This document shows positions 1 to 64,000 of a stretch of DNA of 64,000 bases, in pieces. The stretch comes from Desulfopila sp. IMCC35008 (GTDB lineage Bacteria > Desulfobacterota > Desulfobulbia > Desulfobulbales > Desulfocapsaceae), in contig NZ_CP050700.1 in assembly GCF_010646885.2 (NCBI RefSeq), positions 1,371,501 through 1,435,500 on the forward strand. Reading direction: 5' to 3'. Every line of letters starts with the position of its first letter. The stretch's first letter is position 1. The translations under genes were made by a program, and so were the position numbers. The notes under the pieces were generated by a model, which saw only the letters and a program-made list of their open reading frames with translations, made no database searches and was not told the DNA's origin.

Positions 1-870
1 ACCAGCCAGATTGTCGGTGTCCAGACTGTCAACAACGTCCTGCACGATACACCGGATGAGCGATACAAGATGATCACAGGCCAGGTGAAGGACCTCTGTT
101 ACGGTCTCTATGGAAAGACAGCAGTGCCTATCGATAAAGAGCTGCAGAAGAAGGCATTGAAGGGATACCCGCGTGGAGAAGAGCCGATTACGTCACGACC
201 TGCAGAGGTCCTTGAGCCAGAGCTCGAAAAGGCCAAGGAAGAGATAGGAGATTTGGCTGTCGATATCGACGATCAGATCCTCTATGCAATTTTTCCGGTC
301 ACCGGTAAGAAGTTTCTGGAATGGAAGTATGGCAAAACAGAGGCACCGGACAGTGTTAAGCCGATCTCCCTTGAGCAGGTTGCTGCGCGTGATGCACTGG
401 TCAAGAAAGCACTGGCCGGAGAGCTTATCGAGAAGCCGGATGCTCCGGAGAAGACCGAAGCGGTACGCAGTTTTAACGTCTATGTGGATGAAGAGTTCTT
501 CCAGGTAGATGTCGACCCAGTTGGTGGTGCCCCTGTAATTGCCACACCCCAGGTTGCTGTTGCCCCTGCTGCCCCGGTAGCACCTAAAGCTGCTGCCCCG
601 GTTGCCAAAGCCGCACCAGCTGCTGCATCTGCCCCAGCACCTGCCGCGTCCGCAGACGGGACGGTCCTTGCTGCACCGATGCCGGGTATGGTTGTAAGAT
701 TTGAGAAAAAAGTAGGTGATACGGTGAAGCAGGGTGATACTATTCTTATCCTGGAAGCGATGAAGATGGAAAATGCACTCGTGGCACCGTGTGATGGAAC
801 CATCAATGCAGTTAACTTTGCGGTCGGTGATTCTGTCGTCAAGGGAGCGACACTGGCTGTTATTGGCTAA
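1..870 (+). CDS. oadA: oxaloacetate decarboxylase alpha / pyruvate carboxylase subunit B, 3' part
   Basis: The reading frame is open from base 1, so the 5' end lies outside the window. The visible 289 codons are the C-terminal part of a biotin-dependent carboxyltransferase subunit. After the end of the carboxyltransferase region comes a flexible Ala/Pro-rich linker (about 520-650) and a biotinyl domain. The biotin attachment motif EAMKMEN is present, with the acceptor lysine codon at 763-765. Such proteins carry carboxybiotin between a carboxylase and oxaloacetate or pyruvate. Whether this one works as a sodium-pumping decarboxylase or as pyruvate carboxylase subunit B cannot be decided without its partner genes. 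A strong terminator follows, so this is the last gene of its transcript. Confidence 0.9.
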   Translation, partial: TSQIVGVQTVNNVLHDTPDERYKMITGQVKDLCYGLYGKTAVPIDKELQKKALKGYPRGEEPITSRPAEVLEPELEKAKEEIGDLAVDIDDQILYAIFPVTGKKFLEWKYGKTEAPDSVKPISLEQVAARDALVKKALAGELIEKPDAPEKTEAVRSFNVYVDEEFFQVDVDPVGGAPVIATPQVAVAPAAPVAPKAAAPVAKAAPAAASAPAPAASADGTVLAAPMPGMVVRFEKKVGDTVKQGDTILILEAMKMENALVAPCDGTINAVNFAVGDSVVKGATLAVIG

Positions 871-896
871 TATGGTGCTTACATAAAACCACTCCG

Positions 897-936
897 GGCA
901 TGAAGGTCGTTTGTAAACGACCTTCATGCCTTTTTT
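897..936 (+). terminator. rho-independent terminator after the carboxylase subunit
   Basis: The arm at 897-912 (GGCATGAAGGTCGTTT) is perfectly complementary to 915-930, giving a stem of about 15 bp with a tiny loop. A run of six T follows at 931-936. It separates the carboxylase transcript from the next gene. Confidence 0.93.
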
Positions 937-958
937 ATTTCCAGTACAGGAGGGTGAA

Positions 959-1474
959 ATGATTATTCGTGAACTAAACGGTACTACACCTCAATTCGGG
1001 CAGGACTGTTTTCTCGCTGAAAACGCAACAGTGATCGGTGATGTGATTATGGGTGACAATTGTTCAATCTGGTACAATGCTGTTGTCCGTGGAGACGTTC
1101 ATTATATACGTATGGGTGACAAGGTGAATGTTCAGGATGGAGCAGTGATTCACGGAACCTATAAAAAATCGCCTACTAATATCGGTAATAATGTTTCTAT
1201 TGCCCATAATGCAATTGTGCATGGTTGTACGGTGAAGGACAACGTCCTTATCGGGATGGGAGCAATCGTTATGGATGATGCAGTTGTCGAGAGTAATAGT
1301 ATAATTGCAGCAGGGGCGGTTATAACCCGTGGAACGCATGTAGAGCCGGGATCTATTTATGCGGGTGTGCCGGCAAAAAAGGTGAAAGATATCAGTCAAG
1401 AACATATCTCTGGTGAGATACAGCGGATAGCGGACAGTTATATCAAATATGCCAGTTGGTATAAAGAAGAGTAA
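959..1474 (+). CDS. gamma-carbonic anhydrase-like hexapeptide-repeat protein (YrdA/PaaY family)
   Basis: The 171-residue protein consists of left-handed beta-helix hexapeptide repeats (for example AVIHG, IGNNVSIAHNAIVHG, VLIGMGAIVMDD, IIAAGAVITRG) and ends with the family motif YAGVPAKKVK followed by a short C-terminal helix. Histidines in the repeats match the metal ligands of gamma-class carbonic anhydrases. Homologues are cytoplasmic trimers; some hydrate CO2, many have no proven activity. The ATG at 959 is chosen because a strong AGGAGG at 948-953 precedes it; a longer in-frame start at 926 lies inside the upstream terminator. It is probably transcribed alone. Confidence 0.9.
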   Translation: MIIRELNGTTPQFGQDCFLAENATVIGDVIMGDNCSIWYNAVVRGDVHYIRMGDKVNVQDGAVIHGTYKKSPTNIGNNVSIAHNAIVHGCTVKDNVLIGMGAIVMDDAVVESNSIIAAGAVITRGTHVEPGSIYAGVPAKKVKDISQEHISGEIQRIADSYIKYASWYKEE

Positions 1475-1602
1475 AAGTTGCGGAACAGGGTACTGATTCC
1501 GGCCAGAGTCCATTTGTTCATACTTCTGGTGTCGGAATTCTGCGGTGCCGGATAATAAAAGGTCCACTTTTGTCATTTTTTGAGGTTGGAGTACCCACGA
1601 CA

Positions 1603-1950
1603 ATGATGAAAAGTTATAACGGCAGTTGTCATTGTGGAACTGTGCGGTTTGAAGTCGTTACCGACACTAATCACAGTGTTATTTGTAACTGTTCAATCTG
1701 TAAAAGGCGAAATACGGTCATGTTGCGATGTAATGAGCAGGATTTGCGAATTATCTCAGGACGTGACGAATTAACTCTATATCGTTTCAATACCATGGTG
1801 GCAGAACACTATTTCTGCCAAAAATGCGGCATTTATACATTTCATAAGATGCGAAAGGCGCCAGATAAGTATGCTGTTAATGCAGGATGTCTGGAGGGGG
1901 TGGACCCTTATGGATTGCAACCTGCCTCTATACGCGGGTCTGCAAAATAG
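1603..1950 (+). CDS. GFA/CENP-V domain zinc protein, possibly with a frameshifted end
   Basis: This 115-residue protein has the GFA (glutathione-dependent formaldehyde-activating enzyme-like) fold signature: SCHCGTVRFEV near the N-terminus, CNCSICKRR, and a later FCQKCGIYTFHK. These cysteines bind zinc in the family. The enzymatic role of most members is unknown; binding of glutathione or small thiols is only a family guess. The conserved C-terminal GCLEGVDP is present. After it, the +1 frame reads LPLYAGLQNSFHPEF, which resembles the usual family ending better than the annotated ASIRGSAK, so a one-base shift near 1917-1925 is possible. Tandem ATG codons at 1603 and 1606 compete as the start. 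Confidence 0.85.
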   Translation: MMKSYNGSCHCGTVRFEVVTDTNHSVICNCSICKRRNTVMLRCNEQDLRIISGRDELTLYRFNTMVAEHYFCQKCGIYTFHKMRKAPDKYAVNAGCLEGVDPYGLQPASIRGSAK

Positions 1951-2648
1951 TTTCCATCCTGAATTTCAGCATTCTAGTCATAATGAGAGTCGCAACGCTG
2001 AGATTGGACAGATGGGTAGTTTTTGAATGGGAACTTAATAGAGTAGCCCTCGACCCGCTGACTTTTTCAAGTGAAGTGTCAGATCAAATCGGGACTATCT
2101 TAAATAATACTTGTAGTCAGATTGAGTAGAACGTGCTGTTATATCCGTGCCAGCTGCTGCGAAAGCACCATGGCTACTTGTATAACATTTCGTAAAAAAG
2201 ATGACTTGTCTTCGGTCATACCTGCTGGGTTTCAGGAGGGGTAATCAAAATATATACTCCTTTCCACGCATACTGTATGAAAGAGCAACTGGAACATTTC
2301 CGATATACTGCATCATGACGCGAGGTACTTCGTATTGACGCTCAGCCCAGGAGGCTGTCTGAGAATACCCTTTTCCCCAGTTCTTCGTCATTTCATAATA
2401 ATACACGGTACCCGGTCGTGTTCCTACCCAGCCTCATCGTTGCGGCACAAACGTTACCCCCGTAATATCAGTTGCAGGGCAGCTTCGTCTCTTTGTCTGT
2501 GGGCTCTGCCATGTTTATTGATGATTGGCAGGGAATCATACCATTTCAGGGACAGGTGAGCTGATTGAAATCCATGTCGAATGTGCCGATACTTATTTGT
2601 TTATATCATATTGGATAAAGACGTATCAATGTACCCAGGGAATTCAGG
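1951..2648. other. gene-free stretch, nothing recognised
   Basis: About 700 bases separate the GFA gene from the converging permease. The open frames here (for example 2335-2559) are short, low in similarity to anything I recognise and lack a good ribosome site. Part of it could be decayed coding sequence. Confidence 0.5.
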
Positions 2649-3701
2649 TTAGACGGTTGTCAGGTTTACCAGAAAACCAGCGGAAATGGCCATGAGCATA
2701 GCTGAGGCGAGGAAGGCTGCGAGCAGGGGAAGCCTGAATAGCCCTCTTAGCATGGCAACTTCCGGCAGACTTGCCCCGGCGCCACCAATGATCAGCGCTA
2801 TTATTGCCCCCATACTCATCCCTTTGGCAAGAAGGCTGGCAGCGATTGGAACCATGGTCGCTGCCCTGAGGTAGAGGGGGATGCCTACTATGGCTGATAA
2901 CGGCACGGCTAAAGGATTATCAGCACCGGCAATTCCGGCAACCAGATCGGCAGGTAAAAATCCGTGAATGAAAGAACCAGTTGCCACACCTAAAAAAACA
3001 AAGGGAAGGAGCGTCCTGAATTGTAAGAGAGCGTCGCTGAAAATTCTCATCCAGCGACTCGGTTGCGGAGTGATTACGGGAAGAACCGGGGGGAAATGAG
3101 TATCGGATGTGGGACCGGTAGTCGCGCAACACTGCATTACCTGATGAAGTTGAACAGGTTGCATGGGCACTTCGTTCTCGCAACAAGCAGTTGTTGCAAG
3201 AGGGGTGATAGTTGTGGATGATTCAGCGTCTTCAGAATTTTTAAAAAGTACATCCTGTCTTACATAGCGGGCAAAACCGGCTCTCTCCAGGCAGAAACTG
3301 ATAACGATTGTCATACCGATTGCAACAGTTGCATAAATAAAAGTAATTTCAAAACCGAGCAGGGTGAAAAATAATGGTATGATTATCGGATTGACGAGAG
3401 GAGATGTGAATAGAAATGCCATTGTAGGGCCGAACCCCGCTTTTGCCCGCAACAACCCAACCATAACCGGTATGGTTGAACAACTGCAGAAAGGGGTAAT
3501 ACCACCCAGGATAGAGCCAATAAGATAGCCTCCGCCGTACTTCCCTGAAAGTAATCGTTGCACTTTCTCTTTTGGTAAAAACTCATTGATAACGCCAACC
3601 ATAAAGCTGATACCGATAAACAGGACTGCCAGTTCGGTCATGGTGTAGACGAAGAAGTTTGCTGTTTCTTTTATCAAAGGGAGGTATTCCTGGTATATCA
3701 T
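2649..3701 (-). CDS. ArsP/YraQ-type permease (DUF318), probable metalloid efflux
   Basis: The 350-residue inner-membrane protein has about eight to ten hydrophobic segments in two halves. The first half carries the family signature TPFCSCSTIPVMVG and SPLVNPIIIPLF; the second carries the mirrored GIPLYLRAATMVPIA and IGGAGASLPEV. Between the halves is a soluble loop (about residues 165-220) rich in cysteine pairs (ACCENE, QCCATT). ArsP-like members export trivalent organoarsenicals; other YraQ members have no known substrate. The upstream ArsR gene with a CC pair near its end supports a thiophilic metalloid or metal as the inducer, which is inference. Its own operator-like site lies just upstream at 3714-3729. 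Confidence 0.88.
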   Translation of the reverse strand: MIYQEYLPLIKETANFFVYTMTELAVLFIGISFMVGVINEFLPKEKVQRLLSGKYGGGYLIGSILGGITPFCSCSTIPVMVGLLRAKAGFGPTMAFLFTSPLVNPIIIPLFFTLLGFEITFIYATVAIGMTIVISFCLERAGFARYVRQDVLFKNSEDAESSTTITPLATTACCENEVPMQPVQLHQVMQCCATTGPTSDTHFPPVLPVITPQPSRWMRIFSDALLQFRTLLPFVFLGVATGSFIHGFLPADLVAGIAGADNPLAVPLSAIVGIPLYLRAATMVPIAASLLAKGMSMGAIIALIIGGAGASLPEVAMLRGLFRLPLLAAFLASAMLMAISAGFLVNLTTV

Positions 3702-3713
3702 TTCTCTGTACCC

Positions 3714-3729
3714 ATATAACTAGAAATAT
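3714..3729. promoter_or_regulatory. candidate ArsR operator in front of the permease
   Basis: The near-palindrome ATATAACTAGAAATAT fits the pattern ATAT-NN-CTAG-NN-ATAT. The same 16-base pattern occurs upstream of the arsR gene at 4161-4176, and a 12-base block (CTAGAAATATAG, 3720-3731) recurs there exactly in opposite orientation (4159-4170). Confidence 0.6.
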
Positions 3730-3794
3730 AGAAATTAAATGCGTGTAAACTGACAGATAATGGTATCAGTCTTTGGGCAACACTCTATTGGCTG

Positions 3795-4094
3795 CTATTT
3801 AGTTTTACTCTGCAGAGTACAACATTCGGATATAAGGTAATCGGTAAGTTCCCTCACTGCGTCAAGCTGTGGTTCGCAGTGTAAAATACGACTTTCCCGG
3901 CGTTGTTTAATCAAGCCAACCTGGACAAGGCGTTTAATATGATGCGTCAAAGTAGAGCCGGGTATCCCAAGATTCTCCTGGATCTTACCAACCGGCAAAC
4001 CTTCGTTTCCGGCTTTTACAAGTAAACGAAAGATCGACAATCGTGTTGTGTTTCCAAGTTCTGCGCATCGGTTGGCAGCATTTTCCAATTCCAT
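3795..4094 (-). CDS. ArsR-family winged-helix repressor
   Basis: The 99-residue protein is a complete ArsR/SmtB-type winged helix: ELGNTTRLSIFRLL at the start of the DNA-binding domain, and the recognition helix region GIPGSTLTHHIKRLVQVGLI. It lacks the classical ELCVCDL metal motif but has a cysteine pair near the C-terminus (SECCTLQ), which could sense thiophilic metalloids. It lies directly upstream of the permease on the same strand, 93 bases apart. Autoregulation is likely, since a matching operator-like palindrome sits in its own promoter region (4161-4176). Confidence 0.9.
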   Translation of the reverse strand: MELENAANRCAELGNTTRLSIFRLLVKAGNEGLPVGKIQENLGIPGSTLTHHIKRLVQVGLIKQRRESRILHCEPQLDAVRELTDYLISECCTLQSKTK

Positions 4095-4160
4095 CGGGCT
4101 CTCCTGATATTCAACCTTCTCTGGTGTATACGTTAGAAAAAAAAGAGGTTCTTGTCAACT

Positions 4161-4176
4161 ATATTTCTAGATATAT
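4161..4176. promoter_or_regulatory. candidate autoregulatory ArsR operator
   Basis: The site ATATTTCTAGATATAT has the form ATAT-NN-CTAG-NN-ATAT and lies about 67 bases upstream of the arsR start. It matches the site at 3714-3729 in front of the permease. Confidence 0.6.
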
Positions 4177-4724
4177 CGAAACAACAAGGTTGGTTTGAAT
4201 AACAATGGAAAACTTTCTTTTCATCAAATTCGGTCATGTCCGGGTAGGTGAAAATGTTTCGTGTGTGCTGGCAGAACACGATGATTATCAGCCTGTTTCC
4301 GCTGGTTAGATCACGCCATATGATAAGGATTTTCGGTAATGCACTATCATTTCTGGCCGGCGGAGACCCCTGATTGTGAACAGACAGGAAGGGCGGGCCT
4401 GGCAGTCTATGTGATGCAGTCGATAACAGTAAGCTTGGTTTTGCAGAAGTCATCTTCATTCTTAACCAGCTTGCAAGCGAATAAATACATCATACTGTCG
4501 AAATAGTCGTCAACGATACCGTTAATTTGTTAGAAACCAGAAGGGTTATGGTCAATACAATAAAACCAGAAGGGCGGCAACCATTCTATCTCTCTTCTTG
4601 GAAAAGTTTACAATAGACACATAAGCTAGAAGGAATAAATAATGAGAACTTGCAGTTGGTAATTGTGTGGTACTGTAAACTGCGTATTGAAACTCATTGG
4701 AATTTCAGGTTTTCTACAAAACTG
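4177..4724. other. gene-free stretch with a 12-base direct repeat
   Basis: No convincing gene is seen between arsR and the converging end of the amylosucrase gene region. A 12-base direct repeat AAACCAGAAGGG occurs at 4534-4545 and 4563-4574. No clear terminator for the amylosucrase gene was found. Confidence 0.5.
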
Positions 4725-6677
4725 TTACCTTTCAGATAACCAGTAAAAACTGTAACCAGGAATGACCAGACTATTTTTGAAAATATCGGGACGTTCTCCT
4801 CGGTACAAATCTATCAACGAGCGGTATTGAATTTGCCAGCCTGCCAGGTCTTCGAGGTTGAGGTGCTGCGGTTTGTCGCTGAAATTTGCAACCACCAAAA
4901 CCTTTTCGAGCGATTGTTGTAGATGGTAACGTCCAAATACGAACAAGTGTGGGTTGTCCACTTCGATCAGGTCTCGATTATTGAAATCAGCGAAAACATT
5001 GATTTCTTTCCGAACGGCAATCATCCGTTTTAGTGCGATATAAATTTCAAACTCAACGGTTCCAGGTGTGTTTCTCCGCTCTGCTTTTTCCCAGTCAATC
5101 GTTGGTCGATGTACCCAGCGACTGTCCCCTTTTTTATGAGGATCATTGCGGTAAGAATCATCGTTTAAGGTTCCAATTTCATCGCCGTAGTAGAGAAGAG
5201 GGATACCGCCGAACGAAAGAATCATGCCGTGCAATAAAAGAATCAATTTGATTGAATCAGTAGTGGCCTTGTTGTCTCCAGTTTCCAAGGCATGTTCAAG
5301 TCCTGCTAAAGAGGCGAGGGAGCCGGAAATGCGGCTGTCACGAGTCTTGGGGTTCTGCCCGAAAGGCAAACCTCGGGCATGAGAATCGTCAAAGTTGCCG
5401 GTGAAATAGTCAATCAGAAATTTTCTATGCTGACTGGGGTTATAGTCGCAGAGTTGAATGTCCCGGTCGTCAAATCCAAGCCCTATGTCGTCGTGGCAAC
5501 GTACATAATTCAGCCAGGTAGCCCCGTCCAGTTTAACAGGCAAACTCTTTATCCCCTGATTAAGCAGACAAGTATTTTTTGTTGCCACGGCGTCCCAGAG
5601 CAGGGCCATAAAGGTTGCATTGTAGGCGATCTCACATTCCTTCGCTATGACCGCATCTTCTCCAAAATATTTTATCACTTCAATAGGGGCGACTATGGCT
5701 TCGGCAATAAAAACTACCCCTGGCGCGGAGACTTGACAGCAGTCTTTGAGAAGTTGCAGAATCAGATGCGCTTCACGCTCATTTTGACAAGTGCTGCCGA
5801 TTTTCTTCCATAGAAAAGCAACAGCATCAAGCCGAAGGATATCGGCTCCCTGGTTTGCCCAAAACAGGATAATATTGAGCATCTCAATAAAAACCTCTGG
5901 GTTGCTATAATTGAGGTCCCATTGAAAATCGTTGAAGACAGTCATCACCCAGCGATTCATTTCTTCATCCCAGGTGAAATTCCCAGGGGCAGTTTGAGGA
6001 AATATTTCGGGCATACTTTGTTCGAACATATCCGGAACATTCCTTGAAGCGAAACAATAATAATAGTCCTGATATTTCTTTTCTCCGGCTTTGGCCCTGG
6101 TTGCCCAGTAATGCTTGTTAGAAGTGTGATTTACCACAACATCAAGCACCAGCAGGATATCACGCTTTTTCATTTCGGTTGACAGGGATTGAAGATCCTC
6201 CAGGTTGCCAACCTCAGGGTTGATTTCCCGAAAATCGCTAACTGCATACCCACCATCACTGCTTCCTTCCGGACATTGCATTATTGGCATCACATGGAGG
6301 AGGTTAATCCCTAACTCCTGAAAATAGTGCAACCGTTGCTTTAAATTGTTCAGGCTTCCTGCAAATCCTTTGCAGTATAGAGCCATTCCAACTAAACGTT
6401 GGCTGAGAAACCAGTTGTAATCTTTTTCTCGGGCCAGATCGAGCTGCCGGAGTTTTTTCGGGCGTTTGATATACTGTAGGGCCATTGCTTCCACAAGCTT
6501 TTGAGCCAGCTCCTCAAAATCATCTCGATCGCCGTAAAGATTTTGAAACAGAGAGTGGATACCGTAAAAGTTTGCCCCGAGTCGAGTATAGAAGTGTCGT
6601 AAGTCCTGTTCGGATATTTCAGGTTTGATACGGTTAAGAATATCGTTTAAAAGCGTGTGGGAGACCTGTTCGTACAT
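4725..6677 (-). CDS. ams: amylosucrase (GH13)
   Basis: The 650-residue protein matches amylosucrase in length and motifs. It transfers glucose from sucrose to an alpha-1,4-glucan and releases fructose. The GH13 catalytic residues are visible: nucleophile D284 in LRLDAVAFLWK, acid/base E326 in FIAEAI, and transition-state D396 in VRCHDDIGLG; these sit within a few residues of the Neisseria enzyme's catalytic positions. The N-terminal helical region (1-85), the barrel, and a C-terminal beta domain are all present, and there is no signal peptide, so it is cytoplasmic. It lies downstream of sucrose-phosphate synthase on the same strand (229-base gap). The pairing suggests that sucrose made as an osmolyte can be turned into glucan storage when no longer needed. 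Confidence 0.9.
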   Translation of the reverse strand: MYEQVSHTLLNDILNRIKPEISEQDLRHFYTRLGANFYGIHSLFQNLYGDRDDFEELAQKLVEAMALQYIKRPKKLRQLDLAREKDYNWFLSQRLVGMALYCKGFAGSLNNLKQRLHYFQELGINLLHVMPIMQCPEGSSDGGYAVSDFREINPEVGNLEDLQSLSTEMKKRDILLVLDVVVNHTSNKHYWATRAKAGEKKYQDYYYCFASRNVPDMFEQSMPEIFPQTAPGNFTWDEEMNRWVMTVFNDFQWDLNYSNPEVFIEMLNIILFWANQGADILRLDAVAFLWKKIGSTCQNEREAHLILQLLKDCCQVSAPGVVFIAEAIVAPIEVIKYFGEDAVIAKECEIAYNATFMALLWDAVATKNTCLLNQGIKSLPVKLDGATWLNYVRCHDDIGLGFDDRDIQLCDYNPSQHRKFLIDYFTGNFDDSHARGLPFGQNPKTRDSRISGSLASLAGLEHALETGDNKATTDSIKLILLLHGMILSFGGIPLLYYGDEIGTLNDDSYRNDPHKKGDSRWVHRPTIDWEKAERRNTPGTVEFEIYIALKRMIAVRKEINVFADFNNRDLIEVDNPHLFVFGRYHLQQSLEKVLVVANFSDKPQHLNLEDLAGWQIQYRSLIDLYRGERPDIFKNSLVIPGYSFYWLSER

Positions 6678-6906
6678 AATCTACCTAGAAAGATGATCGA
6701 TGAGGTTTACCTTGGGTAACGTAACTGTTACTCATATTAAAGCGAGGATATAAACTCTTTAAAAATTATAGTCAATCGTTGTCGCCCCACGTAGCTCAAT
6801 GGTGCTTCCTGCACAATATTGAGCATTGCGGAGACTCTGGTCAATGGGTCAATTTGCACGAATTATGTGAATATAAAAGGCATTGAAGGCATCGGCTGCA
6901 CCATAA

Positions 6907-9087
6907 CTATCTGTCTTGCCAGTCATCATCGCCCTGTTTTGTCTGTTGCGGATCCCTGCAAGCCCCAAAAAAATCGTAATATTCAAGTGCCTCAAGAATG
7001 CCTGCGGCATGTGGACGGCTTGAAAAATATACTCGTTCTATATCATCTAGCAGTGACAGCTCTTCATGGTGACGATTAGCAACCACAGCAGCCAGGGTAT
7101 TACCACGCATCATGTCTTCGTCAGCTCCAGACCCACCGGCAACAAAGACGGTTTCCAGGGGAATGCCCAGTTGTTCAACCACATAACGTAATGCCATGCC
7201 TTTTGAGGCTCTCAGCGGAAGAATATCCAGAAATTGTCCAAAAGCAGTCTGGATAAAAAAGGACAACTCCTCTCTGTGCAGCAACTGTTTGATTTCCTCT
7301 ATATCAACGACCTCTGGATCAATATAATAACTGAGCTTAAAACGACTTTGCTTACTATTGGGTTGACTTTTCAAGCCTGGGATATTGACGAGAAGCGACT
7401 TGATTTTTCGTGGTGACCATTGGTAATCGATATGTTTTGTCCAGGCGGTATCTGTTGCAAGCTTTGGGGCGTGATAAATTTCGCCACCGCTACTTGCAAT
7501 AAGTACATCCGGCTCTGGTATTTTGTGCTTTTTCATGAGTTTCAGGGCAGAATCAAGGCGTCTTCCTGTGGCGATAATGAAGTGGCTACTGGTGCGATTT
7601 TTCCTGAGAAGTTCGACTAGCTTTCGAAGCGACTGATCTTTGCCAATCAGGTTTTGGTCGAGATCACTCACTATTGCCCTGTCGCGGTAGAGGCCAGCCC
7701 GCTGTTTCACCGGAATGCGAAGTAGCTGTTCGGAGCGATCCGCAATTGGCTTTACAATGGCAAGGTAGCGCTTGGCATGGGCATCCCAGGAGTAGTTCTT
7801 TTTAACCCCGTAAGCCCCCTGACTTGCATATTTCTGCCATAACTCTCGATCTTCAAGAAGTTTTAACAGTGCTCCTGTAATTGATTCTGGTTCCAACGGG
7901 TCAATGAGAAGTCCATTGTTGCAGTTGGAGATAATATCTTGAGGGCCGCCATCTTCGGTGGCGACAATTGGTAATCCACAAGCAGCGGCTTCAATCTGGG
8001 TCAACCCAAAAGGTTCAGTTAGCGCTGGATTGACAAAAACACCGCCGGAGGCTGCCGCAATTTGGTAAATCATCGGAACCTGATCACGTTGATGGTGCTT
8101 GGGTAGGGCGACCCTTCCATAAAGATCGTACCGGTCAATGGTGATCAGCATTTCATGAAAAACCTCCTGTGCCCCATCTTCCAGGTCATCTATATCATCA
8201 CGGTTGCCAGCAATTATTAAAAGGTTGGCTAATTTCTGCAGATGGGTGGAGAGTCCATAGGCTTCAATAAGGGCGGCGATGTTTTTACGTTTGTCCGGGC
8301 GCGATAGGGCCAGGATAATAGGCTTGTTCGGTGACTTAAGATGTTTGGTCAGTTCTTTGAAAAGTGATGTTGATAATTCTATGCCAGTCGGAAGTGTGAA
8401 CTGATTGAGGTCTGTACCCGGCGGCACAACTCGCATTTGATCTGGCTGATAGTGATCATAAAGCTCATATTGCTCTGTAATTTCCTGATGGGTGGAGGTG
8501 ATAACCCGTTGAGCAGTGGCAAGCGTCTGTTCTTCAGCCTCAATACGCCTACTCATTCTAAAGCGGTTTTCAATTTCCTGCGCCTTTAAACCGCTTGCCA
8601 AGAGTCGGCTCCGCTTGACCCGGCCTAGAGAGTGACCTGTGTGGATGAGCGGTATGCCGAGCAGGCTGGCAAGATATGAACCAACATGGCCTGCATCGGC
8701 GTAGTGGCTATGAATAATGTCTGGGAAGCATTCAGAATCACGAAAAAAATTAACCAAATTGTCTGTGAAAAAATCGAGATGATCCCATAATTCCTCCTTT
8801 GCAAGGTACCCCTCGGGCCCGGCATCAATACGCACAATTTGAAGATTGTTACTAAATATCTCTATTGGCTTCGCGTAGTCATTTGAGACATTGTCACCGA
8901 CCACGCGCTGCGTAATGAGATCAACCTTACTGACGCCATCTTGCTTTGAGAGAGCCTGGGCTAACTCCACGACATAAAGTGTCTGTCCGCCAGTGTCAGC
9001 ATCACGCCCTAGCTCCAGGTTGTGCCAACGGATCAATCCATGTATGCTCAGTAGCGCAATATAAAGTCCATTATTTGGTTTGCTCAC
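6907..9087 (-). CDS. sps: sucrose-phosphate synthase with C-terminal HAD domain
   Basis: The 726-residue protein is a bidomain sucrose-phosphate synthase. The N-terminal GT4 part (about 1-465) starts with LLSIHGLIRWHNLELGRDADTGG-type motifs and has the donor-binding EPFGLTQIEAAACGLP. The C-terminal part (about 475-700) is a HAD-type sucrose-phosphatase-like domain with motif I SDLDQNLIG and motif II FIIATGRR. Motif IV reads GGSGADEDMM instead of the usual GDSGND, so one acidic residue is lost and phosphatase activity may be weak. The protein joins UDP- or ADP-glucose to fructose 6-phosphate in the cytoplasm. It is first in a sucrose unit with amylosucrase and lies 157 bases downstream of a MarR gene on the same strand. 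Confidence 0.92.
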   Translation of the reverse strand: MSKPNNGLYIALLSIHGLIRWHNLELGRDADTGGQTLYVVELAQALSKQDGVSKVDLITQRVVGDNVSNDYAKPIEIFSNNLQIVRIDAGPEGYLAKEELWDHLDFFTDNLVNFFRDSECFPDIIHSHYADAGHVGSYLASLLGIPLIHTGHSLGRVKRSRLLASGLKAQEIENRFRMSRRIEAEEQTLATAQRVITSTHQEITEQYELYDHYQPDQMRVVPPGTDLNQFTLPTGIELSTSLFKELTKHLKSPNKPIILALSRPDKRKNIAALIEAYGLSTHLQKLANLLIIAGNRDDIDDLEDGAQEVFHEMLITIDRYDLYGRVALPKHHQRDQVPMIYQIAAASGGVFVNPALTEPFGLTQIEAAACGLPIVATEDGGPQDIISNCNNGLLIDPLEPESITGALLKLLEDRELWQKYASQGAYGVKKNYSWDAHAKRYLAIVKPIADRSEQLLRIPVKQRAGLYRDRAIVSDLDQNLIGKDQSLRKLVELLRKNRTSSHFIIATGRRLDSALKLMKKHKIPEPDVLIASSGGEIYHAPKLATDTAWTKHIDYQWSPRKIKSLLVNIPGLKSQPNSKQSRFKLSYYIDPEVVDIEEIKQLLHREELSFFIQTAFGQFLDILPLRASKGMALRYVVEQLGIPLETVFVAGGSGADEDMMRGNTLAAVVANRHHEELSLLDDIERVYFSSRPHAAGILEALEYYDFFGACRDPQQTKQGDDDWQDR

Positions 9088-9244
9088 AATTATCCCTTAT
9101 TTAAAAATGCCTTACCATATAATATTTCAACCGCGAAACCACTTTGCAGGAGCGAGGATCAACCTGATTATTGCCTGATCACTCCTTACCCGCCCTCTCA
9201 GCCACTGTGGCCCCTGCGCTGAATTTTTAAGATCCAGCAAGAGT

Positions 9245-9736
9245 TTAGGAATCATTATCCAATGGTCCTGCCACGAGAAATGGTGAAGCCTCTATCTTTT
9301 CAGCCGACATCATACTCACAATACGATTGATCGAGCTAAGTATCATGAGTTGTTCCCATTCCTCTAAAGCATAGTAAGAGTTAGTAAATTTTTCCTGAAG
9401 CGGAGACGGCGCATTTTTCAGTAAATGCTTTCCTTCTTCTGTAATGGATATATGGATTCGACGTTTATCTTCACCTGACCTTCTTCTGCTCACGAGATTA
9501 TTTTTCTCAAGCCTCACAATAATTGCCGTAACGGTTCCCTGGGTCAAAGATACTGCTTTGGCAAGCTCCGATGTGCTCAGTGAAGGGCAATCAGCGAGTT
9601 CTTGTAGAATCACGAGCTGGGGGCTCGTTATGCCAGCTGTTTTCAACAGGCGCTTTGAGTGTAAATCAATAGCCTGTGTAATTTTCCTCAACCCTATCAA
9701 CAACTCCTTGCTCCGAAGTTTGTTTTTGTTCTCCAA
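9245..9736 (-). CDS. MarR-family regulator, probable controller of osmolyte genes
   Basis: The 163-residue protein is a typical MarR winged helix: an N-terminal dimer helix (LRKITQAIDLHSKRLLKTAG), the helix-turn-helix STSELAKAVSLTQGTVTAIIVRLEKNNLV, and the wing SRRRSGEDKRRIHISIT. It resembles MarR proteins such as EctR that are found next to ectoine and other osmolyte genes; this similarity is my recognition, not a search result. It is placed between the sucrose genes (same strand, downstream) and the divergent NAGGN operon. Two adjoining palindromes in the divergent intergenic region (9895-9938) are good candidates for its binding sites. Confidence 0.88.
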   Translation of the reverse strand: MENKNKLRSKELLIGLRKITQAIDLHSKRLLKTAGITSPQLVILQELADCPSLSTSELAKAVSLTQGTVTAIIVRLEKNNLVSRRRSGEDKRRIHISITEEGKHLLKNAPSPLQEKFTNSYYALEEWEQLMILSSINRIVSMMSAEKIEASPFLVAGPLDNDS

Positions 9737-9894
9737 CAGGCACCTCCTTCAATATGATTGTTACATGGCCTGGATTAATTCTGCTGCTCTTTGTCCGACA
9801 ATATCTAAGTTAGTTCCCATTCGAAAACTAACCTTTTGGAGTCCTTGCTTCTCTGCCCAATATTGGCATTGTTTATGAGTATATTTAAACACAA

Positions 9895-9938
9895 ATAAAC
9901 ATTGTGTACAATGTTTATATACTTTGACTACAAAGTAT
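9895..9938. promoter_or_regulatory. two adjoining palindromes between marR and the NAGGN operon
   Basis: The first palindrome (9895-9918) has perfect 11-base arms, ATAAACATTGT and ACAATGTTTAT, around a 2-base centre. The second follows immediately (9919-9938) with arms ATACTTTG and CAAAGTAT around ACTA. MarR dimers bind palindromes of about this size, so these are likely operators for the MarR protein encoded at 9245-9736. They lie about 160 bases before the marR start and 270 bases before the first NAGGN gene. Confidence 0.6.
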
Positions 9939-10053
9939 TAATGTGGGACATGTTGATATTCTTTGGTAGATAATAGCAAGCAAAAACAATAATTTAAGTG
10001 TTTAGTGTTGGCGGGAGCTTTGCTTTTTGGGCTACGGAGTGGCCAATGATAGT

Positions 10054-10111
10054 TTGACGTCAATTGACTTTTCTGTTGACATGTGAAATAGTATGCAAGG
10101 ATAGATGTCAA
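10054..10111 (+). promoter_or_regulatory. TTGAC-rich promoter region of the NAGGN operon
   Basis: TTGAC occurs three times at 10054, 10064 and 10076, and its complement GTCAA at 10059 and 10107. The third copy gives a perfect TTGACA (10076-10081), and GATAGA at 10100-10105 is 18 bases downstream, so it could serve as a -35/-10 pair. The other copies could be a regulator's half-sites at roughly helical spacing. No decision is possible from sequence alone. Confidence 0.4.
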
Positions 10112-10204
10112 TTAGCGCTTCTCGACTGGTGAATGCAACCCAGGGACAGATTGCCGGGAACAAAGGACAGGTCATCAGTTAACAAGAAAAAAAGGAGAAA
10201 TAAA

Positions 10205-11980
10205 ATGTGCGGAATATGCGGTGAGATTCGTTTTGACAACTCACCAGCTTCTCTATCAACAGTTGAGCAAATGACAAAAAATATGGCACAGCGAGGCCCT
10301 GATGCAATGGGTATACTCATGCAGGGGAGGGTCTGCCTGGGGCATCGTCGCTTAAAAATAATTGATCTGAGCGACCAATCGAGGCAACCGCTGAGCGATC
10401 CTTTCCTGGGCCTTGACGTTGTTTTTAACGGTTGCATATACAACTATAAAGAATTGAAACTTGAATTGCAAAACAAGGGGTATCGCTTTTTCTCACAAGG
10501 CGATACGGAGGTTATCCTTAAAGCCTATCATGCTTGGGGAAAGGATTTTGTTAACCGTTTGAACGGCATGTTTGCTGTGGTAATTCATGAGAGAGATTCG
10601 GGGAAGATCATTCTTGCACGCGATCGATTAGGCATCAAACCAATGTATCTCGACGAACGTGGAAAAGTATTACGTTTCGCGTCCTCCCTCCCTGCACTGC
10701 TGAAAAACGAAGGAGTAGACACTAATATTAATCCAGTGGCTTTGCACCACTATCTTCACTGGCATGCGGTTGTCCCGGCACCCCACACAATCCTTAAAGG
10801 AATAAGTAAGTTACCGCCAGCTACCCTGCGGGAATACAAACCAGATGGGAGCTTCAAAGACATACTGTATTGGCAGCTCAACATGAATCACCCAAAGCAC
10901 CCTGAGGTGTTCTCTGAAAAAGAATGGGCCGATCTTTTGCTTGATGAACTAAGGAAAGCAGTCAAGCGGCGCATGGTTGCAGATGTTCCTGTCGGAGTTC
11001 TTCTCTCAGGCGGGGTAGACTCAAGTCTACTTGTCGGGCTCTTATCAGAGGAGGGGCAAGGTGGTTTGAATACCTTTTCTGTGGGTTTTGAAGCAGCTGG
11101 TGGGGAAAAGGGAGACGAGTTTGTATATTCAGACATCATCGCTGATCATTTCAATACAAAACATCATAAAATTTTCGTACCGTCTGACGATCTTTTGCAA
11201 ACCATACCAGGTACAATTTCAGCCATGTCCGAACCGATGGTTAGTTACGATAATGTCGGTTTTTTTCTGCTCTCCCAGGAAGTGGCCAAGCATGTCAAGG
11301 TAGTTCAGAGTGGACAAGGTGCTGATGAAGTCTTCGGCGGGTACCATTGGTATCACCCTATGACTTCGAGCAAAGATCCGCTCCAGGACTACTGCACCGC
11401 ATTTTTCGACCGAGACCAGGAAGAGTATAACCAAGTGGTTCATGATGATTATGTCCAAGAGAATTTCAGTAGAAAATTCATTGAGAACCATTTTCAAAAA
11501 CAAGGTGCAGACAATCCTGTTGATAAAGCACTGCGTCTCGATACAACAATTATGTTGACAGACGATCCAGTCAAACGGGTCGACAATATGACCATGGCAT
11601 GGAGCCTTGAAGCGAGAGTTCCCTTTCTGGATCACGAATTTGTTGAGTTTGCTGGGACCATACCAGCTGAGCTTAAGGTTCGAGGGGAAGGTAAATGGAT
11701 ACTCAAAGAAGCCGCTCGACAGGTAATTCCAGACAGTATCATAGATCGGCCTAAAGGGTATTTCCCAGTACCGGCGTTGAAACACATCGAGGGGCCATAC
11801 CTTGAACTTGTCCGAGAAACTCTCACAAGCAGTGTTGCCAAGCGCCGTAATCTTTTTAAAGAGGACTACATAAATTTATTACTAGATGCCCCGAAAGAGC
11901 ACATAACTCCTTTGCGTGGATCAAAACTCTGGCAAATAGCTCTACTTGAGATGTGGCTGCAAACACAGGGGGTTTTATAA
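10205..11980 (+). CDS. asnO: N-acetylglutaminylglutamine amidotransferase (asparagine-synthase-like)
   Basis: The 591-residue protein has an N-terminal class II glutaminase domain starting MCGICGEI, with Cys2 as the nucleophile, and a C-terminal asparagine-synthase domain with the pyrophosphate loop LSGGVDSSLL. Together with the next two genes it forms the trio known to make the osmolyte N-acetylglutaminylglutamine amide; this enzyme adds the terminal amide using glutamine. The ATG at 10205 is chosen because Cys must follow the initiator Met and AAGGAG lies at 10192-10197; an upstream in-frame start at 10133 would bury the catalytic Cys. The stop overlaps the next start (TAATG), showing translational coupling. 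Confidence 0.93.
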   Translation: MCGICGEIRFDNSPASLSTVEQMTKNMAQRGPDAMGILMQGRVCLGHRRLKIIDLSDQSRQPLSDPFLGLDVVFNGCIYNYKELKLELQNKGYRFFSQGDTEVILKAYHAWGKDFVNRLNGMFAVVIHERDSGKIILARDRLGIKPMYLDERGKVLRFASSLPALLKNEGVDTNINPVALHHYLHWHAVVPAPHTILKGISKLPPATLREYKPDGSFKDILYWQLNMNHPKHPEVFSEKEWADLLLDELRKAVKRRMVADVPVGVLLSGGVDSSLLVGLLSEEGQGGLNTFSVGFEAAGGEKGDEFVYSDIIADHFNTKHHKIFVPSDDLLQTIPGTISAMSEPMVSYDNVGFFLLSQEVAKHVKVVQSGQGADEVFGGYHWYHPMTSSKDPLQDYCTAFFDRDQEEYNQVVHDDYVQENFSRKFIENHFQKQGADNPVDKALRLDTTIMLTDDPVKRVDNMTMAWSLEARVPFLDHEFVEFAGTIPAELKVRGEGKWILKEAARQVIPDSIIDRPKGYFPVPALKHIEGPYLELVRETLTSSVAKRRNLFKEDYINLLLDAPKEHITPLRGSKLWQIALLEMWLQTQGVL

Positions 11981-13746
11981 TGCCTGAAGATAGAAAGGAA
12001 TTACCGAAAGAACGATGCCAAAACCCATATGACCCTCACTGTATGTCATCGCTTAAACACTGGGGGGAGCCACTTCCCCTTAAAGACAAAACAGAAACAA
12101 CAAAAGAAGCAGTTGTTGACTGCGGCTGGGGACGTTTGATCTTTGGACAGACATTCTCAAGCCACAATCGACTGGCAAAGGAAATCTGTAAAGAGAAACC
12201 GGGATATCGGGATATTGCCATGTATATGCGTGAACCGCATGTGGTGATTTCATATGCGCCGCAAGAACTTTTTATGGATCCGTCCCTAACTTATAGACTG
12301 GACTTTCAAGATTATCGAGACAATCGGCTCAGAGTTGAAGGGGTGTCGATTCGTCCTGTACGACCTGATGATAATGAAACAGCAATAAATGCTATTTACC
12401 AGGCTTGGGGAATGGTCCCTAACCACAAGGGTTTTTACACTGAGGCGCAAAAAAAGAGCCCCGTACATGTTCTTGTTGCTGAAGATTTGAACAGAAAATC
12501 TATTGTCGGTGCAGTAACTGGTGTTGATCATGTTAAGGCATTCAATGATCCGGATAATGGTTCCAGCCTGTGGGCTTTAGCCGTCGATAATCAATGCAGA
12601 ATTCCGGGTGTCGGCGAAACACTGGTTCGCGAGCTCATCCTTCACTTTATTGAGCAGGGGCGAAGGTTTCTGGACCTTTCCGTTATGCATACGAATAAGG
12701 AGGCAAAAGCTCTCTACGATAATTTGGGCTTTAAACAGGTTCCGGTGTACTGCATTAAAAACAAAAACTCGATAAACGAGCCACTCTTCACGGGTCCTGA
12801 ACCTCAAGAGCAGGTGAATATATACGCAGGAATACTTATTGAAGAAGCTCGGCGAAGAGGGATTAACGTAGAAATCCTTGATGGAAAAAATGGATATTTC
12901 AAATTGACGTTGGGGGGGCGCTCGATTGTCTGTAGAGAATCTTTAAGTGAGCTGACAACTGCAGTGGCGATGAGTCGCTGCGATGACAAAGCTGTTACTA
13001 TGCGGATTTTACAAAAAGCAAGGTTGAATACCCCTGGCCAGATAGTAGTGACCGAAGCGGCAGACTTTGAGTCGTTTCTGGATTCCCATGGCAGTGTTGT
13101 TGTAAAACCAGCACAAGGTGAACAGGGGCAAGGAGTATTTGTCGATCTTCGCACAAAGGAAGCAGTTGCTGAGGCAATAAACAAAGCGTCTTCTCTTTGT
13201 GAAAAAGTCATTATTGAGGAATATGTCAGGGGTGAGGATCTTCGAATTATAGTTATTGACGATGAGGTCGTTGCAGCGGCAGTGAGACGGCCAGCCACTG
13301 TGTGCGGAACCGGTCAACATACAATTCAGCAGCTTATAGAAAAACAGAGCAGACGTCGAGCAAAAGCGACCCGAGGTGAGAGCACAATTCCTCTTGACGA
13401 GGAAACAGTCCGTTGTGTTGAGGGTGAAGGGTATAGCTTAGATCAAATTTTACCAAAAGACAGAACTCTTCCCGTAAGAAAAACCGCAAATCTCCATACT
13501 GGTGGTACCATCCATGATGTGACTGCTGAGCTAAATACAAAATTAATCAGAGCTGCAATTACGGGAGCCAGAGCTCTTGATATTCCAGTAGTAGGTTTTG
13601 ACTTTCTCGTACCAACTGTTCAAGGAGAAGACTATGTAATTATAGAGGCAAACGAGAGACCGGGCTTGGCAAACCACGAGCCCCAACCTACTGCTGAAAA
13701 ATTCATTAATCTTCTCTTTCCACAAACGCGACAGGTTACGCAATAA
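11980..13746 (+). CDS. ngg: N-acetylglutaminylglutamine synthetase (GNAT plus ATP-grasp)
   Basis: The 588-residue protein joins two domains. Residues from about 115 to 270 form a GNAT acetyltransferase (VSIRPVRPDDNE, then SSLWALAVDNQCRIPGVGE and the ALYDNLGFKQVPVY end). Residues from about 320 to 588 form an ATP-grasp ligase (VVVKPAQGEQGQGVFV, VIIEEYVRGEDLRI, and the metal-binding VIIEANERPGLANHEP end). This architecture is diagnostic of the NAGGN pathway: glutamine is acetylated and ligated to a second glutamine. The start ATG at 11980 overlaps the preceding stop by one base. It is cytoplasmic and the second gene of the operon. Confidence 0.93.
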   Translation: MPEDRKELPKERCQNPYDPHCMSSLKHWGEPLPLKDKTETTKEAVVDCGWGRLIFGQTFSSHNRLAKEICKEKPGYRDIAMYMREPHVVISYAPQELFMDPSLTYRLDFQDYRDNRLRVEGVSIRPVRPDDNETAINAIYQAWGMVPNHKGFYTEAQKKSPVHVLVAEDLNRKSIVGAVTGVDHVKAFNDPDNGSSLWALAVDNQCRIPGVGETLVRELILHFIEQGRRFLDLSVMHTNKEAKALYDNLGFKQVPVYCIKNKNSINEPLFTGPEPQEQVNIYAGILIEEARRRGINVEILDGKNGYFKLTLGGRSIVCRESLSELTTAVAMSRCDDKAVTMRILQKARLNTPGQIVVTEAADFESFLDSHGSVVVKPAQGEQGQGVFVDLRTKEAVAEAINKASSLCEKVIIEEYVRGEDLRIIVIDDEVVAAAVRRPATVCGTGQHTIQQLIEKQSRRRAKATRGESTIPLDEETVRCVEGEGYSLDQILPKDRTLPVRKTANLHTGGTIHDVTAELNTKLIRAAITGARALDIPVVGFDFLVPTVQGEDYVIIEANERPGLANHEPQPTAEKFINLLFPQTRQVTQ

Positions 13747-13749
13747 TTG

Positions 13750-14880
13750 ATGAAAAATCCGGTTAACGAAAAATATTTGCTTGATGTATTGATGCGGCTC
13801 ATGGAGGTTCCGAGCCCGAGTGGAATGACTGACGATATTGTCAGGCTCGTATGCGATGAACTTGACTCTCTCCAAGTTGAGTATGAGCTTACAAGGCGCG
13901 GCGCAATTAGGGCTGCGTTAAAAGGTCAGGCCGTAAAGCCACGAAGAGCTATTGTCAGCCATTTGGACACCCTGGGAGCAATGGTGAAAAGTCTTAAACA
14001 AAATGGGAGACTCAGCATCGTACCAATAGGAAACTGGTCTCCCAGATTTGCTGAAGGAGCACGTGTAACAATCCACTCTGATGGAGATAGGATAATATCC
14101 GGGACGGTCCTTCCTCTTAAAGCGTCAGGTCACACCTATAATACAGAAGTTGATATGCAGCCTTCTTGCTGGGAGAATCTAGAGGTGCGCATTGATGAAC
14201 GGGGCTCATCAATGTGTTCTCTTTGGGAGAGTGGCCTTCGCGTGGGGGATTTTATCTCTTTTAACCACCTATTTGAGGTTAGTAAAAGTGGCTTCATCAA
14301 TTCCCGGTTCCTCGATGACAAAGCTGGTGTAGCCTCGATGCTTGCAGCTGTTCAGGCCATGAGGGAAAATGATATTGTTCCCGCTTTGAACAGCTCACTA
14401 TTATTCACTATATCAGAAGAAGTAGGTATAGGCGCCTCGCATGTATTAAGGGGCAATGTTGCAGAAATGGTTTCAATTGACAATGGCACCATCGCTCCAG
14501 GTCAAAACACATGCGAATTTGGGGCTACTATCGCGATGATGGACTCCACTGGTCCTTTTGACATTCACCTGACCAAACATCTCATTGATATCTGCATAGA
14601 GGAAAATATTGAGTTTAGCCGTGATGTTTTTTTACATTATCGGAGTGATGCAGCTGCTGCCCTGGAAGCCGGTAATGATATCAGAACTGCTCTCATATGT
14701 TTTGGTTTAGATGCCTCACACGGATATGAACGGGTTCACATAGCGTCCCTGACCAGTGTGGCAAATCTCCTGATCAGTTATCTTGCTTCCCCCCCACTCT
14801 TTGCAAGAGGCAGGAATGTGATCGGGCGTGAAAATGAATATCCGTTGATTCGAACCTCACCGGAACTCAATCTCTCCTAG
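13750..14880 (+). CDS. osmoprotectant NAGGN system M42-family peptidase
   Basis: The 376-residue protein is an M42-type metallopeptidase and the third member of the NAGGN trio. Metal ligands are seen in IVSHLDTLG, in SRFLDDKAG, in the glutamate pair FTISEEVG, in SIDNG and in the late HGYERVH. The gene starts 3 bases after the synthetase stop (ATG 13750; an adjoining TTG at 13747 is a less likely start), so the three genes are one operon. Its proposed job in the cluster, trimming or recycling the dipeptide osmolyte, is not proven in the family. Confidence 0.9.
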   Translation: MKNPVNEKYLLDVLMRLMEVPSPSGMTDDIVRLVCDELDSLQVEYELTRRGAIRAALKGQAVKPRRAIVSHLDTLGAMVKSLKQNGRLSIVPIGNWSPRFAEGARVTIHSDGDRIISGTVLPLKASGHTYNTEVDMQPSCWENLEVRIDERGSSMCSLWESGLRVGDFISFNHLFEVSKSGFINSRFLDDKAGVASMLAAVQAMRENDIVPALNSSLLFTISEEVGIGASHVLRGNVAEMVSIDNGTIAPGQNTCEFGATIAMMDSTGPFDIHLTKHLIDICIEENIEFSRDVFLHYRSDAAAALEAGNDIRTALICFGLDASHGYERVHIASLTSVANLLISYLASPPLFARGRNVIGRENEYPLIRTSPELNLS

Positions 14881-15211
14881 GAGTCTACCGGATGAATCCT
14901 TATAGTTAAAGATAATGCAGAATGAGTTGTAAGGTAAATGGTAACCACTTCCAAATGGTTTAATCTCATATAGTGGTAGCATCAGGCACCAGACATAAGG
15001 ATATGAATAACAAGCAAGGTTGTGATCGCCAGATTGAAGATACTATCTTTACCTAGGAATATATCGAAACTATAGCAAATAGCAGGAAATATATTGAATA
15101 TGGCTTATATGTGCGCGAGGTATTTGATGTAAATATGGCAGAAAGGATATAGCAATTATTGTGCCCAGGATTTCTATATAAATAGCATGATATCTGATTT
15201 GAGGTTCACCA
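14881..15211. other. gene-free, AT-rich stretch
   Basis: About 330 bases with no convincing gene. No clear terminator for the NAGGN operon and no strong promoter for the following membrane protein were found. Confidence 0.5.
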
Positions 15212-15613
15212 ATGATCTTAAACTTAAATTTAAACTTAGAAGATATTAGCCAGATATCCATAGGCGCCTTTGCAATTGCAGTTCCTATCTCTTTTTCAGA
15301 AGAGGCATGGAAATTAGGTGAGTCACTTCCTAATGCTAATCTTTTATTTATTTTTATTTTATCAATAATTTTTCTGTCTTTTTTTGCTTATCAAAGCATT
15401 TTTCAAGGAGAAGTAGAAAATAGGATAGCTGTCTTTGTTATACGAATAGTAATTGCGTATTTTATCACAGGCTGCATCGTTGCCCTTGTCTTGTTTTCAA
15501 TTGATAAGTTTCCCATTGGTTCAGAGCCTCTTATCGCATTTAAACGATTGATTGTTATTACAATGCCTGCATCAATGGGAGCCATTGTTGTTGATGGTTT
15601 AGACAAGGAATAG
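15212..15613 (+). CDS. small integral membrane protein, DUF2391-like
   Basis: The 133-residue protein has four hydrophobic segments (about 15-28, 45-60, 74-98 and 110-126) with a conserved-looking ISFSEEAW after the first and KRLIVITMPASMGA in the last. This fits the DUF2391 group of short membrane proteins, whose function is unknown. A weak TGAGG lies upstream of ATG 15212. It sits between the NAGGN operon and the c-di-AMP cyclase gene on the same strand. A role in membrane stress is only suggested by position. Confidence 0.75.
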   Translation: MILNLNLNLEDISQISIGAFAIAVPISFSEEAWKLGESLPNANLLFIFILSIIFLSFFAYQSIFQGEVENRIAVFVIRIVIAYFITGCIVALVLFSIDKFPIGSEPLIAFKRLIVITMPASMGAIVVDGLDKE

Positions 15614-15764
15614 AGTACATCATTGCTGCCCTTTGCAATCAAAAGTTATACCAGACCATTTTGGAAATTTCTATTACCTTGGTTTGATTTTGTTCTTCAA
15701 TATAATAATTTTTAATCTGTTGATAACGTGTCATAAAATGCACCTTGAATATTAATAATATGGA

Positions 15765-16664
15765 TTGTTAGTGGAAACGAAAATAAAAGTATCGGAAAAT
15801 CGAGAGTCGAGACTACTCGTTAACTATTCACTTGACCTGGGGAGAGATCTGGGAATTTCAAAATTTCTTGTTTTTGCAGAATCAATTCAGGATCAAAGGT
15901 ATATTCTGCAGAAAAAAGAGACAGAGAAAATAGTCTTTCTATTGCCCAGAAAGTCAAAAATTAAAGATGAGTTCTATTCAGAATGTTCGGTGATTTATCT
16001 TCCTGACCAGCAATTATCACGATCCGAACAATTCCAGCTTGGACTATTGATAGCAGTCATCAATAATTTAGTGGAACATGACGAAACTGTACTCTGCCTT
16101 ACCGGCTTAGTTGGTTCGCTCAGGCTAGACAACCTTTTGATCACAAACCTGCAGCGAGATAATAAATGGTTTCAAAATCATGCGTACGAGACAGTGCCGG
16201 TTGATATCCTGCGTTCTCGTGAGTTTGTCCGTCTACTTGATATTTCCCTTAAGCTGGCAAAACAGGGCAGGGAGGGAAAGAAAATAGGCACGATCTTCGT
16301 GCTTGGGGATCAGAAGTCTTTTGAAAAATATATGAAGCCGATGATTCTTAATCCTTTCTACGGGCATCCACTTAAAAAACGTAATATCCATAATAGCGAT
16401 CTTTTTGAAACCATACGGGAGTTTGCAACCCTGGATGGCGCATTTGTCGTCGACAACAAAGGTGCGATCCAAAACGCTGGCGTTTACCTCAGTCCACCAA
16501 ATAATAAACAGGTTAAACTATTAAAAGGATATGGTGCTCGGCATACTGTAGCAGCCCTCTTCAGTGCTGCTACCGACAGCCTCACGATTACGATTTCCGA
16601 GTCATCGTCTCAGGTTACAGTTTTCTTTAAAGGTGGTGCAATACTTCAGTTTAATCAGGATTAG
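15765..16664 (+). CDS. diadenylate cyclase (DAC/DisA_N domain), c-di-AMP synthase
   Basis: The 299-residue protein has a C-terminal DAC domain with both active-site motifs: DGA at residues 224-226 (LDGAFVVDNKG) and the GARHT motif at 257-261 (GYGARHTVAA), followed by the strand-rich TDSLTITISESS. The N-terminal 160 residues form an alpha/beta domain that resembles the pyruvate-kinase-C-like module of DacZ-type cyclases. There are no membrane helices, so it is soluble. It condenses two ATP into c-di-AMP, which in other bacteria controls potassium uptake and osmolyte transport. The start is uncertain: TTG at 15765 or GTG at 15771. The next gene is a cation/proton antiporter, a frequent c-di-AMP target. 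Confidence 0.88.
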   Translation: MLVETKIKVSENRESRLLVNYSLDLGRDLGISKFLVFAESIQDQRYILQKKETEKIVFLLPRKSKIKDEFYSECSVIYLPDQQLSRSEQFQLGLLIAVINNLVEHDETVLCLTGLVGSLRLDNLLITNLQRDNKWFQNHAYETVPVDILRSREFVRLLDISLKLAKQGREGKKIGTIFVLGDQKSFEKYMKPMILNPFYGHPLKKRNIHNSDLFETIREFATLDGAFVVDNKGAIQNAGVYLSPPNNKQVKLLKGYGARHTVAALFSAATDSLTITISESSSQVTVFFKGGAILQFNQD

Positions 16665-16821
16665 CCTTAGAAACCCTTACTGTCTCCACCACATACCGAA
16701 AAGCACCCTTACCGTCGAGCTACAGGGTGCTCAACAGGTGGAACTCAGGTCGGATGATTGTACCGGTTATAATGGTCAGGTCATTAAATAGAACTCCAAA
16801 TTCATTTCTAAAGAGTTAATT

Positions 16822-18072
16822 ATGGACCTCATTTATATACTGCTTGTGTTATTGGTTGCGACAAGATTATGCGGAGAATTTGCTGAACGAATGAAATTTC
16901 CTGCGTTAGTGGGAGAATTGGTGGCTGGCATTACCCTTGGGGTGATATTTCATCACTACTCAAGCACATTTCCTGTATTATCCAATCTTCCAGAAAATGA
17001 AGTTTTCAAAGGGCTTACCGATCTAGCAATTTTTTTTCTGATGCTTCTTGCGGGAGTAGAACTGCGCCCTAAAGATATTGTCAAGGCGTCGGGTCCGGCC
17101 TTTGCAATAGCGGTTGGTGGAATGATAGTACCACTTATGGCAGGCATGGGCTTAGGAATAGTGTTTTTGCCGGAGTCATCGTTAAAGATGGCACAGGCTC
17201 TTTTTCTGGGCACTGCTCTTGCTATCACCGCTGTGCCAGTCTCCGTAAAAATTTTGATGGATTTAAAACTTCTTGATACAAAAATTGGAAAGACAATTGT
17301 TTCTGCAGCCTTATTTGATGATATTCTCAGCCTGGTGTTACTGGCTGTGTTGACGGCAATACTTGCCAACGGTGAGATTCCAGGAGTGGATAGGCTACTC
17401 CTGCTTGTTGGTAAGGTTATACTGTTTTTTATAACAACCTCAGTTCTCGGGCTTTATGTTCTTCCTGCTCTGCATAAATTAGCAGCCAGGTTTAAATCAG
17501 ATGAATTCGAGTTCAGCGCACTGCTGATGGTTTCCTTTTTATTCGCCTTGCTGGCTGAAGAGCTTGGCATGCATTTTATCCTCGGTGCATTTTTAGCCGG
17601 TCTGTTTTTTGTAAAGAGGATAATGTCAGATGAGGTGTACGATACTATCAAGGCGAGTCTAACCAGTTGGACTATGGGATTTTTTGCACCCATCTTTTTT
17701 GCCTCTATCGGTCTGCATCTTGATCTGGCAGCAATTAGTGAGATCCCCCTGTTTTTATCCATGTTATTGCTAGCGGCTTTTCTGGGAAAGCTTGTTGGTG
17801 CTGGCCTGCCGGCGCTGGCCGTAGGTTTCACTCCGGCAGAGTCAATAGGCATTGGTTCTGCCATGAGTGCTCGTGGTGCTGTAGAATTGATTATTGCAAC
17901 CATCGCATTAGAGGCCGGCTTATTTAATCACCCCGATCCAGCACCGCCGGAAGTTTCATTTCTCTTTTCAGCGATAGTTATAATGGCACTTGTAACGACT
18001 CTCGTTACCCCTGTATTAATGAGGTTTAGCATTGGCAACCCAGGGCACAACCGGGCTCAACATATAGATTGA
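16822..18072 (+). CDS. CPA2-family Na+(K+)/H+ antiporter
   Basis: The 416-residue protein has about twelve membrane segments and belongs to the CPA2 exchangers (KefB/NapA-like). The ion-binding acidic pair typical of electrogenic members is visible in SAALFDDILSLVL. Other family marks are GELVAGITLG near the N-terminus, GTALAITAVPVSVKIL, and SIGIGSAMSARGAVELI near the C-terminus. There is no RCK/TrkA-N domain, so control by another protein or by c-di-AMP would be separate. It follows the diadenylate cyclase by 157 bases on the same strand. A role in moving Na+ or K+ out during osmotic or pH stress fits the surroundings. Confidence 0.9.
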   Translation: MDLIYILLVLLVATRLCGEFAERMKFPALVGELVAGITLGVIFHHYSSTFPVLSNLPENEVFKGLTDLAIFFLMLLAGVELRPKDIVKASGPAFAIAVGGMIVPLMAGMGLGIVFLPESSLKMAQALFLGTALAITAVPVSVKILMDLKLLDTKIGKTIVSAALFDDILSLVLLAVLTAILANGEIPGVDRLLLLVGKVILFFITTSVLGLYVLPALHKLAARFKSDEFEFSALLMVSFLFALLAEELGMHFILGAFLAGLFFVKRIMSDEVYDTIKASLTSWTMGFFAPIFFASIGLHLDLAAISEIPLFLSMLLLAAFLGKLVGAGLPALAVGFTPAESIGIGSAMSARGAVELIIATIALEAGLFNHPDPAPPEVSFLFSAIVIMALVTTLVTPVLMRFSIGNPGHNRAQHID

Positions 18073-18227
18073 GTTATCTCTTTAGTGTCTTAGCTTATCG
18101 AAATAGATAGAATGGTCGATGTGGAGGGGGACTAACCACTCCTTATTACCTATACGACCAATCAGAACTGAGTTTTTCCTAACCATGTGATACACGTATT
18201 CTGATTTTACATCTTTGAGGATATTTG

Positions 18228-19880
18228 ATGCAAATTAATGATTTAAGAAAACTTGGCCGTTTCAGGGAAATAATCACCATTTTAGGAAAATATGGATTTG
18301 ATGACATTGTCCAGCGCCTTGACATTCCCGGATCCGACCTGCTCCGGAAAATCCATCAAGTGGAGACTGATGAAAACAGTTATCAGCGTTTACGATGCGC
18401 TATCGAAGATTTAGGTCCTACTTTTATTAAATTCGGCCAGCTTATGAGTTTGCGCCCCGATCTCCTTCCGGAAGGGATTTTGGGTGAACTTGAAAAGTTG
18501 CAGGATGAAGTTCCTGCAGCTGAATATGAAGATATAGAACCTGTAATTGAGAAGAATCTCGGCGAACCAATAAAAGAAGTGTTTTCCATTTTTGATGTAG
18601 CCCCAATAGCTGCAGCATCTCTCTCTCAAGTTCACAAAGCAGTGTTACGCGAAGAGAGTACTTTTGTCGCAGTAAAAGTGCAGCGTCCTGGGATCGAAAA
18701 GAATATAAAACTTGATCTTGATATTCTCGAAGGCATAGCTAATTTTCTCCATCACCAGTTTGAGGATCTGCAAACATATAACTTTCCCGAGCTAGTAAGA
18801 GTGACCAGAAGAAATCTGATTAAGGAGCTTGATTTTTCCCAAGAGCTTCACAACATGGAGATAGCCAGATCATATGCATCAGAAGGCTCTTTCCATGTAC
18901 CGCTAACTTATGGAAAATACTCAAATGATAAAATTCTGGTGATGGAGCTGATTCATGGGGCGAAGTTTACTGAATTGTCTTCAGCATCCGGCTATGATCG
19001 TGAAATAATAGCAACAATGGGGCTCAGGGCCGGGGTTAAGCAGATACTCGACGACGGATTTTTCCACGCAGATCCGCATCCCGGTAACCTTATGGTAACT
19101 GAAGACATGTCGTTGTGTTTTATTGATTGGGGCATGGTCGGTCGGCTCACAGAGAAAGATCGTTTTCAACTCATAGAATTACTCCGAGCTGTCGTGGAAA
19201 AAGATAGTGATTCCTTGGCACGTACTTTTCTTAACCTGTGTAATGCCAGGGGGAAGGATATCGACTCCAGCAGTATCGAGCGCGAACTTCTGGAGATTCT
19301 CGATAATTACCATGCTGTTCCGTTAAGAAATGTGAATATCGGCCAGTTTCTGCTGAATATAACTGTTCTTCTGAGACAGCATTCCCTCATGTTGCCGACA
19401 GAATACAGCGTGATGATTAAGGCCCTGGTCACCGCAGAAGGTTCAGCAAGACAGGTCTATCCGGAGCTTGATATAGTTTCGGAGATTGGCGAATATGTCC
19501 ACAAGTTGGCAAAAAAACGCTACAAGCCGGATGTTTTGTGGCGTAGCATGCGTAATTCTCTAGCAAGTTTATGGTTTTCTCAACGTCAAATACCAGAGCA
19601 GATTGGAGAGGTCATTAACAAGTTGGAAAAAGGTAAGCTGGGGTTTACCTTTCGCCTGCAGAAAATAGAGGAGCTGGTCAATACACTTGAGAATGCATCG
19701 AACCGCCTAACCGCGGGAATAATAACAGGTGCAATAATTATGGGATCTTCCATGATCATAACAACGGGTGTAGGCCCATTTATTTTTGGATTTCCGGCCC
19801 TGGGTGTAATTGGTTATCTGGTCTCAGTGATTCTAGGACTATGGTTAATTTACACAATATTTACAAGTAAAACTAAATAG
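18228..19880 (+). CDS. ubiB: UbiB/ABC1 (ADCK) family atypical kinase
   Basis: The 550-residue protein shows the full set of UbiB marks: the KxGQ motif in FIKFGQLMSLRPDLLP, the alanine-rich loop in PIAAASLSQVH, the lysine in VAVKVQRPG, the catalytic-loop DGFFHADPHPGNLMV, and the metal-binding Asp in CFIDWGMVGRL (DWG in place of DFG). Two membrane helices end the protein (about 500-545). Family members support quinone synthesis or lipid handling by ATPase activity. The ATG at 18228 follows GAGG at 18217-18220; a TTG codon just before it is less likely. The gene is probably expressed with the small coiled-coil gene that follows 30 bases later. Confidence 0.9.
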   Translation: MQINDLRKLGRFREIITILGKYGFDDIVQRLDIPGSDLLRKIHQVETDENSYQRLRCAIEDLGPTFIKFGQLMSLRPDLLPEGILGELEKLQDEVPAAEYEDIEPVIEKNLGEPIKEVFSIFDVAPIAAASLSQVHKAVLREESTFVAVKVQRPGIEKNIKLDLDILEGIANFLHHQFEDLQTYNFPELVRVTRRNLIKELDFSQELHNMEIARSYASEGSFHVPLTYGKYSNDKILVMELIHGAKFTELSSASGYDREIIATMGLRAGVKQILDDGFFHADPHPGNLMVTEDMSLCFIDWGMVGRLTEKDRFQLIELLRAVVEKDSDSLARTFLNLCNARGKDIDSSSIERELLEILDNYHAVPLRNVNIGQFLLNITVLLRQHSLMLPTEYSVMIKALVTAEGSARQVYPELDIVSEIGEYVHKLAKKRYKPDVLWRSMRNSLASLWFSQRQIPEQIGEVINKLEKGKLGFTFRLQKIEELVNTLENASNRLTAGIITGAIIMGSSMIITTGVGPFIFGFPALGVIGYLVSVILGLWLIYTIFTSKTK

Positions 19881-19910
19881 TCAAGCAATGACTTATTAAC
19901 GGAGGCGATA

Positions 19911-20198
19911 ATGAAGAGTAAAGAAGAATTTATCCAGATGCTACATGCCAAGATTGATGAATGGGATACTGAGATTGACAGACTCTCAGCAAAGGCAGCT
20001 ATGGTAGAAGCAGAATCAAGGGAAGATTACTATCAACAGATTGCTGAAATGAAAGCAAAGCGTTCTCAAATCAATGAAAAACTGGAAAAAGTGCGGCAAT
20101 CGGGCGAAAATGCCTGGGAAGATCTAAAATCAGGGATTGATCTGGCCCTTGAATCTATGAATGAAGCACTACGCTCTGCAGCTTCGCGGTTTAAATAA
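19911..20198 (+). CDS. small coiled-coil protein
   Basis: The 95-residue, highly charged protein is predicted by eye to be almost entirely alpha-helical coiled coil (heptads through residues 5-70), with an amphipathic C-terminal stretch (DLALESMNEALRSAASRF). There is no signal peptide or membrane segment. GGAGG precedes the ATG and the gene lies 30 bases after the UbiB-like kinase. Similar small coiled-coil proteins occur in stress-related gene groups, but I do not recognise a function. Confidence 0.75.
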   Translation: MKSKEEFIQMLHAKIDEWDTEIDRLSAKAAMVEAESREDYYQQIAEMKAKRSQINEKLEKVRQSGENAWEDLKSGIDLALESMNEALRSAASRFK

Positions 20199-20213
20199 TA
20201 GACATTTCAAGGA

Positions 20214-21215
20214 TTAGCTTTTTTTCATAACCGGCCAGGCAGAGAAGGCTTTACCGGGTTTGTGGCCGACGCCAACAGCGCCTTTGTGTAAATAGAGTAC
20301 ATAGGCCCAGTCGGCCTCAAAGTAACTGGTGGTAGATGACCAGTATGCTTCTTTTACAGCCGTGAAGGGATGATTGTCAGGTAATGCCGGTGTATGACAT
20401 GAAGCATCAACAATACTCTCCAGCTCATTAATGGTGGGGAGCCGCCAGGGATTCCCCGATTTTCGAGCCAAAAGCTCAACAGAAGTCAGCGCATCGTCCC
20501 AGGATAAAGGGGTGTTGTTGATGCTAGCCTGAGAGTGCCATATCAGGTTGGTAAGATTGTCGCAAAACCCGTCAGTAGTAACTTGAAAACGAGGTTTAGG
20601 CCAAGAAACACTTTGCAATAAGTCACCATCCTGGCCATTGTTGTCGCATGGGATGTCATTACCTTGTTCATCATAGCAGTTGAACTGACCGGTACACGGT
20701 AAGAAATCGCTCTTTCCGCAGACGGGCCAGATAAGATAGCAACAACTTTACGGCCATAAAACATTCTGCCACCCTCCATATGGATATACCATGCGTAACT
20801 TTTGGCTAATGCCGCAGTGGTTGAGGTCCAGTACCAGCCGAGAAAGACATTCTTGAAAGGATAATGCGCCGGAAGTGCCGGTTTACTGGCACCGTGGCTT
20901 ATCAAACTGCGCAGTTCATGCCGATTAGGTAGCCGCCTAGTCATCTCTGGCGAAAACCTTTTCCTCGTTCATCTCAGCTATCGCTTTCAATCCTTCCTTC
21001 CAAGTCAACGGATAGGAAAGGAAGTCTGCATCAAGTGTCCAGTATAGATTAGTTACGGTGTCATAAACTATGTTTTGACCATTACGAACAAACCGCGATT
21101 GAGTCCAGCGACGGCCCGGAGTGAACTCTCCATCCTGACCGCTGTTTTTGCAAGGTCGGGAGTTGCCGCTACTGCCAAAACATTCTGAAATCCCTGTCCA
21201 AAGAATGTGTCAAAT
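20214..21215 (-). pseudogene. decayed DUF1566 (Lcl C-terminal domain) protein gene
   Basis: Reading the minus strand across frames restores a two-module DUF1566 protein. The first module (NLYWTLDADF, then RLPNRHELRSLI and YWTSTTAA) and the second (NLIWHSQASI, then RLPTINELESIV and YWSSTTSY) each have the family pattern. Two frameshifts break it: near 20938 an extra base turns DWRLPN into a stop, and near 20725 the frame changes after LSGP so that VCGKSDFLPCTGQFNCYD continues in another frame. The N-terminus with the expected export signal is missing. Family members are usually secreted or surface proteins of unknown role. Sequencing error could explain one shift but hardly two plus a missing start. 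Confidence 0.85.
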
Positions 21216-21357
21216 CACTTTTTCCTTATGGTTATATAATCCTATTGTTATTACTGCCGGGTCATTTACTTGTTTCGGTTAGGAGTCTGTCGGACTGAAA
21301 CAACAAGTCAAATCTGCCCGATTTCAAATCATTGGGACACTATTCCAGCGACAATTT

Positions 21358-22905
21358 TCATCTTTTAATGATTTGTCGAATATATTTTTTTATCTCGCGC
21401 AGGCTTGATTGAGGTGGTTCCGCACTGTTCTGTATGCGGAGGTATTCTGCTTCATCTTGCCGTTGCTTAACCTCGACAGCTATGCGATCGGCAACTTCCG
21501 GGTACTTCTGCATTATTTCTTTCATGATACCGAAGTCGATACGTATAAGGGTAACATCAGTCTCCGCAATCCAGTGGGTCGGAATTGGCTGATCTGTGAA
21601 CATAGATACCAGACCGTAACTGTCCCCTGGACCCAATTCACCTATCACTACTTTTTTGCCGTTTGCCAGTTTGGTGGAGACTTCAACAACACCACTTATA
21701 AGAACATCTAAGGCATCGATCTCGCCATCCTCATATTGTATAACCGATTTAGTATCATAGTGTTTTTGCTGGCTCAACATTGCTAATTGCTCTATTTCCT
21801 CATCTGCAAGGTGAGAGAAAATCGGCTGACTTTTTAGAGCTAGCTGGATAGTTGGAGGCTCAGCAACCGGAATGACAGATTTTCTGATCCTCCATTCGCT
21901 GGTAACTGCTGCGGGAGAAATTCCTGCCTGTTGGAGGACATAATGAATTTCCCTGTACAGTTCTTCTCGTCCCCGGAACATAGCCGGGTAGTTAGGAAAC
22001 GCCACCCAACAGATGTAGGTATAAGGAACAGTTGAAGCGTCCGTGAGTCGCACGACGGGAGTCGGATGCTTTAACACATGTTTACAGCGATAAATCCCTT
22101 CGAGGAGAAGTTGTTTGGCAAATCGGGGGTCAAGCTCCGCAGGTAATTTGATAATATACCAAGGTTGGTAATGTTGAAATTCGTTCCCACAGTTGGTAAA
22201 CCCTTGTTTGGCAAGTTTTGAATTTGGAATGATGTGCCTGGTGTTATCCCAATCCTGAAGCCAGGTGGCTCTCCAGTTAATATCAATAACAGTCCCTTCT
22301 GTACCATCATCTTTTAGTTGAATCCAGTCTCCTATATGAAAGGCCCCCTCAACTCCCAATGCAATTCCGGAGAATAAATCCCCTAAGGTCTGTTGAAGAG
22401 CAATTCCCACTAAGGCTGTAGCCAAACCTGTAGAAATCCAAACACCGGTGAATGAGTACCCCTGTTGCCAAAAGAAGGCCCCTAGAGCAAGAAAGATCGA
22501 AGTACCGTAGATGACGCCGCGCAGCAATCCTGAGACTGTACTCGTTGTTTCTTCTGGGCTGCTCATATATTTCTTTAAAGCAAAAGCATAGATAACATTG
22601 GCGAGTTGTACGCCGATAACCAGGAAAAAGATAAAAGTAAAACATGTAAACGGCCATATATCACGATCTATCCAATAGTTCGTCGTCAATAAATGAAAGA
22701 AAATCGTATGGAATATGATAAAAACCAGAAGTATGCAGATTGATTTGGTGATAACGAAAAGGAGAGGAAGTGACTGTTTAATGGGATGCAGGTGTGAAAC
22801 TTGGTTAATTAGAACACAACCTAATGTTAGGGAAATAATGAAAATTGTGGTAGTTGGAAAAGATTCGTAAAAATGTAGAAGAATTAATACGGTGTTTTCA
22901 AGCAT
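21358..22905 (-). CDS. MscS-family mechanosensitive channel with C-terminal cNMP-binding-like domain
   Basis: The 515-residue protein has four to five N-terminal membrane helices (about 10-160), an MscS pore and vestibule region (WISTGLATALVGIALQQTLGDLFSGIALG, then the beta-domain FHIGDWIQL and WRATWLQDWDN), and a C-terminal domain from about 370 with the cyclic-nucleotide-binding fold (IFSHLADEEIEQLAML, IGELGPGDSYGLVSMF). The usual phosphate-binding GE and PRxA residues of that fold are replaced (YGLVSMF, IPTHWIAE), so cyclic nucleotide binding is doubtful. Such bCNG-type channels open under membrane tension or are gated by ligand. It closes the osmotic-stress gene group. Start ATG at 22905. 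Confidence 0.9.
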   Translation of the reverse strand: MLENTVLILLHFYESFPTTTIFIISLTLGCVLINQVSHLHPIKQSLPLLFVITKSICILLVFIIFHTIFFHLLTTNYWIDRDIWPFTCFTFIFFLVIGVQLANVIYAFALKKYMSSPEETTSTVSGLLRGVIYGTSIFLALGAFFWQQGYSFTGVWISTGLATALVGIALQQTLGDLFSGIALGVEGAFHIGDWIQLKDDGTEGTVIDINWRATWLQDWDNTRHIIPNSKLAKQGFTNCGNEFQHYQPWYIIKLPAELDPRFAKQLLLEGIYRCKHVLKHPTPVVRLTDASTVPYTYICWVAFPNYPAMFRGREELYREIHYVLQQAGISPAAVTSEWRIRKSVIPVAEPPTIQLALKSQPIFSHLADEEIEQLAMLSQQKHYDTKSVIQYEDGEIDALDVLISGVVEVSTKLANGKKVVIGELGPGDSYGLVSMFTDQPIPTHWIAETDVTLIRIDFGIMKEIMQKYPEVADRIAVEVKQRQDEAEYLRIQNSAEPPQSSLREIKKYIRQIIKR

Positions 22906-23345
22906 GGGACGAAATCGCTTTAACAGGGATGGAATTATGTAATCTGCGTTTTTGTTCGATGCTCCACGCTGCTCCAGGAAACCAGGAGATGTCGTTTTTT
23001 CCTGGGCAAACTTCTTTTTTACTTACCATTTGGAAAAACATTTATCCATTCTTTCTTGACAAAAAATCAGGGCAATTGAAAAAAGGTTCGAAGGCCGGTT
23101 GTTAAAGCTCATTGTCCATTTTTCATGATGCATGAGAGCCCATCAAAAGTCTATTCCTTAATGTTTTCGTAAGGAAGGAAAATAAAAATGGCAAGTCAGC
23201 TCTTATATGAACTGAATCCTATCTCACTAATGTGGCAGACAATGGAAAAGCTGCAGGCTATTTTTCAGATAAACAAAAAATGTTGTTGAGGAGAACATTA
23301 TCAATAACAATTTTGTCTATTTAGTGTCCTTCCTGAAATCAGGAA
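22906..23345. other. gene-free stretch before the repeat elements
   Basis: No gene is recognised. The stretch from 22906 to 23993 is gene-free as a whole and holds two repeat elements (23346-23506 and 23533-23717), suggesting a site that collects inserted DNA. Confidence 0.5.
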
Positions 23346-23506
23346 TTTCGAAGTCTACGCTTATCTGGTCCAGATCGAGGCATGTGAAAAATGTTACCAC
23401 AGGCATATAATTGATATCTCGGAGTCTCGTTTCTCACTTACCGGATGATAAAGTTTTGAGCATAACGAAGATATTGCCCCAAAGGGCAGTTTTAGGGTGG
23501 GAACTA
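23346..23506 (+). repeat. dispersed non-coding repeat, copy A
   Basis: Bases 23346-23392 match the minus strand of 49759-49805 at 45 of 47 positions, and 23454-23506 match the minus strand of 49707-49759 at about 49 of 53. Copy A carries about 61 extra bases between the two blocks. A more diverged copy lies at 27002-27096. Confidence 0.8.
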
Positions 23507-23532
23507 TCTAATCAGAGGGGCAACTGTGGATG

Positions 23533-23717
23533 TTTCCCGTTAGCCCGAACTTCTCATGAGCAATCTGTCGATTTTGTTCTGATCCAGCTTGTCGCATACC
23601 ATTCACCAGTTTTGTTTTATTACAATAGTATACGCAATATTCACAAGCGGTCCACTCTGTTGGTACCGTTTTCTTCAGTGTTTTGACAGTGTATATCGTC
23701 CACTATACTACACTGCC
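23533..23717 (+). repeat. MITE-like element, copy 1
   Basis: Bases 23540-23580 match 60715-60755 at 35 of 41 positions, and 23674-23706 match 60778-60810 at about 27 of 33. The left end (23533-23556) is also the inverse of the right end of copy 2 (60872-60895) at 22 of 24. No transposase is encoded. Confidence 0.7.
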
Positions 23718-23993
23718 AGGATGGCCTTTCGTATAAAATTCCCATTGAAATGTCACTTCACCGAGCAGTGTTGGAGGTGGAAGTAAAAAGAAAACGTGAC
23801 ATTTCGGTAGATTCTCTAAGTTTGTTCTCACCTTCAATTGCATTTACATTTGTCGATAAACCGGCAATAGTGAGAGCGTTCATTGAAAAGGTGAGAGTAA
23901 GGAAAAACACCTGTATATGAGTTATATAGAATAGCAAAATTTCATTCAGCAGTGGTATGTCAGTGCGGGGTTGATGCACAAGGAGTCTACACG

Positions 23994-24686
23994 ATGAAAT
24001 GTACGCAGGAAGTAGAAAACATGGTTTGTGTGAAAAAGGGTTGTGATAACGGTCCTGCGCCAATCCCGGAGGAAGGAAAATGGGTGAAGGCAAGGGAGAT
24101 AAAGGATATCTCAGGGTTTACTCATGGTGTCGGCTGGTGTGCCCCGCAACAGGGGGCCTGTAAACTCACGCTCAATATCAAGGGGGGAATCATCGAGGAA
24201 GCCCTGATAGAGACACTGGGCTGCACAGGTATGACACACTCAGGTGCCATGGCTGGCGAGATTCTGCCCGGCAAAACACTTCTTGAAGCGATGAATACAG
24301 ATCTGGTCTGCGACGCCATCAACACAGCGATGCGTGAGCTGTTCCTGCAAATTGTCTATGGCAGGAGTCAGTCTGCTTTTAGTGAGGGTGGTTTACCGAT
24401 TGGTGCCGGCCTGGAGGATTTGGGGAAAGGGCTTCGGTCGGTTACAGGTACTGTCTACGGTACACGACAGAAGGGTGCCAGGTACCTCGAAACAACAGAA
24501 GGATATATTACCAAACTGGCCCTGGATGCAAACAGTGAGATAATCGGATACTCTTTTGTCCATCTTGGAAAAATGATGGATCTGATTCATAAGGGCTACT
24601 CTGCAGACGACGCACTGGCTGAGGCAAGTGGCACATACGGCCGATATCATGATGCAGAAACATACATCAATCCAAGAGAGGAGTAA
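23994..24686 (+). CDS. NifU-like iron-sulfur cluster scaffold protein, partner of GGGtGRT
   Basis: The 230-residue protein has a NifU/IscU-like core (CAPQQGACKLTLNIKGGIIEEALIETLGCTGMTHSGAMAGEILPGKTLLEA). Cysteines in CAPQQGAC and LGCTG are in places where scaffold proteins bind clusters. The family is recognised by its fixed pairing with GGGtGRT proteins, here starting only 8 bases downstream. The ATG at 23994 is chosen for AAGGAG at 23980-23985; a longer frame from 23952 has no such site. The true biochemical role of the pair is unknown; iron-sulfur or redox work is a family guess. Confidence 0.85.
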   Translation: MKCTQEVENMVCVKKGCDNGPAPIPEEGKWVKAREIKDISGFTHGVGWCAPQQGACKLTLNIKGGIIEEALIETLGCTGMTHSGAMAGEILPGKTLLEAMNTDLVCDAINTAMRELFLQIVYGRSQSAFSEGGLPIGAGLEDLGKGLRSVTGTVYGTRQKGARYLETTEGYITKLALDANSEIIGYSFVHLGKMMDLIHKGYSADDALAEASGTYGRYHDAETYINPREE

Positions 24687-24694
24687 CAAGGCAA

Positions 24695-25693
24695 ATGGCA
24701 CTTTTTGAAGGATATGATAGAAGAATCAAACAGGTTAATGCCCTTTGCTCAGCATATGATTTTAAAAACATTGAAGAGGCACGGGTATTTTGCGAACAAA
24801 AAGGGGTTGATGTCTATAGCATCGTCAAGGAGATCCAGCCCATTGTTTTTGAGAATGCCTGCTGGGCATATATTCTCGGGGCTGCAATCGCCATGAGGAA
24901 AGAGCAATCAAAAGCCTCTGATATCGCGGTGACCCTGGGTGAGGGATTGCAGGCTTTTTGCATTCCGGGATCTGTCGCCGATAGCAGGAAAGTAGGCCTT
25001 GGGCACGGGAATCTCGCCTCCAGGCTTTTAAAGGATGAAACCAAATGTTTTGCCTTTCTGGCCGGGCATGAATCTTTTGCCGCCGCAGAAGGTGCTATTG
25101 GTCTTGCCACGTCAGCGAACAAGGCGCGAGAGGTGGCGTTAAAGGTTATCCTGAACGGACTTGGTAAGGATGCCTCCTACCTGATTGCCCGAATTAACGG
25201 TTTCACCCACGTACAGACCCAATTCGATTATGCCACGGATACTCTGTATATTGTCAAAGAAACAGCCTTCTCCAGTGGCGAACGAGCGAGGGTCCGCTCG
25301 TATGGGGCCGACGATGTCCGGGAGGGTGTTGCGATACTGGCACACGAGGCTGTGGATATCTCGATCACAGGTAATTCAACGAACCCAACCAGGTTTCAGC
25401 ATCCGGTTGCGGGTACCTATAAAAAAGAGTGTGTTCAAGCAGGTCGCCCCTATTTTTCTGTAGCTTCAGGAGGAGGTACAGGACGGACACTCCATCCGGA
25501 TAACATGGCTGCCGGGCCAGCTTCCTACGGGATGACCGATACTATGGGACGCATGCATTGCGACGCGCAGTTTGCCGGATCGTCTTCCGTGCCTGCTCAC
25601 GTTGAGATGATGGGGCTGGTCGGCATGGGAAATAACCCGATGGTCGGTGCTTCTGTTGCCGTGGCCGTGGCTGTCGAGAAGAGCATGAGCTGA
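24695..25693 (+). CDS. GGGtGRT protein
   Basis: The 332-residue soluble protein carries the motif that names the family, GGGTGRT at residues 259-265 ([15 protein letters not shown]). It is alanine- and glycine-rich with several conserved stretches ([42 protein letters not shown]). It sits 8 bases after the scaffold-like gene with a GGAG ribosome site, so both are one operon, ended by the hairpin at 25706-25737. The family is widespread in anaerobes and archaea and has no firmly known reaction. I do not assign one. Confidence 0.9.
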
Positions 25694-25705
25694 GCATATT
25701 GGGCT

Positions 25706-25740
25706 GATACCCAGTCAACTCCTGCTGACTGGGTATCGTT
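25706..25740 (+). terminator. probable terminator after the GGGtGRT gene
   Basis: GATACCCAGTCA (25706-25717) pairs perfectly with TGACTGGGTATC (25726-25737) around an 8-base loop. The T-run that follows is short (GTTTG), so termination may be partial. Confidence 0.7.
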
Positions 25741-25805
25741 TGAGCCGGATGGCACAAAACACAGTTGCTGCCTGGCAAACACAAAGACTCTACCGTAGAT
25801 ATCAG

Positions 25806-26171
25806 ATGAAATATCAGTCAATCAACTTTGAGGATAAATTAGGAAAATTCTCCGAGCATTGGTCACCAAGGGTTATAGCTGAAATGAATGACTACCAGTT
25901 CAAACTGGTTAAAATTGAGGGTGATTTTACCTGGCACGATCATAAGGGTACAGATGAGGTCTTTATGGTTTTATCAGGCAGTATGGAAATTGAGTTCAGG
26001 GACGGGTCAGTGCAACTTACAGAAGGTGAGATGTTCGTAGTCAAAAAGGGCCTTGAACACAAACCCTACGCAAAACAGGAATGTGAAATCCTTATTATCG
26101 AACCCCGGGGTGTTGTAAATACCGGGGAATCGGAAAGTGCACTCAAGGCAGAAAACGACATCTGGATATAA
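25806..26171 (+). CDS. small cupin-domain protein
   Basis: The 121-residue protein is a single-domain cupin. Metal ligands are in the first motif ([17 protein letters not shown]) and the second ([12 protein letters not shown]). The substrate is unknown; relatives are often annotated as mannose-6-phosphate-isomerase-like or as sugar or stress-related cupins. The ATG at 25806 gives the usual family length; an upstream in-frame start at 25740 overlaps the preceding hairpin. It converges on the HD-domain gene with only 25 bases between them. Confidence 0.85.
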
Positions 26172-26196
26172 CGTTACCTATCAAAACGGGCGAGAT

Positions 26197-26778
26197 CTAC
26201 TCAGAGATGTTCCCTTTCAGGCCGATCTCTTCTGCCACTTCCTGCATGCCCATAATAGTGTCGAGGATTAAGTCGGCTACCTGTACGTCGAGTTTAGCCG
26301 CTCCCTTCTCGATGATTGAACGATCCACTCCTGCTGCAAAACGTTTATCTTTCCACTTTTTCTTTACCGACTTGGGTTTGAGGTCCAATACACTTTTTGA
26401 GGGCCGCACGAGCGCTGTCGTCGCCACCAGGCCGGTCAGTTCATCAATGGCGAAAAGAACCTTTTCCATTTCGCTTTCAGGTTCAATATCTGTGCAGATG
26501 CCCCACCCATGACTCACCACTGCCCGTATATATTCCTCCGGCCAGTCGTTTTCCCTTAAGATGGCTTCAGTTTTAATGCAGTGCTGGTCGGGGAACTGTT
26601 CGTAATCCAGGTCGTGGATTAAACCGATAATGCCCCACTTCTCCTCGTTACCTCCTCTTTTTCTTGCACAAAACCGCATCACCCCTTCTACAGCAAGGGC
26701 ATGTTTTATTAGACTTTCTGACTTGTTATACTTTGTCAAAAGGGCAAAAGCCTCATCTCTTGTAGGTGTTTGCGACAT
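26197..26778 (-). CDS. HD-domain phosphohydrolase-like protein
   Basis: The 193-residue soluble protein is an HD-superfamily protein. The metal-binding residues follow the expected order: the early histidine in SLIKHALAVEG, the HD pair in GLIHDLDYEQFPDQH, the later histidine in AVVSHGWG and the aspartate in FAIDELTG. Related small HD proteins act on nucleotides or are uncharacterised. It is transcribed alone toward the cupin gene. The substrate cannot be told from sequence. Confidence 0.85.
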   Translation of the reverse strand: MSQTPTRDEAFALLTKYNKSESLIKHALAVEGVMRFCARKRGGNEEKWGIIGLIHDLDYEQFPDQHCIKTEAILRENDWPEEYIRAVVSHGWGICTDIEPESEMEKVLFAIDELTGLVATTALVRPSKSVLDLKPKSVKKKWKDKRFAAGVDRSIIEKGAAKLDVQVADLILDTIMGMQEVAEEIGLKGNISE

Positions 26779-27001
26779 TGTCGTGTCCTCTGGTAGAAAT
26801 TAAAAGTGCTGACTACACTGGTTCCCGTCCTAAAACAACTCTTCAGTCCAGCCTCACCGTTGCGATTCAGATTTTGATCCTCAGAACATCAATTTGTTAC
26901 TTTAGGTACAAAATTTGAGTTGCACCTCGAATTGTGACCGATTGCTGAGTTTCAGGCTGAAAACTCCACTGGAGGTTGTTCGAGAAGAGTCATCTTTATC
27001 T

Positions 27002-27096
27002 CAGATCGAGGCGTTTTAGAAATATATACGCAGGCATGTGACTGATATTGCGAGCATTGTTTTTCAAAAATAACGAAGAGCTTGGGAGAAAGGGCA
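27002..27096 (+). repeat. diverged copy C of the dispersed repeat, within a gene-free stretch
   Basis: The order of short shared blocks follows copy A at 23371-23488: CAGATCGAGGC, CAGGCAT followed by TGATAT, TAACGAAG, and AAAGGGCA. The spacing differs by a few bases and overall identity is low, so this copy is old. The surrounding stretch 26779-27252 holds no convincing gene. Confidence 0.5.
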
Positions 27097-27252
27097 TTCT
27101 CAGACAGCCTTTTGGCGAAGCATGCAAGATTCCGGAATGCTTGTAAAGAATAAAACGAGCCAAGATCCTTCAGGGATGGATTACTGAAATGAGTTTTCTT
27201 TTGTTTTTGTTCGGCAAGGGGGGCTTGTGATGACATTTGAAGCAATTCCTAA

Positions 27253-28344
27253 TTATCGATAATTTGCTGTTTGTACCATGGTCAGAGAATCGTTGTCGAT
27301 GAGACCGATGCCTGCTGCATGTTCAGCAGCCTCACAAGTGTGTTCTATAATGAGCATGTCTACTCCCTGGGCAGCCATGTCCGCGGCGATTTTTCTAACC
27401 CTGGAGTCTCGTGGTTCCGAGGTAACATCCCGGATGTAGACTGCTTTAATCCTATTGGGAAATAATTGGCATATCTGCTGGTAAATTTCGGGATCTTTTT
27501 CTCCACTATCACCCAGTAAAACGAAAGGAATTTCAGGATACTTGTTTAGAATGTCGGAGATCTTTTTTATTTTGTGATGACCGTCAGCGATTATTTTATC
27601 TCTATCCAGACCAAAGTCCCTGAGTAGGATGGGGCCAGGCGGTATCTCATTCACTTTCATGAATTCATCCAGAAAATCGAAAAGATTCCATGGGCCGTTG
27701 GATATATAAAATATCGGATTGAATGTTGTATCAGTAGAACCTTTTTGCAGGGCTGTATAGAATTCCCTGACTCCTGCAAACGGAATGCGGGTTTTGGCGT
27801 TTTTCAACAATGTATTGCCGAGGGTGTCAAACAGGTTTGTGATACCCGTCTGGATAATAGTATCGTCAATATCGCTTATTACACCAAACGAACTTTCTGC
27901 AGGCGGTACCAGAACACGCCCTGAAGCCTGCACCATTTCCATAGTGGGCTCTGAAACGCTGAGTGCAATCTCATGCCACGGTTGTAGTTTATCATGAGAG
28001 GCAACCGAAGGTAATGCGATACTGAAATATCCTTCTTCATCAGAGATCGTAGTGTATTCCGACCCTCGATATCTTGCCGTAACCTTGATACCGGGGAGTT
28101 CGTCACTCTCCATACGCTTATAAATGTTGACAATGTTAGCCCAAAAGGAGTCGTTTGTTCCAGCCTTCCGGATACCCTTGTTTTTTACTATCCGGCCGTG
28201 AACTTCCAGGCGATCAAGGGTACCATACCCGTGAAAGGCAAGGACCTGCACAGGGCGGGCCAACCCCCGTCGGGTTTGGATCGTTCTTTTGACCCCGTCA
28301 AATATACTTTCCAGGAAGAGAAGGAGCTCCTTAGCAATGGCCAT
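27253..28344 (-). CDS. App1-family (DUF2183) phosphatase
   Basis: The 363-residue protein has the App1 catalytic domain in its C-terminal half, a HAD-type fold with DxDxT in VISDIDDTIIQTG, the downstream FYISNGPWNLFDFL and the acidic motif LLGDSGEKDPEIY. The N-terminal half is a beta-rich region that includes GVKVTARYRG-like strands. Yeast App1 is a phosphatidate phosphatase; bacterial members are presumed lipid phosphatases. The ATG at 28344 is preferred; a TTG nine codons upstream (28371) is possible. There is no signal peptide. It seems to be a single-gene unit. Confidence 0.88.
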   Translation of the reverse strand: MAIAKELLLFLESIFDGVKRTIQTRRGLARPVQVLAFHGYGTLDRLEVHGRIVKNKGIRKAGTNDSFWANIVNIYKRMESDELPGIKVTARYRGSEYTTISDEEGYFSIALPSVASHDKLQPWHEIALSVSEPTMEMVQASGRVLVPPAESSFGVISDIDDTIIQTGITNLFDTLGNTLLKNAKTRIPFAGVREFYTALQKGSTDTTFNPIFYISNGPWNLFDFLDEFMKVNEIPPGPILLRDFGLDRDKIIADGHHKIKKISDILNKYPEIPFVLLGDSGEKDPEIYQQICQLFPNRIKAVYIRDVTSEPRDSRVRKIAADMAAQGVDMLIIEHTCEAAEHAAGIGLIDNDSLTMVQTANYR

Positions 28345-28520
28345 GACCTGTACCTGCCTGATTTCGATCAATAGAACTAATTGAAAAAATGTATAAAAAT
28401 GTCAAAATATCAGTTATGTCAAATGTAGCCGCTTTAGCTGTGAGAAAACAAGTATAAATGGTAGTATTTTTTTCGTTGTGCGTGATTGGGTTGGGAGCTG
28501 AAATTCAGGGGTAATCAGAG

Positions 28521-28555
28521 AAAAAAAGGAACCACTTTCAGAAGTGATTCCTTTT
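28521..28555 (-). terminator. terminator of the fatty-acid degradation operon
   Basis: AAAAGGAACCACTT (28524-28537) pairs with AAGTGATTCCTTTT (28542-28555) with a single mismatch and a TCAG loop. On the minus strand the stem is followed by a T-run (A-run at 28521-28527), fitting the end of the acyl-CoA ligase transcript. Confidence 0.85.
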
Positions 28556-28592
28556 CGGTGCCAACCTTACTTCATGCTTTGGTTTATCCCTG

Positions 28593-30311
28593 TCAGTTTG
28601 CAATAGAGGCGGAGCAGGAAGGCGGTTCATGAAGCAGTTCCTCCTTCAGTATTTTTTTCAGCACTTTCCCCACATTGCTCTTGGGTAACTCTTCACGGAA
28701 TTCGATTTCTGTCGGCCATTTGTATTTTGCAATCTTGTCTTTGCAGAACAGAATCATCTCTTCTTCCGTCGCACTTGTGCCCTCTTTCATGACGATGAAA
28801 ACCTTGACGGCCTCTCCACGTTTTTCGTGCGGAATACCTACTGCCGCAGCTTCCTGGATATCCGGGTGCTCGAAATAGATTTCTTCAATATCCCGCGGAT
28901 AAATATTGTAGCCGCCGGAAATAATCATATCTTTTTTCCTGTCAACGATCTGGAAATAGCCTTCTTCGTCCATTATTGCGATGTCACCGGTCTGAACCCA
29001 GCCCTCAGATAGTGTATTCGCCGTTTCATCAGGCCTTTTCAGGTATCCTTTCATAACCTGCGGCCCCTTAATGAGCAGTTCACCGGGTTCACCAGTCGGC
29101 ATTTCAATGGATCTATCTGTAATGTCAACAACTTTACACAATGTGCCACTGATGGGTACCCCTATGCTGCCAACTTTTCTCTTGCTTCCTTCCCCAAATG
29201 GGTTGATGTGGGTTACCGGGCTTGTTTCTGTCAGACCGTAGCCTTCTACAATTATCGCCCCGGTTCGGGATTCAAATTCCCTGATTACTTCTACCGGCAG
29301 AGGTGCACTGCCGGAAAAACATCCCCGGATCGAGGTGAGATTTACCTTGTCGATGTTCGGGTGTTGCAACATGCCGATAAACATCGTTGGCACAAGGGGG
29401 GCAAATGTTACCTTATATTTTTTAATGGCCTGAAGCAGCTGTGCAGGTTGGGGTTTGGGGACCAACACGTTGCCCACGCCAAAATAGATGGCCAGGTTCA
29501 TTGAAGTTGTGAGCCCGAAGACATGGAAAAATGGCAAGGCGCCCAGCATTACATTGTTCTCATCCCAGCCGGGGAACCAAGCAGCCAACTGTTGTACCTG
29601 CTTGCTCAGGTTGCCATGGGTAAGGATAACGCCCTTGCTGGTCCCGGTTGTCCCTCCCGTATACTGATATTGGGCGATATCGTCAAAATGAATGTCGGCC
29701 TTTAGTAGAGGGGAAGAACCTCCTGAAAGGAGCTCTTTCCAGGGGTACAGGTCCTCGGCGGGAGAGACTTCCGCTTTTAATCCCTTTTTCTTGGCAAACA
29801 GACGAAAAAGCAGGCTCTTGGGGAAGGGAAGATAGTCCCCGATACTGGTATAGATTATTTGCCTGATCTTTGTTCGGGGGCGCAGGTCAACCATCCTGTT
29901 GGTTAACAGGTCAAGGGTGATGAGAAGTGTTGCCTCAGAGTCGTTGAACTGATGGAGCAGCTCCCGGTCGGAATACAGCGGGTTATTCATCACCACAATG
30001 GCGCCCAGCTTCAGGCTGGCATAATAGGCAACGACACAGGGGATGACATTCGGCAACAGGATAGCAACAGTATCTCCCTTGCCAATACCGAAGCGCTGTA
30101 AATGGGAGGCGAAGTGGTCTACCATCTCCATCAGTTGTCCAAAAGTCGTTTCATACCCCTGGAAATTTAAGGCCATTTTGTCGGGGAAGCGGGTGGCTGA
30201 TTGTTTCAGCATATCCGGCAGGGAGATGTCCCGAAAGGGGACCTCTTCCGGCACACCTTTCTGATAATGCTGTAACCAAGGTTTTTCCTGAAATGTCACC
30301 GGTTTTGTCAC
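28593..30311 (-). CDS. fadD: long-chain fatty-acid--CoA ligase
   Basis: The 572-residue protein is an ANL-superfamily acyl-CoA ligase. The P-loop motif is YTGGTTGTSKGVILTHGNL, the adenylation motif VEGYGLTETSPVTHINP, the hinge motif GWVQTGDIAIMDEEGYFQIVDR and the catalytic lysine region PKSNVGKVLKKILKEE. It activates long- or medium-chain fatty acids with ATP and CoA at the membrane or in the cytoplasm. It is the last of three genes transcribed together on the minus strand (46 bases after the thiolase) and is followed by a terminator. The sigma-54 promoter at 33451-33466 probably serves all three. Confidence 0.93.
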   Translation of the reverse strand: MTKPVTFQEKPWLQHYQKGVPEEVPFRDISLPDMLKQSATRFPDKMALNFQGYETTFGQLMEMVDHFASHLQRFGIGKGDTVAILLPNVIPCVVAYYASLKLGAIVVMNNPLYSDRELLHQFNDSEATLLITLDLLTNRMVDLRPRTKIRQIIYTSIGDYLPFPKSLLFRLFAKKKGLKAEVSPAEDLYPWKELLSGGSSPLLKADIHFDDIAQYQYTGGTTGTSKGVILTHGNLSKQVQQLAAWFPGWDENNVMLGALPFFHVFGLTTSMNLAIYFGVGNVLVPKPQPAQLLQAIKKYKVTFAPLVPTMFIGMLQHPNIDKVNLTSIRGCFSGSAPLPVEVIREFESRTGAIIVEGYGLTETSPVTHINPFGEGSKRKVGSIGVPISGTLCKVVDITDRSIEMPTGEPGELLIKGPQVMKGYLKRPDETANTLSEGWVQTGDIAIMDEEGYFQIVDRKKDMIISGGYNIYPRDIEEIYFEHPDIQEAAAVGIPHEKRGEAVKVFIVMKEGTSATEEEMILFCKDKIAKYKWPTEIEFREELPKSNVGKVLKKILKEELLHEPPSCSASIAN

Positions 30312-30357
30312 AAGGGCCTCCTGTATTCGTTGAACTGTCTTGTAGGTTGATTATCAG

Positions 30358-31608
30358 TCATATCATCTCAATTGCGCACGCCATTGAAACGCCACCTCCG
30401 CCGCAGAGTGTGGCCAAACCGAGTGATTTGTTCCTGTTTTTAAGGGCGTGAATAAGGGTCACAATGAGTCGCGCTCCGGTTGAGCCGACCGGATGGCCGA
30501 GACCGATTCCCGAGCCATTTACATTGGTGATTTCCCTGTTTAATCCAAGTTCCCGTTCGCAACCTATGTATTGGGCCGCAAACGCCTCGTTTAACTCTAC
30601 CAATTCGAAATCGTTTACCTTATAACCACTTCTTTTTTCCAGGTCATGGACTGCTGGGACAGGGGATAGGCCCATCACGGATGGGTGACAGCCACCTCGA
30701 CCGATACCTTTTATTTTTGCCAAAGGTGAAATATTGAGTTCCTTGGCTTTTTCTGCGGACATGATTAGTAAACCGGTGGACCCGTCGTTTAATCCACTTG
30801 AATTACCGGCGGTGACTTTCCCGGTTTCCGGGACAAATGCCGGGGGAAGTTTAGTGAGGTCCTCTCGTGTTAATCCTGGTTTAAAATGCTCGTCTTTGTC
30901 AAATAGAAGGGGCTCTTTTTTTCGTCTTGGTACCTTGATCGGGACAATTTCTTCGACAAATGAGCCGTCCTCTGTTGCACGTTCGGTTGCATTGTGGCTC
31001 CGGAGTGCTACCTCATCCATTTCCTCCCTGCTGATCTTGAGGTGTTGAGCAACGAATTCGGCTGTGTGGCCCATTATGTATGGTTTTCCTTTAAAATAGC
31101 AAAGGGGTGCCTGCTCAGGGTCAACGGGCCCTTCTGCTGCATCGGGCATAACATATGAACCACAATGCAAGGCTCTGGTCAGGGCGTCGACAAAGGTTTG
31201 GTCCTGCAGGCGGCAGCCCCATCTGGCAGCTGGGACTATGTAGGGAACACCGGACATATGTTCGGCTCCGCCGGCCAGGATGATATCTGCCATCTCAGCC
31301 TGAATCATCGCCATGCCTGAGATAACCGCCTCCATCCCCGAGATGCAGACCCTGTTGATTGTCGTCGCGGTAGAAGAGTGGGGGATTCCAGCCATTAATG
31401 AGGCAACCCGTGCAACATTTAAGGTATCTGCCGGTTCCATGCAGCAGCCATAACGGACATCGTCAATCATCTCCGGTGAGATGCCGGCACGTACAATGGC
31501 TTCTTTCATGGTGATACTCGCCAGATTTGCGGTATTCATATTCCGCAGGGTGCCTCCAAAAGTCCCGATAGCCGTTCGGCAGGCAGAGGCAATGACAACT
31601 TCTCTCAT
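30358..31608 (-). CDS. acetyl-CoA acyltransferase (thiolase)
   Basis: The 416-residue protein is a thiolase. The acyl-binding Cys is C88 (INRVCISGMEA), the catalytic histidine is in GSGIGLGHPVGSTGAR, the second cysteine is in LATLCGGGGVSMA, and the NEAF motif is in VELNEAFAAQ. In this operon it should carry out the last step of beta-oxidation, cutting 3-ketoacyl-CoA; reverse condensation of acetyl-CoA cannot be excluded. It starts 26 bases after the acyl-CoA dehydrogenase stop. No hydratase/dehydrogenase gene for the middle steps is present here, so it must be elsewhere. Confidence 0.93.
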   Translation of the reverse strand: MREVVIASACRTAIGTFGGTLRNMNTANLASITMKEAIVRAGISPEMIDDVRYGCCMEPADTLNVARVASLMAGIPHSSTATTINRVCISGMEAVISGMAMIQAEMADIILAGGAEHMSGVPYIVPAARWGCRLQDQTFVDALTRALHCGSYVMPDAAEGPVDPEQAPLCYFKGKPYIMGHTAEFVAQHLKISREEMDEVALRSHNATERATEDGSFVEEIVPIKVPRRKKEPLLFDKDEHFKPGLTREDLTKLPPAFVPETGKVTAGNSSGLNDGSTGLLIMSAEKAKELNISPLAKIKGIGRGGCHPSVMGLSPVPAVHDLEKRSGYKVNDFELVELNEAFAAQYIGCERELGLNREITNVNGSGIGLGHPVGSTGARLIVTLIHALKNRNKSLGLATLCGGGGVSMACAIEMI

Positions 31609-31634
31609 GGATGTCTCCTTTTACGTGTATACGG

Positions 31635-33368
31635 TTACTGTGCAGTTGGGAAGATATATTTTTCTGCGAGGCTGGTCGCTTCGGCCAGCTGTTGCTTGGC
31701 CTGTAACAATCCAGATGATGGGTAGCGTGTATGGATGCTGAACAATTCAGTAGCATCCCGGCTTATAAAGGCAGCACATTGCTCTGCAGCACCCATGAAA
31801 TCCTGCCTCATTTTAAAAGTACACACCTTGGCGACAGCCAGGTACAACGTGGCCTTGGTATCGCTTGTTGTTTTCAGGGCTTTTCCAGCACGGAGAAGTA
31901 CACTCTCAAGTGCAAATACCTGAATCATCATATCCGCCAGGGTGAGCAACACTTCCTGTTCAACCGATATTTTAGTACCAAATGTTGTCAGGGCACTATC
32001 AATGAGTTCTGAATAGATGGTTTTCAGTCCGTTTAAGAGTTTCTTCTCAGCTATAAAATAGCCTTCACTATCCGCTTCAGGGTCGAGAGATAACAGGTTG
32101 TTGTTCAATCCTTTTCTGAGATACGTTCCCGGGATCAATAGTCGATTGACCTCGTTGGTTCCTTCCCATATGCGCTGGACCCGTTCGTCCCGATACAATT
32201 GCTCGATTGCATACTCGGCGATATAACCATAGCCGCCGTGGACCTGGAGCATTGTATCGATTGATTTTGCCCCATATTCGGTGCAGAGTACCTTTACAAT
32301 AGCGCATTCCGCTGCGTATTCTTCTATACCTCGCTGATATTCGGCATAATAGTCATCGGTGTTGTTGGAAATTATGGCATGTCGGTCATCAATCATCCCG
32401 GCTAACCGGTAGACAACGGCCTCACTGGCAAAGGCCATGGCTGTCACATCGGCAAGTTTTTCCCTGATTGCGCCAAAGTTCGAGATATAAGTATTGAACT
32501 GCTTACGTTCATTAGCGTACCGGGCACCTTCCGCGAGGGCGTATTTTATCTGCCCGGTACAGGTCGCCCCGAGTTTGAAGCGACCGATATTTAATACATT
32601 AAAAGCAATCTTGTGACCTTTTCCCACCTCACCCAGAAGGTTCTCGACCGGCACCTTCACATTATTCATGATGACCTGGCAGGTTGATGTACCGTGGTTT
32701 CCCATTTTTTTCTCTTCAGGTCCAATTTCCAGGCCTTCAAAGCTGCGTTCGACCAGGAACCCTGTAAAATATTTTTTATCCACTTGGGCAAAGACGGTGT
32801 ATAAATCGGAAAAACCGCTGTTGGTGATGAATTGTTTGGTGCCGTTCAGGATATAGTGAGAACCGTCGTCAGAGAGCACCGCAGTTGATTTCGCCCCAAG
32901 TGCATCGGAGCCGGATCCCGGTTCTGTGAGACAATAAGCAGCAACCCACGCACCAGACATGAGATCCCCCAAATACCTCTCTTTTTGCTCACGGGTTCCG
33001 TAATAGAGCAGCGGCAACATGCCGATACCGGTGTGGCACATGTATGTCAGGCCAAAACTCTTGGCGAAGGCAAATGTCTCACTTACCAGCATGCTGGTGA
33101 CCTTGTCGAGCTCAAGCCCACCGAGTTCCTCCGGCGTATCAATCATCATCAGTCCAAGTTCGCCACATTTTCTCAGATTTAAACGAACAAGCTCAAAATT
33201 CTTGGCCTCGATTTGATCGTTGATCGGCCAGATTTCATTCACAATAAACTGCATGGATGTTTCGGCTATTTGCTTCTGTTCGTCTGTGAAGTCTTCCGGG
33301 ATAAAAACATCATCACAGGCAATGCTTTTTATCAGGAATTCACCGCTGTTAAAAATTCTCTTTGGCAT
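31635..33368 (-). CDS. acyl-CoA dehydrogenase with C-terminal extension
   Basis: The 577-residue flavoprotein has the acyl-CoA dehydrogenase core: CLTEPGSGSDALGAKSTAV at the flavin/substrate site, KKMGNHGTSTCQV, GGYGYIAEYAIEQLYRD, and the catalytic glutamate in RIWEGTNEVNRL. About 150 extra C-terminal residues beyond the usual ~380-430 place it with VLCAD/ACAD9-type longer enzymes. It oxidises acyl-CoA to enoyl-CoA, passing electrons to an electron-transfer flavoprotein. It is the first gene of the operon, has AAGGA 8 bases before the ATG, and lies behind a sigma-54-type promoter. Confidence 0.92.
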   Translation of the reverse strand: MPKRIFNSGEFLIKSIACDDVFIPEDFTDEQKQIAETSMQFIVNEIWPINDQIEAKNFELVRLNLRKCGELGLMMIDTPEELGGLELDKVTSMLVSETFAFAKSFGLTYMCHTGIGMLPLLYYGTREQKERYLGDLMSGAWVAAYCLTEPGSGSDALGAKSTAVLSDDGSHYILNGTKQFITNSGFSDLYTVFAQVDKKYFTGFLVERSFEGLEIGPEEKKMGNHGTSTCQVIMNNVKVPVENLLGEVGKGHKIAFNVLNIGRFKLGATCTGQIKYALAEGARYANERKQFNTYISNFGAIREKLADVTAMAFASEAVVYRLAGMIDDRHAIISNNTDDYYAEYQRGIEEYAAECAIVKVLCTEYGAKSIDTMLQVHGGYGYIAEYAIEQLYRDERVQRIWEGTNEVNRLLIPGTYLRKGLNNNLLSLDPEADSEGYFIAEKKLLNGLKTIYSELIDSALTTFGTKISVEQEVLLTLADMMIQVFALESVLLRAGKALKTTSDTKATLYLAVAKVCTFKMRQDFMGAAEQCAAFISRDATELFSIHTRYPSSGLLQAKQQLAEATSLAEKYIFPTAQ

Positions 33369-33450
33369 GATTCAGGTCCTTTCGGGGTAGACTTTCTGCT
33401 TTTTGTTCCGGTTCTGTTTCGTTTTTTGTAATGATCCATGTATGAGATAT

Positions 33451-33466
33451 GGCAATATTTATGCCA
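33451..33466 (-). promoter_or_regulatory. sigma-54 promoter of the fatty-acid degradation operon
   Basis: On the minus strand the sequence reads TGGCATAAATATTGCC, matching the -24/-12 consensus TGGCAC-N5-TTGC with the GG and GC in exact spacing. Transcription would begin near 33440, about 70 bases before the acyl-CoA dehydrogenase start. The divergent neighbour encodes a sigma-54 activator. Confidence 0.8.
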
Positions 33467-33560
33467 GGAAGAAGGTTACAGGGGAATGTAAAGAAGACAG
33501 GTGGATTGGGGAAGGATAGCAGGAAACGAGTGGCTGGACATATGCTAATCTAGCTAATAT

Positions 33561-33696
33561 GATAGATATATCTATCTATAGCGATAGAAGTTGGTTAATA
33601 TGACCAAGATTTGCAGGGATAGATGAGAGGAAGGGGGAGGCTGTTACATACAAGAGCAAAGCTGATAGTTGTTAGAATTAGTGTATCTAATAGATA
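33561..33696. promoter_or_regulatory. candidate enhancer sites for the sigma-54 activator
   Basis: A perfect 16-base palindrome, GATAGATATATCTATC, lies at 33561-33576, about 120-135 bases upstream of the predicted start of transcription. A related palindrome, TATCT-AAT-AGATA, lies at 33684-33696. Both share TATCTA/TAGATA. Position and symmetry fit upstream activating sequences. Confidence 0.55.
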
Positions 33697-33874
33697 ATAT
33701 GTAGTAATCTTGTAATCAGATAATGGGAGTGGATATTTCAGAAAAAGATATTGAGGCGAAGGTGCATATCTCATTTCTACCATATATGGTAGATAGGCAG
33801 GGGTATCCTCTATATTTCTGTATATTTGTGCAAACGAGCGGCCTTGAGGGAGTTCAATATGTTTGAGGAAAACC

Positions 33875-35434
33875 GTGGTTGATAATAACGAATTTTTTCG
33901 AGAATCGACGTTGAGGATCAGTGGCAGCCTTGAGATTGAAAAGGCCCTCTGGCAATTTCTGCTTTACGTGCAGGATGTTATTCCGGTATGGCAGATGTTT
34001 ATCGCGCATTACGACAGGGATGCCGGGGTCGTCGAGACGGTCGCCCATGCTACATCTGACTATTACCGGGCTGCCTCTATAAAAATTCAGATCCCACTTA
34101 GAGGACGAAAGCAGGTTGAGGATCAGCGATTCTTACGGGTGCGGCGGATAAAAAACACCAGCCTCGACCCCATTGCGGAACCATTTTGCAAGGATTTTGG
34201 TTGTTTAGAACGATCCTGTATGATCCTTGACCTTGTTATTGAGCATAATTTCCTGGGCGTGGTAGCATTTTTCGGACAATCGGGTGAGGAATTTACTCTC
34301 GAACATGAAAAGCTCATTGCCCAACTCAACGAACCCTTTGCAATCGCTGTCTCCAACAGCCTCCAGTTCCGCGAGGTCCAGCGCTACAAGGAACTGCTGG
34401 AAGATGACAACCAGTTCCTTCAGGGAGAGCTGCGACGTGTATGGGGGGGCAAGGTGATAGGCGCAGAAGGCGGCCTGAAAGATGTTATGTCCCTGGTGCG
34501 TCAGGTCGCGCCGACAGAAAGCCCTGTTCTGCTATTGGGGCCAACCGGGGTAGGGAAGGAGTTATTAGCCAGCACCATCCATAATCTATCTTCTCGATTC
34601 AGTGGGCCGTTTATTGATGTGAACTGTGGTGCAATACCCAATTCACTGATGGATAGTGAATTATTCGGGCACGAGAAAGGTTCGTTTACCGGTGCGGCAG
34701 CCCTCAGGAGAGGCCGTTTTGAACGTGCCCATGGGGGAACAATTTTCCTTGATGAAATTGGCGAATTAACGCCGGAAGCGCAAGTCCGGCTTCTCAGGGT
34801 CTTGCAGGAAAAGACCATTAGCAGAGTAGGAGGGACTGAAACAATAGATCTTGATATACGAGTTATTGCGGCAACTCACAGAAATCTTGAACAGATGATG
34901 CAACAGGGACTCTTCAGGGAAGACCTCTACTATCGTTTAAAGGTTTTTCCGATACATATTCCGACTCTCAGTCAACGGAAATCCGATATCCCATCTCTGG
35001 CACATCATTTTGTCGAGAAGAAGGCGATGCAGATGAAGCTTCTCAACACTCCCAAAATCACCGCCGAGGGGATGGATCGACTGGTTGTTTATGATTGGCC
35101 GGGAAATGTCAGGGAACTTGAAAATGCTGTTGAACGAGCCCTTATTCTAGCCAACAACCAACCACTGTCGTTTGCAGAATTCACTCGTCTCAGTCCGGAG
35201 ACTCAGATTCATTCGGTAAAGAACCATTTGGCCGACAGCTCTCAACCTGAGTCCCTTGACCTGGGCCTGGCAATGGCTCGACATATCAAAAAGGCAATGT
35301 TACAGGCTCAAGGAAAAGTTGAAGGCAAAGACGGCGCTGCGGAGTTGCTTGGCATAAATCCTCGCACCTTGAGGAATCGTATGCGAAAGTTAGGAGTGCC
35401 ATTTGGCAGGAAGGCAATGATATATTACCAATGA
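33875..35434 (+). CDS. sigma-54-dependent activator with GAF-like sensor and Fis-type DNA-binding end
   Basis: The protein of about 519 residues has an N-terminal GAF-like sensory region (about 1-175), an AAA+ sigma-54 interaction domain (Walker A GPTGVGKE, the sigma-contact loop written GSFTGA rather than GAFTGA, Walker B GGTIFLDEIGEL) and a C-terminal Fis-type helix-turn-helix (GAAELLGINPRTLRNRMRKLG). It should activate the sigma-54 promoter of the divergent fatty-acid degradation operon; the GAF domain may sense an acyl compound. GTG at 33875 has GAGGA close upstream; TTG at 33863 is the alternative start. A few bases of the C-terminus beyond the helix-turn-helix are not conserved. Confidence 0.9.
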   Translation: MVDNNEFFRESTLRISGSLEIEKALWQFLLYVQDVIPVWQMFIAHYDRDAGVVETVAHATSDYYRAASIKIQIPLRGRKQVEDQRFLRVRRIKNTSLDPIAEPFCKDFGCLERSCMILDLVIEHNFLGVVAFFGQSGEEFTLEHEKLIAQLNEPFAIAVSNSLQFREVQRYKELLEDDNQFLQGELRRVWGGKVIGAEGGLKDVMSLVRQVAPTESPVLLLGPTGVGKELLASTIHNLSSRFSGPFIDVNCGAIPNSLMDSELFGHEKGSFTGAAALRRGRFERAHGGTIFLDEIGELTPEAQVRLLRVLQEKTISRVGGTETIDLDIRVIAATHRNLEQMMQQGLFREDLYYRLKVFPIHIPTLSQRKSDIPSLAHHFVEKKAMQMKLLNTPKITAEGMDRLVVYDWPGNVRELENAVERALILANNQPLSFAEFTRLSPETQIHSVKNHLADSSQPESLDLGLAMARHIKKAMLQAQGKVEGKDGAAELLGINPRTLRNRMRKLGVPFGRKAMIYYQ

Positions 35435-35511
35435 ATGAGGGGAAAATGTTACGGCTACCACGAAAAAGTGTCGCAGAGATATGAATGTTTTCTTTCTGAG
35501 CTGTGAATCTT

Positions 35512-36879
35512 TTAATCCATATCGCTGTCGGTATCATGGAGGCAGGTGAAAAATTTCCTATCTTCCCGTAACAGATGCCGGCTGATGACTTCAATTGCCA
35601 TAAAATGAAAAACTTCAGCAGGTTCAACCGTTCCTTTCTGGTATCTACGGGCAAGCAGTTTTGACTTGGCCAACAGTTCTTTATGCAATTTCTGGTGTTC
35701 CGTAACGAGTTGATATCCTGCCGACTTGATAATTCTTTCCTCAACAGCGAAATGGGTTGTCACCTCTGCAATGAGATTATCAATTAACTCCTGACACAAG
35801 GATGTGTCTTGCTGAGCAATCAAGGCGGACAGTAGTGCATTGGCCTGACTGAATAAATTGCGGTGTTGACTATCGATGACCTGATTTCCGCATTCATACG
35901 CCTTGCTCCATTGCAGCCGAACAAAACCGGCCTGCAAGTTTTCCATAGTCATCGACTGGTCGGTTATCTCATCAATGAGTTCAACTCTGTTTCGACCACG
36001 CGATTTGGCTTTATAGAGACAATTATCGGCTTGTTTTATGCGGTATTCGAGAGACTGCTCATTCCCCGAGAATGCTACCCCCCCCAGGCTTATGGTAAAA
36101 CGTACAATGCCTTGATCTGTTGGTTGAATAATCTTTTCAACAGTTTTTCGTAGTCTTTCCGCGACTTGTCTGCCTATGGCGGCGTCAGTCCTGAAGAGCA
36201 GAACGCAAAACTCTTCTCCACCGACCCTGCCGAAAATGTCAACTTCCCTTAAAACACTTTTACAGGCAGTAGCCAGTCTTTTCAATGCTTCATCGCCAAT
36301 GGCATGGCCATACGTGTCATTGATTGCTTTAAAATGATCTATATCAATCATTAGCAAGATCATGGGATCTCCATATCGACCACCACGTAATATCTCTCTG
36401 CCTGCCAGGTCATAGAAACGTCTACGGTTGTTGACTCCTGTTAACATATCCTCCGTTGCTTGTTTGACAAGTTCAAGTTCAAGGAGTTTTCTTTCTGTGA
36501 TATCAATTATTTGAGAAATTAAGAATCGGGGTGTGCCGTCTTCATTTCTGGCCAGGGAGACACTGAGGAGAATGTAAATAAGACTCCCATCTTTGTGTAA
36601 ATAGCGTTTCTCCATTTGGTAGGTATCCAGGTCACCGGAGAGCACTCTTTCTACATATTGCAGGTCTTGGTTTAAGTCGTCCGGATGAGTAATATCCTGA
36701 AAGGTCAGGGAAAGCAGTTCTTTTTCCTGGTAGCCAACGATATTGCAGAGAGAACTATTTACCATCAACCATTTTCCGTCGGGTGCCACCAAAGCCATGC
36801 CAATAGCGGCATAGTGAAACGCAATGTAAAAAAGTTGTTCATCCTGAGGCAGGGAACAGAGGTTGTCGATTGTATTCAA
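35512..36879 (-). CDS. PAS-GGDEF-hemerythrin protein, putative diguanylate cyclase
   Basis: The 455-residue soluble protein has a PAS domain (about 20-130), a GGDEF domain (about 140-300) with an intact active motif GGEEF and the MIDIDHFKAINDTYGH metal/substrate site, and a C-terminal bacteriohemerythrin (about 320-450). The hemerythrin histidines are visible in VIDSQHRNLF, THFAVEERI, EHQKLHKEL and SRHLLREDRKF. It should make c-di-GMP in response to oxygen or nitric oxide bound at the di-iron site; this coupling is inference. It converges on the sigma-54 activator gene and is transcribed alone. Confidence 0.92.
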   Translation of the reverse strand: MNTIDNLCSLPQDEQLFYIAFHYAAIGMALVAPDGKWLMVNSSLCNIVGYQEKELLSLTFQDITHPDDLNQDLQYVERVLSGDLDTYQMEKRYLHKDGSLIYILLSVSLARNEDGTPRFLISQIIDITERKLLELELVKQATEDMLTGVNNRRRFYDLAGREILRGGRYGDPMILLMIDIDHFKAINDTYGHAIGDEALKRLATACKSVLREVDIFGRVGGEEFCVLLFRTDAAIGRQVAERLRKTVEKIIQPTDQGIVRFTISLGGVAFSGNEQSLEYRIKQADNCLYKAKSRGRNRVELIDEITDQSMTMENLQAGFVRLQWSKAYECGNQVIDSQHRNLFSQANALLSALIAQQDTSLCQELIDNLIAEVTTHFAVEERIIKSAGYQLVTEHQKLHKELLAKSKLLARRYQKGTVEPAEVFHFMAIEVISRHLLREDRKFFTCLHDTDSDMD

Positions 36880-37066
36880 GGCAATTATCCTATCCTTTTT
36901 TGTTAAAGAAACCAGTTCAATATGGTTTCAGCTCCTGATCTAATCTCTCTCCCCAAACGATGATCTTTGAAGAGATATGTCTGTACCAGGTGGTTTTCCT
37001 TTCCTGTACTATCATACCTGCTGATCTTACGGTATTAATTCAATGGTACACTATGGAAGATCTATT

Positions 37067-37541
37067 ATGAAATCTTTCCTTCGCGTTTTACCCGTGTTCT
37101 TCTGCGTGTTTACCTTTTATGTACCGGCAATGGCCTCTGTTTTGGTTGTAGGAATTAGCAATGGATATCCTTTTTCTTCAAGAAAAGTGGTGTTCTGACC
37201 GATGAAACAAACCATCTGTGCATTTCCAAGGATTCTTAAGCATTATATGGCGGCACACCGGATAACATTTCTTCATTTCGTATCGGTGTGGGGAAGAGGT
37301 CTGTGGTGAACTATTATATTATGCTCACCTGACTGGTATTCAGGATACATTGAAGTTTCTCGATCCGCCCATTACGAAAGAAGCACTTTATATCGGTTTT
37401 ATCAGAAAGGTGAATAATGCCGACCTGGCGGAAAAGTATGCTCAGACAGTCCAAACATTCAAGGCTGCAGCCGAGTATCAATAGCTTATCGACAAGTATA
37501 ACATGGCGGACAAAACTGATCTGAAAAGGGAGGCCAGTTGA
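37067..37541 (+). pseudogene. decayed periplasmic solute-binding protein (SBP_bac_3-like)
   Basis: The N-terminus reads as a signal peptide ending near VPAMAS followed by VLVVGISNGYP, then the frame shifts (FFFKKSGVLTDETN continues in another frame). Later pieces, spread over frames, read ALYGGTPDN, TGIQDTLKFLDPPITKEALY and TFKAAAEYQ, where an in-frame TAG interrupts before LIDKYN. At least two shifts and one stop make the gene dead. The length after repair would suit a small amino-acid-binding-type protein or PAS-less sensor input. The stretch 36880-37755 has no other gene. Confidence 0.75.
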
Positions 37542-37755
37542 TCAAATTCGTAGCTGATTAGAAAAAATTCTCTTATTAAACTTCTCTGTGTCGGGGTTAT
37601 CTGCTTTGGAATCGTCCATTGCTGTTTAGCATCCTGCATCATTTTTTTAGAAAAAACCATGTTGCGGAGGAGACCTCTGCTGCAAAGTACTTTCTGCCTT
37701 GCTGCAACTCCATTGGCAATACAATGAATTAAAGAGCAGGGTTGGATATACGTCT

Positions 37756-38847
37756 TTACACCTCGAATCCATTACCTTTATTGAATAATGTTGGAGCAGA
37801 TGGGAATACCACAAGATTTTCTACCTCCGGAACAATACCAATCATTTCGCCAATCATATGGTTATGATGGCTTGATACCAGTGCCAAACAAGGTTCCCGG
37901 GTGGAGAGTTCAAGCTTATACAGTATATTGGGTCCCCTGAAGGATTTATGAATGATCTTTGCTTTTACCTGGGCGTGGTCATCATGCAGAATATCTTCAG
38001 GTCTTACCAGAAGATCCACATTGCAGCCTGATTCACATGGAAGGGAAAGGTTACCTGTCAATTCGCCTAAGCCGCAGGCAACACTATCGCTGCCTGTAAC
38101 TTTGCCCCGTATTATAGCTCCATCCCCCACAAATGTTGCTACATCAAGTGTTTCAGGGCTATGGTAGATGTTATAGGCGCTGTCCCATTGACAGATTGAA
38201 CCATCAAAGATAACTCCTACTGAATCTGAAACCGAGAAGGCCTCAAATTGATTATGTGTTACCATCAGGGCGGTTGTTCCTGACTCCTTTAATATATCTC
38301 GTACTTCAACGGTAAGTTTTTCCCGCAAAGTGACATCAAGATTTGAAAATGGCTCATCAAGTAGTAACAGAGCTGGCGCCGGGGCTAATGCCCTGGCGAG
38401 GGCAACCCGTTGCTGTTGGCCCCCCGACAGTTCGTGAGGATAGGCTTTCCCGGTATCTTGCAGTCCTACAAGATCCAGAAGATGCTCAACAGTTTTACGT
38501 TTTTCATGTCGATTGCCTTTACTGATGCCAAAGGCGATATTTTCATATACAGAAAGGTGTGGAAAAAGCGCGTAGTCCTGGAAGACCATGCCGATATTCC
38601 TTTTTTCCGGTGGAACCATGATGGAACTTGAGGACACCTGCTGACCGGCAATAATCACTTCTCCATGATGAATATCCTCAAAACCGGCAATGACCCTTAA
38701 CAGGCTCGTTTTACCGCAACCGCTAGGGCCAAGGAGGCAGCCGATTTCCCCCTCCTGAAGTTCAAGCGAGACACCATTTACGACATCTACTTTGTCATAA
38801 GCTTTATGTACCTCTTTGATAACGAGTAACGGGTTTTCATTTTTCAT
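37756..38847 (-). CDS. fbpC: ferric iron ABC transporter, ATP-binding protein
   Basis: The 363-residue protein has Walker A LLGPSGCGKTSLLR, the signature LSGGQQQRVALARAL, Walker B LLLLDEPFSNLD and the H-loop VTHNQ. A C-terminal regulatory TOBE-type beta domain (about 245-355) is typical of the FbpC/PotA group. It energises Fe3+ uptake together with the two genes transcribed before it; only 3 bases separate it from the permease stop. The start ATG at 38847 fits family length. Confidence 0.92.
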   Translation of the reverse strand: MKNENPLLVIKEVHKAYDKVDVVNGVSLELQEGEIGCLLGPSGCGKTSLLRVIAGFEDIHHGEVIIAGQQVSSSSIMVPPEKRNIGMVFQDYALFPHLSVYENIAFGISKGNRHEKRKTVEHLLDLVGLQDTGKAYPHELSGGQQQRVALARALAPAPALLLLDEPFSNLDVTLREKLTVEVRDILKESGTTALMVTHNQFEAFSVSDSVGVIFDGSICQWDSAYNIYHSPETLDVATFVGDGAIIRGKVTGSDSVACGLGELTGNLSLPCESGCNVDLLVRPEDILHDDHAQVKAKIIHKSFRGPNILYKLELSTREPCLALVSSHHNHMIGEMIGIVPEVENLVVFPSAPTLFNKGNGFEV

Positions 38848-38850
38848 TTC

Positions 38851-40479
38851 TTACTTCTCCATCTTCCGAATCAAAATAAAAACAGGTATCATTCCGGCAA
38901 TCACCAGGTAGAGACCCGGCAACGCTGCTCGTACCCATTCCCCTTCGCTGGTGAGTTCGTAAATTTTTACGGCAAGAGTATCCCAGCCGAAAGGCCGGGT
39001 CATGAGCGTGATGGGCATCTCTTTTATAACATCGACCAAGGAGAGAACCATGGCCGTGAGTAACCCTTTCTGTAATAGGGGAAAGTGAATCCTGATCAAG
39101 GTTTCTCTACTTTTTTTCCCTAGAATTGCAGCTGCTTCATCCAAGCTTGGTTTTATGTTCTGCATCGCACTGTCAACCGACCCAAACCCGACAGCCAGAA
39201 ACCTCACTAAATAGGCGACCAGCATAACCAGAACCGTGCCTTGAATAATAGGGCCCGGCGCAATGCTGAAGAGTGCCGAGAGCACATCCTGGAGAAGATT
39301 ATCAGTCCAGACAACCGGCACTACTATACCAACTGCGAGAACCGTACCTGGGAGGGCATACCCTATTGTTGCAATCCGACAAAGAAAACGATTCATTCCG
39401 GAAGAGTCCCTTCTTCTGGCATAAGCAAGCAATAAAGAGACTGAACAGATAAGCAGTGCTGCCAGCGCACCGAGGATGAGGGTATTTATTACATACGAAG
39501 AGTAATTAGCCCCTTCACCTGACACCAAGACTTCCAGGGTCCATACTACAAGCTGAATGATCGGAGCAATAAAAGCGATAATCAATATTGTCGTACAGTA
39601 CGCGGTAACCGACCAACCTTTCCAACCTGTTAATTTCAAACGGGAATGAACTGACCCTCCACGGGACGAATCAAAATACCTCATACGTGATCTATAAAGA
39701 CCCTCAACCATTACCAGGGCCAGGGCAAAGAAGACCAGGAGAGAGGACAGTTGTTTTGCAGCGTTTAACGAAAAAAATCCAAACCAGGATTTGTAAATTG
39801 CTGTAGTAAAAGTATTGAAATTGAAAATAGACACTGCACCAAAATCAGCCAGCGTCTCCATCAGTACCAGGGCAAGTCCACTGACAATCCACGGTCTTGA
39901 TATTGGTAATGCAACCTTAAAAAAAGCACGTACAGGAGTATAACCTAAGGTTCGGGAGGCTTCGATGATTGATCTCCCCTGATTCATAAAAGAAGCACGA
40001 CTCAGGAGATAAACATATGGATAAAGTGTCAGACCTATGACGAGGATTACAAACAGGGGCGTTCTGACTTCAATCATTCTTCCTTCAAATCCCGGGAGAG
40101 TCCTCAGCAGTTTTTGTACCGGGCCTGAAAAATCCATTAGGCCAAGAAAAATGAAGGCCATGACGTAAGCCGGTAGTGCCATGGGTAATGCCAGTGACCA
40201 CGAAAACAGTTTACGACCAGGGAAATCGCAGGCGCCCGTAAACCACCCAAGTGAAACACCGATTAGAGCGGTAAAACATGCAACACCAATGACAAGAATG
40301 AGAGTATTGGTGATAAGTTCAGGAAGAAGGGTACTCGAGAGATGTTCCCATATTTCTTTTTCCGGAGTCAGGAGAGAACTGAAGATAATTGCAATTGGAA
40401 TGACGACGAACGCAGCAAGGACCCAGACGACATATCGCCATGGGTCCTTTGACTTATGTTGATGTATAGTGCTTTTCAT
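38851..40479 (-). CDS. fbpB: ferric iron ABC transporter, fused permease
   Basis: The 542-residue membrane protein has about twelve segments, made from two fused permease halves, each with an EAA-type loop (EASRTLGYTPVRAFFKVALPISRPW in the first, DEAAAILGKKSRETLIRIHFPLLQKG in the second). This doubled arrangement is typical of FbpB iron permeases. It lies between the binding protein (10 bases upstream) and the ATPase (3 bases downstream), forming the fbpABC operon. Confidence 0.92.
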   Translation of the reverse strand: MKSTIHQHKSKDPWRYVVWVLAAFVVIPIAIIFSSLLTPEKEIWEHLSSTLLPELITNTLILVIGVACFTALIGVSLGWFTGACDFPGRKLFSWSLALPMALPAYVMAFIFLGLMDFSGPVQKLLRTLPGFEGRMIEVRTPLFVILVIGLTLYPYVYLLSRASFMNQGRSIIEASRTLGYTPVRAFFKVALPISRPWIVSGLALVLMETLADFGAVSIFNFNTFTTAIYKSWFGFFSLNAAKQLSSLLVFFALALVMVEGLYRSRMRYFDSSRGGSVHSRLKLTGWKGWSVTAYCTTILIIAFIAPIIQLVVWTLEVLVSGEGANYSSYVINTLILGALAALLICSVSLLLAYARRRDSSGMNRFLCRIATIGYALPGTVLAVGIVVPVVWTDNLLQDVLSALFSIAPGPIIQGTVLVMLVAYLVRFLAVGFGSVDSAMQNIKPSLDEAAAILGKKSRETLIRIHFPLLQKGLLTAMVLSLVDVIKEMPITLMTRPFGWDTLAVKIYELTSEGEWVRAALPGLYLVIAGMIPVFILIRKMEK

Positions 40480-40489
40480 GTACTGGAAA

Positions 40490-41494
40490 TTACTTGTAGC
40501 CAGCTTTGTCCATCAATTTGATTGCATCAGTTTGAAACGTACCGTAGACAGATACATTTAAAGGGCTCCCATGAAAGGTTCCCCAAGATGCAACAACCGG
40601 GTCGGGCTTGACAGCGCTATTAACGGGGAATTCCATATTCAAGGCTGCAAACTGGGCCTGGGCTTCTTCTCCAGCAAGCCATTCGAGGAGTTTAACTGCA
40701 CCGTCCCTGTTGTCTGCATGTTTTGTTATACCTGCGCCGGAAACATTCATGTGAACTCCTCCCGATTCCTGAGTCGGCCAGAAAATAGCCAGGGGGATTT
40801 CAGGTTTTTTCTTCAGGAGTCTTCCGAAATAGTAGGTATTGACTATGGTTACGTGGCCGATGCCTGCTGCAACAGCTTCGAGCGCTTTGGTGTCGTTGCT
40901 GAAAGGTGCCGCAGCGAGATTACTAACCCATCCTTGAACAATCTTCGATGTTTGTTCTTCACCATGCTCTGCCAGGAGTGAAGCAACCAGGGATTGGTTG
41001 TACACTTTTTTAGATGTTCGCAACACAAGCTTCTTTTTCCATTCTTCACCGGCAAGCGCTTCATAACCGCTCAGTTGAGATGGTTGTACCTTTTCTGTGT
41101 TGTACACAATTGTTCGCGCACGTACTGACAAGCCAAACCAGTTACCAGCGGGGTCACGCAGGTTCGCAGGAACAGCAGCATCAAGTACTTCTGATTTCGT
41201 AGGTTGCAGCACACCTTCCTGGGCTGCATGCCAAAGATTTCCCGCATCTACAGTGATGAGCATATCTGCCGGTGTATTCTTCCCTTCCGCTTTCAAACGT
41301 TCGAGCAGTACACCTTCCTTGCCTGTTATGTATTCAATTTTCACCCCGGTGTTGGCTGTATATAAGTCAAAAAGAGGTTTGATAAGGTGTTCCTTACGAG
41401 CTGAATAGACTACGATTTTATCGGTTCCCGATGAAGCATAGGCGGGAAAAACGAAGAGTACGGATAAGACAAATAAAATAGCGCGTGAAAACAT
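40490..41494 (-). CDS. fbpA: ferric iron ABC transporter, periplasmic binding protein
   Basis: The 334-residue protein begins with a signal peptide (cleavage near AYASSG) and continues with the Fbp family start IVVYSARKEHLIKPLFDLY, ligand-binding YTANTGVKIEYITGKEG, and the later tyrosine pair in IVNTYYFGRLL that binds Fe3+ in FbpA. It captures ferric iron in the periplasm and delivers it to the permease encoded downstream. It is the first gene of the operon. I looked for a Fur box upstream and did not find a clear one. Confidence 0.92.
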   Translation of the reverse strand: MFSRAILFVLSVLFVFPAYASSGTDKIVVYSARKEHLIKPLFDLYTANTGVKIEYITGKEGVLLERLKAEGKNTPADMLITVDAGNLWHAAQEGVLQPTKSEVLDAAVPANLRDPAGNWFGLSVRARTIVYNTEKVQPSQLSGYEALAGEEWKKKLVLRTSKKVYNQSLVASLLAEHGEEQTSKIVQGWVSNLAAAPFSNDTKALEAVAAGIGHVTIVNTYYFGRLLKKKPEIPLAIFWPTQESGGVHMNVSGAGITKHADNRDGAVKLLEWLAGEEAQAQFAALNMEFPVNSAVKPDPVVASWGTFHGSPLNVSVYGTFQTDAIKLMDKAGYK

Positions 41495-42178
41495 TTCTTT
41501 ACTCCTTTAGTTGATGTTACTCTACAATATTCAAGACAACGTCCTTTATTAGGGCACCATTTAAAATTTTGGGGAACCTAATCTATTGAGTGGCAACTGT
41601 CAATTAAATACTACCACAATGTCGTATTGTTTTATGGCATTGTCAATGCGTCTTGGGATATGTCTCAAGAATTACATATCGTAACTGTCAAAAGACTTGA
41701 TAGTGCAAGTGGGAAGATGAAGCGACACTCTTTACAGTAATCCAGTCCAGCCTTTTATCAGGTTGCCTTGAGAGGAATGTTCGCGCGCAATGATAATACA
41801 AGCAAGCATATAATGTGATGAAAATTCATTATAAATGCAAAAAAGATAGCGGAGGAAAACATTTCCAAGTGGAAAACTTACGAGGAAAAAGTTCCGCCGA
41901 ATACAGCTTGACCAACAATAAACAAAGCTGTCAGTGTTGCCAGAGCACAATCCCGTCCCAATCCATTCCAGGTACGTCTCAGAATCCCTAGCCAGTAATA
42001 GTATCCGAAAAGTGTGGCGCATGAACTACATGTAATATCGCTTGCTTCACAATAACTTTTGAAAGTGATAGGCTATAAGGAAGTGGAAGTAAGAGTTGCT
42101 GAAATCTACGTCATTGCAGCCAGTGAGGATAAAGGTAACTTGAAATTTGAAAGAATCGCAATCAATCGAGAGGTGTGT
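41495..42178. other. divergent gene-free region between fbpA and the chemoreceptor
   Basis: About 680 bases hold the promoters of two divergent genes, but no clear Fur box, sigma-28 or sigma-54 site was recognised. The short minus-strand frame 41732-42022 does not look like a protein. Confidence 0.5.
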
Positions 42179-44200
42179 ATGTTTTCAAAGCTAAAGGAAA
42201 TGAGATTTACCACAATGATGTTTGTAGTCATACTTTTCATCTCACTATTCACTATCTCAATTTTGTCTTATACGTCTATCAAGTCTTCAGCAACAGGCAT
42301 GTATGGGCTCGGCGAAGAAGCATTAAGCACCATCCATAAGTCCATGATGAATTCGTTAAAAGCCTTGAACTATGAAATAAAGAGAAAGCTTGAAAGCAAC
42401 CTGCGTTTTTTTGAATATGAGATGACGAAAGGAGAGGCATTATATCTCGATAACAGTTCAGCCCAAATAGCTGATTTTGATGTTCCGATAATGATGAAGG
42501 GCACCCAAGAGATCTATTTAGACAATCATTTTGTTGACGCAATAACAGAAGAAACTGGTGCCAAAGCCACAATATTTCAACTGGTTGATAATAAATTGTT
42601 AAGGATATCAACTTCTGTCATCAAGAAAGATGGCAAACGTGCTGTTGGAACATTTATTTCTCCAGACAGTCCAGTGTTTCAAGCTATTATGCGTGGTGAA
42701 ACCTTTCTGGGAAAAGCCTTTGTCGTAGATGAATGGTATCTTACAGCCTACTCGCCCCTTTATGATATGGATAAAAACATCATCGGGGCTTTGTTTGTTG
42801 GTGATTATATGCTCAACAAACAGGTGCGGGATCTGATCAGTAGTACAAAAATGGGTCCGGGTTACTTTTTTGTCTACGGCCTGAAAGGGGAGTATCTTGT
42901 TCATCCTACACTCGGGCCGGATAAAAGTATATTCGACTTTCTGCCACAGTTCAAGGAACACCAGGGTGGGTTTATTGAATATGTATGGCAAGATCTCGAA
43001 AAAATTGCGTATATAGAGAAATTTGACGAATGGGATGTTTGGGTAGGTATTGGCATGAATCATGTCGACATAATAGGAGGTCTTGATAAGCAGCTCATTA
43101 AGCAAGCTGCTTTAATTGGTGCCTTTGTCCTGGCTATAGGAATATTCTTAAATTTTATTTTAGTAAAAGTGGTGAACGGACGTGTTCAGTCTATAGCTGA
43201 TACTGCTGCAAAAGTCGGTGAGGGAGACTATAGGGTAAGGTTTAACATCAGTTCAAAGGACGCCCTGGGTGATCTTTCCAATTCATTGAACGAAATGGTT
43301 TCGAGCTCAAATAATGTTTTGAGTGAAATCAATGCATCATCCGAATCATTGGCCTCAGCAGCGACAGAACTGGCTGCTATTGCTGAGCAGTTGGTCACCA
43401 ATGCCGATGAAACATCATTGGTTGCCGAGCAATCTGCAGGTAATGCCACTGAAGTATCTGCCAATATGGATTCTGTGGCCGCTGCATCCGAGCAATCCGC
43501 TACAAACCTCAATATGATCGCAGCTGCAACTGAGGAGATGGGTAATACTATCAGAGAAATTGCCGAAAACAGTGCAAGGGCAAGTTCAACGACTACAGAA
43601 GCTGTTGAAACTACGAAGAAATCACAACAGGCTGTTGAATCTTTGGGGACTGCCGCTGATTCAATCGGCAAAGTCACAGAGACTATTACCGAGATATCAG
43701 AACAAACCAACCTGCTGGCGCTTAATGCAACAATTGAAGCAGCGCGGGCTGGGGACGCCGGTAAAGGCTTTGCGGTGGTGGCAAATGAAATCAAGGAACT
43801 TGCCAGGGAGACCGCAAATGCCACAGGAAGCATCCGTGAAGCAATCGATCAGATTCAGGCGCAAACAGGTGCTACTATTACTGACATTGGCGGTATCTCA
43901 GAGGTTATTTCAAGTGTCAATGAAATCGTCCAGGGTATCGTTACTGCTGTTGAAGAACAATCCATCACGACCAATGAGATTGTTCAGAATGTCAGTCAGG
44001 CCTCCTCTGGTATCGCTGAAGTGAACGAGAATATCGCAAGCAGCAGTCAGATGACCAGTGATGTTTCTGAGGGAGTAGGACAGGTGAAAGAACGCTCGGT
44101 CGATGTTAAAAAAAATAGCGAACATGTTCAAACCGCAGCGGACGAGTTATCCAAATTGGCTGAGAATCTTTCCGCCCTGGTAATGAGGTTTAAAGTATAA
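42179..44200 (+). CDS. methyl-accepting chemotaxis protein with Cache sensor
   Basis: The 673-residue protein has a first membrane helix (about 12-32), a large periplasmic double-Cache (Cache_3/Cache_2-like) domain (about 35-310) including [19 protein letters not shown], a second helix (about 318-340), a HAMP domain, and a long cytoplasmic coiled coil. The signalling tip is [21 protein letters not shown] with [15 protein letters not shown]. It senses a small molecule outside and controls CheA. The ATG at 42179 follows GAGAGG; an upstream in-frame start at 42059 would add 40 residues before the membrane helix and is rejected. No cheA/cheW genes are near. Confidence 0.93.
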
Positions 44201-44229
44201 AAGCAAAGAGCTTGGACTCGAATCAATAT

Positions 44230-44259
44230 AAGTCGGATTCCCTGAGAGGAATCCGACTT
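44230..44259 (+). terminator. probable terminator after the chemoreceptor
   Basis: AAGTCGGATTCC (44230-44241) pairs perfectly with GGAATCCGACTT (44248-44259) around a 6-base loop. Only a short AT-rich tail follows. Confidence 0.7.
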
Positions 44260-44418
44260 ATTAATTGCATCAAAAGTATTCGGGTTGCGACAAGCTGTGG
44301 TGAGTTACAACAGGTACTATCTGGTGCTGTGTCTATGGAGTAGTACTGCTTACTTGTGCTTTGGCAGGTGACGTAAGTAGTAAATCTTGATAGTCAAATA
44401 TCTTTGTCTTCAAAATAC

Positions 44419-44476
44419 TTGACAGTGCAATTATTGTTTGTAATATTCCTCCTGTTTTTTACAGGAGGAATATTAC
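44419..44476 (+). promoter_or_regulatory. promoter with overlapping palindromic operator for the metal exporter
   Basis: TTGACA (44419-44424) and TAATAT (44441-44446) with a 16-base spacer form a strong sigma-70-type promoter. A perfect inverted repeat with 16-base arms, GTAATATTCCTCCTGT (44440-44455) and its complement (44461-44476), overlaps the -10 element and runs to the base before the ATG, covering the AGGAGG ribosome site (44463-44468). The predicted transcript start near 44453 falls inside the left arm, so the palindrome is more likely a DNA operator than an RNA hairpin. The MarR protein encoded downstream is the natural candidate ligand. Confidence 0.75.
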
Positions 44477-45244
44477 ATGGAATTCGAAACAATACTTTTT
44501 GCAGCAATTCAGTCGAGTTTTTTACTGGGTCTTCTTCATGGAATAAATCCATGTGGGCACTCATGGCTTGTACTGGCTCCGTTTGTAACCGGAGAAAAGA
44601 ATGGTGGCAGAGTAGCACTTCTTACGGGTGCTTTCCTGAGTGGTACCGCTTTGGCGTGTTTAGCCCTGGGGGCCAGTATCGGGGCAATTTCCCGCTTTGT
44701 ACCTCTCCATATGGGTATCTGGGTAGAAATTGGAACATCCGTTATCCTGGTTATTCTGGGCATATTACTGGTTTACAATCCGCACCTGTTGCACAATCAC
44801 CATCACGATGATCACCATGACCATTGCCATGGACACGGTGAAGAGCATGATAATCATGGTTGTACCCATCACGCACATAGCCATGATGATCACAGTAATC
44901 AGAATATTGTGGCCAACCTTCACAGGTTAACGAAAAAGACCCACCTGTTACCCTTTGCACTCTTTGGTATCGGTTTTGTAAATATGATAATACCGTGTCC
45001 GACAGCAGCGATTATGTATGGTTATGCACTCAATGCTGGCAGTGCTTTTTCAGCAACGTTAGTGTTTGGGACGTATGCATTCTCCACTGCAATAGCTGTC
45101 GGGGGAGTGATATATGTAATATTTAAAGCTACCAGTATGGCAAATTCGCTGCAGAAGGAATGGGTAGAACCAGTCGTTATGAGATTATCGGGCGTAATTA
45201 TTGTATTCTTTTCTGTATATGGAATGTATCAAATATCAGTTTGA
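44477..45244 (+). CDS. NicO/RcnA-like nickel-cobalt exporter with His-rich loop
   Basis: The 255-residue membrane protein has about six helices. The metal path motifs are HGINPCGHSW in the first helix region and IIPCPTAAIMYGYAL later, as in NicO/RcnA-type exporters. Between the third and fourth helices is a cytoplasmic or periplasmic loop (about residues 98-145) packed with histidine, aspartate and two cysteines (HNHHHDDHHDHCHGHG), a metal-binding buffer. Nickel, cobalt or zinc is the likely cargo; the exact metal cannot be told. The MarR regulator gene follows within 30 bases, and the promoter carries a perfect palindrome. Confidence 0.85.
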   Translation: MEFETILFAAIQSSFLLGLLHGINPCGHSWLVLAPFVTGEKNGGRVALLTGAFLSGTALACLALGASIGAISRFVPLHMGIWVEIGTSVILVILGILLVYNPHLLHNHHHDDHHDHCHGHGEEHDNHGCTHHAHSHDDHSNQNIVANLHRLTKKTHLLPFALFGIGFVNMIIPCPTAAIMYGYALNAGSAFSATLVFGTYAFSTAIAVGGVIYVIFKATSMANSLQKEWVEPVVMRLSGVIIVFFSVYGMYQISV

Positions 45245-45269
45245 ACAATTTTCCAGAGGCATGAATGAG

Positions 45270-45683
45270 ATGAGCTTAGAGATTCTTTCGCATCAACTTG
45301 CTGAGTTTTATGACAAAATGGCATCCTGGGAGCACTCTATTGTTAAAGAGAGTGGGTTGTCTCCAGCTCAGATGCATACTGTAGAGATTATTGGTCATAA
45401 CCAGAATATGAGGATGAAGGAATTGGCTGAACGGTTGGGAGTAACGACAGGAACCCTGACTGTAGGGGTAGATAAGCTGGAAAAGCTTGGACTTGTGGAA
45501 CGCAAACCCCATGAAAGAGATCGCCGGTCCTGGCTTATCGTTTTAACCGATGTGGGTAAAGAAATGTATGAGCAACATCATAAATATCACCTGGAGTTCA
45601 CAAACGAGATTTCGCGTGACCTTACCATGGAGCAGATTAATGATCTTACAGAACACCTCAGTATTATTCTCAAGAGATTATAG
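45270..45683 (+). CDS. MarR-family regulator of the metal exporter
   Basis: The protein of about 137 residues is a MarR winged helix: the DNA-binding part is MRMKELAERLGVTTGTLTVGVDKLEKLGLVERKP and the wing ERDRRSWLIVLTDVG. It follows the exporter gene with a 25-base gap, so the two are likely cotranscribed. ATG at 45270 or 45261 may start it; AGAGG at 45255-45259 fits the former better. The perfect palindrome over the exporter promoter suggests autoregulation by this protein. Confidence 0.88.
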   Translation: MSLEILSHQLAEFYDKMASWEHSIVKESGLSPAQMHTVEIIGHNQNMRMKELAERLGVTTGTLTVGVDKLEKLGLVERKPHERDRRSWLIVLTDVGKEMYEQHHKYHLEFTNEISRDLTMEQINDLTEHLSIILKRL

Positions 45684-45763
45684 CCCTGAGGTTTCAACAG
45701 TTTTCATAACAACTTTTTACCAATCGTATTACATCCGCATCTTTTCAGGTTGAACTGGCAGCC

Positions 45764-48700
45764 CTATTCTTTCGAGTGGAGTACAGCATCAACAGAAGTG
45801 CCGAACTTCTCTATTGTGTAGGGTTTTTTCAAATATACAGACGCTCCAAGGTGCAATACCTCACGGGTTCGGTCTGTTTCAGAAAAACCGCTGGTTATGA
45901 TCACTTTTTGATCCGGCCAGTGGTTGATGACCTCTTTATAGGTGTCCAGCCCATCTATGCCTGGGTCCATGATCATGTCCAGGATCATCAAATCGACCTT
46001 ATTATTGTGGAGATATTTGATAGCTGCTTCACCTGATTCAACGCTATCGACTCTATACCCCAATGCAGTCAGGATAGCTGAGGCAATTTCACGTTGTTCT
46101 TCAACATCATCCACGACAAGGATCGATTCACCATTTCCTAGGTAGGTCTCCAGTTTTTGAGCTTTGCTATCATCAGATATCTTGCGGGTCACCGGGAAAT
46201 AGAGGGTGAAGCGGCTTCCTTTGTTTTCATGACTCTCAAAATCGATATACCCCTGATGGTCTTTGACTGTTCCCCAGACAACGGCCATGCCCAACCCGGT
46301 CCCACTACGGCCCATTTTCTTTTTGGTATAGAATGGCTCGAAAATTCTATTGAAATCATCAGGAGATATCCCCAGCCCTGTGTCCTTGACGGTTAGGGAG
46401 ACATAGTCGCCTTCATTCACGACATCGTATCCTTTAACAGGACGATCAATATAGCAGTTTTCTGTTGATATGGTCACGCGGCCGGCTGACGGAATTGCCT
46501 CCAAGCCGTTGGCAACAAGGTTCATCAATGTTTTGGAGAGATGTACCGGCGAACCTAAAATATTCAACAGGCCCGGTTCCAGCCGGCGGTCGATGGTGAC
46601 ATGTGTATGATGGGAAGCCAGTTCATGGTACTCCGGACTGTTAAAATAATCTTCCACTACATGGTTCAGGTTAACCACGTTCATGGTGGCAACTCCCCGG
46701 CGAGCCATAGTCAACAAATCCTGAACAACCGCAGCAGCACGTTTTCCTGAAGAAAGGATGGTATGAATAGGCTCACGAAGTTTGCTCTCTTTCGGAAGTT
46801 GCATCAGCAGGAGTTCCGGGTAGGTTACGATACCTGACAGGATGTTGTTTAAGTCATGTGCAACACCACCGGCCAGGGTTCCCAGGGCTTCCATTTTTTC
46901 TGCACGACGCAACCGGGAGGTCAACTCTTCTTTTTCCTCAACAGCTTTCTTTTGATTGGCTGTACCGATTGCCAACCCAATGATATCTGCGATAGAGGCA
47001 GCAAAATTGATTTCGTCCAGATGCCACTTTCTCTCACTGCTTATCTGGGAGAAACTCACCCAGCCGGCAAACTCCCCATGTTCCTTGATGCCTGCTATCA
47101 GGAGCGATTGAATATTGCGGGAGGAGAGATAATTCTGAGAAACGAGTTCCGTCAACCACTCATCACTGTTGACGTCCCGGGCTACAATTGTTTTGCTGTT
47201 GATCAGGGTTGTCATGAAACGCGGGTAATCAGCCATCAGGAAAGGCTGTTTATCAGGTGCAACGCTTTTACCGTCGATGACCAACATCCTGCACGTACAG
47301 GATAAACCTTCCTCGTTCAACAACCAGACGCCACACCGATCGGCATGGAGGGTTTTTGAAGCCAAAGACACAATTGTATCAAATGATGTTTCCAGGTTTC
47401 CGCTATATAGGGATTGATTGCCAGCGAGATGAAGCAAGGAATTGTTCTGATTTCGCAAACGTTCCTCGATTTCCTGCTGGAGTGTCTGAATCCTTTTTCG
47501 CTCAACTATTTCCTTTTCAAGATCCTGAGTGCGGTTCTTAACTGTTTCTTCCAGGTTGTCACGGTGTTGTGAAAGTTCCTCCTGGATTTTCTGTCTCCGC
47601 CCGATTTCCCCTTCCAGGTCCTTGTTAACATTTTCCAACTCCGTTTTGGATTTCTCCACATCGCTGATATACGCCTGGACGGTATCAGCCATTTCATTGT
47701 ACGCGCGAGCCAGCTGTCCCATCTCGTCATTTGATTGCATTTCCAGCCGGTGGCTCCTTTCTCCCTGCTGAAAGCGGCGAATACCTGAAACGATTGAAAT
47801 GATACGGGAGGTGAGAACGCCTGCCATAATAACTGCTATGAAGATGACAGCGGCGATCATCATCAAGGTATAGATGGACAGATTGTGAAAGGTTTTCTGT
47901 AATGTTTGATGCAACTGTGTTATGTGGTCTGTCTTTTCCTGTTCAAGTTTATGGGCAAAATCGGATTCGATATCGCGTATTATTTCAGCAGTTTCCATGG
48001 CGCTGTGATGAAATTCATCGACATTGGCCCCGATAGTGACAAAGCCGAATCCGACTGGAGAATGCCGATACAGACCTGTGTGATATGGGATAGCAGCGGC
48101 AGTGGTTAGTTTCCAAAGCCCGCTCCAAAAGATGAGGAAAGAGCCCGACCCGCCTTTTTGGGTAAGATTGAGCCACCCGGTGCATTGAGGCGCAAAGTTC
48201 AGATAACGGCAATCAAGTCCCAGCATGCCGGCTTGAGTCAGAGACGAAGCCGGTTTTTTGTCAAGACTCTGCTCCTTGAATGTGGGGGCCTGTGTTTCGA
48301 ATTCAGTCATGGACATGCCGGTTTCCTGCCATAAGTCGTACATTTCTTCATCTAACCAGGGCACCGCCTGCCCTCCTGTGGCAGGGTCATAGCCAACAAT
48401 GAAATAGTCTCTTGGGTGCGAAATATTTCGCCCCTTGTTGTCCCACATAAAACCGTAGTTTCCGCTTCCTGCGTCGGAAATTGCTGAATATCGCTCTGCG
48501 GTCGGTACAAGATGGTCCGTAAACTCCATGATATGGGTGTGGTCAAGAGCCAGGGTAACGTATCCGACTATACGGTCTCCTTCTACAACCGGGGTCCCCC
48601 ATCGCACCAGCCCCTGAAATCGTCTACCAACCGGATTTTCCTTTCCTGCATACCCGGATAACTCCGGCTTAAATTCAATTCCCTTTTCTTTTGCTCGTAT

Positions 48701-49471
48701 TTTACTGTAAGTGCCTATCATATGCCCTTCAATATAGGGCCCGATCACTTCTGATACGTAGATTTCTCCGGGGGATAGTTTCTGCAGGGCCTCAAAATAT
48801 GTTTCTGACCGACAATATGTATTGGCTGGATCCGCCACATTTTGTTTGGCAGATGGAAGTGTTGCAGAGGTACCTGCCTTTATGATCTCGTTGCCGGAAA
48901 GGTCAATAAAGGTCATTTCCAGGTAGAGTGGTCGATTTTGCAGTATGCTGTCACGATCAGGGGCTCGATAATGAAAATCCTTGCTGTTATCTTTATTAGT
49001 GGCTGTAATAGCAGGCTCATCGCCAGAAATATCTTTAGAACTGCTAATCCACTGCTCTCCATTTTCATTCATTACCCAGGGATGATGGAGAATGACGGGA
49101 CGAAACCGTGACTCAAGAAACTCTCTGTATTTTGATCCATCCACCTCCAGTTTTGATGCGAGCAGAATATCTAAATCTCTGTCGTACAGAAAATCGGCCA
49201 CCTGCTTGGCTGTGTCTGTAGTAAGTCTCTCAATGGCCTCCCTGGATTTTTCATCCAGTGCACGGATAGAATTCTCCGTTGATAATTTTGAAACTCCACT
49301 CACAACTTCGTGAGTGTTTACGATCATCTGACTGGATTGTTTTTCAACGGAAACGGTCAGGTTTGCGATTTGCTCCCAGGCATACCATGCAAGGGCGACC
49401 AGCGGCAGAACTTTGATGAGGATGAAGATTATTATCAGTTTGGTTCGAATGCCAAGCGACTGCAGAGTCAT
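45764..49471 (-). CDS. large membrane hybrid sensor histidine kinase (HAMP-GAF-HK-REC)
   Basis: The 1235-residue protein has an N-terminal membrane helix (about 12-32), a periplasmic region of roughly 500 residues with Cache-like parts (HPWVMNENGEQWIS, GSGNYGFMWDNKGRNISHP), a second helix near 545-565, a HAMP domain, a coiled coil, a GAF domain (about 720-870), a HisKA domain with the phospho-accepting His in GGVAHDLNNILSG, an ATPase domain (LVANGLEAIPSAG, DTGLGISPDD, GTGLGMAVV) and a C-terminal receiver with DMIMD (phospho-acceptor Asp). The very long extracytoplasmic part is unusual. Transcribed alone; the target is unknown. Confidence 0.9.
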   Translation of the reverse strand: MTLQSLGIRTKLIIIFILIKVLPLVALAWYAWEQIANLTVSVEKQSSQMIVNTHEVVSGVSKLSTENSIRALDEKSREAIERLTTDTAKQVADFLYDRDLDILLASKLEVDGSKYREFLESRFRPVILHHPWVMNENGEQWISSSKDISGDEPAITATNKDNSKDFHYRAPDRDSILQNRPLYLEMTFIDLSGNEIIKAGTSATLPSAKQNVADPANTYCRSETYFEALQKLSPGEIYVSEVIGPYIEGHMIGTYSKIRAKEKGIEFKPELSGYAGKENPVGRRFQGLVRWGTPVVEGDRIVGYVTLALDHTHIMEFTDHLVPTAERYSAISDAGSGNYGFMWDNKGRNISHPRDYFIVGYDPATGGQAVPWLDEEMYDLWQETGMSMTEFETQAPTFKEQSLDKKPASSLTQAGMLGLDCRYLNFAPQCTGWLNLTQKGGSGSFLIFWSGLWKLTTAAAIPYHTGLYRHSPVGFGFVTIGANVDEFHHSAMETAEIIRDIESDFAHKLEQEKTDHITQLHQTLQKTFHNLSIYTLMMIAAVIFIAVIMAGVLTSRIISIVSGIRRFQQGERSHRLEMQSNDEMGQLARAYNEMADTVQAYISDVEKSKTELENVNKDLEGEIGRRQKIQEELSQHRDNLEETVKNRTQDLEKEIVERKRIQTLQQEIEERLRNQNNSLLHLAGNQSLYSGNLETSFDTIVSLASKTLHADRCGVWLLNEEGLSCTCRMLVIDGKSVAPDKQPFLMADYPRFMTTLINSKTIVARDVNSDEWLTELVSQNYLSSRNIQSLLIAGIKEHGEFAGWVSFSQISSERKWHLDEINFAASIADIIGLAIGTANQKKAVEEKEELTSRLRRAEKMEALGTLAGGVAHDLNNILSGIVTYPELLLMQLPKESKLREPIHTILSSGKRAAAVVQDLLTMARRGVATMNVVNLNHVVEDYFNSPEYHELASHHTHVTIDRRLEPGLLNILGSPVHLSKTLMNLVANGLEAIPSAGRVTISTENCYIDRPVKGYDVVNEGDYVSLTVKDTGLGISPDDFNRIFEPFYTKKKMGRSGTGLGMAVVWGTVKDHQGYIDFESHENKGSRFTLYFPVTRKISDDSKAQKLETYLGNGESILVVDDVEEQREIASAILTALGYRVDSVESGEAAIKYLHNNKVDLMILDMIMDPGIDGLDTYKEVINHWPDQKVIITSGFSETDRTREVLHLGASVYLKKPYTIEKFGTSVDAVLHSKE

Positions 49472-49706
49472 AGGAGGCCTTGCTCACGTAATATGTCAGA
49501 ATATTGGGACATCCCGAAGGTCTCTAACCTTCTTCCTTTGAGACTGGAATTATAGCACGTAGACCGGTTTTTCCCAACTTGAACTCCCCTGAAGCCCTTA
49601 ATGACTATGTTGAAAAGATATGGAAACACAGGATTCTGTAAGAGAGTTCAGGTTCGATGTTCACAGGTTGGAATCAGGTAGCCTTCGCCCTCAAGGCATG
49701 ATCAGT

Positions 49707-49805
49707 TAGTTCCCATCCTAAAACTGCTTTTTGGGTCAATATCTTCGTTATGCTCAAAATTTTTCACATGCTTCGATCCGGACCAGATAAGCGTAGACTT
49801 CGAAA
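49707..49805 (-). repeat. dispersed non-coding repeat, copy B
   Basis: The compact 99-base copy matches copy A at 23346-23506 in two blocks (45 of 47 and about 49 of 53 positions), in opposite orientation. It lies in the gap 49472-49867, which otherwise holds no gene. Confidence 0.8.
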
Positions 49806-49867
49806 CGCCTGGTTTTAGGACGAAAACGAGTTAGGGGGTGCTGTATTGCTGCAGGTTTTTCAGTGGT

Positions 49868-50938
49868 TCACAGTATATCGGTCAGTTGCAGTCCAACTCC
49901 AATGCGGTTTACGTAACGATTATAATCAATCAAACTTTCGCCGTAACCAGAGAAGTACTGGATATATCCTTTGAGGTACGGATAGTCTAAAATTGGAAAG
50001 CTCCAGCCCAACTCCACCGCTCCTTTAGAAAATCCGGATTCGAGATTGTTACGGGCCATGAATGAAAAGGTGTGTCCCTGCTGGCTGTAGTTCAGCCATA
50101 GTTCCCCATGTCCATAATAATCCGTGATATCAGGGTTGTCGTCATCTTCAGAGTCCTCTGCTATCCGCATCCACGGTTTGATCATGAATGCCATGTTGTC
50201 CCGTTCAAAGGCAAAAAAACCATACACCCTGTTCCAGCTGCGTGAAAGGCTTCCCCCCTGGCCATTGGACATGTGGTTCATTCCTATGCCATTAACGGTA
50301 TTGCTAAAGCCAAGTATTTCGAGCTTTTCCGGGCGGACCTGGAGCCACACCTCCGGCTCGTGATTGGTTTCACGAAATGGTGATGAAGCATCATCATTAT
50401 AGAACTGCCAGTATGAATTTACGGTGTATCCAGCGAAAATATCCAAACGGTTATCGAATAGGTCGACCGCAAGCGGGGTTTTGATGCTGAGTTGGAATTG
50501 CACTTCCAAATCGTCTGTTTCGATATCGTCCAGGCCAAAAAAATCCTGGTATCGCGAGACGTCCCAACCTTGAAAATTGTAAGAAGCAACAAGTATGTAA
50601 TTATTCTGATGGGACATGAGTGTGAACGGCTTCCTGATGTTGGAGTCGTCCACTGCCAGTCTCTCATTAATTCTTCCTTTTTTGTCTGCCTCTGCTCCAT
50701 TGGTTTTTGTTGCGTCGATATCTTCTGTATCCACAAGCGGATTTGTACTACAGATGCGTCGGGCCTCACCGAGGGTCATTGTGTCCGGCGCAGTCATGAC
50801 GAGGTCCTGTAGGCACCTGTTGGGTTCTGAAGGGGCTGCGGCAAGACATTCGACTGATACTATAGTGAGCACAATTATAACGGATAGGGCATAAAGCTGA
50901 GAGAGGTGTTTCATGGCTCTTTTGTTTATGGTGTTCAT
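49868..50938 (-). CDS. pldA: outer-membrane phospholipase A
   Basis: The mature part has the PldA active-site motif NHMSNGQGGSLSRSWNR, which contains the catalytic His, Ser and Asn, and ends in beta strands (IGVGLQLTDIL) of a 12-strand barrel. The N-terminus carries a signal peptide (LYALSVIIVLTIVSVECLAA). The barrel hydrolyses phospholipids in the outer leaflet when the membrane is disturbed. The start is uncertain; 50938 or 50914 both precede the signal peptide, while a longer frame from 51040 adds unlikely sequence. It confirms that the organism has an outer membrane. Confidence 0.9.
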   Translation of the reverse strand: MNTINKRAMKHLSQLYALSVIIVLTIVSVECLAAAPSEPNRCLQDLVMTAPDTMTLGEARRICSTNPLVDTEDIDATKTNGAEADKKGRINERLAVDDSNIRKPFTLMSHQNNYILVASYNFQGWDVSRYQDFFGLDDIETDDLEVQFQLSIKTPLAVDLFDNRLDIFAGYTVNSYWQFYNDDASSPFRETNHEPEVWLQVRPEKLEILGFSNTVNGIGMNHMSNGQGGSLSRSWNRVYGFFAFERDNMAFMIKPWMRIAEDSEDDDNPDITDYYGHGELWLNYSQQGHTFSFMARNNLESGFSKGAVELGWSFPILDYPYLKGYIQYFSGYGESLIDYNRYVNRIGVGLQLTDIL

Positions 50939-51384
50939 ATTGCGTGTCGGATGTAACCGTTCGAAAATAATCTCCTGTTCAATATCACAATAAAAGTCCT
51001 CGAAATCTCTTGGTACAAAGTGTACCCGGAAGTCGCTCATTAATCATCAGATATACATGGTAATCTATACATTGCATAAGTTCTTCATGAAATTCCCGGG
51101 TTAGGACCGGTATATAGAATATTTTGGGGTAACAGACCCCCTAAAAAAAAACTCAAGAGGAATCTGCAGAGTTCTATCAGTAGCAGGGAGGTGGCACACC
51201 TCCATATTGCATAGCAGGAAGTGATTTTGAAATCTAAATCGGGGAGACAGCAAAACACATCCTGGCTCAACCGGATGCTCCTGGATGAGTTGTGATTACA
51301 GAGGCGTAATGCTTTGTGCACTGACAGATCTTATCTTCATGCATATACTACAAAGTGACAGAAACACTTTAAAGGAGAACTCAT
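50939..51384. other. divergent gene-free region between pldA and the multicopper oxidase
   Basis: About 450 bases hold two divergent promoters that I cannot place. A short perfect hairpin GGAGGTG-GCA-CACCTCC lies at 51186-51202 without a T-run. Confidence 0.5.
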
Positions 51385-52866
51385 ATGCAAAGAAGAGACT
51401 TCATTAAATCGGTTGTTGCAGGTGCAACCCTGGTTTCAATGGGTAGATACAATGTCTTTAGCCCTGCGACTGTTTATGCCGGTGAGGGCAATAAACCTTA
51501 CCAGTCAAGGTTGCCTGTACCACCCATTTTAGAGCAAGGAACAAGTGCCGGCAGTAAAAAAAGTCCCTATGTCTTTACCGCTGACTATGGGGAGCAATCA
51601 TTCTGGCCGGGTACATCAACAGAAACTCTTGGCTATAACGGCAATTATCTTGGGCCGACCATAAGGGTTACAGATAAAGAGAAGGTACGATTTAAGATCC
51701 ATAACAAATTAAAAGAGGTCACTACTGTTCACTGGCATGGCTTACATGTTCCAGCCAAATGGGATGGCGGACCGCATCAGACTATTCAGCCTGGTGAGAC
51801 ATGGTACCCTGAATTTCAAATAAAACAGCAGGCTGCTACTCTCTGGTACCATCCTCATGCAATGGGTTTGACTGGCGAACATGTGTATCGGGGGCTTGCT
51901 GGCCTGTTTATTATTGAAGATGAAATTTCAAGTAACCTGCCCATTCCCAAAGACTATGGTCTTGACGATATTCCTCTAGTCCTCCAGGATCGGAGATTTT
52001 TTGACACTGGAGAATTTGCATATGTTCGATCCATGCATGATGTCATGCATGGTGTTCGAGGGAATTACCTTCTTGTAAATGGCATGATTCAGCCTTTTCT
52101 GGAGGTTTCAAGAGGGCTTACCCGGTTCAGAGTACTAAACGGCTCAAACTCTTCCATTTACCGGTTACGACTGTCCGGTGAAAAAGTCATGGCTGCGATA
52201 GCAAGTGATGGTGGTTTCCTTGAAAAGCCAGTGGTCCGAAAGGAAATTATTCTGTCCGCCGGGGAACGGGTGGAAATTCTCATTGATTTCTCTCAAGATT
52301 TGGCGGGTGACAAGGTTCGGCTTAATGTCGATCAATATGGCGGCAGCAGTTTCGAAGCCATGGAATTTATTGTTACGAAGAAAAGTGGTAAATATCTAAA
52401 AATACCATCATTTTTGCGTGCAATGGACAGGGTCGATGAAACAGAAGCAGAAAATACAAGGCTTTTTAGCATGGAGACTATGTCGGGCAGGGGCAGGGGC
52501 ATGATGATGGGGGGCGGTAGATTGACCATCAATGGTAAAAAAATGGATATGAATAGAATCGATGAAATAATTCCTTTAGGTTCAACAGAAATATGGGAAT
52601 TGGTTAATACCTCTTCTTCAATGATGCAACTGCCCCATTCTATGCATTTGCATGATGTTCAATTCAATATCCTGGATAGAAACGGTCAACCACCCGACCC
52701 TCTTGAATCGGGAAGGAAAGATACAGTTTTCTTATGGCCCAACGACAAGGTGAGGATTATTGCACGGTTCCTTGATTATACAGGAATTTATATGTATCAC
52801 TGCCATATGCTGGAACATGAAGACGATGGTATGATGGGACAGTTTGAGGTTGTTGACCGTCTCTAA
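51385..52866 (+). CDS. Tat-exported multicopper oxidase
   Basis: The 493-residue protein begins with a twin-arginine signal (QRRDFIKSVVAG). Its three cupredoxin domains carry the four copper-binding patterns of multicopper oxidases: HWHGLHVP, WYHPHAMG, LPHSMHLHDVQF and MYHCHMLEHEDDGMMG, supplying the T1 Cys and Met and the trinuclear-site histidines. The third pattern has HSMHLH where HPxHLH is usual. A Met/Gly-rich stretch (MSGRGRGMMMGGG) sits before the third domain, as in copper-handling CueO-type enzymes. It would oxidise cuprous copper or phenolic substrates with O2 in the periplasm. AAGGAG precedes the ATG. Confidence 0.92.
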   Translation: MQRRDFIKSVVAGATLVSMGRYNVFSPATVYAGEGNKPYQSRLPVPPILEQGTSAGSKKSPYVFTADYGEQSFWPGTSTETLGYNGNYLGPTIRVTDKEKVRFKIHNKLKEVTTVHWHGLHVPAKWDGGPHQTIQPGETWYPEFQIKQQAATLWYHPHAMGLTGEHVYRGLAGLFIIEDEISSNLPIPKDYGLDDIPLVLQDRRFFDTGEFAYVRSMHDVMHGVRGNYLLVNGMIQPFLEVSRGLTRFRVLNGSNSSIYRLRLSGEKVMAAIASDGGFLEKPVVRKEIILSAGERVEILIDFSQDLAGDKVRLNVDQYGGSSFEAMEFIVTKKSGKYLKIPSFLRAMDRVDETEAENTRLFSMETMSGRGRGMMMGGGRLTINGKKMDMNRIDEIIPLGSTEIWELVNTSSSMMQLPHSMHLHDVQFNILDRNGQPPDPLESGRKDTVFLWPNDKVRIIARFLDYTGIYMYHCHMLEHEDDGMMGQFEVVDRL

Positions 52867-52977
52867 TGTCAATTGAACTGTATCAGTATCCTGGAAGGTA
52901 ATGGTTACTGTGCAAAGGCGTCGGGATCAATAGAAGGCCAGGACTGGGTATATTCGTCCTTCCTGAGAGTGCTATAA

Positions 52978-53535
52978 ATGAAAATCACAAAGCTGGAACC
53001 AGAGAAAAAGCAAGGGCTGGTGGTCGTCATTACCGGCAAGGGCAAGGGCAAGACCACCAGCGCTATGGGGATGGCTCTTCGTTCTGCCGGCCATGGCATG
53101 AAGGTCTGCATTATCCAGTTCATGAAAGGTGATATTTACTCTGGAGAGTGGGATGGAGTAAAACTTCTTGACGACCTTGTCGAGTTGACACCAACAGGTA
53201 AAGGGTTTTGCGGAATCCAGGGAAACCCCTACCCATTTGAGGAGCATCGGCAGAATGCCCAGGACGCCTTGCTTCTTGTCGATCAAAAAATGCAGTCAGG
53301 TTTATTTCAAACCCTTATTCTCGACGAAATTAACAATGCACTTGAGTTGAAGCTGGTTGATCTTGAACAGGTTTTGAATATCCTCAGGAATCGTCCGCCA
53401 GAGTTACACCTTATAATGACTGGCAGAGACGCGCCCCCAGAGATTGTTGAGATAGCCGATACGGTGAGTGAGGTACAGGAGATAAAACACGCCTATCGTC
53501 GGGATATAGAACCCCAGCCCGGTATAGATTACTGA
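52978..53535 (+). CDS. cobO: cob(I)yrinic acid a,c-diamide adenosyltransferase
   Basis: The 185-residue protein has the P-loop GKGKGKTTSAMGMALR, the CobA/BtuR motif VCIIQFMKG, and the acidic LILDEINNALELKLVD. It transfers the adenosyl group from ATP to the cobalt of corrinoids, making coenzyme B12. It follows the multicopper oxidase by 111 bases on the same strand but has no functional link to it. No cobalamin riboswitch was recognised upstream. The length matches the family. Confidence 0.92.
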   Translation: MKITKLEPEKKQGLVVVITGKGKGKTTSAMGMALRSAGHGMKVCIIQFMKGDIYSGEWDGVKLLDDLVELTPTGKGFCGIQGNPYPFEEHRQNAQDALLLVDQKMQSGLFQTLILDEINNALELKLVDLEQVLNILRNRPPELHLIMTGRDAPPEIVEIADTVSEVQEIKHAYRRDIEPQPGIDY

Positions 53536-53677
53536 TCTCGCTGGTATTTTTGTAATATCTGAAACCTGCACCCACTTTGTACCTTTCGATTGCCGATATG
53601 ACTCGTGGTCGCAAAATACACAAAAAGTGTTGCGGCTTCATTAAGATGAAATGCTTGGTGTTTTATGCAAGTAGTTT

Positions 53678-53926
53678 TCATTCACTGAATTGCTTCAGCA
53701 TAAAGTCGGCAGCATCCGCACGTGAAATTATGTTCGTCACTGTTTTTCCCTCAGTTGAATATCCATGTTGGTATGAACCTGTATACTCAACGTCGGTTAA
53801 GGCAGCAGGGCGAACGATTATCCACTCCAGGCTCTCTTTGATATAACTCTCCTGAGTCTCATGATCTGCAAACACAAGGCCCAGCATGAATGCCACCAAT
53901 AGGTTTATATATGAACGGTAGCGCCT
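53678..53926 (-). pseudogene. C-terminal fragment of an NAD(P)-binding (NmrA/SDR-like) protein
   Basis: The minus strand reads GLVFADHETQESYIKES, LEWIIVRPAALTD and ISRADAADFMLKQ, which belong to the C-terminal half of atypical short-chain NAD(P)-binding proteins. The N-terminal Rossmann half with the glycine motif is absent. The fragment ends abruptly next to the AraC fragment on the other strand, so the two were brought together by a deletion or rearrangement. Confidence 0.75.
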
Positions 53927-53937
53927 TTCTACTATCG

Positions 53938-54191
53938 CTATGTCACGTTCTGCCTTTGCGGCCCGTTTCAAAGAACTCGTTGGGGAATCACCGATGCAAT
54001 ACATTACCCAGTGGAGAATGAATTTGGCCTTGACCTGGCTCAGGAAGGAAGATATGTCTGTGGCTGAACTCGCTAACCGTCTCGGCTACAAATCCGAGGC
54101 TGCGTTCAGCCGTGCTTTTAAGCGCTTCATCGGTGTTTCTCCTGGAGTAGCCCGGCGAAATGCTCACATTGCGAACAACAAAGACGCATGA
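53938..54191 (+). pseudogene. C-terminal fragment of an AraC-family regulator
   Basis: The 83 residues are the DNA-binding end of an AraC-type regulator: MSRSAFAARFKELVGESPMQY, then LANRLGYKSEAAFSRAFKRF and GVSPGVARR. The N-terminal sensor domain and the first helix-turn-helix helix are missing, and there is no ribosome site. It abuts the SDR-like fragment at about 53930. Confidence 0.8.
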
Positions 54192-54446
54192 AAAAGAAAA
54201 TAATGTTTAAAAAACAAGGTGACACCAACGCAGCACTCGCAATATGATTTTCACAGGTTATGAGCCCTGTTTCATAGATTATCCGGTACGCCATTTCCGG
54301 TCTTGTTGGTGTGTCCCCGAATTCATTTAACCTGCGTGCAGGAGGTGTGATATATTTTAGTAGAGTATTTTATATGACTCCGGAGGGCAGGCAAAGAGTC
54401 CGCATTAAGAAAAGCTATTTTAAGCAAAAGTATCAATTGTGTAAGA

Positions 54447-56429
54447 ATGTCCAACAAGAAACGGCAAGCACTGCATCATGAAGAACATACCATTGAAGTC
54501 GCCGAGATAATCGACCGTACTCCTGAACTGCACGATAAGAACACTTATTTCAAGGCTGTTACAGATTCAACCAGAGACGCTATCATTATTATAGATGACA
54601 GGGGTTGTGTTATCTTCTGGAATCCTGCTGCTGAGCAGATCCTGGGGTATGCAAAAGAAAAAATTATCGGTAAAAACCTGCACGATGTCCTGGCCCCTGA
54701 ACATTATCTTCAATTGCATAAAGATGCTTTTGTCAAATTTCAACGTAAAGGGATTGGTGCTGCAATTGATAATACTATAGAGCTTGAAGCCCGCCATCAG
54801 GATGGGCATGAGATCTCAATTGAGCTTTCTTTATCCAGAATCCGGTTTCAGGGCAAATATCATGCTATTGGTATCGTCCGAGATATTACGGAGCGTAAAA
54901 AAGCTGAAGAAGATTTGAGAAAAAGTGAAGAACGTTTTAAGGCGCTGCACAATGCCTCTTTCGGCGGCATCCTTATTCACGACAAAGGGGTTATTCTGGA
55001 CTGTAACAGAGTGCTGTCTGAAATTTCCGGCTATTCTATTGAAGAGCTTATTGGAATGGATGGGTTGTTATTGATTTCCGAGGACTTCAGGGAAAAAGTC
55101 ATGTCGAATATGCAGGCCGGTTATGAAAAACCCTACGAGGTGGTGGGATTGAGGAAGAGTGGTGAGGAGTACCCCTTACGCCTTGAAGTAGGAAATATTC
55201 CCTATAGAGATCGGAATATGCGGGTCGTAGAGTTTCGGGATATTAGCCATCAGAAGAAGTTGGAGGCGGAACGGGAAGTGTTGCAGGAGCAGCTGAGACA
55301 GGCCCACAAGATGGAAGCTATCGGCACGCTTGCAGGTGGTATTGCGCATGATTTTAACAATATGCTTGGAGGTATAATGGGGGCTGCGGAGATGATGGCC
55401 TTACATCTTCCCAAAGATGAACATATAGAAAAGTATCGAAAAATTATCGTCAAATCAGCTGAAAGGGCGGCAAATTTAACTGAGCAGTTGCTGACATTTT
55501 CCAGGGTCAGCCCCAGGACGTCGACTGCCCTGGATATTCACGAGGTGCTGGGAGAATCTCTGGTACTTGTAAGGAATACGATTGATAAGAGAGTAAGCCT
55601 GAAAACGGATTTTACTCAGGAAACCAGTACGGTTGTCGGCGATTTTTCACAATTGCAAAGTATGCTGCTGAATTTGTGCATTAACAGTGCCCACGCAATG
55701 CCCGAGGGCGGTGTAATAGATATCCGCACACAGACCTGTGCGCTTGATGAAGCCGCTTGTCGGGATTATGCAGCTTTTGACCTTATACCAGGACGGTATA
55801 TTGAAATACAAATCAGTGACACAGGAGAAGGGATTGAGCCTGAACATCTGCCAAAAATTTTCGATCCGTTTTTCACGACCAAAAAGCAGGGCAAGGGTAC
55901 AGGGTTAGGGCTTGCCTCTGTTTTTGGGGCAATGCAGCAACACCAAGGCGCGATAACTGTCACGAGCAGGGAGGACGTTGGGACCGTCTTTACCTTGCTT
56001 TTGCCACTTTCAAATAGTTCTATTATACAGCAGCAGGCGGAACCCGGAGTATTAAGAGGAAGGGGGCGAGTACTCGTCGTTGATGATGAAGAGGTGATGA
56101 GGTCCACTGCCAAAGGAATTCTCGAAGATCTAGGCTACACGGTCATAACAGCAAAAGACGGGAAAGAAGCCCTGGAGCTATTCAGAAAAACAGAAGAGCG
56201 GATAGATCTCGTGCTTTTGGACATGATTATGCCGGTTCTTAACGGTAAAGATTGTTTTCGGCGTTTACGCAAAATGGATTCTGAGGTTTGCGTTGTTCTC
56301 TCATCCGGTTTTACCAGAGAGGAAGACCTGCAAGATATGCTGGCTGAGGGATTGAAAGGATTTATTCGAAAACCCTACAAGAAAGGAGAGTTGAGCCGAT
56401 TGGTGTATCAGGTTCTGAGCACTGCGTGA
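54447..56429 (+). CDS. soluble hybrid sensor histidine kinase (PAS-PAS-HK-REC)
   Basis: The 660-residue protein has no membrane helix. Two PAS domains (about 32-150 and 160-280) precede a HisKA domain with the phospho-accepting His in GGIAHDFNNMLGG, an ATPase domain (LCINSAHAMPEGG, DTGEGIEPEHL, GTGLGLASV) and a C-terminal receiver (VLVVDDEEV, phospho-acceptor Asp in LLDMIMP). It senses an internal signal and could relay phosphate to an unlinked partner. The start at 54447 has only a weak ribosome site. Confidence 0.92.
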   Translation: MSNKKRQALHHEEHTIEVAEIIDRTPELHDKNTYFKAVTDSTRDAIIIIDDRGCVIFWNPAAEQILGYAKEKIIGKNLHDVLAPEHYLQLHKDAFVKFQRKGIGAAIDNTIELEARHQDGHEISIELSLSRIRFQGKYHAIGIVRDITERKKAEEDLRKSEERFKALHNASFGGILIHDKGVILDCNRVLSEISGYSIEELIGMDGLLLISEDFREKVMSNMQAGYEKPYEVVGLRKSGEEYPLRLEVGNIPYRDRNMRVVEFRDISHQKKLEAEREVLQEQLRQAHKMEAIGTLAGGIAHDFNNMLGGIMGAAEMMALHLPKDEHIEKYRKIIVKSAERAANLTEQLLTFSRVSPRTSTALDIHEVLGESLVLVRNTIDKRVSLKTDFTQETSTVVGDFSQLQSMLLNLCINSAHAMPEGGVIDIRTQTCALDEAACRDYAAFDLIPGRYIEIQISDTGEGIEPEHLPKIFDPFFTTKKQGKGTGLGLASVFGAMQQHQGAITVTSREDVGTVFTLLLPLSNSSIIQQQAEPGVLRGRGRVLVVDDEEVMRSTAKGILEDLGYTVITAKDGKEALELFRKTEERIDLVLLDMIMPVLNGKDCFRRLRKMDSEVCVVLSSGFTREEDLQDMLAEGLKGFIRKPYKKGELSRLVYQVLSTA

Positions 56430-56434
56430 TTGAA

Positions 56435-56782
56435 TTAATCCTGATGCTCTTCAGGGTTATCAACTCCTAGTTGGCTGACCGCCCACGAATGCATCATTTC
56501 AAGAATAGGAAAAGCTGAACATCCGAGTTCAGTAAGACAATACTCAACACGTGGAGGAACCTCCGGGTATACAATTCTAACTACAAGTCCATCTCGCTTC
56601 ATCTCTTTCAATTGCTGAGTTAGCATTTTTTGACTCACAGCCGGCACTATTCGTTCAAGTTCTTTATAACGCTTCGTTCCCTCATTTAAATGCCATAACA
56701 TCAGACAGTTCCATTTTCCACTCAGCATATTCATCGAGACTTCTACAGGACAATGAAACTCTTTATTGTTCCACTGGATCAT
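56435..56782 (-). CDS. HxlR-family regulator
   Basis: The 115-residue protein is a complete HxlR winged helix: CPVEVSMNMLSGKWNCLMLWHL with the redox-type N-terminal cysteine, KRYKELERIVPAVSQKMLTQQLKEM as the recognition region, and YCLTELG near the end. HxlR proteins often sense electrophiles or oxidation through cysteines. It is divergent from the glyoxalase-fold gene with a 178-base gap, and may control it. Confidence 0.9.
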   Translation of the reverse strand: MIQWNNKEFHCPVEVSMNMLSGKWNCLMLWHLNEGTKRYKELERIVPAVSQKMLTQQLKEMKRDGLVVRIVYPEVPPRVEYCLTELGCSAFPILEMMHSWAVSQLGVDNPEEHQD

Positions 56783-56854
56783 GGCCTATCGCTCCTTATC
56801 TTTAAAAAAAGATATCCTCTAACATCCTCTATTACAGGCAATACATACCAAAAG

Positions 56855-56867
56855 GTTCGTGCCGAAC
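56855..56867. promoter_or_regulatory. candidate operator between hxlR and the VOC gene
   Basis: The palindrome GTTCG-TGC-CGAAC lies roughly in the middle of the divergent region. Symmetry and place fit an HxlR site, but arms of five bases can occur by chance. Confidence 0.3.
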
Positions 56868-56960
56868 AAAATAGTGCCTTCTTTTGTCATTATCTCAAAT
56901 GTTTATAGTGTAAGTGTATCAGTCGCAAATATTTATTAAACATGCAAACAGGAGATAACA

Positions 56961-57464
56961 ATGACATACCCGAGAACATTTTCCCACATTGGAATATCAG
57001 TAACCGATCTTGAAAAAGCTGTAGAATTTTATACCAGGGTATTTGGCTGGTACGTGATTATGGCTCCCACTGAAATTGTGTCAGATGATTCAGCTATTGG
57101 TGTGATGTGTGATGACGTTTTCGGGCGAGGATGGGAACGGTTTAGAATCGCACACCTTGCTACCGGGGACAAAATAGGTGTTGAAATATTTGAGTTCAAG
57201 AACGCAGAACTCCGAGAGGGTAATTTCGAATTCTGGAAAAATGGAGTGTTTCACTTTGCTGTTCAGGACCCTGATATTGAAGGTCTCGCAGCAAAAATTG
57301 TAGAAAACGGTGGGAAGCAGAGGATGCCGATAAGAGAGTATTATCCAGGAGAGAAGCCGTATCGAATGGTATATTGTGAAGACCCTTTCGGAAATATACT
57401 CGAATTATACTCCCATAGTTATGAGCTGACTTATGCTGCAGGTGCATATCAGGATAAGCTGTAA
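56961..57464 (+). CDS. VOC-family (glyoxalase/dioxygenase fold) protein
   Basis: The 167-residue protein has the paired beta-alpha-beta-beta-beta modules of the VOC superfamily: FSHIGISVTDLEKAVEFYTRVFGW in the first half and FHFAVQDPDIEGLAAKIVENGG with DPFGNILELYSHS in the second. Metal ligands can be assigned to the first His, the second-half His and the late Glu. The substrate is unknown; glyoxal-type electrophiles or a bleomycin-like role are possible. The start follows CAGGAG. The divergent HxlR gene is the likely controller. Confidence 0.88.
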   Translation: MTYPRTFSHIGISVTDLEKAVEFYTRVFGWYVIMAPTEIVSDDSAIGVMCDDVFGRGWERFRIAHLATGDKIGVEIFEFKNAELREGNFEFWKNGVFHFAVQDPDIEGLAAKIVENGGKQRMPIREYYPGEKPYRMVYCEDPFGNILELYSHSYELTYAAGAYQDKL

Positions 57465-57610
57465 ACACGAACCCGTACTTCTTATGAGCATTGCGTCAAT
57501 TCAGGATTTCATTCGATCTTGCAGTTTGTTAAAGCAATTTCCGTATATGACTGAATTGACACAATGCTCACCAGAGGCCAGGCCATGCGGTACCGTCTTC
57601 GGGAGTTTTC

Positions 57611-58567
57611 TTAATAGCGCTCACCAGCGACCTTGAAGTTCTGAGAAAAAGTGTCTAATTCTTCTTGCTCTTTGTTATTCAAAGTAATTGCCTGAGCAGC
57701 CCAATTTAAATTCAGATATTTAGAGTGCCGTGTCCCCGGTATTACAGCGATATTATCACCTTGAGCAAGCACCCATGCCAATGCCACTTGTGAAGGTGTA
57801 ACGCCTTTTTCATTCGCAATTTTTTTCACTTTCGCGACAAGCGGTAGATTGTTTGCAATAGCTTCTTCACTAAATCGGGGGTTACTTAATCGCCAGTCAT
57901 TTTGTTCGAGGTCCTCACGTTTGTTTATGGTTCCGGTTAAAAAGCCTCGACCTAATGGACTGTAGCTGACAAAGCCAATACCAAGTTCACGCGCCTTAGG
58001 TAGAATACTTTCTTCAACATCCCGCGACCACAGTGAAAATTCAGTTTGTAGCGCAGAAATCGGGTGGGTCTTGTGGGCTTGTTCCAGGTCATCAGCGCTG
58101 GCTTCTGATAGGCCGATGTAGCGAATTTTACCTGCCTGAACCAGTTCGGCCATCGTGCCGATGGTTTCTTCAATTGGTACTTCCGGATCGGGGCGATGTT
58201 GGTAGTAAAGGTCGATATAATCTGTGTTTAAGCGCTTCAGTGAGGCGTCGCAGCAGGCTTTAACGTATTCTGGTGAGCCACTGATGCCTAGCCAGGAACC
58301 ATCTTGTCCCCGTTTAATGCCGAACTTTGTGGCTAAAGTGATTTTATCACGGTGATTCGCCAGCGCCTTACCAAGTAATAACTCATTGGAAAATGGACCG
58401 TACATATCAGCGGTATCCCAGAATATGCAGCCGATTTCCAAGGCTTCATCAAGCAGTTTCAGGTTATTGGTGTTCTCGGCTTGGCCATAAAACTCTGACA
58501 TGCCCATGCAGCCAAGTCCAACGGCAGGAACCTCCAAACCTTGCTGACCAAGTTTAACAATTTTCAT
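57611..58567 (-). CDS. aldo/keto reductase (AKR13-like)
   Basis: The 318-residue protein is a TIM-barrel aldo/keto reductase. The catalytic tetrad is visible as Asp in FWDTADMYG, Tyr in the same stretch, Lys in TLATKFGI and His in YYQHRPDP. The C-terminal cofactor region AVIPGTRHSKYL points to NADPH. It starts with VKLGQQGLEVPAVGLGCMGMS. It is transcribed after the second AKR gene (126-base gap), both divergent from an AraC gene. Confidence 0.92.
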   Translation of the reverse strand: MKIVKLGQQGLEVPAVGLGCMGMSEFYGQAENTNNLKLLDEALEIGCIFWDTADMYGPFSNELLLGKALANHRDKITLATKFGIKRGQDGSWLGISGSPEYVKACCDASLKRLNTDYIDLYYQHRPDPEVPIEETIGTMAELVQAGKIRYIGLSEASADDLEQAHKTHPISALQTEFSLWSRDVEESILPKARELGIGFVSYSPLGRGFLTGTINKREDLEQNDWRLSNPRFSEEAIANNLPLVAKVKKIANEKGVTPSQVALAWVLAQGDNIAVIPGTRHSKYLNLNWAAQAITLNNKEQEELDTFSQNFKVAGERY

Positions 58568-58692
58568 TTTCCCTCCAGAATTTTTAACTTGAAATGTTTA
58601 CCGACTCTTGAAAGTATAAGCCGTCAAAATTCTGTTGGCAAATTGCTTCCCAGTACCCTGAATTATCAAATCGTCGAGCAATCTCTACCCAG

Positions 58693-59604
58693 CTATTTGA
58701 GTTGTGCCGCAATCTCCATCGGGTCAACACCATTAGCAGCCCAGGCCATTGGCCTTTGTAAATCAAGGGTATTTAAACGACTCATGTCATCCTCGGGAAT
58801 GAAAAAATCGAATAGTTCCAGATTCTCTCGTATTCGCGAGGGCTTGCTGCTTTTGGTCAAAACAGCATATCCTCGCTGCAAACCCCACCGTAAAAGTACT
58901 TTTGCTTCTGACACCTTAAGCTTTTCCGCCACATCTCTGGTTACATTCTGACATTCTGTTTTTATCTCAGAAAGGACTTCCCCTCCTTGCCCGTCTTCAA
59001 TCCTCCAGGTTGATAACGGTGCGAGAGAACTATAACCAACAGGCTCAATAGAATTATTTTGCATAAAATTTGTCAGGTCTGTTTGAGCGCATATTGGATG
59101 AAATTCCACCTGATTGGCCTCTGGCATAGGTAAATCAGCATCCATAATTTCTTCGAGTCGTTCCTGGCTGTAGTTGGAAACACCGATATGCTTTGCAAGG
59201 CCTTGTTTCCTTAAATCAATGAGTGCATTCCATTGCTCTAAACGTAAAGAAGCAAATGGCGCATGAATCAGATATAAGTCAACGTAATCTAACTGGAGCG
59301 TTTTGAGTTGCTCTTTCAAGGTCGCGATCGACTGTTTATAGTTTTTTTCCTTTGAACCCCATTTTTCATATCCCGGGAAAAGTTTGGTCGTTACAAATAC
59401 TTCATCTCTCGACAGACCTGACGCCTTAATTCCTTTACCGGTACCTTCTTCATTGTTATATCCCTCTGCTGAATCTATATGGCGAAATCCAGCCTTCAGA
59501 GCCTCGGCAACACAGGTCTCAGCTTGCATAGTTGAAAGTTGGTAGGTACCATAGCCCACAAGTGGCATTTCAATACGGTTACGTGAATTTTTTGTAATTT
59601 CCAT
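58693..59604 (-). CDS. aldo/keto reductase (AKR5-like, 2,5-diketogluconate reductase type)
   Basis: The 303-residue protein has the tetrad Asp and Tyr in HIDSAEGYNNEEG, Lys in FVTTKLFPG and His in YLIHAPFA, and the NADPH-binding YAVLTKSSKPSRIRENLELFD. It should reduce aldehydes or small ketones with NADPH. It is the first of two AKR genes on the minus strand and is divergent from the AraC gene at 59835, a common layout for aldehyde-responsive control. Confidence 0.92.
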   Translation of the reverse strand: MEITKNSRNRIEMPLVGYGTYQLSTMQAETCVAEALKAGFRHIDSAEGYNNEEGTGKGIKASGLSRDEVFVTTKLFPGYEKWGSKEKNYKQSIATLKEQLKTLQLDYVDLYLIHAPFASLRLEQWNALIDLRKQGLAKHIGVSNYSQERLEEIMDADLPMPEANQVEFHPICAQTDLTNFMQNNSIEPVGYSSLAPLSTWRIEDGQGGEVLSEIKTECQNVTRDVAEKLKVSEAKVLLRWGLQRGYAVLTKSSKPSRIRENLELFDFFIPEDDMSRLNTLDLQRPMAWAANGVDPMEIAAQLK

Positions 59605-59834
59605 GGTAACAATTCCTCACGATTTCATGGTTTTTGAATAAGGTTCCTCTGCAAACTGAATTCAAATCTTTGCTTCTTCTCCAATTCATAATAATCAGGT
59701 TAATTATAATACGGATAGGACTGTATCTGCTTGCCTATTGATATTCGAGATATGCCTATTTCTCTAGATTTTCTGAAGGAAAGATAGACAATGTTCTTTG
59801 GTCATATTATGCTGAATAAGAGGAGTGAAGGTCT

Positions 59835-60734
59835 ATGGCTGATATTCAGGAACTAACAAATAGAGCAATTGAAATCCTTCATAGTAGTCAAGAGTCGGAG
59901 CTGATACTCAATAAGGATATTCAATTTCTACTTTTGAAGCAGGACTCCCCTTCGGATCTCAGTGCCACATTTTATGACTCTGCACTTTGCCTAATTCTAC
60001 AAGGTGGGAAAGAGATCATTGCTGGTAGGCGGCGTTTCTCCTTTGGTGTCGGAGAGTTGTTGATAGTCAGCCACGAGATACCGGTTGTCTCAAAGATTAC
60101 AGAGGCATCTGTATCTAAACCGTACATAGCACTGGTCCTGCGCCTCGACCATGCTATCATAAGAGGACTTCATGGTGAATATGCCCAAATCCCTTTTGAT
60201 ATGGACGGGGCTCGCTCTTTAGAGGTGAATGAGGCGAATAATCATATAATAGATTCACTTTTCAGGTTGCTGAATGCTACCCAGGTCGCAGCAGACTCTA
60301 TCGTTCTTTTGCCGCAGATCCTGAGAGAGGTTCATTTCCGTCTGTTACAGGCTCCCTGCGGTGGTATGTTGAGAAGTCTCCTTCGGCATAATAGCCATGC
60401 CAGTAAAATCAGAAAAGCCATTTCACTCATTCGGTGCAACTATCGTGACCCCCTGGTAGTTGCTGAAGTTGCCAGATCTGTGGGAATGAGTGCCTCGTCT
60501 TTTTTTCATCATTTTAAAGTGATCACTGAGTCAACACCTTTGCAATACCAAAAAAACATAAGACTCATGGAAGCAAGAAGATTACTGGTGGACGAGGGTG
60601 AATCCGTCACGATAACTGCCTTAAAAGTTGGTTATGAAAGCCCGAGTCAATTTAGCCGGGAATATGTGAGAAAGTTCGGTTCAACACCGAGCAGCGACTC
60701 GAGAACCGGAGTCCTTAGCCCTAATTTCTCATGA
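59835..60734 (+). CDS. AraC-family regulator with AraC_N sensor domain; end overlaps a repeat element
   Basis: The 299-residue protein has an N-terminal AraC_N-type domain (about 10-165, CLILQGGKEIIAGRRRFSFGVGELLIVSHEIP) and a C-terminal pair of helix-turn-helix motifs (VVAEVARSVGMSASSFFHHFK and ITALKVGYESPSQFSREYVRKFGSTP). Its last residues (about GVLSPNFS) are encoded by the left end of the repeat at 60712-60898, so the original end has been replaced. The family often controls neighbouring aldo/keto reductase genes; here both are divergent. Confidence 0.9.
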   Translation: MADIQELTNRAIEILHSSQESELILNKDIQFLLLKQDSPSDLSATFYDSALCLILQGGKEIIAGRRRFSFGVGELLIVSHEIPVVSKITEASVSKPYIALVLRLDHAIIRGLHGEYAQIPFDMDGARSLEVNEANNHIIDSLFRLLNATQVAADSIVLLPQILREVHFRLLQAPCGGMLRSLLRHNSHASKIRKAISLIRCNYRDPLVVAEVARSVGMSASSFFHHFKVITESTPLQYQKNIRLMEARRLLVDEGESVTITALKVGYESPSQFSREYVRKFGSTPSSDSRTGVLSPNFS

Positions 60735-60898
60735 ACAATGTGTCGATTTTCCTCTCAACCAGCTGCCTGTATAGTATTCAGTGTTGTAACAGTGTATCTA
60801 GTCTATTATCGGAGTCTTCGTTTACCTATATACACTGCCAAAACATTCGCAGCCGGTACCATCTGAACTGACGAGAAGTTCGGGCTAATGGGAAAAGT
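60712..60898 (+). repeat. MITE-like element, copy 2
   Basis: The left end (TTAGCCCTAATTTCTCATGA at 60715-60734) and the right end (CGAGAAGTTCGGGCTAATGG at 60872-60891) are imperfect inverted repeats. Blocks of 41 and 33 bases match copy 1 at 23540-23580 and 23674-23706. It has no coding capacity. Confidence 0.7.
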
Positions 60899-60965
60899 TT
60901 AGTCAGAAAGGTTGCAACCAGATTAATTATGCTCGGTTAGATTAAAAAACATAAAGGTACAATAT

Positions 60966-63260
60966 ATGCGGAAAGTCTTTTCCGGACACTACTTGCCTAT
61001 TGCCATTCTTGGTTTATGCGGTTATTTCGGTAATATCCTTGATCTTCCGATTTCTTTTGGTGTCTCCTTCATATTTGGCAGTATTTGTTCAGTAATTGCA
61101 GTAGCATATTTTGGCATTGGGCCTGGTCTTGTTGTCAGTCTGATTGCTTCCAGCTACACATACCACCTATGGAATCATCCTTATGCTATCATCATTTTCT
61201 TTCTGGAAATCTTGTGGATAGGTTGGTTTTTACGACGTGGGAAAAGCAATTTCCTCCTTATTGATCTCAGTTTCTGGTTACTCGTTGGGAGCCCACTTGT
61301 TTTTGTTTGTTACGGTGCATTGATGGGCCTTGGTTTTCAGAATGTTCTGCTCATAGCTCTAAAACAGTCAATTAATGGGACATTAAACACCTTGTTGGCC
61401 TGGATAATTCTCTCGCTGCCACTCGTGTTTACTCGGCCAATTGGGCCCTTCACGAAGCGGCACATCACCAGTGAACATGTGATTTTTCAATTTGCCGGGA
61501 TGTTTTTACTGACATCTTCATTGCTGATGCTTTTGCTGTATACTCAAAGAGAGCTCAGGAATAGCCATGAAGATGTCACTCATTCCTTACAGTCAGATTC
61601 TGAAGCGGCAGCCAGTAATTTGAGTGAATGGATTGATAAACATGTAGTAGCTATCCAGGTTGTCAACGAAATAGTAACCGGGGACAGGAACCTTGTCTCC
61701 ACAGCAAGTTTTCAGGAACAGTTGACTCGGATACGTTCACTTTATCCCGATTTTAACGATATTTACATTGGAGATAATACGGCACCTACCATTACCTTAA
61801 GGCCATTGATTAATGATGATGGTGAGGCAATTCTGGATTTTGATGTTGAAGACGAGATTTGGTTCAAGGAACTGGAGAGTAACAAAGGCCCAGTTGTGTC
61901 AGATGTGTTTTTTGACCGTTGGGGTATTTCTGTCCCCTTTTTCATTGTCAGCACTCCTCCAGGACGTACTGACAAGTTTAGCTACTTTGTGTCTGGCATT
62001 ATTAATTTAAATAAATTGTTAAAGGTAATGAGCTTACAAGGTTCCGAGCATGGAAGAATCTTCAACCTTGTTGACAGGAACCAAAAAGTCTTGGTAAGCA
62101 CAAGTCATAAATCCGAACAGTTGTTCGAGGCAAATTCTTTTGCCGATGCCCGGCAAATTCCTGTTGGCAATAACGTCATACTGGTGGTTCCCGGAGTAAA
62201 GAGGAACATCAGTATAATGCAGGCCTATAAAGACGCTTATTATTTAATCAGGATGCCAATTTCCGGTACTCCATGGTATCTCAATGTGGCGCACCCTGTG
62301 GCACCTCTTCAAAACGAGTACCACCATAATGCCATTCAAGGGCTTGCCTGTATTTTGGGACTCCTGATCATCATGACCTCTGCTATTTCTCTTTTAAGCA
62401 GGTGGCTGACGGCTGCTTTGCAAAAGCTTGCACGGGTAACAGTCAATTTGCCGCAAAAGATTGAAAAACAGGAACGTGTAACCTGGCCTTCATCCCGTCT
62501 CGAAGACGTCTCTAAATTAATACAAAATTTCCAGTTGTCGGCAGAGAGTTTAGCCAAGAGTTTTGAAAAAAACCATAAGGTCAATATCAGCCTTGAAGAG
62601 GCAGTGGCAAACCGTACACAAGAACTTCAGGAGGAACGTCAGCGTTTAGCTGAGGTTTTAAAGGAAAATACTATTATTCTGGAGAATACCACTGTCGGCA
62701 TCACAATGGTACGGCAACGAAAACAGGTCTGGCAGAATTCTGCCGCTCTGGAACTTTTTGGTTACTCAGATGAGGAAGTAAAAAATCTCTCAACACTCAA
62801 TTTTTATAGAAGCCAGGAGGAGTATGAAAAGATAGGAGCCGAAGCATACCCAGTATTGAAAAGAGGGGAGGCCTACCATACAGAAACTACTTTACGTCGG
62901 GCTGACGGCTCTGACATGGAAGTCAGCCTGCATGGGCAGGCTGTTAATCCTGAGTGTCCGCAGGACGGAAGTATCTGGATTATCGAAGATATAAGTGATC
63001 GAAAACATCTGGAAAAAGAACGGGAAAAGTTGATCCTGGAGTTGCAGACGGCATTAATGGAAGTGAAAACTTTAGGTAGCATGCTGCCGATATGCTCGTC
63101 GTGCAAGAAAATCCGTGATGATGAAGGCTATTGGAAGCAGATAGAAGAATATCTGGGAGAACACACGGGGGCGGAGTTCAGTCATGGTATTTGCAATGAT
63201 TGTATAGAAAAACTATACGGCAATGAAGAGTGGTACAGAAAATCGAACAATTCATCGTAA
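60966..63260 (+). CDS. orphan membrane PAS sensor with C-terminal four-cysteine domain
   Basis: The 764-residue protein has about six N-terminal membrane helices (to about 155, MASE1-like), another helix near 177-193, a double-Cache-type periplasmic domain (about 195-450), a further helix near 455-475, a coiled coil, and a PAS domain (about 560-680). It has no kinase, GGDEF, EAL or HD output. Instead it ends with a conserved-looking motif: C710-S-S-C713, then RDDEGYWKQIEEYL, then HG-I-C743-N-D-C746, which looks like a zinc-binding knuckle. The output mechanism is unknown. It is transcribed alone just after the repeat element. Confidence 0.85.
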   Translation: MRKVFSGHYLPIAILGLCGYFGNILDLPISFGVSFIFGSICSVIAVAYFGIGPGLVVSLIASSYTYHLWNHPYAIIIFFLEILWIGWFLRRGKSNFLLIDLSFWLLVGSPLVFVCYGALMGLGFQNVLLIALKQSINGTLNTLLAWIILSLPLVFTRPIGPFTKRHITSEHVIFQFAGMFLLTSSLLMLLLYTQRELRNSHEDVTHSLQSDSEAAASNLSEWIDKHVVAIQVVNEIVTGDRNLVSTASFQEQLTRIRSLYPDFNDIYIGDNTAPTITLRPLINDDGEAILDFDVEDEIWFKELESNKGPVVSDVFFDRWGISVPFFIVSTPPGRTDKFSYFVSGIINLNKLLKVMSLQGSEHGRIFNLVDRNQKVLVSTSHKSEQLFEANSFADARQIPVGNNVILVVPGVKRNISIMQAYKDAYYLIRMPISGTPWYLNVAHPVAPLQNEYHHNAIQGLACILGLLIIMTSAISLLSRWLTAALQKLARVTVNLPQKIEKQERVTWPSSRLEDVSKLIQNFQLSAESLAKSFEKNHKVNISLEEAVANRTQELQEERQRLAEVLKENTIILENTTVGITMVRQRKQVWQNSAALELFGYSDEEVKNLSTLNFYRSQEEYEKIGAEAYPVLKRGEAYHTETTLRRADGSDMEVSLHGQAVNPECPQDGSIWIIEDISDRKHLEKEREKLILELQTALMEVKTLGSMLPICSSCKKIRDDEGYWKQIEEYLGEHTGAEFSHGICNDCIEKLYGNEEWYRKSNNSS

Positions 63261-63798
63261 GTATTTAAGGATGAAAAGGAGAGTTACACCCATACCTTTG
63301 GTTTTATCACCGAATAACTCCCTAAAAAACATTCCAGGGACGACCGCTTCGTCATAAGGCCGCAAAGTCAGCCGCGTTGATCTTGTACAGCTTGCTCGTT
63401 CGAGTAGACCGCTTCATTGACCTTGGAGTGTCCATAATCTATGGTTCTTCAGAACAACTCCATCTCATACCTGGGAGGAGACGGGGATAGTACTCGCGTT
63501 TAGTTGACGTGGAGCAGGTGGAACGATACAAATCGGTTCGGATGGAAATAAGAGAATATACATGCAATAACCCTGACTAGTTCGAAACTTTTTTCCACAT
63601 CAGTCGAAATAAGTGGATATGGTCTTCTCTCAAGTCGGTGGAATTGAAGAGTCAATGAAGCCGGTTGTCTTTTTGACAAAATGAGAATCCGTCCTTATCA
63701 CTGTTGTTGGCTCCAATTCGGGTTTTCATGAGAATTATTTTGTAAATCCGGAGGAGACGTAATTATCATACGCATAATACTACCAAAGGACATGCATC
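63261..63798. other. gene-free stretch before the gshB-like gene
   Basis: About 540 bases with no gene that I recognise. No intact transposase or RNA gene was seen. Confidence 0.5.
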
Positions 63799-64000
63799 AT
63801 GAAATGGCTCGTAATTTTAGACCCGATTGAAGGACTTCTGCCAGAGACAGATACGTCCCTTGCTATTATCACACAGGCAAGAAGTCAGGGTATAGAGGTT
63901 GATACCACAACCATTGATCTGCTTCACTTTTCCGGCCAGGCGAAATGTGTTGCCCTGGCTGCAGGTGGCACGGAGCATCCAAGAGGGTTAGGTGAGTACG
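63799..64000 (+). CDS. glutathione-synthetase-like protein, 5' part
   Basis: The ATG at 63799 follows AAGGA at 63786-63790. The visible 67 residues read MKWLVILDPIEGLLPETDTS and continue with an alpha/beta pattern typical of the N-terminal substrate-binding domain of prokaryotic glutathione synthetase (the DP-E...DTS pattern). The ATP-grasp part lies outside the window, so the call rests on the N-terminal pattern only. Confidence 0.7.
   Translation, partial: MKWLVILDPIEGLLPETDTSLAIITQARSQGIEVDTTTIDLLHFSGQAKCVALAAGGTEHPRGLGEY

Follow-up and report, generated by a model that had tools for sequence, protein, structure and literature searches.

DacZ is a type of diadenylate cyclase (DAC) known best from archaea. 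What does such a cyclase do in a Gram-negative bacterium where its gene lies beside that of a cation/proton antiporter, and do the two genes act together? We addressed this question in a window of 64,000 nucleotides, covering positions 1,371,501-1,435,500 of a 6.3-Mb single-contig genome. A preliminary description of the window, based on its letters alone, had placed the DNA in a Gram-negative member of the Desulfobacterota. This assignment was correct: the host, a bacterium of marine sediment, belongs to the same genus as Desulfosediminicola flagellatus (Desulfocapsaceae, Thermodesulfobacteriota). D. flagellatus was also the only match when genome contigs were scanned with a profile from our first DacZ alignment.

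The cyclase gene lies on the forward strand at 15771-16664 and encodes 297 amino acids from a GTG codon. The open reading frame extends to a TTG at 15765, from which it would encode 299 amino acids. No clear ribosome-binding site precedes either candidate, and the GTG is the more likely start, as it agrees better than the TTG with where two close homologues, at 65% and 62% identity, begin. Pfam identifies an N-terminal, sensor-like DacZ_P domain, of predicted pyruvate kinase C-terminal (PK_C) fold (residues 33-136, 15861-16172; 33.3 bits, cut-off 27.4) and a C-terminal catalytic DAC domain (PF02457; residues 165-290, 16257-16634; 68.2 bits, cut-off 27). The preliminary description had reported a DacZ-like cyclase with both catalytic motifs intact, and we confirmed, in its numbering, DGA at residues 224-226 (16434-16442) and GARHT at residues 257-261 (16533-16547). 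The SE pair typical of the DAC family is also present, at residues 278-279. An alignment of 46 family members shows no variation at the D, G, A, R and H of these motifs or at the SE serine. With PF02457 above its cut-off and the DGA and RHx motifs in place, the protein qualifies as a DAC, and a profile of the whole family recovered the catalytic domains of CdaA and DisA from the PDB. Selection was judged from codon-position differences between close homologues. Relative to its nearest homologue, the window gene differs by 0.30/0.16/0.61 across the three positions, mostly at third positions, and dacZ therefore appears to be under purifying selection. The fold, motifs, selection and copy number of DacZ can all be read at the level of sequence.

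The N-terminal domain had been described as pyruvate-kinase-C-like, and our comparisons bear this out. The window protein by itself matches only DacZ_P in this region, but 24 of 36 DacZ family members match PK_C (best E 1.2e-5). When a profile of the N-domain was compared with solved structures, pyruvate kinase C-domains were the top matches, weakly, with an E-value of 0.016. An AlphaFold model from two sequences had a mean pLDDT of 42 and was usable only for residues about 13-110; in a Foldseek search with this low-confidence model, pyruvate kinases were again at the top (E 4e-6). From the family matches, the structure profile and the Foldseek result, a PK_C-like fold is a well-supported prediction.

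By sequence, window DacZ is a divergent new member of the already known DacZ/CdaZ class. It carries the PK_C-like domain ahead of the DAC domain and contains no CdaA-type membrane domain, YbbR domain or further domain, DacZ_P and DAC filling its 297 amino acids. It does not pass the haloarchaeal DacZ equivalog NF041371, its 96.7 bits falling far short of the required 430. Bacterial proteins that fall within the DacZ/CdaZ branch and share the PK_C fold were noted as early as 2019 (PMC6741144). DacZ from Haloferax volcanii (HVO_1660) makes c-di-AMP in vitro and affects behavior in low salt (PMC6741144). It resembles the window protein in having a PK_C-like N-domain and a DAC domain, in being soluble and in its DGA motif (PMC6741144), but the two are remote in sequence, as the haloarchaeal score indicates. 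H. volcanii DacZ is essential and the only DAC of its host, whereas window DacZ is one of four, and the H. volcanii gene forms an operon with mscS2 (PMC6741144). CdaZ/DacY from Methanocaldococcus jannaschii, as cited in PMC6741144, likewise combines a PK_C N-domain with DAC and is reported to be active in a heterologous host; this protein is archaeal, and its likeness to window DacZ is drawn from that paper. Other DacZ proteins from Desulfobacterota share the domain order, length and invariant motifs of the window protein, but are about 25-35% identical to it, and their genes often adjoin clpB, hppA or other genes. At the position where the main Desulfobacterota group carries an LTRxGQIK motif, the window clade reads LSRSEQFQLG. 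The two CdaA proteins of the window genome share the catalytic domain and its motifs, but have a membrane N-domain and a YbbR partner or fusion in place of the PK_C-like domain. PMC6741144 also names relatives of DacZ from myxobacteria and planctomycetes.

We surveyed the DAC proteins of the host and its relatives. The host encodes four: a CdaA followed by a YbbR protein, a CdaA-YbbR fusion, DacZ, and a DACND-DACNH-DAC protein (L004:1393-3333). Three have intact motifs. The DACND-DACNH-DAC protein has RYN instead of RHx and, judged by this change, may be inactive. Most relatives of the family have proteins matching this RYN-type protein in length and score, and the type may represent inactive DACs that serve as sensors. 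At least one DAC is present in each of the 58 relatives searched. DacZ_P was found in 3 of these 58 (the window genome counted); across the phylum, 60 of 395 genomes have it. The capacity to synthesize c-di-AMP is the rule in sulfate-reducing Desulfobacterota, archaeal-type DacZ included. The preliminary description regarded c-di-AMP as little studied in Desulfobacterota, which is fair: in the literature searched, Desulfobacter is nowhere linked with c-di-AMP and diadenylate cyclase. Its presence as such is unsurprising, because bacterial DacZ homologues and Deltaproteobacterial DACs have been published, with Deltaproteobacteria listed among c-di-AMP makers (PMC5575661), and because DACs occur throughout the relatives. 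In a tree of 46 proteins, window DacZ groups with those of D. flagellatus (G003) and a second genome, G025 (support 99/99), and this clade is set apart from the main Desulfobacterota group by a long branch (about 3 changes per column). The same family contains two more DacZ-like lineages, one from G016 and one joining G020 with G036. The existence of several lineages within one family suggests that DacZ was probably gained or remodelled there repeatedly.

We consider it likely that the window gene encodes a soluble DacZ/CdaZ-class cyclase with a complete active site, which serves as an extra c-di-AMP synthase, carries a metabolite-sensing PK_C-like domain and possibly contributes to salt adaptation. 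The two Pfam domains above cut-off, the motifs invariant across 46 members, the PK_C fold, the purifying selection and the bench-proven H. volcanii relative all argue for a cyclase. The other DACs of the genome and the osmolyte genes upstream of dacZ, described below, likewise speak for this explanation. We infer its activity, dimerisation and sensing as follows. Two DAC domains, each from a different subunit, would face each other and convert two ATP molecules into c-di-AMP, and the PK_C-like N-domain would likely be an allosteric sensor of a small molecule. As the third complete cyclase besides two membrane-bound CdaA types, DacZ would most likely supply c-di-AMP under a separate condition. 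The divergence of its clade, evident in the branch length and the haloarchaeal score, counts against this explanation, as does the composition of the remaining c-di-AMP system. In the host genome we found no PstA-type receptor, no TrkA_C protein bearing the published RCK_C signature for c-di-AMP, and no c-di-AMP riboswitch, which 4 of 34 relatives do have. Among c-di-AMP phosphodiesterases, PgpH was not found in the host genome; in favor of the explanation, two candidates for c-di-AMP degradation are present, one NrnA-like and the other a DHH protein (L088:1381-2406). With PgpH and the textbook receptors we tested absent, the role of c-di-AMP and the ligand of the PK_C-like domain become testable questions. 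At L008:8864-11332 in G025, dacZ is divergent from a gene for a DHH-family phosphoesterase related to L088:1381-2406, which is a possible c-di-AMP degrading partner.

Our first guess for the function of dacZ, and it is no more than a guess, is osmotic adaptation, in view of the surrounding osmolyte genes and of what c-di-AMP generally does. Salt-related genes span about 18 kb around dacZ. Upstream, on the forward strand, lies an N-acetylglutaminylglutamine amide trio encoding an amidotransferase, a synthetase and an M42 peptidase (10133-14880; TIGR03104, TIGR03103 and TIGR03106 above cut-off). Past the trio, the opposite strand carries genes for a MarR regulator, sucrose-phosphate synthase and a GH13 enzyme, the sucrose-phosphate synthase/phosphatase (6907-9087, reverse strand; TIGR02472 and TIGR02471 above cut-off) providing a second osmolyte route. 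Downstream of the antiporter, one gene encodes an ABC1/UbiB kinase-like protein and another, at 21358-22905 on the reverse strand, an MscS-type channel with a fused cyclic-nucleotide-binding (cNMP) domain. A stronger version of the osmotic reading holds that DacZ belongs functionally to an osmolyte island comprising sucrose-phosphate synthase, the trio, the antiporter and the MscS-cNMP channel, and forms with them a single module that links c-di-AMP to the synthesis of compatible solutes. This version can draw on the extent of the salt-related stretch and on the mscS2 operon of H. volcanii, but we think it unlikely. The MscS gene is 4.7 kb from dacZ and on the opposite strand. The trio occurs without dacZ in two other genomes, being followed by PRC-barrel, GGDEF and DUF2391 genes in G019 and standing alone in G008. 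No protein of the genus mates G001-G003 scores above the TIGR03106 cut-off, so that G003, the other clade member covered by this search, lacks the M42 gene of the trio. The linkage between dacZ and the trio is thus not old. Because dacZ is away from osmolyte genes, the trio included, in both other clade members (G003 and G025), the osmotic setting may be accidental. Osmolyte synthesis is still a better local context for dacZ than the antiporter, though the linkage is specific to this genome.

The DNA between the trio and dacZ holds a gene for a short DUF2391 membrane protein (15212-15613, forward strand), 85% identical to the copy downstream of the trio in G019. Ahead of it, at 15030-15188, is the remnant of a decayed GGDEF (diguanylate cyclase) gene, seen as collinear blastn pieces against the intact G019 gene (L102:4085-4939); any match at that level arose in 1 of 200 shuffles. 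The collinear pieces ahead of DUF2391 indicate that this spot was rearranged. A c-di-GMP cyclase gene decayed beside the present site of a c-di-AMP cyclase gene.

Elsewhere in the Desulfobacterota, dacZ has different neighbors. At 12 other loci it directly precedes clpB, in the same orientation (L044:3673-9456; L045, L050, L054, L055, L057, L059, L061, L066, L067, L068 and L074); most of these gene pairs are about 10-20 bp apart. At 10 of the 12, a gene for an RpoH-like sigma factor lies upstream in divergent orientation. The adjacency to clpB suggests that c-di-AMP is tied to heat shock in these Desulfobacterota; in the literature searched, rpoH, clpB and diadenylate cyclase are nowhere linked. 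At seven other loci (L048:6873-8948; L053, L069, L071, L078, L079 and L081), the gene for a sodium-translocating pyrophosphatase converges on dacZ, and most of these loci have ychF on the opposite flank of dacZ, in divergent orientation. The identities of ClpB, RpoH, the pyrophosphatase and YchF were checked with one member each. Desulfobacterota DacZ could be a metabolite-gated stress cyclase whose partner stress module varies: proteostasis (rpoH-dacZ-clpB) in one clade, the pyrophosphatase in another and osmolyte synthesis in the window genome. We regard this idea as a long shot. If true, c-di-AMP would be a general stress signal of the phylum, beyond its known role in potassium.

The antiporter gene lies at 16822-18072 on the forward strand and encodes 416 amino acids. 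Pfam assigns the protein to Na_H_Exchanger (PF00999, 180.6 bits) and confirms the earlier observation that it has no RCK domain. The CPA2 label it had been given stands at the superfamily level and fails for the subfamily, the TIGR00932 score of 153.7 bits being below the cut-off of 238.3. Its nearest solved relative is NapA (114 bits; KefC 50 bits). Similarity to NapA from Thermus thermophilus extends over the whole length, and an FDD at residues 165-167 aligns with the NapA DD, placing the DD motif at residues 166-167. NapA is only a distant relative, however, and the ion specificity of the window antiporter is a sequence-based prediction. The gap between dacZ and the antiporter gene measures 157 bp (16665-16821) and contains an 8-bp stem-loop at 16702-16731. 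We considered the stem-loop as a standard terminator or a repeat and dropped both ideas: its fold is not above that of shuffled sequence (z -0.7), it has no T-run, and it occurs once within the window. An Rfam search of the window gave no matches, and PADLOC defence models matched neither DacZ nor the antiporter.

The preliminary description had suggested, from this neighbor, direct or indirect control of cation efflux. Antiporters controlled by c-di-AMP are known: KhtTU, CpeAB and CpaA respond through RCK_C domains of their own or of a partner (PMC10117811, PMC5575661). The window antiporter shares a CPA-type membrane domain with them, but lacks the RCK_C to which c-di-AMP binds. We found no RCK_C in the protein or an adjoining gene and no TrkA_C in the antiporter; the nearest TrkA_C in the host genome is 193 kb from dacZ. 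An antiporter homologue within about 6 kb was absent at the 45 other DacZ loci, a few of which are cut by contig ends. Besides the gene itself, no close homologue was found in 34 relatives and 297 phylum genomes at E<=1e-60, a strict threshold at which distant CPA2 paralogues would be missed. A working pair in which c-di-AMP, directly or via another protein, controls Na+ or K+ efflux is therefore highly improbable, although the genes are adjacent on the same strand. The antiporter also has no cytosolic tail, and its DD pair is that of electrogenic Na+/H+ exchangers rather than K+ exporters. The suggested control of efflux is not supported, the pair being specific to this genome. Given the 157-bp gap, the missing close homologues and the 45 loci without an antiporter, the pairing appears accidental and by itself adds little; the antiporter most probably lies there by chance, or is at most co-regulated, rather than being a direct c-di-AMP target. 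A more plausible cyclase-transporter link in this genome is found at L011:5369-12642, where the gene for the CdaA-YbbR fusion is divergent from that of a DASS-type transporter with RCK_C; genes for a CBS-domain MgtE and for NhaA come next.

It is likewise very unlikely that DacZ has lost cyclase activity and acts instead as a c-di-AMP or metabolite sensor: its clade is divergent, and the RYN protein indicates that such loss occurs in this genome, but the three clade members all retain every catalytic position, and dacZ is under purifying selection. Near dacZ in D. flagellatus (L009:1079-2602), we observed a long tandem repeat array (LQTSYYYFVLQTYK...) that is open in several frames.
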